Source of the DNA: Verrucomicrobiota bacterium
GTDB lineage: Bacteria; Verrucomicrobiota; Verrucomicrobiia; Limisphaerales; JADLHS01
Length of the DNA stretch: 32,870 bases
NCBI GenBank assembly: GCA_025350905.1
Contig: JANXWY010000349.1
Coordinates: 1 to 32,870, forward strand
Direction: 5' to 3'
A model generated the notes under the pieces. It made no database searches. It was given only the letters and a program-made list of their open reading frames with translations, and was not told where the DNA came from. The position numbers and the translations under genes are program-made. Below, in pieces: positions 1 through 32,870 of the stretch (the stretch's first letter is position 1; each line of letters starts with the position of its first letter).

Positions 1-844
1 CGGCGCCGGGCTGGACGTCTTCATTGAGGAGCCACTCCCCGCGGAGCACCCGTTTCGCAAGCATCCTGCCATCACGCTGACGCCGCATCTGGGGGCCAGC
101 ACCGAAGAGGCGCAGGAGAAGTGCGGCATTGAAGTGGCCGAGGTCATTACCGGTTATTTGCTGACGGGGGAAGTGCGCAACGCGGTCAACCTGCCGTACC
201 TCGACGCCAAAACCTACGAGCAGGTCAAGCCCTACCTCCTGCTGGGCGAGAAGCTGGGCAAATTGCTCGCGCAACTCGCCCCGCCCCAAGTGGACCGGTT
301 GCACGTCACTTACGGCGGGAAGGCGCAGGAATTGCCGAACATAGATCCGGTGACGCGCGCGGTCGTGCTGGGCTTTCTTTCGCGCGCCTCCGTCAAGGAT
401 TTGAACAACGTCAACGTTCGCAGCATCGCCGCCACGCTCGGCCTGACGGTCGAGGAAAAACGTTCGAACGAGCCGGTCACCTTCAACGAATGGCTGCACG
501 TCCAGGCCTTCAACGGCAGCGAGAAAGTCATTTCCGCCGGCGGCACCTTTTTTGGTTCGCCGAACAATCCGCGCATCGTGCGGCTGTACAGCACGCCGGT
601 GGAGATTCCCATCAGCGGCACCATGCTGTTGCTGACGAATAAGGACCGGCCGGGCATCGTCGGGCATCTCGGCACGTTGCTTGGCAAACATAATGTGAAC
701 ATCGCCAGCATGAGCCTGAGCCGCGACACGGCGGACGGCGACGCCTTCACCGTTTTAAATCTCGACAGCGAACCGCCGGCCGCCGTCCTGGCCGAATTGC
801 AGTCGGACGCTTGCATCCGCAACGTCAAGGTCGTGAAACTGTAA
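1..844 (+). CDS. serA: D-3-phosphoglycerate dehydrogenase, C-terminal part (5' end outside window)
   Basis: Oxidises 3-phosphoglycerate with NAD+, the first step of serine synthesis in the cytosol. The gene enters the window already open, with codons in phase from base 2. The first residues read GAGLDVFIEEPL, typical of the end of the Rossmann domain. TPHLGAST follows, and its His (86-88) is the catalytic acid/base of the 2-hydroxyacid dehydrogenase family. A middle regulatory-type region comes next. The last roughly 75 residues (from about 617) form an ACT domain with the DRPGIVGHLGTLLGKHNVNIASM pattern, split here by no gap. This is the long SerA type in which the ACT domain binds serine for feedback inhibition. 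The stop is at 842-844. The next gene starts 17 bases later, so the two may be co-transcribed. The start and the N-terminal substrate domain cannot be seen. Confidence 0.95.
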   Translation, partial: GAGLDVFIEEPLPAEHPFRKHPAITLTPHLGASTEEAQEKCGIEVAEVITGYLLTGEVRNAVNLPYLDAKTYEQVKPYLLLGEKLGKLLAQLAPPQVDRLHVTYGGKAQELPNIDPVTRAVVLGFLSRASVKDLNNVNVRSIAATLGLTVEEKRSNEPVTFNEWLHVQAFNGSEKVISAGGTFFGSPNNPRIVRLYSTPVEIPISGTMLLLTNKDRPGIVGHLGTLLGKHNVNIASMSLSRDTADGDAFTVLNLDSEPPAAVLAELQSDACIRNVKVVKL

Positions 845-861
845 CCCCTACCCAACCAAAC

Positions 862-1977
862 ATGATGAACCGAACCACCACCCTGTTTGCCGCCGCGCTC
901 GCGACGGCGCTCCTCAGCGCGTCCGCACCCGGCGCGGAACCCGCCGCCGCCGCCGCCACCACCAATGTCAGTGCCGCCGACAAACTCGCCGAACTGTTCG
1001 GCGATCCGGTCGTCGCCAAAGCCAAGGGCGTGGAGATCAAACGCAGCGAGCTGGACAAGTCGCTCGTGCCCGTCAAAGCGAATTACTCCGCCCGCGGACA
1101 AAACCTGGGCGCCGAGCAGACGGCACTCCTCGAGTCCCAGGTGCTGAGCGAACTGGTGGGGGTGCAGTTGACGCTGCTCAAAGCCACCGAGGCCGACAAG
1201 CAAAAGGGCCGGGAGCAATATGAAAAGATGCTCAAGCGGCTCAAGACGGACAACAAGCTGACCGACGAGGAATTCGAGCAAAAGCTGGCCACGCAACTGC
1301 GCGTGCAAGGTGCCACTCGCGCCCAGTGGGAACAACAGATCCAGGAAAAGGCCACCGTCGCCTTCGTGTTGGAACGCGAACTCAAGGTGAGCCTCAGCGA
1401 TGAGGAGGTGAAAAAGTACTATGATGAGCATCCCGCGCGCTTTGAGCAGCCGGAACAGGTGCGCGCCAGCCACATTCTGATCGGCACGCGCGACGCCAGT
1501 ACGAACGCGGAACTCACGGAGGAGCAGAAGAAAGCCAAACGGAAACTCGCCGACGACCTGCTCAAGCGCGCCCGGGCGGGCGAAGATTTCGCCAAACTGG
1601 CCAAGGAATACTCCGACGATCCTGGCTCCAAGGACAACGGCGGCGAATACACCTTCCCCCGCGGCCAGATGGTGCCGGAGTTTGAAGCCGCCGCCTTTTC
1701 CCTCGGCACCAACCAAATCAGCGAGGTGATCGCCACCCAGTTCGGTTATCATATCATCAAGTTGAACGAAAAAATTGCGGCCAAGAAAATCGAGCTGGCC
1801 AAAATCTCGGAAGATCTGAAGGAAGGCCTCAAGCAACAGGAGATGCAAAAGTTGCTGCCCGACTATTTTGAGAAGCTGCTGAAGGAGGCGAATTTCGAAA
1901 TCCTCGATGAGAAAATCAAGGCGGCCGCCGAGTCGAAACCGCCCACCAAACCCGCGCCGCCCAGCGACAAGAAATAA
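862..1977 (+). CDS. Secreted SurA/PrsA-like peptidyl-prolyl cis-trans isomerase (parvulin type)
   Basis: Likely a periplasmic folding chaperone for exported or outer-membrane proteins. The chosen start is ATG 862 (MMNRTT; ATG 865 is equally possible). It gives 371 residues and a Sec signal peptide: basic start, hydrophobic Ala/Leu core, and a probable cut near APGA-EP. In-frame codons upstream of 862 overlap serA and would spoil the signal. Residues about 45-195 are a charged helical SurA-N-like region. Residues about 200-303 form a rotamase (PpiC) domain, with ASHILI at its start, FAKLAKEYSDDPGSKDNGG in the middle and FGYHIIKLNE at its end. The tail is Lys/Pro-rich. It follows serA by 17 bases and ends at a strong terminator, so serA and this gene probably form a transcription unit. 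The family is clear. Whether it is a SurA or a PrsA orthologue is not. Confidence 0.88.
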   Translation: MMNRTTTLFAAALATALLSASAPGAEPAAAAATTNVSAADKLAELFGDPVVAKAKGVEIKRSELDKSLVPVKANYSARGQNLGAEQTALLESQVLSELVGVQLTLLKATEADKQKGREQYEKMLKRLKTDNKLTDEEFEQKLATQLRVQGATRAQWEQQIQEKATVAFVLERELKVSLSDEEVKKYYDEHPARFEQPEQVRASHILIGTRDASTNAELTEEQKKAKRKLADDLLKRARAGEDFAKLAKEYSDDPGSKDNGGEYTFPRGQMVPEFEAAAFSLGTNQISEVIATQFGYHIIKLNEKIAAKKIELAKISEDLKEGLKQQEMQKLLPDYFEKLLKEANFEILDEKIKAAAESKPPTKPAPPSDKK

Positions 1978-1995
1978 TTGCTCGGGCCCAATGCC

Positions 1996-2030
1996 ACCGC
2001 GCCCGCGAACCTGCGGGCGCGGTTTTTTTT
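1996..2030 (+). terminator. Rho-independent terminator after the isomerase gene
   Basis: A perfect 10-bp G/C stem (CCGCGCCCGC at 1997-2006, GCGGGCGCGG at 2013-2022) with a 6-base loop is followed by eight T residues (2023-2030). An A-T pair extends the stem at its base. It lies 19 bases past the isomerase stop codon. Confidence 0.93.
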
Positions 2031-2088
2031 GCCGGCCAGCGATGCGAGGGGCACGGCAATGACGTCCGGCGATTGCATTTGCCAACCT

Positions 2089-2178
2089 GGGAGCGCTGGC
2101 ATCCCTGCCGGCGAATGGCCCATTCTCCCGAGCGCGCGTCAATCATAGCCACAGGCAAGCCGGGATGCCGGCGCTCCC
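2089..2178. repeat. Interrupted palindrome, dispersed-repeat-like
   Basis: The 17-base arm GGGAGCGCTGGCATCCC (2089-2105) recurs as its reverse complement at 2162-2178 with one mismatch. The arms are 56 bases apart. The GCTGGCATCCC / GGGATGCCGGC style resembles the dispersed palindromes inside metH in this window. The spacer between the arms shows no gene. It is probably a member of a genome-wide repeat family, but only one copy can be seen here. Confidence 0.6.
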
Positions 2179-2266
2179 CATCGGGATGGAGCGCGAGCGC
2201 GACGGTCACGGAACGGCGAAGTCCGGCTCCGGGGAGTCGGGGACGTGAGTGGGCGGGCGAAAGCTT

Positions 2267-2301
2267 AAAAGGGCGACCCGAGCTCTTGGGTCACCCTTTT
2301 T
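2267..2301. terminator. Bidirectional terminator-like hairpin
   Basis: A 13-bp stem with one mismatch (AAAAGGGCGACCC at 2267-2279, GGGTCACCCTTTT at 2288-2300) encloses an 8-base loop. It has an A-run before it and a T-run after it, so it could end transcripts on either strand. It sits between the isomerase gene and the sugar kinase gene. It could instead belong to the kinase leader. Confidence 0.5.
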
Positions 2302-2365
2302 GCAACGATCCCCTACCTATGAAAAAGGATTAGGAACCAACCAAAAATTAACCATCGACCACGAG

Positions 2366-2450
2366 TTGACAACCGGTAAAAGGTAAAAGTTATTCACCGG
2401 ACCCGTTCACCGGACTTGCCTCACCGCGCGCCATTATCTATGGTGCGCGC
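2366..2450 (+). promoter_or_regulatory. Candidate promoter, direct repeat and leader hairpin before the sugar kinase
   Basis: A perfect -35 box, TTGACA (2366-2371), is followed by a weak -10 candidate, TATTCA (2391-2396), at a long 19-base spacing. Just downstream TTCACCGGAC is repeated exactly at 2393-2402 and 2406-2415, which could be an operator. An 8-bp stem with one G-T pair (2426-2433 with 2441-2450) lies 36 bases before the ATG. No Shine-Dalgarno sequence is obvious. All of this is pattern reading only. Confidence 0.35.
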
Positions 2451-2485
2451 TGGTTAGCACTGAGCAACATTTTGCAATTCCTTTT

Positions 2486-3385
2486 ATGAGCGTACTCATT
2501 GTCGGCTCGACGGCGTTGGACTCCATTAAAACGCCGCGTGCGGAAAATCCCCGCCTGCTCGGGGGCTCTGCCAGCCATGCGGCGGTGGCGGCCAGTTTCT
2601 TCAGTCCGGTGAACCTGGTCGGCGTGGTCGGCGACGATTTCCCCAAAAAATACCTCCAGCTTTATCGGCGGCACGGTATTGATCTGGCCGGCTTGCAAAT
2701 CAAACCCGGCAAAACGTTTCATTGGTCGGGCGAATACGAGGTCAATCTGAACCACCGCCGCACCCTGCTCACCGAGTTGGGCGTGTTCGAGACGTTCTCC
2801 CCCGAACTGCCCGAAGCCTATCGGTCGTCGCCCTACGTGCTGCTGGCCAATATCGCTCCGGCCCTTCAACACCACGTCTTGAATCAGATGCGGCGGCCAA
2901 AATTTGTCGTCGCCGACACGATGGATCTCTGGCTCAACATCGCGCTCGACGATTTGGTGAAGTTGCTCAAGCGCGTGGACGGGTTCGTGCTCAACGACAG
3001 CGAAGCGCAACAGTTGACCCAGCAAGAAAACGTGTTCGTGGCCTTGAAGCAGATCCACAAAATGGGTCCGAAATACGTCATCATCAAGCTGGGTTCGCAC
3101 GGCTCGATCTTGTCTGGCCCAAAAGGTTACTTTCTTTGCCCGGCGTATCCGTTGTCCAAGGTCGTCGATCCCACCGGGGCCGGGGATTCGTTCGTCGGCG
3201 GCCTGATGGGCTACCTCGCCACCGCCCGCGGGTCGATCGAAAACAATCTCCGACGCGCGATGATTCACGGCAGCGTGGTGGCTTCGTTCTGCTGCGAAGG
3301 CTTTGGCCTGAACCGAACCACGAAAGTAACTCGAGCCGGCATTGCGCAGCGGGTCAAGGACCTGGAGCAGCAGACGCGGTTTTGA
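2486..3385 (+). CDS. PfkB-family carbohydrate (ribokinase-like) kinase
   Basis: Probably phosphorylates a sugar or nucleoside with ATP in the cytosol. The substrate is not determined. The protein is 299 residues, a normal length for the family. The N-terminal half holds GGSASHAAVAAS (26-37) and GVVGDDFPKKY (46-56), which match the substrate-binding side of PfkB proteins. DPTGAGDSFVGG (228-239) is the second PfkB signature, with the catalytic Asp at 234 and the anion-hole GAGD. The ATG at 2486 is the only sensible start because family homology begins at once (SVLIVGSTALD). It stands alone behind a candidate promoter. An 8-bp hairpin without a T-run (3425-3449) lies in the 98-base gap before the next gene. 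The pairing with the GltD-like gene does not reveal a pathway. Confidence 0.85.
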   Translation: MSVLIVGSTALDSIKTPRAENPRLLGGSASHAAVAASFFSPVNLVGVVGDDFPKKYLQLYRRHGIDLAGLQIKPGKTFHWSGEYEVNLNHRRTLLTELGVFETFSPELPEAYRSSPYVLLANIAPALQHHVLNQMRRPKFVVADTMDLWLNIALDDLVKLLKRVDGFVLNDSEAQQLTQQENVFVALKQIHKMGPKYVIIKLGSHGSILSGPKGYFLCPAYPLSKVVDPTGAGDSFVGGLMGYLATARGSIENNLRRAMIHGSVVASFCCEGFGLNRTTKVTRAGIAQRVKDLEQQTRF

Positions 3386-3483
3386 ACTGGGGGCGAGTGG
3401 CCGGCGCGGCGCAGCAATCCCTCGGGCCGGCTGCATGGTGAAGCCGGCCGACGATGTCTAGATCCGTAAATCAGCGGTAATTT

Positions 3484-4932
3484 ATGAGCACAGCGGGAAC
3501 GGGTCGGCCCAACCGACAAGCCTGGCGCGAAATCGATCGCGTTGACCCCGCGAAACGCCCGGCCTCGGAGCGCGTGGCGGATTTTCACGAGATTTATTCC
3601 CTGCTGGACGAAGCCAATGTGCGGGAGCAGGCCAGCCGCTGCCTCCAATGTCCCCAGCCCAGTTGTCAGGAGGGCTGCCCCCTGGCCAACCGCATTCCGG
3701 AATGGCTGGCCCTCGCCGCCGAAGGCAGGTTCCTCGAAGCCGCCGAAATTTCGCGCACCACCAGCAACATGCCGGAGATTTGTCCGCGGGTTTGCCCGCA
3801 GGAGCGCCTCTGTGAAGGCGCCTGCGTGCTGGTCGGACACGCCGAGCCGATTTGCATCGGGGCGATCGAAAAATTCATCAATGAGTACGCCCTCGCGCAC
3901 AGCGAGTATCCCATTTCGTGCGCCGTCCCCAATGGCGGGCGCGTGGCGGTGGTGGGTGCCGGTCCGGGCGGCCTGGCCTGTGCGGATGAGCTTTCGAAAC
4001 TCGGCTATGCCGTCAGCGTATTTGAATCGCAACTGCTGTCGGGCGGCTTGTTGATGTTTGGCATCCCAGCCTTCAAGCTGGAGAAAGCCGTGGTGGAACG
4101 GCGGGTCAACATCCTGAAGAAACAAGGCGTCGAGTTCAAAATGGGCGTCACGGTGGGCACGGACATTAGTCTGGCGGGTTTGCTAAGCGATCACCAAGCG
4201 GTCTTCCTCGGCATTGGCGCGCTGAAGCCAAAGGCGCTCGATGTACCGGGGGCGGAACTGAAAGGGGTTTATCAAGGCCTGCCATTTCTAGCGCAGAAGA
4301 ATGCGCCCATCTCGCTCGGGTTGGCCCCGCTGGCAGTGCAAGGCAAGCGCGTCGTGGTGCTGGGCGGAGGCGACAGCGCGATGGATTGTTTGCGCACGGC
4401 CGTTCGCTGTGGCGCGGCGGATACCGTGTGCGTTTATCGCCGCGACCTGGCGAACATGCCGGGCAGCCGGAAGGAATACGCGAATGCGTTGGAGGAAGGC
4501 GCCCGCTTCATGTTCCTCACGAATCCGCTCGCGCTCGAGGGCAATGCGGCCGGCGAAGTGACGGCGGTGCGTTGTGTGCGGATGGAACTCGGCGAGCCGG
4601 ATGCCTCGGGCCGGCGCAAGCCGCGCGCCGTGCCAGGTTCGGAAGTGACGCTGCCGGCGGATTTGATTCTGATCGCGTATGGCTTTGATCCCGTGCCGTT
4701 CCCACCCACCAGCGACCTGTCAAGGATTGCAGTCAATGAGTGGGGCGGGACCAAGACGGATGGGAACCAGATGACGAATGTGCCCGGCGTGTTTGCGGGC
4801 GGAGACGTGGTGCGCGGGCCCAGCCTGGTCGTGCATGCGGTCCTAGATGGCCGCAAAGCCGCCGCCGGCATCCACCGCTACCTGTGCGGGCAGGCTAGCG
4901 CGCCAATTGCAGCACCGGCTCCACCAGGATGA
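3484..4932 (+). CDS. gltD: GltD-like FAD/Fe-S NAD(P)H oxidoreductase (glutamate synthase small-subunit family)
   Basis: Family members pass electrons from NADPH through FAD and two 4Fe-4S clusters to a partner subunit, in GltBD to make glutamate from glutamine and 2-oxoglutarate. The protein has 482 residues. Cys 53, 56, 61 and 65 and Cys 100, 104, 110 and 114 form the two N-terminal cluster motifs. GAGPGGLA (158-165) binds FAD. GGGDSAM (294-300) is the NADPH-binding glycine motif. FAGGDVVRGPSLVV (437-450) is the C-terminal FAD motif. All expected residues are present. No gltB lies beside it, so it could serve a distant GltB or act as an NfnB/SudA-like subunit. The symbol marks the family rather than a proven role. 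Its last 38 bases overlap the 3' end of the convergent FeoA-like gene, and its tail (ASAPIAAPAPPG) looks like unconserved sequence. Confidence 0.82.
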   Translation: MSTAGTGRPNRQAWREIDRVDPAKRPASERVADFHEIYSLLDEANVREQASRCLQCPQPSCQEGCPLANRIPEWLALAAEGRFLEAAEISRTTSNMPEICPRVCPQERLCEGACVLVGHAEPICIGAIEKFINEYALAHSEYPISCAVPNGGRVAVVGAGPGGLACADELSKLGYAVSVFESQLLSGGLLMFGIPAFKLEKAVVERRVNILKKQGVEFKMGVTVGTDISLAGLLSDHQAVFLGIGALKPKALDVPGAELKGVYQGLPFLAQKNAPISLGLAPLAVQGKRVVVLGGGDSAMDCLRTAVRCGAADTVCVYRRDLANMPGSRKEYANALEEGARFMFLTNPLALEGNAAGEVTAVRCVRMELGEPDASGRRKPRAVPGSEVTLPADLILIAYGFDPVPFPPTSDLSRIAVNEWGGTKTDGNQMTNVPGVFAGGDVVRGPSLVVHAVLDGRKAAAGIHRYLCGQASAPIAAPAPPG

Positions 4933-5173
4933 GCTGGGCGAGTTGCGCGCTGATGGCCAGACGCGTGTTGCACACCTGGCAGATGAAATTCGCCTGGCTG
5001 GTCAGCAACCGGATGATCTGATCCTCGCCGAAACCAATTTCCCGCAGCCGTTCCTGCATCGCCGGCGGGGCGCAAAGCTTGCGAATGCGCACAGCGACCC
5101 CGATCCCCACGCAGCTCAACGGACAAACTTCGCAGCGCGCCGCCGCCGCAACCTCAAAACTGGAAACATTCAT
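4895..5173 (-). CDS. Small FeoA-domain protein with N-terminal cysteine cluster
   Basis: FeoA domains are SH3-like modules that help FeoB ferrous iron uptake or occur at the end of DtxR-type regulators. This protein is 92 residues. Residues about 38-90 read MQERLREIGFGEDQIIRLL, then ICQVCNTRLAISAQLAQLILVEP, which is the FeoA pattern. The first 40 residues contain four Cys (C14, C17, C21, C34), and the domain adds C65 and C68, so metal or Fe-S binding is plausible. ATG 5173 is the start. The gene is convergent with, and overlaps by 38 bases, the 3' end of the GltD-like gene. No feoB is in the window, so it may be an orphan or the last gene of nothing more. The antisense position lowers certainty, but the domain match is good. 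Confidence 0.72.
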   Translation of the reverse strand: MNVSSFEVAAAARCEVCPLSCVGIGVAVRIRKLCAPPAMQERLREIGFGEDQIIRLLTSQANFICQVCNTRLAISAQLAQLILVEPVLQLAR

Positions 5174-5431
5174 AGCTGAGTAAGATTGTCGCTGGGGCCG
5201 GCGGCAGCGGCTACGCGGATTTTGACGATCACCAGCCTTCTATTGCTGGCTCGAGGTGGATGTCCGGGTGCAAAACGCCTGCGAAAGTGTGGCGGCACGC
5301 GGAGCGAAGCGGCACCGACAGCCGTCTCGGTCGGATGCCTTCGCGGACGAAGGCGCGACGCAATCAATCCGGCAAATAACCCGGCAAATAAGTTGCACTC
5401 GGCGCTGGACTCATTAGATACTCACTTCGTT

Positions 5432-8400
5432 ATGGCTATCTTGGATAAGATTTCTCGGGAGGGCCGCATTCCAACCCCGTGGGTCGACTCTCGTGCCTTC
5501 AAAATTCTCGGTCTCTCCGTCAGCTTGAGCCTGATGGGATCCCTGGTGGGCCGAGCGGCGGACGCGGCTTTGCTCTGGGAGATCGGCAAGCCGGATGGCG
5601 ACAACCGCGAGTTTGCGCTGGCGCCCGCGGGCTTCGCGCAGTTCCGGGAGGACGCAGCATTTTTCGTCGGCGAATCCGAGCCCGCCCGCGACTGGCCGTA
5701 CGCCCAACCGGGACCGGGAGACAGTTGGGCGGGTAGCCGCAGCCACACTTTCCTCGTCGTCTTCGGATTGAAAGACCCGCCGCCCGCCGACGAAACGCGG
5801 CTTAAGGTGAAGTTACTCGACACGCATTCCAGTGCGCCGCCGCAGCTGGAAGTCCGGCTCAACGACGCGTTGGTCGCGCGCAATCTTGCCACGGGCACCG
5901 GCGATGAAAGCATCCAAGGTCAACCCGCGAAGGGCAAAGCGAGCGCGTTCGAAATTGTGTTTCCAGCCGGGGCCTTGAAGGCCGGCGAGAATCAACTCGC
6001 CATCACCACGAAGGCCGGCAGTTGGCTGCTTTACGATTGGTTGGCGCTGGAAACGCCGGCGGGCGCAACGCTCGCTCCGGTGACGAATCGGACGCTGGTG
6101 ACCGGCATCGTTGGGATCCGGGCGCTGAAAGAAGTTCACGGCAAATTCTTTCATCCGGTGGCGGTCTCCGTTCGGCAAGTGGGGGGATCGTGCGATGCCG
6201 CTTTGCAGGTGGCCGGCATGCCTCCGGTCAACGTTCGGCTGACCAATGGCGTGAACAGCATCGAACTGCTCGTGCCGGAGGTGAAAACGAAAACGACGGT
6301 GCCGGTCACGGTCGAGTCGGGCGGGCAGTTACTCGCGCAACGGGGGGTCGAAATAAAACCCGTGCGGCCGCTGACGGTTTACATTCTGCCGCACTCGCAC
6401 ACGGACATCGGCTACACGGAAATTCAAACCGCCATTGAAGCCAAGCAGCTCCAAAATCTCGTGGACGGCATCGCCGCGGCGAAGCGCACGGCGGATTATC
6501 CGCCGGGCGCGCGGTTCGTTTGGAACGTCGAAGTGCTCTGGGCCGCCGACCTGTACCAACGTCGGCTCAACCCGACGCAACAGGCGGAGTTTCTGGAGGC
6601 GGTAAAGCGGGGCCAAGTTGCACTCTGTGGCATGTATTTGAATGAGTTGACCGGGCTCTGCCGGCCGGAAGAACTGGTGCGGCTGTTCCGTTACGGAACG
6701 CAAATCGCCAAGCAAACCGGGCGGCCGATTGATTCGGTGATGATCAGCGACGTGCCGGGTTACACGTGGGGCACGGTGACGGCGATGGCGCACGCCGGCA
6801 TTCGTTACTTCAACACCGCGCCGAATTATTTCGACCGCATCGGCACCATCCTGCGCGAGTGGGAGAACAAGCCCTTCTGGTGGGTCGGACCGGACGGCCA
6901 ATCAAAGGTTCTGGTTTGGATTCCCTTCTGGGGCTACGCCATGTCTCATGTCTATCACGACCTGTCCCCGCGATTGGTGAGCGAGTTTTACGATGGCCTG
7001 GAGAAGCGTGGGTATCCGTACGAGATCGCGCACGTGCGGTGGAGCGGTCATGGTGACAACGCGATTCCCGACCCGGCGATTTGCGAGTTCGTCCGGGATT
7101 GGAACGCAAAGTATGCGTGGCCGCATTTCGTCATCTCCGGCGTGAGTGAGGCGTTTCACGCGTTCGAGCAACGCCACGGCGCGCAACTGCCGGTCGTGCG
7201 CGGGGATTGGACGCCGTACTGGGAGGATGGCGCGGGATCGTCCGCGCTGGAGACCGCCCTGAACCGCGCAAGTTCGGATCGATTGACCCAAGCAGAGGCG
7301 CTCTGGGCCCTGCGCGATCCGAAAACCTACCCGGCCGCGGCCTTTGGGGACGCGTGGAACAGCGTGCTGCTTTACTCGGAACACACTTGGGGGGCGGATT
7401 GCAGCGTCTGGGACCCCGAACGGCAAAAGACCAAGGAACAATGGGAAATCAAACGGAGCTACGCGCAGGCGGCGGACCAGCAGTCACGGGAACTGCTCGG
7501 GCGGGCGGCTAATTCGGGCAACACGCGGGGACCCGAGCCGGCGAATGGCGTGGACGTCTGCAACACCGCTTCGTGGCCACGCTCGGAATTGGTCACGCTG
7601 GCCAAAGCAGATTCGACCGCCGGTGATCGCGTGCTCGATGACCACGGCAAGCCGGTGCCTTCGCAGCGTTTGGGCTCGGGTGAGTTGGTGTTTTTCGCCA
7701 AGGAGGTTCCCGCCCTCGGTGCAAAGCGATTCTCCGTGGTCGCCGGCCCGGCGCACTTTGCCGCCCACGCCACGGCGAATGGCGCGACGCTCGACAGCGG
7801 TCGCGTTCGCGCGCGAGTCGATGGGAAAACCGGAGCCATCGTCGAACTCACGGCGAAGGGGATCGAAGGAAATTTTGCCGACACGAGTTCCGGCCGCGGC
7901 CTCAATGATTATCTCTACCTGATCGCCGACGATTTGAAGGACCTCCAGCGCAACGGCGCCGTCACGATTCGGGTCGGCGAATCCGGGCCGCTGGTGGCAT
8001 CGCTGATCGTGGAGTCCGCCGCGCCCGGTTGCCGCCAACTCCGGCGCGAAATGCGCGTGGCGGCGGACGCGGACTACGTCGAGTTGATCAACGACGTGGA
8101 CAAGGAACGCATGCCCCGTCCGGCGAAAGCGGAACATCCGGAAGGCGACTACCGGAATCGCGCCGCCAAGGAGAGTGTGAACTTCGCGTTCGAGTTCAAT
8201 GTTCCTGGCGGTGAAGTGCGGCTCGATCTGCCGCTCGGCGTAATGCGGCCCGAGGCCGACCAGATGCCAAGCGCGTGCAAGAATTGGTTCACCGTGGGCC
8301 GCTGGGCCGACGTGGCAAATCGCGACCGCGGCATTCAATGGGTCACCCTCGACGCGCCGCTGGTGCAAGTGGGCGGCCTCACCGCGCGCTTCCTGAATTC

Positions 8401-8887
8401 GCAATTCGATCCTGATTCGTGGCGCCAGACAGTCGAACCGACGCAGAAAATTTACTCGTGGGCGATGAACAATCACTGGGGCACGAACTACCGCGCCTAC
8501 CAGGAAGGCTGGACCCGCTTCCGCTTCGTGCTGCGGCCGTATCGCAAATCGGACCCGGCAGAAAACTCACGCTTTGCGACGGGCTTCAGTCAGCCCTTGC
8601 TGCCGGTGACCAGCCGCGGGAGGAAACCCGATGCGGCACCGCTGCTCCGCTTAAGTTCGGACGAGGTGCTCCTCACCGCGCTAAAGCCGAGTGACGACGG
8701 CCGGGCGATCATCGTGCGATTGTTTGGCGCGTCGGGCAAAACCGAGTCCGTGAATTTGAATTGGGGTGCGTGGAAGCCGAAAGCCGTTTTCGCGACGGAC
8801 ACGAGCGAAAAGGCCGGCGCCAAGTTGGCCGGCCGTGTAACGGTTCCGGGTTACGGCTTGGTGAGCTTGCGGGCCGAACTGGATTGA
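5432..8887 (+). CDS. Secreted GH38 alpha-mannosidase-like glycoside hydrolase with N-terminal lyase-type domain
   Basis: Probably removes alpha-mannosyl residues from glycans outside the cytosol. From ATG 5432 the protein has 1151 residues and a Sec-type signal peptide (hydrophobic stretch about residues 27-42, probable cut near GRAADA). An open frame runs back to 5186, but that part encodes repeat-like sequence and would hide the signal. Residues about 48-215 (ALLWEIGKPDGDNREF onward) look like the C-terminal carbohydrate-binding domain of family 4 polysaccharide lyases. The GH38 catalytic domain begins with HSHTDIGYT (321-329), whose His and Asp bind zinc. The nucleophile candidate is Asp 440 in ISDVPGYTWG. 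A long beta-sandwich follows, as in GH38. The upstream 246 bases hold a 7-bp hairpin (5337-5354) and two copies of CCGGCAAATAA. Overlap of the upstream frame with the divergent FeoA-like gene is therefore not real coding. Confidence 0.85.
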   Translation: MAILDKISREGRIPTPWVDSRAFKILGLSVSLSLMGSLVGRAADAALLWEIGKPDGDNREFALAPAGFAQFREDAAFFVGESEPARDWPYAQPGPGDSWAGSRSHTFLVVFGLKDPPPADETRLKVKLLDTHSSAPPQLEVRLNDALVARNLATGTGDESIQGQPAKGKASAFEIVFPAGALKAGENQLAITTKAGSWLLYDWLALETPAGATLAPVTNRTLVTGIVGIRALKEVHGKFFHPVAVSVRQVGGSCDAALQVAGMPPVNVRLTNGVNSIELLVPEVKTKTTVPVTVESGGQLLAQRGVEIKPVRPLTVYILPHSHTDIGYTEIQTAIEAKQLQNLVDGIAAAKRTADYPPGARFVWNVEVLWAADLYQRRLNPTQQAEFLEAVKRGQVALCGMYLNELTGLCRPEELVRLFRYGTQIAKQTGRPIDSVMISDVPGYTWGTVTAMAHAGIRYFNTAPNYFDRIGTILREWENKPFWWVGPDGQSKVLVWIPFWGYAMSHVYHDLSPRLVSEFYDGLEKRGYPYEIAHVRWSGHGDNAIPDPAICEFVRDWNAKYAWPHFVISGVSEAFHAFEQRHGAQLPVVRGDWTPYWEDGAGSSALETALNRASSDRLTQAEALWALRDPKTYPAAAFGDAWNSVLLYSEHTWGADCSVWDPERQKTKEQWEIKRSYAQAADQQSRELLGRAANSGNTRGPEPANGVDVCNTASWPRSELVTLAKADSTAGDRVLDDHGKPVPSQRLGSGELVFFAKEVPALGAKRFSVVAGPAHFAAHATANGATLDSGRVRARVDGKTGAIVELTAKGIEGNFADTSSGRGLNDYLYLIADDLKDLQRNGAVTIRVGESGPLVASLIVESAAPGCRQLRREMRVAADADYVELINDVDKERMPRPAKAEHPEGDYRNRAAKESVNFAFEFNVPGGEVRLDLPLGVMRPEADQMPSACKNWFTVGRWADVANRDRGIQWVTLDAPLVQVGGLTARFLNSQFDPDSWRQTVEPTQKIYSWAMNNHWGTNYRAYQEGWTRFRFVLRPYRKSDPAENSRFATGFSQPLLPVTSRGRKPDAAPLLRLSSDEVLLTALKPSDDGRAIIVRLFGASGKTESVNLNWGAWKPKAVFATDTSEKAGAKLAGRVTVPGYGLVSLRAELD

Positions 8888-9127
8888 TTGGAAATCGTGC
8901 GTGGCTTACGTCGCGTGCGCCTGGGTCAACCATCGCTAACAATGTTCGCTGAGAGCGCGGCCGCCACGAGGTTGGGGACACGCGGGAAGGTGTCGCCGTC
9001 GGGCTGCCCTACATTCATTTATAGTTATCGAGCTCATTCCCCTTGGACAACTCAGCGTGAATTGAGGAGCGGTGGGCGGCCGCATGCTTGCACTGCGGAC
9101 CGTTAATTTGCAATCTGCATCCCGCCG

Positions 9128-9595
9128 ATGGCTCACATCCACGAAAAAATTGATTTTACCGTCGCGATCTTCGTCGTTCAGGACGGCAAAGTGTTGCTGG
9201 TTCATCATCGCAAACTCGACAAGTGGCTGCCGCTCGGCGGACACATTGAGCTGGATGAAGATCCGGAGCAGGCGGCGGTGCGCGAGGCGAAGGAAGAAAG
9301 CGGTCTGGATGTGGAACTGCTAGGCGAGCGTCCGCCCACGACCGAACCGGGTACGCGCGCGCTGATCGCCCCGCGTTTTCTCGACATTCATCGCATCAGT
9401 GCTACGCACGAACACATCGGCATGATTTATTGGGCGCGGCCAAAGAGCGGTGCGACCACGCTGGCCGCCGAGGAGCATCACGCCATCCGCTGGTGCGCGC
9501 CGACCGACCTGGAAACGCTCCAGCCTCCGATGTCCAACGCCGTGAAGTGGTATTGCCGCCAGGCGCTTGCGGAAGTCGCCCGGCCACCGGCCTGA
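9128..9595 (+). CDS. Nudix hydrolase
   Basis: Hydrolyses a nucleoside diphosphate linked to another group. The substrate is unknown. The 155-residue protein has a complete Nudix box from Gly 38 to Leu 60: G, five residues, E44, seven residues, then REAKEESGL. The REx2EE acidic residues that hold the metal are all present. ATG 9128 gives the usual family start (MAHIHEKIDFTVAIFVVQDGK is a typical first strand, read in two parts). The next gene starts 24 bases after the stop, so the two are likely co-transcribed. The 240 bases upstream hold no recognised gene. Confidence 0.9.
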   Translation: MAHIHEKIDFTVAIFVVQDGKVLLVHHRKLDKWLPLGGHIELDEDPEQAAVREAKEESGLDVELLGERPPTTEPGTRALIAPRFLDIHRISATHEHIGMIYWARPKSGATTLAAEEHHAIRWCAPTDLETLQPPMSNAVKWYCRQALAEVARPPA

Positions 9596-9618
9596 GCGCC
9601 CGGCCGATCCTCGCCCGC

Positions 9619-10803
9619 ATGTATTCGCGCAAAATCAAAACCGGCGTCTTCCTCCTCGAAGGATTGAACTCCTTCTCGGTGACGTACTACTTTTATTATT
9701 TTTATTTTTTCACGCAGCAACAGTTTGGCTTTGGCAACCAGGCAAATCTCGCACTAGCGGCGGCGAGCGGTTTGATCTGCGCGCCGGCGTCCTTGTTCGG
9801 GGGCCGCTTCGCGCAACGCGCCGGCTATTTCACCGCGCTGAAGATTGGCTTCGGCATCATGATCGTCACGCTCACGCTCGGCGGGCTGGCGGCGACATCG
9901 CCGGTGGCGCATATCGCGCTCATGCTCGTCACCGTGGTGGGCATGAGTTTCACCTGGCCAACCCTGGAAGCGCTCACCAGCGAAGGCGAAAGCGGCGCGG
10001 GTTTGCAGCGCAATGTCGGCATTTACAACGTCGTGTGGGCCGGCAACGCCGCCCTGGCGTATTTCACCGGCGGCGCTTGGCTGGAAAAGCTGGGACGCCA
10101 AAGCCTGTTCTTTCTGCCGCTGGCCATGCAAATCGTGCAGCTGGGCTTGACGTTTTGGCTGCATCAGCAATCCACTCGCGCCCAACCGGTGGCGACGGTT
10201 TCGCCCGCCGCCGTAACGATGGCGGCGGTGCCGGCGGCCCGGGCGCAGACTTTTTTGCGCATGGCGTGGCTCGCCAACCCGTTTGCTTACATTGCGGTGA
10301 ACACGCTCGTCGCCGCCATGCCGGGCGTGGCGCAGAATCTGAAGTTGACCACCGCGCAAGCCGGTTTTTGTTGTTCGCTCTGGTGCTTCGCCCGGTTGGC
10401 GGCGTTCTTTGGCTTGTGGTTTTGGGCCGGATGGCACTACCGCTTCCGCTGGCTGTTGACCTCCTACCTCGTGCTGGTCGGGACCTTCATGGTGATTCTC
10501 GTCGTACCCAATCTAGCGGTCGTGGTGCTGGCGGAACTTGCGCTGGGCGGCGCGCTCGGGCTGATCTACTACTCGTCGCTGTTCTATTCAATGGACGCGG
10601 CTGACACCAAAGGCGTTCACGGCGGCATTCACGAGGCAGCGATCGGCCTGGGCAGTTTCGCCGGGCCGGCCGTGGGTGCAGCCGCTCTGCATTTCCTGCC
10701 ACAAGTTACCAACGCTGGCGCCTGGGCCGTCAGCGGGCTCTTGCTGTGCGGGTTGGCGGGATTGGTGGGGATCCGAATAAAAGGCCCAAACCCTACCGCC
10801 TAG
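9619..10803 (+). CDS. Major facilitator superfamily (MFS) transporter
   Basis: A 394-residue inner-membrane protein with about 10-12 hydrophobic segments spread over its whole length, typical of an MFS permease. The loop after the second segment reads FGGRFAQRAGY, a loose form of the MFS loop 2-3 signature. The halves are joined by an Ala/Pro/Val-rich linker near residues 190-212. ATG 9619 is chosen because upstream in-frame sequence lies inside the Nudix gene. The codons after it begin a short basic segment and then membrane span 1. The substrate cannot be read from the sequence. Its neighbour is the Nudix gene 24 bases upstream. The MITE begins 12 bases after the stop codon. Confidence 0.85.
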   Translation: MYSRKIKTGVFLLEGLNSFSVTYYFYYFYFFTQQQFGFGNQANLALAAASGLICAPASLFGGRFAQRAGYFTALKIGFGIMIVTLTLGGLAATSPVAHIALMLVTVVGMSFTWPTLEALTSEGESGAGLQRNVGIYNVVWAGNAALAYFTGGAWLEKLGRQSLFFLPLAMQIVQLGLTFWLHQQSTRAQPVATVSPAAVTMAAVPAARAQTFLRMAWLANPFAYIAVNTLVAAMPGVAQNLKLTTAQAGFCCSLWCFARLAAFFGLWFWAGWHYRFRWLLTSYLVLVGTFMVILVVPNLAVVVLAELALGGALGLIYYSSLFYSMDAADTKGVHGGIHEAAIGLGSFAGPAVGAAALHFLPQVTNAGAWAVSGLLLCGLAGLVGIRIKGPNPTA

Positions 10804-10815
10804 CGCCAGGCAACC

Positions 10816-11028
10816 GCTTAGCCGTAACTATTCAGTCGGAATTCAACGCAAAGGCGCAAAGAGGCCAAGACGCAAAGTGGACACAGCGAAATCCGAACCG
10901 CTGCGGACCGGCAGCTTGCCTCTCCAAAAGGTGACACCCAAGACTGCCAGTAAAGGTTTTCCTAACCTTTGCGCCTTCGCTCCTTTGCGTCTTTGCGTTG
11001 GAAGTCTTCTGCATGGCTACGGCTAAGC
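10816..11028. mobile_element. MITE-like non-autonomous element related to the IS at 29518-31052
   Basis: The left end (10816-10845) matches the left terminal repeat of the IS at 29518 at 24 of 30 positions, sharing CTTAGCCGTAAC and GGAATT. The right end (11028 backwards) begins GCTTAGCCGTA and matches the IS right end at about 20 of 30. Just inside are inverted arms rich in CGCAAAG/CTTTGCG (10844-10877 and 10967-11000). The whole 213 bp could therefore fold into one long hairpin. There is no coding capacity and no clear target duplication. It lies directly after the MFS gene and may also work as a terminator. Identities were counted by eye. Confidence 0.72.
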
Positions 11029-11189
11029 GCTAAGGACAAAATTGCACCCCGAGAACTGACGGGATTGGGGTTTGAAAGCGCTCCGGAGTGGGGAGATCGG
11101 GATTGGAAATTCACCTTGCCGCTTTGCGAGCTTGCCTGTCCGCCGCTTTGTGCCCCAAGCTGTCCGGGTTTAAAACCTAAAGCACAACC

Positions 11190-11960
11190 ATGTCATTACT
11201 CTCCGGCAAACTCGGCCTTGTCTTCGGCGTCGCCAATAAACGCTCCATCGCCTGGGCCATCGCGCAGGCCTGGCACAAACAAGGCGCCAAACTCGCCTTC
11301 ACCTATCAAGGCGATCGCCTCAAGGAAAACGTGGAGGAACTGGTCGGCACATTCGGCCCGGACACGCTGCTCATGCCGTGCGACGTCACCAAGGACGATG
11401 ATATCGCGACCGTTTTCAAATCGGTCGGTGAAAAATTTGGCCAGCTGCATCTCCTGCTCCACTCCGTGGCGTTCGCCCCCAAAGCGGCGCTCGAAGGCGA
11501 ATTCGTGAATACGAGCCGCGAAGCGTATCGCATCGCGCACGACATCAGCGCGTATTCCCTCGTGGCGCTGTCGCGGGCCGCCGCTCCGTTGATGACCGAC
11601 GGCGGCAGCATCATGGCCATGAGTTATTACGGCGCGGAGAAAGTGGTGCCGCATTACAACGTCATGGGAGTGGCCAAAGCCTCGCTGGAAGCCAGCACGC
11701 GGTATCTTGCCTACGACCTCGGCCCAAAGAAAATTCGCGTGAACTGCATCAGCGCCGGGCCGGTCAACACGCTGGCCGCCCGCGGCATTGCCGGTTTCAA
11801 CGAGATGCTCAAGCACTATGAAGCCCACGCTCCGCTCAAGCGCAACGTAGTGCCCGATGAATTGGGCGCCACCGGAGTTTTCCTCGCCAGCGACGGCGCC
11901 GCGGCCATCACCGGCCAGGTCATCTACGTGGATGGCGGTTACCAGATCATGGGGATGTAG
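11190..11960 (+). CDS. fabI: Enoyl-[acyl-carrier-protein] reductase (NADH), FabI
   Basis: Catalyses the last reductive step of each round of type II fatty acid synthesis, reducing trans-2-enoyl-ACP with NADH in the cytosol. The 256-residue protein is a divergent SDR of FabI type. GVANKRSIAWAIA (13-25) is the FabI form of the cofactor-binding turn. Tyr 146, Tyr 156 and Lys 163 (SYYGAEKVVPHYNVMGVAK) sit at the same numbers as in the E. coli enzyme. SAGPVNTLAARGI (187-199) is the substrate loop targeted by triclosan-type inhibitors in this family. It appears to be a single-gene unit. The 161 bases between the MITE and the ATG show no clear promoter. Confidence 0.96.
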   Translation: MSLLSGKLGLVFGVANKRSIAWAIAQAWHKQGAKLAFTYQGDRLKENVEELVGTFGPDTLLMPCDVTKDDDIATVFKSVGEKFGQLHLLLHSVAFAPKAALEGEFVNTSREAYRIAHDISAYSLVALSRAAAPLMTDGGSIMAMSYYGAEKVVPHYNVMGVAKASLEASTRYLAYDLGPKKIRVNCISAGPVNTLAARGIAGFNEMLKHYEAHAPLKRNVVPDELGATGVFLASDGAAAITGQVIYVDGGYQIMGM

Positions 11961-12035
11961 GCTGAAAGAGATTGGCTCTCCAAATACTGCCAACTTACTA
12001 CATAAGGCTGATTGTAAAAAAACGCCGAAGCCAGG

Positions 12036-12356
12036 ATGACTCTATTCAAATGGATTGTTAGGTACAAAGGCGCACTCTACTTCGCTGGAATCTATGGAGT
12101 CGCCGCCATTTTGATATATGTGATAGGCGTTTTAAGTGGCGGGGACGGGCCCACTGGTGCGTGGCTGTTGATATTTTATTCGGCGTGGCCCATTTCCCAG
12201 CTTTTCATAATCGTTGTGTCCTTATTGGAGGACCATATTTCAAATGGCCTTTTCATTTTCCTTTATTCCGTGAGTCCGATCCCTGCCGGAATACTGTGGT
12301 TTTACGTGATTGCGCGCTGTTTCGCAGCTGTCAGGGCGAAGTTGAAGCCTACCTGA
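12036..12356 (+). CDS. Small hypothetical membrane protein
   Basis: Not recognised. The 106-residue product has three strongly hydrophobic stretches (about residues 13-33, 43-63 and 72-94), a positively charged start (FKWIVRYKG) and a basic end (RAKLKPT). This looks like a three-span inner-membrane protein. Base composition is lower in G+C than that of fabI or metH, so it may be a recent arrival. It begins 75 bases after fabI with no clear ribosome binding site. The 211 bases that follow contain nothing recognisable. Confidence 0.5.
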   Translation: MTLFKWIVRYKGALYFAGIYGVAAILIYVIGVLSGGDGPTGAWLLIFYSAWPISQLFIIVVSLLEDHISNGLFIFLYSVSPIPAGILWFYVIARCFAAVRAKLKPT

Positions 12357-12567
12357 TGATAAGCTAAAGCTGGTGAAACAGAGACCCATTCGGAGAATGT
12401 GACTGATTGTTGCTCCCTTCGTCGGCACTCCCCATGCCTCTTGTATTCACTCTTTGTTCCCAATCCGGGACAAGGCCGGGGCAAATACCGATTGTCTTTT
12501 CAGAAAGTCAGAAGAAGCCGTCATGGCACTAAGCGCCATTTGAACTTCGAACGCGGTCTTGCGCAGC

Positions 12568-12954
12568 TCACTCCAACCCGCGCTCGATCAATTCCTCCTC
12601 GTCCAGACCGAGGTAATGGCCGAGTTCGTGGAGATACGTCGTATGAACTTCGTCACGGAAGAAATCCTTATCGCCTTCGGCAAAGTCCCAGAGATTTTCG
12701 AGGAACAAAATAATCTGCGGCGGGAGCGGCGAGGCGCTGTGTTCCTCGTCGCCAAACTCCGGGCCGGTGAAAATCCCCAGCGTGTCGGCTTCGATGCCTT
12801 CGGCTTGCAACGCCGCGTTCGGAACGCGCTCGAAGGTGACGGGCAACGGCTGCGCCCGTTCGCGTAATGGCCCTGGCAACGCCGCCAACGTGGCCGCGAC
12901 TTCAACCTGCGCGAGTTGGCTCAATTGTTCCCAGGAGGCTCGCATGCAAATCAT
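12568..12954 (-). CDS. Zincin-type small metallopeptidase (COG3824 / PF06262-like)
   Basis: Probably a cytosolic zinc peptidase of unknown substrate. From ATG 12954 it has 128 residues. GTG 12969 and ATG 12945 are alternative starts. The signature HELGHYLGLDEEEL near the C-terminus (HELGH at 109-113) supplies the two zinc His, the catalytic Glu and a downstream Asp. The region before it (LGIFTGPEF, LPPQIILFLENL) matches the core of the family, which often runs about 110-130 residues. It has no signal peptide. It follows the DUF1080 lipoprotein gene by 15-30 bases, depending on the start, on the same strand, so they probably share a transcript. Confidence 0.8.
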   Translation of the reverse strand: MICMRASWEQLSQLAQVEVAATLAALPGPLRERAQPLPVTFERVPNAALQAEGIEADTLGIFTGPEFGDEEHSASPLPPQIILFLENLWDFAEGDKDFFRDEVHTTYLHELGHYLGLDEEELIERGLE

Positions 12955-12984
12955 TGGTCCATCGGTCACGCACTCCGCGCCGGG

Positions 12985-14475
12985 TTACCGGGCGGGCAGC
13001 TCGCGCACGTACAGATTCTTGAACCACACCGGCGTCTTGTGCGCCTGCAGCTCGATCGGCCCGATGGGAAAGAGCGATAGATCGCGCTGCCAGTAATTCT
13101 CCAGCACGGTATTGTTGACGACGAGCTGGTCGTTCAGGAAGACATGAACTTTGTCGCCGACAATGAGGATGCGGGTACGATTCCACTCCCCGACGGGGTT
13201 GTCCGCCACCCGCAGCGGCTTGGCGACATGGGTCTCGTTGTTGTACAGGCCGCCGGAACCGACCTCGTTGCCAGCTCCCGTCGGCCGCGTGAAGGGATCC
13301 CAGATCTGCACCTGCGGCGTGCCGCGCAGATAAAACCCGCTATCGCTGTGCGGCGCGATCTTCCAATCCGCGAGGAGTTCAAAATTCGCGTAGTTCTTGG
13401 CGGTGCAGATATTATCAAAGTTGCTGCCGCGATAAACCAGCGAACCGTCCTCGACCCGCCAGTTCGCGCGCATGAGTTCATCCGCCTTGGCCTGTTCGGC
13501 TGCGAGTGCCACCGGCGTCATCGTGGCGCGGCGCTTCGGATCGGCCACCAAGCCCTTCCAGCCCGTGAGGTCCCGACCGTTGAACAAGGCGGTGAAACCC
13601 TCGGGGCCCGCGTTGGTGGTCTTCGCGCGCGGCAGTTCCTTCACGCGGAGGTGACGGAACTCCACGTAACCGTTGTGGCCGAGAAATCCAATATGCCCGC
13701 GCTCGCGGAACAGGCCGGGATGCTTCTCGATCGTCATTGGATCGGACACCGTGTTGAGGTTTACATCCAGAATCGTTATCCCGTTGAGGACAACTTTGAG
13801 GTGGCGTCCCCGCGCAGTGATTTCTTCGCTGTTCCATTGGCCGGTCGGCAGCAGCGCACCTGACTTGGCCGCGACCACGTCAAAAATCGACCCGTGAACC
13901 TGGTCCGGCGGCAAATTGCCCCGGCGACCGCCCTCCGCAACGCTTCCCTCGCGGATGGGAATTTCCATTCCCAGAGACGCCGCATCGCCGTCGAGGGGTG
14001 CGCGGAGGCCGAGGCCGTTGTTGGAACCGTCCGCCAGCTTGAATTCGAAACGGAGAATGAAATCCTCGAATTCCGGCTCTGTGAACAGATTGCCGCCGCC
14101 GCCGCGGGCGCAATAAATTGCTCCGTTGGTGACGCCGTAACCTTCGCCCCGTTTACCCCGAAGCGTCCAGCCCGCGAGGGTCTGGCCATCGAACAAACTC
14201 GTGAACCCTGCCTCCCGGGGCGCGGTGTCGACTGGCCGCGGTGCGGGGTCCGCTGGCGCTGGCGTTGGTTCGGCGGTCCGGGGTTTGACCTCGGTCGTCC
14301 GGGGCGTGACCTCGACGGGACGGGTTGCAGCAGAAGCTTCCCGTGGCGATCGGAGGGCAAAATACGGCTGCCGCGGAGCGCAACCGGTGAACAGCGCGGC
14401 AAGCCCAACTGCGATCAGCATTTGTGGTTGGACCCGGAGCCGGCCGAGGTCGCGAAGGAACTTCTTAATTTTCAT
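12985..14475 (-). CDS. Lipoprotein with two DUF1080 (3-keto-disaccharide hydrolase-like) domains
   Basis: From ATG 14475 the protein is 496 residues. A longer frame starts at 14520 but puts 15 extra residues before the signal. The signal peptide ends in a lipobox, AALFTGC, with Cys 32 as the lipid-bearing residue, so it should sit in a membrane facing the periplasm or outside. A Pro/Thr/Arg-rich linker (about 45-88) leads to two DUF1080 domains. The first is at about 90-295 (FTSLFDGQTLAGW opening, ending near HLRVKEL). The second is at about 312-495 (FTALFNGRDLTGW opening, ending near LYVRELPAR). DUF1080 domains are concanavalin-like sandwiches linked to sugar binding and 3-keto-glycoside hydrolysis, and are strongly expanded in Verrucomicrobiota and Planctomycetota. 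The zincin gene follows. The substrate is unknown. Confidence 0.85.
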   Translation of the reverse strand: MKIKKFLRDLGRLRVQPQMLIAVGLAALFTGCAPRQPYFALRSPREASAATRPVEVTPRTTEVKPRTAEPTPAPADPAPRPVDTAPREAGFTSLFDGQTLAGWTLRGKRGEGYGVTNGAIYCARGGGGNLFTEPEFEDFILRFEFKLADGSNNGLGLRAPLDGDAASLGMEIPIREGSVAEGGRRGNLPPDQVHGSIFDVVAAKSGALLPTGQWNSEEITARGRHLKVVLNGITILDVNLNTVSDPMTIEKHPGLFRERGHIGFLGHNGYVEFRHLRVKELPRAKTTNAGPEGFTALFNGRDLTGWKGLVADPKRRATMTPVALAAEQAKADELMRANWRVEDGSLVYRGSNFDNICTAKNYANFELLADWKIAPHSDSGFYLRGTPQVQIWDPFTRPTGAGNEVGSGGLYNNETHVAKPLRVADNPVGEWNRTRILIVGDKVHVFLNDQLVVNNTVLENYWQRDLSLFPIGPIELQAHKTPVWFKNLYVRELPAR

Positions 14476-14556
14476 GGCTGACGATGTGAAACGTAGGGAG
14501 GAGCGTTCGGAAAAAATCATTGCCTGTCAAGCGACCATTACCCGAGCGAATTGACT

Positions 14557-17500
14557 TCAATCCCGTACCGCTTTCTCGGGATCGTAGTTTAACCAGGGGC
14601 CGAGCCAGCGTTCAGCTTCCGGCAAGGGCATGGCCTTGCGGACGTGGTAATCCTGCAACTGATCCTTACCCAGTTTGCCGACGGCAAAATATTTGGATTC
14701 CGGATGGGCGAAATAAAGCCCGCTCACTGAACTGCCCGGCCACATGGCGAAACTTTCGGTGAGCTTGATCCCCGTGTGCGGCTCCACGTCCAGCAAATCC
14801 CAGAGCACCGCCTTCTCGGTGTGATCGGGGCAGGCAGGATAACCCGCCGCCGGACGGATGCCGCGATACTTTTCCGCAATGAGATCGTCGGTGGTTAAGT
14901 TTTCCGCTTTCCCAAACCCCCATTCCGCGCGGACGCGCTGGTGCAAGTACTCCGCGAAAGCCTCCGCCAACCGATCTGCGAGCGCTTCTGCCAGGATGGC
15001 ATTGTAGTCGTCGTGGTCGGTCTTGTACTGCTCGACCATGGCTCTCAACCCGTGCCCGCTCGTGACGGCAAAGCCGCCGATGAAATCCGGCGCACCTTTC
15101 GGCGCGATAAAGTCGGCCAAGCACCAATTCGGAGTGCCATCCCCCTTTTCGATCTGTTGCCGGAGGAAGTGGAAGGTTGTCCGCAGATGCTTGCGCGAAC
15201 CGTTGACATAAACTTCCACGTCGTCGCCGACCGAATTCGCCGGGAACAAACCATAAACGGCGCGGAGTTCCAGCGATTTCTTCGTGACAATTTCCGCCAA
15301 CAACTTTTGCGCGTCGCCGAATAATTTGCGAGCTTCTTCGCCGTACTTCTCGTGTTGAAGAATCTTGGGATACACGCCGCGCAATTCCCAGGTGTGAAAG
15401 AACGGCGACCAGTCGATGAACGGCACCAGGTCCTCGAGCGCAACGCCAAAGGCTCCGGCGTGTCCATGCGATGAACCGCAATCGCAGCGGCCGGGATTGA
15501 AACGGCCCGACGACAGCGTGCGCACGCCGACAAAACCCGGCTTGGGCAGATCGTCATATTGAAGCTTGGGCGCATTGGCGCGGGCGGCGGCGAGGGAGAG
15601 CAACTTTACTTGCGAGCCCGCGTGAGTGGCGCGGGCTTTTTCATAATCCGCGCGCAACTGTTTCACGAACGGCGCTTTGCCGTCCTGGCTCAACAGGCTG
15701 CTCACCACCGGCACGGCACGGCTGGCATCGAGGACGTGAACGACCGGTTCGCCGTAATGTTGGGCAATTTTGACCGCCGTGTGCGCCCGGCTGGTGGTCG
15801 CGCCGCCGATGAGCAAAGGAACTTTGAAATCCTGGCGCTCCATCTCGCGCGCGACATGAACCATCTCGTCGAGCGAAGGCGTAATGAGCCCGCTCAGGCC
15901 GATGAGGTCGGCATTTTCCAATTTTGCGCGCTCGAGGATTTTTTCGCACGACACCATCACCCCGAGGTCGATCACCTCGTAGTTGTTACAAGCTAAAACG
16001 ACACCGACAATATTTTTGCCGATGTCGTGAACGTCGCCTTTGACGGTGGCGAGGATGATTTTGCCCCGGGCCTGGTCGTTTTCGTCTAGCGGGAAATCGC
16101 GGCGAGTTTCTCCTGTTCTTCCTTCGCCTTGCGGGCGAGGCCCGCCTTGCGCAGCGCTGACAGCGTCGCTTCGTTGAGCTGGCGAATCCGCTCGTCCACG
16201 CTCGGTCGTTTGGAAGAACCCGTTGCGAACCGCCCCGGAGTTGAAGGCTGAATCGTGGCTGTTTTCATTGAGGTAATTTTCGGCTATGGTTTGTCCGCTT
16301 TCAAGTAGTTTCTCGGTGGATTCGTGCAGGCGTTGCCCCAACCAGGCCAAGTCGCGCGGCGCAGGATTGGAAAAATCCGTGTTGTCGAAAATGAAAAACT
16401 CCAGTCGCCCTTGTTGGCCGGGCTTGTGACTGGCGAGTGAAAGCAAGGTTCGCGCGGATTGAAAATGTCCGCCCGCCGCGCGTTGCAACGGCACGATGCG
16501 GCCGGTCTCTTTCGCTCCCTGCCGCAGAATGTTGACCACCGCTTTGTCCCACGGGCTATAGACGAAACGGATTTGGACAACATGGCCGCGAACGAGCGCG
16601 GCTTGAATTTGTTCCCGGCTGCGCGCCTCATTTTGCAACGTGCCGTCCATCAAAATGTCGGCGGCACGTTCGACTTCCGCCGCGCGCGTCGCCGTCGTCT
16701 TGCCGCTGCCTTGGCCGCCGGCGTTGAAGGCGATCAAACTTTCGGGCGGCAGTTCCTTCAGCCTTTTCTCGAACAACCAGTCAATAAATCCGCCGGCCGG
16801 GCCGAGTGTTGCGACGCTCCATTGCTGGCGGCTGTCGCGCGTGGCGGCGTAATCCGGGCTGAGTTCCTGCGCGCTGTTGCGGTCGAAGACATTGGCAAAC
16901 TCCGCTTCGTAGCGCCGCCCGGCTTGGTCCAAGTCCGCCGCCAGCTCGGCGGCGAATTTGTTTTCCAGCGCCCGCTCCTCCTCCGTGAGCCCGGGGAACC
17001 GGATGTAGGTGAAACCTTCGACGAGCGTGACCGTGTCACCTTGGGTCTGCCCGGCCAGCAACCGCAATTCACGAATGCGCCGCTGCTTCGCCTTTTCGGC
17101 TTCCATGAAGGGCGTGAGATAGGCAACGGATTTCTTCATCACGCGCGCCGATTTCACGACTTGGGGCAAAAACATCTTCCCCGCCCCGAACAGATCCCCG
17201 ACCACGCTCATGCCCGCCATCAGCGGGCCTTCGATGACCGACAGCGGCTTGCCGTATTTCAGCCGCGCCTCCTCGGTGTCGGCGTCAATGTAGGCATCAA
17301 TCCCCTTCACGAGCGCGTGGGCGAGGCGTTCTTCGACCGTGGCTTGGCGCCATTCTGCTTCGACCTTATTGTCGGTCGCAGTGGTACCCGCGCTGGCGGC
17401 TTTCAGTTTCTCCCCATGTACCACGAGGCGTTCGGTCGCGTCCGGACGGCGATTGAGCAAAACGTCCTCCACCAGCTCTTTTAGCTCCGGCTCAATCTCC

Positions 17501-19590
17501 TCGTAAACTTCCAACATGCCCGCGTTGACGATGCCCATGTCCATGCCGGCTTGGATGGCATGATAAAGAAACGCGCTGTGCATCGCCTCGCGCACGGGAT
17601 TGTTGCCGCGAAATCCAAACGACACATTCGACACGCCGCCGCTGACTTTCGCGTGGGGCAGGTTCGCCTTGATCCAACGCGTGGCTTCGATGAAGTCCAC
17701 CGCGTAATTGTTGTGCTCCTCGATGCCCGTGCCGACGGTGAGAATGTTCGGATCAAAGATGATGTCCTCCGGCGGAAAGCCGACCTCGTCCACTAGAATC
17801 CGATAGGCGCGTTCGCAAATCCGAATCTTGTCCGCGAGCGTCGCGGCCTGACCTTGTTCGTCGAAGGCCATCACCACCACGGCGGCGCCATATTTCAAAA
17901 CCTTGCCCGCGTGCTCGCGGAACTTCGCCTCGCCTTCCTTCATCGAGATGGAGTTGACGATGCCTTTGCCTTGCAGACATTTCAGGCCGGCCTCGATGAC
18001 TTCCCACTTCGAGGAATCCACCATGAACGGAACTTTCGCGACTTCCGGTTCACTCCCGAGCAAGTGCAGAAATCGCGACATGGCGGCGACGCCATCAATC
18101 ATCCCCTCGTCCATGCAGATATCGATGATGTTGGCGCCGTTCTCGACCTGCTGGCGCGCGACACTCACGGCGGCCTCGTAGTTCCCTTCCTTGATGAGCT
18201 TCGCGAACTTCGGCGATCCCGCAACGTTGGTCCGCTCGCCGATCATGATGAACGAGCCGATTTGCTGCGTGAACGGCTGCGAGCCGGAAAGGCGGAGGGG
18301 CAATGTGGCGGCAGGCGTCTCGCCTGCCGTTGAGGGTGGCATCTTGCCACCCGGACTGGCGTTGAAATTGAGCTGAGCTTCTGAACTTTCTGCGCGGGGC
18401 GACGTGGCGACGTTGTTTCCGCCGGGCTGGAAGCCCGGCTCTACGGCAGGCGAGACGCCCGCCGCTACGCTGCGCCGCAACGGCCGGCGTTGCGCAAACT
18501 CCCTTGGATGCCGGCCTTCCAGCGCCTTCGCAATTGCCGCGATATGCTCGGGCGTGTTGCCGCAGCATCCGCCGGCGATATTGAGCAAACCGCTCGTTGC
18601 AAATTCGCCGAGATAATTTCCCATGTCTTCCGGCAACAAATCAAAACCCGTGGCCGAAAGCGGATTGGGCAAGCCCGCGTTCGGATAACAGGAAATCGCA
18701 GTGTCGGATTTCTCCGCCAGTTCGGCCAGGAAGGGCCGCATCAAGTCCGGGCCAAGCGAGCAATTTAAACCCACGGCGATGGGCTTCACGTGTTTGACCG
18801 CATTCCAAAACGCTTCGATGGTCTGCGCGGAAATCATCGTCTCGCCGCCGCGCCCGACCGCCGCCGAAATCATCACCGGCAAAAGCTTGCGGTCCTGCTC
18901 GAACACTTCCTGAATCGCCACGAGCGCGGCTTTGGCGTTGAGCGAATCGAAGATCGTCTCAACGAGCAGCAAGTCCGAGCCGCCCGCAATGAGGGCACGC
19001 ACTTGCTGGACGTACGCCGCCTTTACCTGATCAAACGTGCAGACCCGGAAACCCGCATCGTCCGCATCGGGCGAGTTCGAGAGCGACACCGTCAAGGGCC
19101 CGATCGCGCCTGCCACGAATCGGGGCCGACCGGTTTGGTTCGCGATGCGGTCGGCCCACTCGCGACATTGCCGGGCGGACTGCTCGTTGATTTCCCAGGC
19201 GAGGTCGTTGAGGAATTTGTTTTCGATGACCCCCTGATAAAAGGCTGGATCTTTGCGCCCGCCGTGCTCGCGCGGGTCGTCCACGAAGAATTCGCTCTGA
19301 CCGATGCTCGTCGCCGAGAAAGTGTTCGTCTCGATGATGTCCGCACCGGCTTCGAGAAAGCGCCGGTGAATATCCCCGATCGTCTTCGGCTGCGTGAGCG
19401 AATAGAGGTCGCCGTTGTTCTTGAGGTCCTTCTTGGAATCCTTGAAGCGCTCGCCACGAATCTCTGCCTCGCCGAGGCCGTAAGTCCGGATGGTCGTGCC
19501 CATCGCCCCGTCAATGATGACGATCCGTTCGCGGAGGCAGGCGGCGAGTTGCGCTCCCGCCGCGGTCCAATTGGGCGAATGACTGCTCAT
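14557..19590 (-). CDS. metH: Cobalamin-dependent methionine synthase with three in-frame insertions
   Basis: Transfers the methyl group of 5-methyl-tetrahydrofolate through cobalamin to homocysteine. From ATG 19590 the protein is 1677 residues (TTG 19599 would add three). E. coli MetH has about 1227. Numbering is from ATG 19590. The homocysteine domain (about 12-355) has zinc Cys 277, 342 and 343 ([16 protein letters not shown]). The pterin domain (about 440-705) starts at [13 protein letters not shown]. The cap domain is at about 745-836. The cobalamin domain (about 1176-1330) has GDVHDIGKN with the cobalt ligand His 1188. The AdoMet activation domain runs from about 1385 to the end and has [15 protein letters not shown] at 1579-1593. 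Every known module is intact. The extra length is explained by insertions at about 360-430 (palindromic repeats), 837-1175 (P-loop domain) and 1358-1384. There is no frameshift or stop. The gene stands alone on its strand, with a possible operator upstream. Confidence 0.95.
15439..15519 (-). repeat. Third in-frame insertion in metH (AdoMet-domain entry)
   Basis: About 27 residues (1358-1384 of MetH, containing [14 protein letters not shown]) separate KPGFVGVR from [10 protein letters not shown]. In other MetH proteins these two motifs are joined by only a few residues. The stretch is Gly/Ser/Cys-rich and unlike any MetH region known to me. It reads like dispersed-repeat DNA taken into the frame. 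No second copy is in the window, so repeat status is inferred. Confidence 0.4.
16066..17082 (-). other. Zeta-toxin-like P-loop kinase domain inserted inside MetH
   Basis: This is MetH residues about 837-1175. It begins after the cap-domain end FMEAEKAKQ and stops just before [16 protein letters not shown], which are contiguous in ordinary MetH. Its first part ([12 protein letters not shown], then [13 protein letters not shown]) and [17 protein letters not shown] lead to a Walker A motif, [10 protein letters not shown] (16696-16719; residues 958-965). A strand with a conserved Asp follows ([15 protein letters not shown], Asp 982), then [35 protein letters not shown] and FFIFDNTDF. That order is the form of the zeta toxin/kinase fold found in polyvalent proteins of phages and conjugative elements. 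A Gly/Arg/Gln-rich linker (16084-16209) ends the insertion. The kinase assignment rests on motifs. Function inside MetH is unknown. Confidence 0.75.
18309..18464. repeat. Cluster of four short palindromes read in frame by metH
   Basis: Four hairpin units lie between the homocysteine and pterin domains. They are CGGCAGGCG-TCT-CGCCTGCCG (18309-18329), GGGTGGC-5-GCCACCC (18334-18352), GCCGGGCT-GGA-AGCCCGGC (18421-18439), and CGGCAGGCG-AGA-CGCCCGCCG with one mismatch (18444-18464). The first and last are the same repeat in inverse orientation. Translated on the minus strand they give linker peptides such as [16 protein letters not shown] and [18 protein letters not shown] recognise this peptide style from verrucomicrobial genomes, where such repeats are dispersed. 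The insertion adds roughly 60-70 residues without breaking the frame. Confidence 0.85.
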
Positions 19591-19641
19591 GGGGGACAAA
19601 ATAGCCCAAGTCCGCTGGGTTCCAAGTTAAAAATCAACGCA

Positions 19642-19672
19642 TCACGATATGAAGATATGATTTGATATGTGA
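19642..19672 (-). promoter_or_regulatory. Candidate operator upstream of metH
   Basis: On the metH strand CATATC occurs three times in 24 bases (complements of GATATG at 19646-19651, 19654-19659 and 19664-19669), flanked by TCAC/GTGA ends that form an imperfect dyad. It is an A+T island about 55-80 bases before the metH ATG in G+C-rich DNA. ArsR-type regulators of methionine/SAH genes bind short ATAT-containing dyads, so a metH operator is possible. The regulator is not in the window. Confidence 0.35.
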
Positions 19673-19813
19673 ATCTCGCCAGGTCGGATGGATTCGAAGT
19701 CATCCGCTTTAGCGGTAAGGCTCCGCAGCCGCCGCCACGGCGCGTTTGTCCGCACCCAACGTGAGAATTTTGCGGCTCGACAACTTTGAGAGTTGGGGAG
19801 TATGTAAGCCTCC

Positions 19814-20734
19814 ATGAATGCCCAGAGTACCAGACCATCGCTCCGGATTTTGTGTGGGTGGACTTCGCAAGTCCTCGGATTGATTGCAGTCGCGAGTCAA
19901 ATCATGGCGGCGGAAATGAATACTTCCAGCAGCTACGAGCGTGGGGTCGCCAACATCAAGAGCAGAGAGTGGAAGGAAGCCATCACCAACTTTACCGAGG
20001 CTATAAGCGGCAATCCCAAGGATGCGGTGGCGTATGAATACCGTGGAGCAGTTTATTTATTCACGAGCAATTTTGACAATGCCATAAATGACTTCACACA
20101 GGCAATTCAACTCGACCCGACGAATCATGAAGTTTTCTGGTACCGCGCAAGTGCTTATCGTGCACAACGCGAGTTTGACAAGGCGGTGCATGATTTGAAC
20201 GAGTCGCTGCGGCTCAATCCCACCAACGCCCTCGCATACAAATGCCGCGCCGATAGTTACTCTAAGAAGGGTGAATTTGATAAAGCCATCACCGACTGGA
20301 ACGAAGGACTGCGGCTTGGTCCGAACGATGTACCAGCTCTAGGAATGCGCGGGCATGCTTACTTCATGACTAGTCAATTCAACAAAGCGGTACAAGACTA
20401 CCGCGAGGCGATTCGACTCGATCCGCAGAGCGATAAAGCATTTAATAATCTCGCGTGGTTGCGCGCCACTTGTCCATCTGCGGAGATGCGTAACGGCAAA
20501 GAAGCGGTCGAGCTTGCGACCAAGGCGTGTGAACTAACCAATTGGAACAGGTTGGACTGGATCGACACGCTGGCGGCGGCTTTCGCCGAAAGCGGGGATT
20601 TCGAGAGCGCGATAAAGTACGAGAAGCAAGCTATGGACATGAGTAGTGTCACGGAGAGCAATCGCAAGGAGATGCAACGTTGTCTCTCGCTTTACGAACA
20701 GCATAAGCCCAATCACGAAGGACAGAAGCAGTGA
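19814..20734 (+). CDS. Exported tetratricopeptide-repeat (TPR) protein
   Basis: Probably a protein-interaction scaffold in the periplasm. The partner is unknown. The 306-residue protein starts with a signal peptide (basic residues, then a hydrophobic stretch to about residue 32, VASQIMAAE). At least five TPR units follow between about residues 40 and 220. They are marked by the repeated W/Y-A ... A-I-DF-T-AI-L-P pattern, for example FDNAINDFTQAIQLDPTN and FNKAVQDYREAIRLDPQS. A helical C-terminal part (about 225-306) carries one more degenerate unit and a Lys/Gln-rich tail. It diverges from metH, and the 223 bases between them hold the candidate metH operator. ATG 19814 has no clear ribosome binding site. 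Confidence 0.82.
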   Translation: MNAQSTRPSLRILCGWTSQVLGLIAVASQIMAAEMNTSSSYERGVANIKSREWKEAITNFTEAISGNPKDAVAYEYRGAVYLFTSNFDNAINDFTQAIQLDPTNHEVFWYRASAYRAQREFDKAVHDLNESLRLNPTNALAYKCRADSYSKKGEFDKAITDWNEGLRLGPNDVPALGMRGHAYFMTSQFNKAVQDYREAIRLDPQSDKAFNNLAWLRATCPSAEMRNGKEAVELATKACELTNWNRLDWIDTLAAAFAESGDFESAIKYEKQAMDMSSVTESNRKEMQRCLSLYEQHKPNHEGQKQ

Positions 20735-20777
20735 ACAGAGGCTGGTGAACCCGCCGACACCGTCCCCTTCTGCGCGC

Positions 20778-21653
20778 TCAGGAACTGGCGCTGGTATAAC
20801 GGCGGAGGGAAATTCGCCAGACCCATTCGGAAGCCAGGGCGCAAACACCGGCCATCCCCAGCAACAACAGCAGCCAGGCTTGGGATTGCAGTGTATCCGT
20901 TAGCAGGCGCACCGGCACATTCGACACCAGCAGCATCGGCAGGACGAACGTGAACACCGCTTTGAACACTCCGCGAAAGGCCTCGTCCGGCAGACGCGCG
21001 ATGTTGAACAGATTGTAGTAGCCATAGACGATGCCCTGCGCCCGCACGGTCCAGAAACTCACCGTCGCCAGCATGAACATCAGGCAATAGTGGATGAGCA
21101 CGCCCACGATACACAGCGCAAGGAAACCCAGTACGGTGGCGACGGAGGGGGTGATCGGGATTTGCCGCGCGGCGTAAAGTATCACGACCGCACCGAAGCT
21201 GGCGTTGACGAAGCCGCCGAGATCCACCTGGCGTAACGAGAGAACAAAGCGCGTATTGACCGGCAGCAGTAGCAGGAAATCCATCTTGCCGGTGCGCACC
21301 AGCTCGGAAAGATTGACGCAGTTGATCAGGAAGAACGCCTGGTAGATTTGCTGGATGAACTGGCTCGCGCCGACGAGCAAGACGACCTGCCATTTCGTCC
21401 ACGAGCCGATCGTGTCGGTATGGAGAAATAGCACGCCGATGAAGGTGAGTTGCAGGGCGAACCAGATGATCTCGACCAGAATCCACAGGAGAAAATTACC
21501 CTTGAACATGGTTTCGCGTGTCACGGAGTTTTTCCAGAGCGCGGCGTAAATGCCGAGGTAGCGGACGAGGGTCGAGGGACGAGGGTCGAGGGCCGACGCC
21601 GCACTTTCCGGCGGGCCTGGCTCTCGACTTTCGACTTTCGGCGCTTGACTCAT
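20778..21653 (-). CDS. ABC-2 type transporter permease (COG3694/COG4587 group), second of a pair
   Basis: An inner-membrane permease of an uncharacterised ABC exporter. From ATG 21653, four bases after the stop of the upstream permease, it has 291 residues. A longer frame starting at 21704 overlaps that gene. The first 35 residues (REPGPPESAASALDPRPSTL) are encoded by simple direct-repeat DNA and are probably not conserved. Homology begins near VRYLGIYAALWKNS. Six hydrophobic segments follow, in the pattern of the ABC2_membrane_6 family. The pair normally works with an ATPase (COG4586 group), which is absent from the window on either side. Substrate unknown. Confidence 0.8.
   Translation of the reverse strand: MSQAPKVESREPGPPESAASALDPRPSTLVRYLGIYAALWKNSVTRETMFKGNFLLWILVEIIWFALQLTFIGVLFLHTDTIGSWTKWQVVLLVGASQFIQQIYQAFFLINCVNLSELVRTGKMDFLLLLPVNTRFVLSLRQVDLGGFVNASFGAVVILYAARQIPITPSVATVLGFLALCIVGVLIHYCLMFMLATVSFWTVRAQGIVYGYYNLFNIARLPDEAFRGVFKAVFTFVLPMLLVSNVPVRLLTDTLQSQAWLLLLLGMAGVCALASEWVWRISLRRYTSASS
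21565..21592. repeat. 14-bp tandem direct repeat inside the permease gene start
   Basis: ACGAGGGTCGAGGG occurs twice without a gap (21565-21578, 21579-21592). A further TCGACTT pair lies near 21624-21637. This repeat DNA encodes the odd N-terminal stretch of the downstream permease and suggests that its 5' end was extended by dispersed-repeat sequence. Confidence 0.7.
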
Positions 21654-21657
21654 AACA

Positions 21658-22464
21658 TCAGCCGCCGACGGCGGAATATTTCCGGAGGCCGCGCTGCCAG
21701 GCAAAGCGCGCCAAGGAATAAGCGACCACGACCCACCCGGTTTGCATCACGAGGCCGCGAATAAGTTCGGTGCCGGTGATTTTGCCCATGTACACGCCGA
21801 CCGGAAAATAGAGCTGATAAGGAAACGGCGTGAAAAAAAGCGCCTGTTTGATGGCCGGCGGCAGGATGTCGAGCGGGAACATGTGGCCGCTCGCGATGTA
21901 TTCAAAGGCGTAGAGAATGAAAATGAACGTGGAAACCTCCAGCACCCAAAACGCCAACATCGCCATCGTATAGGAGAGCAAGAATTGCAGCAGGGCGGTC
22001 AGGAACAGGGAGACCAGAAACAATCCAAACGTCAGCCCGTCCGGAGGCAGCACGAAATACTCCCGCAAGGAAAAGATCAGCAACCCGATCGGCAGCGCCG
22101 CCACGGTGATGTAGGTCAAGCGTCCGGAAAGATACAGGCAAAATCGGAAATACAGGTAATCCACCGGCTTGAGCAGGAACTGGCTGATGTTGCCATCCTT
22201 GATGTCGGCGGCGATCTGCCAGTCGTCCTCATTCACGGCGGTAAGCGCGTCCGCCAACGTGACGATCAGATAATAGGAGGTCATCTGCGCCAGGGTAAAC
22301 GTCGCGACCGTCGCGCCCGCTCCTTTGCCCGCAAAAATGGTCCGCCAGAGAAACACCACCGCGAGGAGTGGAATGAAGCCAAACAAAGTACGGGCGAGAA
22401 AATTGAACCGGTAGGTCAGGTTGTTTTGGACCCCGACGCCAATCACATGCCAATATTTGTTCAC
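21658..22464 (-). CDS. ABC-2 type transporter permease (COG4587/COG3694 group), first of a pair
   Basis: The partner permease of the preceding entry. It has 268 residues, about six membrane spans, and the family opening YWHVIGVGVQNNLTYRFNFL, whose amphipathic start is typical of this group. The conserved cytoplasmic segment NISQFLLKPVDYLYFRF between spans 2 and 3 matches the (L)L-x-P-x-[DN] region where these permeases meet their ATPase. ATG 22464 is the start. The gene is divergent from the glucan phosphorylase gene, with 131 bases between them. That gap contains a 7-bp hairpin (22536-22542 with 22558-22564) in the leader of the phosphorylase. No ATPase gene is adjacent. Confidence 0.82.
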   Translation of the reverse strand: MNKYWHVIGVGVQNNLTYRFNFLARTLFGFIPLLAVVFLWRTIFAGKGAGATVATFTLAQMTSYYLIVTLADALTAVNEDDWQIAADIKDGNISQFLLKPVDYLYFRFCLYLSGRLTYITVAALPIGLLIFSLREYFVLPPDGLTFGLFLVSLFLTALLQFLLSYTMAMLAFWVLEVSTFIFILYAFEYIASGHMFPLDILPPAIKQALFFTPFPYQLYFPVGVYMGKITGTELIRGLVMQTGWVVVAYSLARFAWQRGLRKYSAVGG

Positions 22465-22595
22465 GCCGTATTATTTTCGCCAGCTTAGCCATCGGGGAAA
22501 CACTTGTAAAAAGGGATTTTTGTTTGCCGGGCACGCATCCGGCTACTAACGTTGCGCCCGGATGGAAGTGAGAATCGAACCGAACCTTTAGAACT

Positions 22596-24800
22596 ATGGC
22601 AACTACCCCGCTTACGGCTGATGCAATCACGGACTTGATCAACGGACTAAAACAATTGTCCCGCAATTTGTGGTGGACTTGGGACCAGGAAGCCCAGGAA
22701 TTGTTCCAGGAACTTTCACCGCGCGGCTGGCAGAATCTTTATCACAACGCCGTCGCCATTCTCCGGGAGGTCTCGGAAACCGAATTGCGCGCCCGGCTGC
22801 AGGACCCGGATTTCGCCAGCCACGTGCGCCAGGTGATCCGCGATTTCGAGAGTTACATGGGCGACCAGAAAACCTGGGGGGCGCAACACGCGCCGGCCTT
22901 GGCCAAAAATCCCGTCGCCTATTTCTCCGCCGAGTTTGGCTTTCACGAAACCCTGCCCATCGCCGCGGGCGGGCTGGGCATTCTCGCCGGCGACCACACC
23001 AAAGCCGCCAGCGATCTTGGCCTGGGCTTTTGCGGCATCAGCCTGTTCTACCGCGAAGGCTATTTTCAGCAGGCGGTGGACAACAACAACTGGCAGACGG
23101 AATTCTATTCGCGCCTGGAGCCGAAAAACCTTCCCATGGAACCCGTGGTGGATGCCCAGGGTAAACCGCTGGTCATCTCTGTCCGGATCGCCATGTCACA
23201 GGTCAAACTACTCGCGTGGCGAGCCAATGTCGGGCGCGTGCCCGTGTACCTGCTCGATGCCAATCACCCGGACAACGAACTGCATTTCCGCGACCTCACC
23301 AAACGCGTCTACGGCGGCGACAGCACCACTCGCATCATGCAGGAGATCATCCTCGGGGTCGGCGGCGTGCGATTATTGCGTGCGCTGGGGGTCCAACCGT
23401 CCACCTTCCACATGAACGAAGGTCACGCGGCGTTCCTCACGCTGGAATTGATCCGCGAAAAAATGGCCGGCGGGAAGCCGTTTGACGTAGCGCTGGCCGC
23501 GACGAAATCGGAATGCATTTTTACGACGCACACGCCGGTCGAAGCCGGGCATGACCGGTTTAATCAGGAGTTGATGACCTACGCGGCCCGCGACTTGGCC
23601 GAGCAAATCAAGCTTGCGCCTGAACAGCTGATGGGCCTGGGCCGCGTCAAACCGACCGAGGCGTCGGAGTCGTTCTGCATGACCGTGCTGGCGCTCAAGG
23701 TTTCGCGCGCTGCCAATGCCGTCAGCGCACTGCACGGCGATGTCAGTCGGCAGATGTGGCAATGCCTCTATCCGGGCGTGCCGGTGGATAAGGTGCCCAT
23801 CGGCCACATCACCAACGGCATTCATGTCGCGGGTTGGATGAAGGGCACCGTACGACGGTTCTGGCGCAAACGCCTCGCCAATGGCAATGCCACCGTGACC
23901 CCTCCCGGCGGCACGGGCGATACCACGCGCTTCTGGCAGGCGGCCGACGGCCATGACTGGGCCAACCAAATCAACTCGCCCGCGTTTTGGCAGAAAATGC
24001 TCGACCCGAATTTCGTCAGTGACGAGGAACTTTGGGCGTTGCGCTACAAGTTGCGGCGGGAGCTGCTCGAATTCTCGCGGCGCCGCCTGCTCCTGCAAGC
24101 GCAACGCGTCACCCATGACGACTTCATCGCGTTCGACCAGTTGCTCAATCCCGATGCGCTGACCATCGGCTTTGCCCGACGCTTTGCGACGTACAAACGC
24201 GCACCGCTGATTTTCCAGCAGTTCGAAAACATCGTCCGGCTGACGCGCGACACCCAGCGCCCGGTGCAATTCATCTTCGCCGGCAAAGCGCATCCGCGCG
24301 ACGACGATGGCAAACGCTTCATCCAGCAGATCATTCACCTCAGCCGCTTCAGCGACCTCAAGGGCCATCTGGTGTTCATTGAAAACTACGACGTCCACGT
24401 CGCACGCCAGATGGTTTCCGGCTGCGACGTGTGGCTGAACAATCCGCGCCGACCGCTCGAAGCCTCCGGCACCAGCGGCATGAAGGCCAGTTGCCAGGGC
24501 GGATTAAACTTGAGCATCCTCGACGGCTGGTGGCGGGAAGGTTACGACGGCACGAACGGTTTTGCCATCGGCGAAGACTCGCATCCGAGCTCGGTGGAGG
24601 AGCAGGATCGCCGCGACAGCGCGAATTTGTACCAGGTGCTCACCGAGCAGGTGATCCCGTGCTACTACGACCGCGACGCCAACGGCATCCCGCGGCAATG
24701 GCTGAAGAAAATCCGCCGGGCCATGGCCACGCTCGTCACGCAGTTCAGCACCTGTCGCATGGTGCAGGATTATGCGGAAAAATATTACCTGACGAAGTAG
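22596..24800 (+). CDS. glgP: Alpha-glucan (glycogen) phosphorylase, GT35
   Basis: Releases glucose 1-phosphate from the ends of glycogen or maltodextrin using phosphate and pyridoxal phosphate in the cytosol. The 734-residue protein is of the shorter bacterial/archaeal type (TIGR02094-like). It opens with the DUF3417-type segment (LSRNLWWTWDQEAQELF) and then YFSAEFGFHETLPIAAGGLG, the glycine-rich substrate loop. HMNEGHAAFL (about 271-280) and IGHITNGIHVAGW line the active site. The cofactor Lys is 630 in EASGTSGMKASCQGG (24483-24485). Nothing is missing. It appears to be transcribed alone from the divergent gap. The start at ATG 22596 agrees with the family. Confidence 0.94.
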   Translation: MATTPLTADAITDLINGLKQLSRNLWWTWDQEAQELFQELSPRGWQNLYHNAVAILREVSETELRARLQDPDFASHVRQVIRDFESYMGDQKTWGAQHAPALAKNPVAYFSAEFGFHETLPIAAGGLGILAGDHTKAASDLGLGFCGISLFYREGYFQQAVDNNNWQTEFYSRLEPKNLPMEPVVDAQGKPLVISVRIAMSQVKLLAWRANVGRVPVYLLDANHPDNELHFRDLTKRVYGGDSTTRIMQEIILGVGGVRLLRALGVQPSTFHMNEGHAAFLTLELIREKMAGGKPFDVALAATKSECIFTTHTPVEAGHDRFNQELMTYAARDLAEQIKLAPEQLMGLGRVKPTEASESFCMTVLALKVSRAANAVSALHGDVSRQMWQCLYPGVPVDKVPIGHITNGIHVAGWMKGTVRRFWRKRLANGNATVTPPGGTGDTTRFWQAADGHDWANQINSPAFWQKMLDPNFVSDEELWALRYKLRRELLEFSRRRLLLQAQRVTHDDFIAFDQLLNPDALTIGFARRFATYKRAPLIFQQFENIVRLTRDTQRPVQFIFAGKAHPRDDDGKRFIQQIIHLSRFSDLKGHLVFIENYDVHVARQMVSGCDVWLNNPRRPLEASGTSGMKASCQGGLNLSILDGWWREGYDGTNGFAIGEDSHPSSVEEQDRRDSANLYQVLTEQVIPCYYDRDANGIPRQWLKKIRRAMATLVTQFSTCRMVQDYAEKYYLTK

Positions 24801-24946
24801 GCTCGCCCCGGTTCGTCAACACTCAAGGGCCGGCCCTAGAGCCGCCCCGTCGCCGGCTTTGCCCGCAAGCCAGGCGCCGGAGAAAATAGCATCGGCCCCG
24901 GGTTTCGCACTGGGTAGCCTTGCGCTCTGCCAAAGTACGCAACCGC

Positions 24947-26131
24947 ATGCGCCATAAAATTTTTCTGAGCCTCGGCTCGGCTATTTTGACATTGGGGTGG
25001 GCAAACGTTTTGGAGCCGGCCGTGGCGGCCCCAAACTCGTATGCCCAATGGCAAAATGGTCCGCCGCCGAACGAGGATTTTTTCCCCATCGCCGTCTGGC
25101 TCCAACCACCGGACAAAGCTCGGCAATATCTGGCTGCGGGTTTCAACGCTTACATCGGCCTGTGGAACGGGCCCACGGAGGATCAACTCGCCACTTTGAA
25201 ACGCGCGGGCATGAAGGTTTTCTGTGAGCAAAACGAGACCGCGCTGAAACACCTCGCTGATCCCACCCTCATCGGCTGGCTGCACGGGGATGAGCCGGAC
25301 AATGCGCAGTCCCTTGGCCAGGGCCAGGGCTACGGGCCGCCCATTTCGCCGGAGAAAATCATTGCGGACTACAAGCGGATCCAAGCCCGGGATCCGTCGC
25401 GCCCCGTCCTGCTTAATCTCGGTCAGGGCGTCGCGTGGGACAACTACATTGGTCGAGGCGTGCGTCGCCATCATCCGGAGGATTATCCTGAATACGTCCG
25501 CGGCTGTGACATTGCTTCCTTCGACATTTATCCGGGGGTCCATGATGCACCCGAGATTTCCGGCAAGTTCTGGTTCGTGGCGGAGGGTGTCCAGCGGTTA
25601 AGCCACTGGGCCGGACCGGAGCGGATGGTGTGGAATTGTATTGAATGCACGCGCATCGGTAACCCGACCAACAAAGCGACGCCGCAACAGGTGCGCTCCG
25701 AGGTTTGGATGTCGCTCATTCACGGATCGCGCGGCTTGATTTATTTCGTCCACGAATGGAAACCGCGGTTCAACGAATCCGCTTTGCTCGACGATCCGGA
25801 AATGTTGGCGGCCGTCACCGCGAGCAATCGTCAGATCACGCGGCTCGCTCCCGTCTTGAACGCCCCCACGGCGGAGGCTGCGGTGGCTGTTAACTTTGAG
25901 CCGAAGGATAACCCAGTCGCGGTCCTCACGAAGAAAAAGGACGGCGCGTTATTTCTCTTTGCCGTCGGCATGCGGGAGGGGAATACGAAGGCAACGTTCA
26001 CCCTCAAGAATTATTCCGGCGCGCAATCCATCGAAGTCCTCGACGAAAACCGGACGCTGATCGCCAAAAACGGCGTATTCCAGGACCAATTCGCGCCGTG
26101 GGCGGTGCATCTTTACCGCCTCCAGCCGTAG
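24947..26131 (+). CDS. Secreted TIM-barrel-like protein, possible glycoside hydrolase
   Basis: Not placed in a named family. From ATG 24947 it has 394 residues and a signal peptide (RHKIFLSLGSAILTLGW, probable cut near PAVAA). A TTG at 24920 would only lengthen the start. The body reads like a (beta/alpha)8 glycoside hydrolase. FFPIAVWLQPP opens the barrel, LIGWLHGDEPDN (about 99-110) carries an Asp-Glu pair at a strand end, CDIASFDIYPG follows, and LIHGSRGLIYFVHEW (about 258-272) carries a second candidate acid. The last 90 residues look like a small beta-domain (AVAVLTKK, LFLFAVGMREG), common at the end of such enzymes. It follows glgP by 146 bases and may be part of the same carbohydrate block. 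Activity is a guess. Confidence 0.65.
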   Translation: MRHKIFLSLGSAILTLGWANVLEPAVAAPNSYAQWQNGPPPNEDFFPIAVWLQPPDKARQYLAAGFNAYIGLWNGPTEDQLATLKRAGMKVFCEQNETALKHLADPTLIGWLHGDEPDNAQSLGQGQGYGPPISPEKIIADYKRIQARDPSRPVLLNLGQGVAWDNYIGRGVRRHHPEDYPEYVRGCDIASFDIYPGVHDAPEISGKFWFVAEGVQRLSHWAGPERMVWNCIECTRIGNPTNKATPQQVRSEVWMSLIHGSRGLIYFVHEWKPRFNESALLDDPEMLAAVTASNRQITRLAPVLNAPTAEAAVAVNFEPKDNPVAVLTKKKDGALFLFAVGMREGNTKATFTLKNYSGAQSIEVLDENRTLIAKNGVFQDQFAPWAVHLYRLQP

Positions 26132-26226
26132 TCGGCTTGGCTAATTCGTAAAATGCTGGTAATGCTGTATCACGCTTTTCCAAGCGCGGATTAATCAACC
26201 CGGCTGCCCGAGCGGTAAAGTGCCAA

Positions 26227-27456
26227 ATGAATTTCTTTGTCCAACACAGTGAATTGCGCGACCTCTACGACCGGGTCGCCGCTGGCGAACGCATCACCGA
26301 GGCCGACGCGTTGCGGTTGTTTGAATCCAAAGATCTGAACGCGCTCGGGGCCATCGCCGATCTCGCGCGGCAAAAAAAAGTGGGCAACCGCGCCAGCTAC
26401 ATCATCAACCGCTACCTCAACTACTCGAACTATTGCATCCTCTCCTGCCAGTTCTGCTCGTTCGCACGCAAGAAACGCGACGCGGATGGTTTCGAGTTGA
26501 CGATTCCGCAGATGGTTGAGAAGGCGCGCGAGGCGTTGAAACTCGGGATCACGGAGCTGCACATCGTCGGCGGACTGCATCCGTCGCTGCCCTTCAGTTA
26601 CTACGTGGAGATGTTGAAAGCATTGAGCGCGCTCAACGCCGAGGTAGGGTCGTCGCGCTGCGACGACCGGACGGCGCAGCGTGCCGTCCCTACCCAGAAG
26701 CTGCAACTCAAATGCTTCACCGCGATTGAAATTCTCCACCTCGCCTGGCTCGCGAAAAAATCCGTCGAACAAACGTTGATTGAACTGAAGGCCGCCGGAC
26801 TCGAATCGCTCACTGGTGGCGGCGCGGAAATTTTCCAGAAAGAGGTTCGCAGCGCCATCGCCAAGGGCAAGGAATCCGCCGAGGAATATCTGGACGTCCA
26901 TCGTACCTGGCATCGCCTGGGCGGACGCAGCACCTGCACGATGCTGTTTGGCCACGTCGAATCGCTTGCGGACCGCGTGGATCATCTGCGGCAATTGCGC
27001 GCGTTGCAGGACGAGACGAAGGGCTTTGTCGGCTTCGTGCCGCTGCCGTATCAGCCGGAGAACAACGACATCCCGGTGAAAACGCCGCCCACGGGCTTCG
27101 ACGCGTTGCGCACCCTCGCCGTGAGCCGCATCTACCTCGACAACTTCGATCACATCACGGCTTACTGGGTGGGCCTGGGGATGAAGCTGGCGCAGGTGGC
27201 ATTGAGCTACGGCGCGGACGATCTGCACGGGACGATCCTTGAGGAACACATCTTCCACATGGCCGGCGCGACCTCGCCGCAATTGCAGACCGAAGCTGAG
27301 ATGCTGAAAGCCATCCGCGAAGCCGGCCGCATCCCGGTGCAGCGGAATACGTTTTACGAACCGATCAAGGTGTGGGATGGCGCGGCAGCAGCGACCGAAT
27401 CCGAACCACCGTCGGGCAAATCCAAAATGCTGGAGGATAATCTGGCGACGGCGTGA
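26227..27456 (+). CDS. mqnE: Aminofutalosine synthase (radical SAM), with palindromic repeat inserted
   Basis: Makes aminofutalosine from an enolpyruvyl-benzoate and SAM in the futalosine route to menaquinone. The protein has 409 residues. Cys 70, 74 and 77 (CILSCQFCSF) form the CX3CX2C site for the 4Fe-4S cluster. ELHIVGGLHPSLPF (110-123), CFTAIEI, SLTGGGAEIF, TCTMLFGHVES and FVGFVPLPYQPENN follow in the MqnE order, so MqnE fits better than MqnC. Residues about 140-156 (VGSSRCDDRTAQRAVPT) are extra and come from an in-frame palindromic repeat. Homologues pass straight to the LKCFTAIEI strand. The 3' end of this gene recurs twice downstream. No other mqn gene is in the window. Confidence 0.92.
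   Translation: MNFFVQHSELRDLYDRVAAGERITEADALRLFESKDLNALGAIADLARQKKVGNRASYIINRYLNYSNYCILSCQFCSFARKKRDADGFELTIPQMVEKAREALKLGITELHIVGGLHPSLPFSYYVEMLKALSALNAEVGSSRCDDRTAQRAVPTQKLQLKCFTAIEILHLAWLAKKSVEQTLIELKAAGLESLTGGGAEIFQKEVRSAIAKGKESAEEYLDVHRTWHRLGGRSTCTMLFGHVESLADRVDHLRQLRALQDETKGFVGFVPLPYQPENNDIPVKTPPTGFDALRTLAVSRIYLDNFDHITAYWVGLGMKLAQVALSYGADDLHGTILEEHIFHMAGATSPQLQTEAEMLKAIREAGRIPVQRNTFYEPIKVWDGAAAATESEPPSGKSKMLEDNLATA
26643..26694. repeat. Compound palindrome inserted in frame in mqnE
   Basis: An outer 7-bp stem GGTAGGG/CCCTACC (26643-26649, 26688-26694) encloses two perfect hairpins. They are GGTCGTCG-5-CGACGACC (26648-26668) and GGACGGC-7-GCCGTCC (26669-26689). The 52 bases are almost wholly paired. 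They add about 17-19 residues to MqnE without shifting the frame. This is the shape of a dispersed palindromic repeat. Confidence 0.88.
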
Positions 27457-27520
27457 GAAAATCCCGTTACGAAGACAACCTTGCACGAAAGCCGCTTCAC
27501 TCTTACATTTTGACCGTTCT

Positions 27521-27850
27521 ATGAGCGCACTTGAAGCAGCCGAAGAAATCCTTGCCAAGCTGACGCGAGCGGAAAAAGCGCAGTTGCTACGCTGGACGGC
27601 GAATGATTTGAGCGACGCTTTTCCCGGAATCGAAAGTCGTCCGGGCGTCTGCGGTGGTGAGCCATGCATTGTCCGCACCCGAGTTCCCGTTTGGGTGCTG
27701 GAACAGGCACGACGCCTTGGCGTTTCGGAAGCCGATCTTCTCCGATCCTACCCGACTTTGCGCGCGGAAGACGTGGCCAATGCGTGGGCTTACGTGCGCT
27801 CCCACCGCGACGAAATCATCCGGCAGATCGAGGAAAACGAGGCCGACTGA
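27521..27850 (+). CDS. DUF433 antitoxin (cassette 1)
   Basis: Probably the antitoxin and DNA-binding partner of the next gene. It has 109 residues. The N-terminal 35 residues (SALEAAEEILAKLTRAEKAQLL) are a helical extension seen in the longer DUF433 proteins. The DUF433 core follows: SRPGVCGGEPCIVRTRVPVWVL, split here as the canonical GG-P-I-RTR-V turn, then SEADLLRSYPTLRAEDVANAWAY. It starts at ATG 27521, 64 bases after mqnE, and its stop overlaps the toxin start by one base (TGATG at 27848-27852), which indicates translational coupling. Confidence 0.85.
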   Translation: MSALEAAEEILAKLTRAEKAQLLRWTANDLSDAFPGIESRPGVCGGEPCIVRTRVPVWVLEQARRLGVSEADLLRSYPTLRAEDVANAWAYVRSHRDEIIRQIEENEAD

Positions 27851-28185
27851 TGGCGCGGCTTTATTCCAACGAAAACTTTCCGCTCCCCGTCGTCGAACAA
27901 CTCCGCGCCTTCGGTCACGACGTTTTGACCATTCAACAGTCTGGCAAAGCCGACCAGGCATTGCCGGATGACGAAGTTCTCAAGTTTGCCTCTGGGGACA
28001 ACCGGACAGTGCTCACGTTGAATCGCCGCCACTTCATCCGGCTGCATCAAAAAGACCAGGCACATTCCGGCATCATCTTCTGCACATTTGACGCGGACTT
28101 TGCCGGCCAGGCCGGGCGCATTCACAAAGCGATCGGTGGCCAGATCTCGCTGAATGGGCAATTGATACGTGTAAATCGGCCATGA
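27850..28185 (+). CDS. DUF5615 PIN-like toxin (cassette 1)
   Basis: Probable PIN/Mut7-C-like nuclease toxin, 111 residues. The opening ARLYSNENFPLPVVEQLRAF, with an acidic and an Asn residue after the first strand, and then GHDVLTIQQSGKA, PDDEVLKFA, RTVLTLNRRHFIRLH and HSGIIFCTFDAD are all in the standard order of this family. The frame is complete. It pairs with the DUF433 gene just upstream, the usual arrangement for this toxin-antitoxin type. Five bases after its stop the copied mqnE 3' end begins. Confidence 0.87.
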   Translation: MARLYSNENFPLPVVEQLRAFGHDVLTIQQSGKADQALPDDEVLKFASGDNRTVLTLNRRHFIRLHQKDQAHSGIIFCTFDADFAGQAGRIHKAIGGQISLNGQLIRVNRP

Positions 28186-28190
28186 AAACA

Positions 28191-28382
28191 GGCGCGACAT
28201 CGCCGCAATTGCAGACGGAAGCTGAGATGCTGAAAGCCATCCGCGAAGCCGGCCGCACGCCAGTGCAACGAAATACTTTTTACTAACCGATCAAGGTGTG
28301 GGATGGCGCGACAACGGCAACGGAAGCTGAGCCGCCGTCGGGCAAATCCAAAATGTTGGAGGATAATCTGGCGACGGCGTAA
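28191..28382 (+). pseudogene. Second copy of the mqnE 3' end
   Basis: Its 192 bases align without gaps to 27265-27456 (codons GATSPQLQTEAEM to the stop). I count 20 differences, about 90% identity. Twelve are synonymous or swap the stop codon, which is the pattern of a gene that diverged while functional. One change (GAA to TAA, codon 32) now stops the frame. It has no start or upstream part and sits directly after toxin 1. Confidence 0.9.
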
Positions 28383-28455
28383 AAATGTTCTTCCCCTTGC
28401 GCTCAAAACATTCGCCACTGACAACCGCCCCTTTCCGTTGTAAGCTTTCGCCGTC

Positions 28456-28683
28456 ATAAACTGGCAAGATTACATCACCGCCGATCCCGCTGTGCTGGTT
28501 GGCAAACCCGTGATTCGCGGCACTCGACTGGCCGTCGAATTCATTCTGGGACTCATCGTGCAAAGCTGGCCCGAAGACGAGATCATCCGCAACTACCGCC
28601 TGACTCGCGAGCAAGTGCGCGCCTGCGTGGCTTGGGCGCAGCAGCGGTTGAATGAGGAAAAGGTGTTCGCCATCGCCGTGTGA
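28456..28683 (+). CDS. DUF433 antitoxin (cassette 2), without a standard start codon
   Basis: About 75 residues. NWQDYITADPAVLVGKPVIRG, TRLAVEFILGLIVQSW and DEIIRNYRLTREQVRACVAWA give the complete short form of the DUF433 family. The codon where a Met is expected, before NWQDY, is ATA (28456-28458), and no ATG, GTG or TTG lies between it and the upstream stop at 28441. The first GTG (28492) falls inside the conserved core. Either ATA is used, or the start was lost. It differs in sequence from the cassette 1 antitoxin, so the two are not recent duplicates. The toxin frame begins 10 bases after its stop. Confidence 0.72.
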   Translation: MNWQDYITADPAVLVGKPVIRGTRLAVEFILGLIVQSWPEDEIIRNYRLTREQVRACVAWAQQRLNEEKVFAIAV

Positions 28684-28692
28684 TTATCCCGC

Positions 28693-29051
28693 ATGCGGAT
28701 CTGCGCCAACGAAAACCTGCCGGAAGATTGCGTCCTCCGCTTGCGTCAGGACGGCCACGATGTGCTCTGGATTCGTGAAGCTGCCCCCGGCGGTCCCGAC
28801 ACCGATGTTCTCGCCCGTGCTCACGCAGACGGTCGCCTGCTCATCAGCTTCGACAAAGACTTTGGCGAACTTGTTTCCGCCGCGGCGCCAAGGCATCGCA
28901 CGGCGTTGTGCTCTTCCGTATGGGGCAACCTTCCGCCGTAGCCGTGGCCGCGCAGGTTGCCGCCGTGCTGGCGTCGCGCGATGACTGGGCCGGCCATTTC
29001 AGTGTCGTGGAAGAATTCGCCATTCGGATGAGGCCGCTGCCCAAAGGATGA
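28693..29051 (+). pseudogene. DUF5615 PIN-like toxin (cassette 2), frameshifted
   Basis: The first part (RICANENLPEDCVLRLRQDGHDVLWIREAAPGG, then LLISFDKDFGEL) is a good DUF5615 toxin. At 28870-28874 the frame shifts. One T appears to be missing from a T-run, where GTT TTC CGC CGC is expected. In the next frame the family sequence continues as GAKASHGVVLFRMGQPSAV to a TGA at 29049-29051. Without repair the product ends early at 28941. A one-base sequencing error in the T-run would give the same picture. Confidence 0.8.
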
Positions 29052-29064
29052 CGAATGTTCCCTG

Positions 29065-29124
29065 GCGGGCGTGACCTCGCCGCAATTGCCAACCGAAGCT
29101 GAAATGACCACAGCCATTTGTGAA
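29065..29124 (+). pseudogene. Third, short copy of the mqnE 3' region
   Basis: In the same phase as mqnE it reads AGVTSPQLPTEAEMTTAICE against native AGATSPQLQTEAEMLKAIRE. That is 48 of 60 bases by eye. It begins at nearly the same mqnE codon as copy 2 and follows toxin 2 by 13 bases. After 29124 the similarity ends. Confidence 0.75.
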
Positions 29125-29131
29125 ATCGTGA

Positions 29132-29437
29132 AATTCGGCGCCCGCGCGGCACACCAACGCGATGGCGAAACGACTGGCCGCCGGCATCAAGGATTTGGCC
29201 GGAATCAAAATCGCCTACGCCGTGGACAGCAACGCTGTGTTCGCCGACCTCCCCCAACCCGCGGTGGCCGCGCTGCATGATCGCGGCTGGAAATTCTACA
29301 CGAACGTCGGCGGCTGGGAGGAGGCGCAGCTCATGTGCAGTTGGGATACCACGATGGAGGATGTGGATCAATTGGATCAATTCGTCGCCGATCTGCGCGC
29401 GATCGTTACGCCGCCTGCGGTTCCGCAAGAATTTTGA
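29132..29437 (+). pseudogene. C-terminal remnant of low-specificity threonine aldolase
   Basis: The frame, open from 29132, reads ARHTNAMAKRLAAGIKDL, then IAYAVDSNAVFADLPQPA, GWKFYTNVGGW and LMCSWDTTMEDVDQL. This is the C-terminal domain of threonine aldolases (PLP-dependent beta-eliminating lyase fold). The N-terminal two thirds, including the PLP lysine, are absent. An ATG at 29162 could start a 91-residue peptide, but the domain would have no active site. It joins the third mqnE copy, so ltaE may once have been the neighbour of mqnE. Confidence 0.8.
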
Positions 29438-29457
29438 ACCTCTCGCCACGATCGATC

Positions 29458-29499
29458 GTGTCAAAAGTAAGGAGCGACCCCTTTAAGGAGCGACCCCTT
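29458..29499 (+). repeat. Dispersed repeat and 16-bp tandem repeat before the IS
   Basis: TAAGGAGCGACCCCTT is present twice in tandem (29468-29483, 29484-29499). The 22 bases 29458-29479 also occur in inverse orientation at 32047-32068 with one mismatch. They lie 18 bases before the IS left end. Confidence 0.75.
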
Positions 29500-29517
29500 T
29501 ACGCGCCGGCCTGAGCG

Positions 29518-29547
29518 CCTTAGCCGTAACGATGCAGTTGGAATTGG
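29518..29547 (+). repeat. Left terminal inverted repeat of the IS
   Basis: Thirty bases beginning CCTTAGCCGTAAC. They differ from the right repeat at positions 4, 22 and 28. Confidence 0.88.
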
Positions 29548-29562
29548 GCCACCGATGGTGGA

Positions 29563-30993
29563 TTGATTGTTTTTGTGAAGAAAACACAGCAATCAGCGGG
29601 CACCCGCCCGACTCACCAAACGGTGGCATCGAAGATTGAATTCCAAAGTGCCAGCAAGTCCATCCAAATCGAGTTCACCGACCAGCAGCTCAGCCCTCAT
29701 GCCGGGACCGCAACGTTCTGGTCTTTTCTGTGGGGCAGCGGTTGGATCAGTCTCCTGGAGAAATGTCTGCCTCATCCCCCACCCAAATCCAACAATCACC
29801 TCCCACCGTTGTGCAAAGGGCTGGGCTTCATCCAGGGACTATTATGCGGGGCCAAGAAACTGACGCACGTGGCTTATCTGCGCCGCGATCCGCTGGTGCC
29901 CGAAATGGTGGGCATCAAACGAGTGCCTAGCCAATCGGTCCTGAGCCGATTCTTTCAAGGGTTCTCCAGTGCCGGACGCAACCTGAATTGTTTCCGTACG
30001 TTGTTTGGCTGGTGTTTGGAACGCTTGCCCAGTCGTCCCGGAGGGTATGCGCTGGATTTGGATTCCACCCGATTGTTGCACGAGGATGGACATCAGGAAG
30101 GAGTCGAAGTCGGCTACACGCGAGTGGGGACCAAGCCCTGTTTGCCTCCGCTATTGGCAGTGCTGAGTGAAGTGCGGCTGGTGGCGGCTTTTTGGTTGCG
30201 TCCTGGCAACAGCGGCTGCGCCAACAACGGGGTGAGCTTCTTTCTGGATCTGTGGGACAAGCTTCCGCGGCACGTGCGCTTGCGGGTGGTGCGGGCCGAT
30301 TCGGGCTTCTGCAACGGAGCGTTATTCGCCTTGTGGCAAGGGCTCAAACTCCACTTTGTGGTGGCCGCACGCTTGCGCCAGCCGATTCAGCGACTGATTC
30401 AAAAAGAAATCTCCTGGCAGGACACTGAACTGGAGGGAACACAAGTGGCGGAGCTCAGTTACCAAGAGGCTGGCTGGCCAGTGAGTGCCCGGTTGGTAGT
30501 GATCCGACACCGGTTGGCGGACAAGCAAGGACGAACCGGAGGCAAGTTGTTGTTCGATTGTCCCGGCTATATTTATCAGGGGCTGGTGACCAATCTCCCC
30601 CGAACCGAAAAACTTCTGGCGGTGTGGCGGGAATATAACGGGCGGGCAGCCTGTGAAAACATCATCAAGGAATTGGATGCCGGTTACGGCTTGCCGGAAT
30701 TGGCCTGCGGGCAGTTCTGGGGCACCGAAGCGGCGTTGAGCCTGGGAGTACTGGCACATAATTTGATCGTGCTGTTCGAGCGCCAACTCGGATGGCAGGA
30801 AGTGGTGACGATCGGCAGCCTGAGATATTGGATGTTCGTCACTGCCGGGGTGATCAGTCACAGCCAGGGACAGACGACGATAAAATTGGCGGTGCCGCAG
30901 AAAGAAAGAGCATGGTGGAAAAGACTTTGGGAAAAACTCTTGTCCCCGTTTCCCAACTGCAATGCAGTAGAAAACCGTCCGGCCTTGCCGTAG
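29563..30993 (+). CDS. IS1380-family DDE transposase
   Basis: Cuts and joins the IS ends. From TTG 29563 it has 476 residues, and GTG 29575 is an alternative start. The catalytic acids are visible as LDLDST (Asp 165 or 167), VRADSGF (Asp 246) and, after a long beta-rich insert, YNGRAACENIIKEL (Glu 365 in the Y-R-E-K signature). GYTRVGTKPCLPPLLAVL and FWLRPGN are further IS1380 marks. The reading frame is complete, so the enzyme may be active and could serve the MITE at 10816-11028. Confidence 0.9.
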   Translation: MIVFVKKTQQSAGTRPTHQTVASKIEFQSASKSIQIEFTDQQLSPHAGTATFWSFLWGSGWISLLEKCLPHPPPKSNNHLPPLCKGLGFIQGLLCGAKKLTHVAYLRRDPLVPEMVGIKRVPSQSVLSRFFQGFSSAGRNLNCFRTLFGWCLERLPSRPGGYALDLDSTRLLHEDGHQEGVEVGYTRVGTKPCLPPLLAVLSEVRLVAAFWLRPGNSGCANNGVSFFLDLWDKLPRHVRLRVVRADSGFCNGALFALWQGLKLHFVVAARLRQPIQRLIQKEISWQDTELEGTQVAELSYQEAGWPVSARLVVIRHRLADKQGRTGGKLLFDCPGYIYQGLVTNLPRTEKLLAVWREYNGRAACENIIKELDAGYGLPELACGQFWGTEAALSLGVLAHNLIVLFERQLGWQEVVTIGSLRYWMFVTAGVISHSQGQTTIKLAVPQKERAWWKRLWEKLLSPFPNCNAVENRPALP

Positions 30994-31022
30994 CGGTGAG
31001 CTATGAAAATTACCTCCAAAAA

Positions 31023-31052
31023 CCGATTCCTACTGCATCGTTACGGCTTAGG
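31023..31052 (-). repeat. Right terminal inverted repeat of the IS
   Basis: The reverse complement begins CCTAAGCCGTAAC and matches the left repeat at 27 of 30 positions. Confidence 0.88.
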
Positions 31053-31144
31053 CCCACCTGCCGCCACGGCTCCGCGCTAGAAGCGCCGTGGAGTCTACTG
31101 CCGTCCCACTGTTCCCACGGTCCGTTTTATGCTTTTTCAAGCAC

Positions 31145-31492
31145 ATGTTTCACGTCTCATTCGGCACGAGCAGCGTCCAAGTTAACCTTGGAGACGCGGG
31201 GACCCGGCTATGCCCCACCTGCCGTGAATCAACCCAGCACTCCTATTATTTGCAGTACACGTTTGACCACTTCTATCGTTCCTTCGGTTGGGTAACCTCA
31301 CGAACCTACGCCTGCGTTTGCCAACACTGCAAACAAGGCCCATTCATCTCACGTAGCGACCTACCCCAACCAATCGCATCATCAGAGCCCATTCGCTGGT
31401 TGCATCGCTACGGCGCCGTCTTCCTAGGTATAACCGGGCTGGGCGGTGCGCTACTCCTGTGCTGGGTCCTATTGACCTTCGTCATCAAATGA
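31145..31492 (+). CDS. Zinc-ribbon protein with C-terminal membrane span
   Basis: From ATG 31145 the product has 115 residues. An in-frame ATG at 31088 adds 19 residues unlike the family. GDAGTRLCPTCRESTQH followed about 30 residues later by CVCQHC forms a zinc ribbon. The pattern Y-FDHFYRSFGWVTSRTY between the Cys pairs is common in small bacterial zinc-ribbon proteins of unknown role. Residues about 89-112 (YGAVFLGITGLGGALLLCWVLL) form one membrane span. It follows the IS by 92 bases. The 279 bases after it contain only a weak hairpin (31680-31708). Confidence 0.65.
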   Translation: MFHVSFGTSSVQVNLGDAGTRLCPTCRESTQHSYYLQYTFDHFYRSFGWVTSRTYACVCQHCKQGPFISRSDLPQPIASSEPIRWLHRYGAVFLGITGLGGALLLCWVLLTFVIK

Positions 31493-31771
31493 CATAACTC
31501 CCGCGGCACTCCCGCCCAGCTCGCATCGGCCGACCTAGAACCCTCCCACCTTCCTCTAGCTCACCGTTCTCGGCTTCGTCGCGACCAGATACCTAAGCAC
31601 GTCGGCGGCACCATCCCCGCCGACCCAGTCCTCCTGCGCATCGACCTTCCCCCGGCCGTGGGAAATGACGCCATGACACCTTGTTTGTGACTTCATTACA
31701 AAAACAAGAGAGTAGTAATAGTAGTGCCGGTGCAAAAATGGCTGGGAACTGCCAAAAAGGGCATCGTGGCG

Positions 31772-32002
31772 TCATTCGGCCCACTGCTCTGTCACCGCAA
31801 CGGAGCACCGCAATTTAATATCTCTCGGCGCAATGTACGATACGTGAACGTAACTGCCCGAACTGAACCCCGCTCGCTCCAGCCAGCGTCCAACGAGCCG
31901 AATTTTTGGTTTTGTGAAGTCCTTCCAAAAGTCGCCATCGGCCTCAATCTTCAACGTGCGAACACGCCTTAACGCCAGCACCGCCCGTCGGTGATCGCTC
32001 AT
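31772..32002 (-). CDS. SymE-like small protein (possible type I toxin family)
   Basis: From ATG 32002 it has 76 residues, or 83 from ATG 32023. The core, PKIRLVGRWLERAGFSSGSY followed by VHVSYIAPRDIKL, matches the SymE pattern K-x-R-(x)-G-x-WL-x-x-AGF-x-G-x-x-V-x-V, an AbrB-like fold known from the SOS-induced RNA-endonuclease-type toxin of E. coli. In-frame codons above 32023 are encoded by the dispersed repeat at 32047-32068 and are probably not native. E. coli symE is controlled by an antisense RNA over its 5' end. Whether the facing strand here makes one is unknown. Confidence 0.65.
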   Translation of the reverse strand: MSDHRRAVLALRRVRTLKIEADGDFWKDFTKPKIRLVGRWLERAGFSSGSYVHVSYIAPRDIKLRCSVAVTEQWAE

Positions 32003-32046
32003 TGTTTGGCCCTCGGCAGTCATGCGGCATAAAAGGGTCGTAAAAT

Positions 32047-32068
32047 GGTCGCTCCTTACTATTGACAC
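32047..32068 (-). repeat. Dispersed 22-bp repeat, inverse copy
   Basis: The reverse complement matches 29458-29479 at 21 of 22 bases (GTGTCAA, A or T, AGTAAGGAGCGACC). It lies just upstream of the SymE-like gene. Confidence 0.75.
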
Positions 32069-32243
32069 CAAATCGGCGGCGGGCAAGGAGGGATCACCCG
32101 CTGGGGTGGATTTCGCGGAGGAGATATGATTTTGAATTGCGCCGACTGGAGGCAAGGATTCAAAGTCGCACCGGGTCCAATGGCTATTCCAATCGCTTGC
32201 TCACAACTTAAAGCGGCAATCCCACCAAGGCTTTTGCTTTCGC

Positions 32244-32870
32244 TTACGCCGCCTGCGCTTCCACCCCGGCCATGAGCCGCATCAGGTTCGGCTGGGAAAA
32301 GTCTTCGCGCGCAAGTTCGCCCGCCACCTGCCCGGCCCGCAGCACCAGGATGCGGCGGCTCAGGTTCATTACCTCGGGCAGCTCGGAGGAGATGACCAGC
32401 AGGGCGAGGCCCTGGCAGGCGAGCTCGTCAAGCAACGCGTGGATCTCCGCCTTGGCGCCCACGTCCACACCGCGCGTCGGTTCGTCCACGATCAGGATGT
32501 CGCATTTGCGCGCCAGCCATTTGGCCAGGGCAATCTTCTGCTGGTTGCCGCCGCTCAAACCGGAAATCGTCGCTTCAATGGACGGCGTCTTCACGCGCAG
32601 TTGGTCGGCGTAACGCTGCGCCAGGGCGCGTTCCGTTCCGCGCATCACGAAACCGCCCAGACTCAAGCGCGGCAGAATGGCGAGCGAGGTGTTTTCGCGG
32701 CAGTTCATGGAAAGCACCAGCCCCATGCGCTTGCGATCTTCGGGCAAAAAGCCGATGCCCGCCGCGAGTGATTTTGTCACCGAGCCGAGCGGCAATTCCT
32801 GGCCGTGAACAAAGACGCGGCCCGTCGCTTTCGGGTCCGCGCCAAAGATGGCCTGCGCCACTTCGCTGCG
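32244..32870 (-). CDS. Sugar ABC transporter ATP-binding protein, C-terminal half (5' end outside window)
   Basis: The ATPase of a ribose/galactose/xylose-type importer (RbsA/MglA family), which drives sugar uptake at the inner membrane. The frame is open to the window edge (RSEVAQAIFGAD, the usual entry to the second nucleotide-binding domain). Visible are GIGFLPEDRKRMGLV, the family-specific signature LSGGNQQK, the Walker B stretch DILIVDEPTRGVDVG and a switch region LLVISSELPEV. In this family the second domain often lacks a full Walker A motif, and that region is cut off here. The stop is at 32244-32246. The gene is convergent with nothing close. The permease and binding-protein genes would lie outside the window. 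Confidence 0.9.
   Translation of the reverse strand, partial: RSEVAQAIFGADPKATGRVFVHGQELPLGSVTKSLAAGIGFLPEDRKRMGLVLSMNCRENTSLAILPRLSLGGFVMRGTERALAQRYADQLRVKTPSIEATISGLSGGNQQKIALAKWLARKCDILIVDEPTRGVDVGAKAEIHALLDELACQGLALLVISSELPEVMNLSRRILVLRAGQVAGELAREDFSQPNLMRLMAGVEAQAA

Follow-up and report, generated by a model that had tools for sequence, protein, structure and literature searches.

The window, i.e. the whole stretch of 32,870 nucleotides that was analysed, carries a non-coding element of 201 bp (10822-11022 after refinement of its borders; CCGTAAC...CTACGG) in the spacer that separates an MFS gene from an enoyl reductase gene. An insertion sequence (IS) of the IS1380 family, CCGTAAC...GTTACGG, lies at a distance of 18.5 kb. 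The initial annotation had described positions 10816-11028 as a MITE that shares its ends with an IS1380-like element about 18 kb away; the coordinates proved correct to within a few bases and the distance agreed as well. The features are as follows:

10817-10821, plus strand: left copy of the CTNAG target site, CTTAG, with another N than the right copy (duplication established on related copies)
10822-11022, unstranded: MITE proper, 201 bp, non-coding; matrix scores of the ends 29.2 and 24.3 bits (IS1380-end matrix); G000, G011, G006 and G028 contain full-length relatives
10822-10838, plus strand: left terminal inverted repeat, CCGTAACTATTCAGTCG; 24/30 identity to the IS left end, flank included
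10845-10877, plus strand: left CGCAAAG arm (arm complementarity and alignment of CGCAAAG elements)
10922-10933, unstranded: degenerate CAC-N6-GTG centre, CTCCAAAAGGTG, one mismatch (centre search)
10967-10999, minus strand: right CGCAAAG arm, inverted (arm complementarity and alignment of CGCAAAG elements)
11006-11022, minus strand: right terminal inverted repeat, reading CCGTAGCCATGCAGAAG on the minus strand; 21/30 identity to the IS right end, flank included
11023-11027, plus strand: right copy of the CTNAG target site, CTAAG (duplication at family level)
29519-29523, plus strand: left-hand CTTAG of the IS target duplication, identical to the right-hand one
29524-31046, plus strand: IS1380-family IS, 1523 bp
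29563-30993, plus strand: open frame of the IS1380 transposase, 476 aa; NF033539 with 208.7 bits (cut-off 180), PF13701 with E = 6e-29
31047-31051, plus strand: right-hand CTTAG of the IS target duplication, identical to the left-hand one

The IS is placed in the IS1380 family by a transposase above the cut-off, terminal inverted repeats and a 5-bp target duplication, and its transposase gene is the only one of this family found in the assembly of the window's genome. Elsewhere in the window, two copies of a 195-nt direct repeat (27265-27459 and 28191-28385; 89% identity), which copy the 3' end of a radical-SAM CofH/MqnC-like gene, bracket a two-gene cassette encoding DUF433 (PF04255) and DUF5615 (PF18480) proteins that looks like a toxin-antitoxin pair.

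The interior of the 201-bp element is rich in CGCAAAG and would fold into one long hairpin with -88 kcal/mol (z = -7), a value that none of 200 shuffles equalled. Arms of 63 nt (10815-10877 and 10967-11029) are 78% complementary, in line with the inverted CGCAAAG-rich middle described before. The sole listed open reading frame touching the element (10969-11508) starts with TTG in the right arm, leaves the element and overlaps the beginning of the enoyl reductase gene in a different frame. A search against Rfam gave nothing credible, the one miRNA family reported being far under its threshold. The element thus has the properties of a MITE: it is short and non-coding, its complementary ends are shared with an autonomous element, and copies of it are dispersed.

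The ends had been reported to match those of the IS in 24/30 and about 20/30 positions, and 24/30 and 21/30 were measured. Outside the element and the IS, the best match in the window was 18/30 for the IS left end and 20/30 for the IS right end; since a chance place reaches 20/30, the right end is weak if taken alone, and it is this value that speaks for a similarity arising by chance or by convergence in G+C-rich hairpins. The two ends were also scored on a weight matrix. It was derived from 20 ends of IS1380 relatives in other genomes, mostly of Verrucomicrobiota; these ends have the sequence CTWAGCCGKAACGATKCAGTTG and resemble the MITE ends. Statistics for the window's own genome come from searches and from a 610-kb sample of it, in which 15 sites of at least 14 bits were found versus 1 in the reversed control. 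The matrix scores (29.2 and 24.3 bits), the control counts, the facing orientation of the ends, the existence of other copies and the CTNAG duplication common to them contradict a chance or convergent origin, which is refuted and to which we assign next to no probability.

Copies of the element and their target site

Fifteen distinct CGCAAAG copies with two ends, from the window's genome (G000) and its relatives G011, G006 and G028, were aligned; the alignment has 16 rows because one sequence was entered twice. Full-length relatives are present in the window's genome on C380, C466, C75, C481 and others, and elsewhere in G011, which belongs to the same family as the window's genome, G006 and G028. 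The copies are about 195-212 bp long, with one of 261 bp, and have a common layout of end, GTCGGAATTCAACGC, CGCAAAG arm, middle, inverted arm and AAGACTT-type right end. Copies with the same facing ends thus exist, and neither of the outcomes named beforehand as fatal to a MITE, a lack of further copies with these ends or matches by chance only in a wider search, occurred. Of 293 genomes of the order, 154 contain the end motif CTNAGCCGKAACNATKCAGTYG, often at tens of sites. Its count was highest in G610, with 318 + 311 = 629 sites in 5.0 Mb versus 0 in the control. The copies fetched from G610 (L212-L223, L271-L299) are mostly one 173-bp MITE at 92-97% identity, which suggests a recent burst.

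The ends of IS and MITEs all start with CTNAG or a sequence near it. If CTNAG is duplicated upon insertion, N is expected to be the same on both sides, in direct orientation, and agreement was compared with that of shuffled pairs. The N was the same in 19 of the 24 G610/G668 copies of the 173-bp MITE, where shuffling gave a mean of 8.5 (p about 1e-4). Among MITEs with other arm types it was the same in 22 out of 27 (mean of shuffles 8.8, p about 5e-5), and among IS in 11 out of 14 (mean of shuffles 5.2, p about 0.001). The counts include related copies and are, therefore, not fully independent. Bases beyond the five of CTNAG did not agree between the sides in the G610/G668 family. A duplication lying 4-5 bp further out than CTNAG was also considered and rejected, as no match was found there. 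At the family level, CTNAG is the insertion site of IS and MITEs alike, and its five bases become duplicated; since the duplication is common to both, one insertion chemistry serves the two. Where two copies abut, the overlap is exactly five bases long, which is what insertion of one element into the other's CTNAG would give. A CGCAAAG MITE (L003; G000 C466, about 26558-26783) adjoins a second end with another arm type, one CTAAG being common to both. The right end of the L106 IS runs directly into an end of opposite orientation (GGATACGGCTAAGCCGTATCCATGCAG), again with CTAAG common to both ends.

For the window MITE the duplication is a family-level property: CTTAG on the left and CTAAG on the right differ at N (T/A), so that its insertion footprint is not intact. 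This disagreement at N, together with an identity of 73-77% to the best full-length relatives, makes the window copy look old. The orthologous spacer between the MFS and the enoyl reductase gene lacks the MITE in G004 (same genus) and G006 (same family), a case of insertion polymorphism. The empty sites that had been proposed as a check were thus found as spacers without the element, but a clean empty site was not obtained because these spacers have diverged. Nor did the loci fetched from genomes related to G610 yield one for the G610 MITEs, as they did not span the flanks.

Autonomous partners were searched in 30 genomes, and IS1380-family transposases were found in 18 of them, many belonging to other subfamilies. 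G610, the genome richest in MITEs, encodes an IS1380 transposase next to a matching right end, the left end being off the contig. G011, which is rich in CGCAAAG MITEs, gave five transposase matches, and the three loci examined (L334, L350 and L357) had none of these ends. The surroundings of the transposases L331 (G627) and L333 (G477) also had no end of the motif; these five loci probably represent other IS1380 subfamilies.

Arm types, the common centre and end-less CGCAAAG repeats

In all DNA fetched, 56 end-paired elements were found, and they carry at least 12 arm types of similar size: CGCAAAG, CACAGAG, CACGAA, CGCAGAT, a type resembling GTAG REPs (GACAGGCG), several GC-rich palindromes and the G610 type. 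The same IS1380 ends thus enclose a dozen other arm types besides CGCAAAG. The window's genome alone contains CGCAAAG, GACAGGCG, GGCGACG (L038) and CGGCGTTCACGCCG (L042), as well as CACGAA and CCCTCACCC cases with weaker ends. A GTAG tag is visible in the GACAGGCG arms of L144, L050 and L039, which are relatives and not the window copy. One CACAGAG-type MITE of 379 bp (L188; G477 C9, about 59115-59493) has a second GC-rich inverted repeat apparently nested inside it. Pairwise identity of representatives was 0.74 in the first 22 bases, i.e. the ends, versus 0.32-0.36 in the arms.

A CAC-N6-GTG motif was found near the exact middle of 14 of 29 elements tested versus 3.5% of shuffles. It recurs across most arm types; the exact motif is absent from about half of the 29 elements and from several arm types. 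At the left ends of the IS, a conserved motif resembling the centre (CACCGTTTGG or CACTGTTTGG) lies about 30-45 bases inwards; the centre of the MITEs may be derived from it, judging from the likeness of the two. Ends and centre flank the arms in both halves of the element, which makes it unlikely that the arms arose by one insertion event. Since the same ends enclose many arm types and the centre recurs in many of these, the arms look like interchangeable cargo.

An alternative way to obtain inverted arms is homogenisation within the element by gene conversion or hairpin template switching, by which any captured sequence would become an inverted pair. In the arm types seen, the two arms are indeed inverted relative to each other on either side of the element's middle. 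For the CGCAAAG family, however, arms within an element resemble each other no more than do arms taken from different elements (identity 0.688 within and 0.697 between the aligned elements; permutation p 0.87), which disfavours homogenisation in this family, and we consider this explanation unlikely.

CGCAAAG repeats also occur without the ends. Among 36 distinct CGCAAAG pairs, at least one IS1380 end was found in 18 of the 24 with a size of 145-215 nt and in 0 of the 12 with other sizes (Fisher p = 3e-5), a size border that was picked after seeing the data; half of the pairs examined were without either end. With one mismatch allowed, the centre was found in 18/24 and 1/12 of the pairs, respectively. 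Short end-less CGCAAAG hairpins are present in other classes of Verrucomicrobiota. None of 398 genomes from another phylum contained the strict motif AACGCAAAGRCGCAAAG, so the view that CGCAAAG-type repeats are common in environmental bacteria was not borne out in that phylum. With a looser CGCAAAG pattern, the sampled sequence yielded mostly single matches, probably by chance.

The size split and the end-less hairpins indicate that the CGCAAAG arm is both cargo of MITEs and a free-standing repeat. The arms may therefore be an independent repeat, either a structural hairpin or one spread by another system, to some copies of which IS1380 ends became attached, so that the IS carries the repeat and did not create it. 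Besides the pairs of other sizes, which are without ends and almost without a centre, and the end-less hairpins of other classes, this is favoured by the GTAG-tagged REPs, which resemble another of the arm types and are a known independent class (PMC3733652). On the other hand, the short forms could be internal deletions or remnants of MITEs, and an independent origin of the arms is compatible with the window copy being an IS1380 MITE. We regard the chances of such an origin as evenly balanced. The suggestion that the transposase of the IS is what spreads CGCAAAG repeats was thus supported by the ends of most full-size pairs and did not extend to pairs of other sizes or to the end-less hairpins elsewhere; the IS1380 type explains the CGCAAAG arms only partly.

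Proposed mobilisation and comparison with known elements

Taken together, we put the probability at about 0.88 that the window feature is a MITE derived from an IS1380 subfamily and part of an unusually diverse, apparently modular set. According to the proposed mechanism, a transposase of this subfamily, one of which is encoded by the IS of the window, would recognise ends of about 17 bp (CCGKAACNATKCAGTYG), move the MITE and insert it at CTNAG with duplication of the five bases. The window copy is a member of the CGCAAAG-arm family within a larger set in its Verrucomicrobiota order, whose members have common ends and a common target site, often a CAC-N6-GTG centre, and unrelated hairpin arms. 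We infer from sequence comparison that elements of the IS1380 type probably mobilise the MITEs in trans, that the MITEs would be related by descent through their ends and centre, and that they would have exchanged arms. More tentatively, and with somewhat less than even odds, the IS1380-type end, CTNAG and an inherited CAC-N6-GTG centre, derived from a motif just within the IS left end, could form a chassis for swapped, unrelated arms in a modular MITE superfamily. If so, IS1380-type transposition would be one vehicle that spreads several families of hairpin repeats through Verrucomicrobiota.

CGCAAAG, CACAGAG and CACGAA inverted hairpin repeats recur in these genomes, and many hairpin repeats between one pair of transposon ends, with one target site, offer a concrete and testable vehicle for at least part of them. 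The question arises of how a mobile element could swap both arms yet keep its ends and its middle. Moreover, a target site, CTNAG, can now be given for an IS1380 subfamily.

A limited search of the open-access literature gave no description of IS1380-ended MITEs in Verrucomicrobiota. IS1247 of Paracoccus, an IS1380-family element (NF033539) of 1672 bp with inverted repeats of 16/13 and a 5-bp direct repeat (PMC3281130), is alike in transposase family, end length and 5-bp target duplication, whereas the subfamily described here uses CTNAG as target. The TMos of Paracoccus consist of an IS1380-family element plus neighbouring DNA (PMC3281130), whereas the MITEs are without a transposase. REPs are palindromes of 20-40 bp, frequently accompanied by RAYT transposases (IS200/IS605 family), and the GTAG-tagged REPs are abundant in the verrucomicrobium O. 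terrae (PMC3733652). The GTAGGACAGGCGTCGCGCCTGTC arms inside some MITEs look like GTAG REPs by their sequence, but the MITEs differ from these in having terminal inverted repeats and a target duplication. The Tn3-derived TIMEs (PMC4133298) are likewise non-autonomous and have the ends of an autonomous transposon, with a different transposase family and different ends. The bacterial MITEs RUP, NEMIS, Nezha and ERIC (PMC3733652) are similar in being short and non-coding, with IS-like ends, many copies and a strong hairpin; what sets the present elements apart is that one type of end and one target site serve at least 12 unrelated arm types, often around a common centre.
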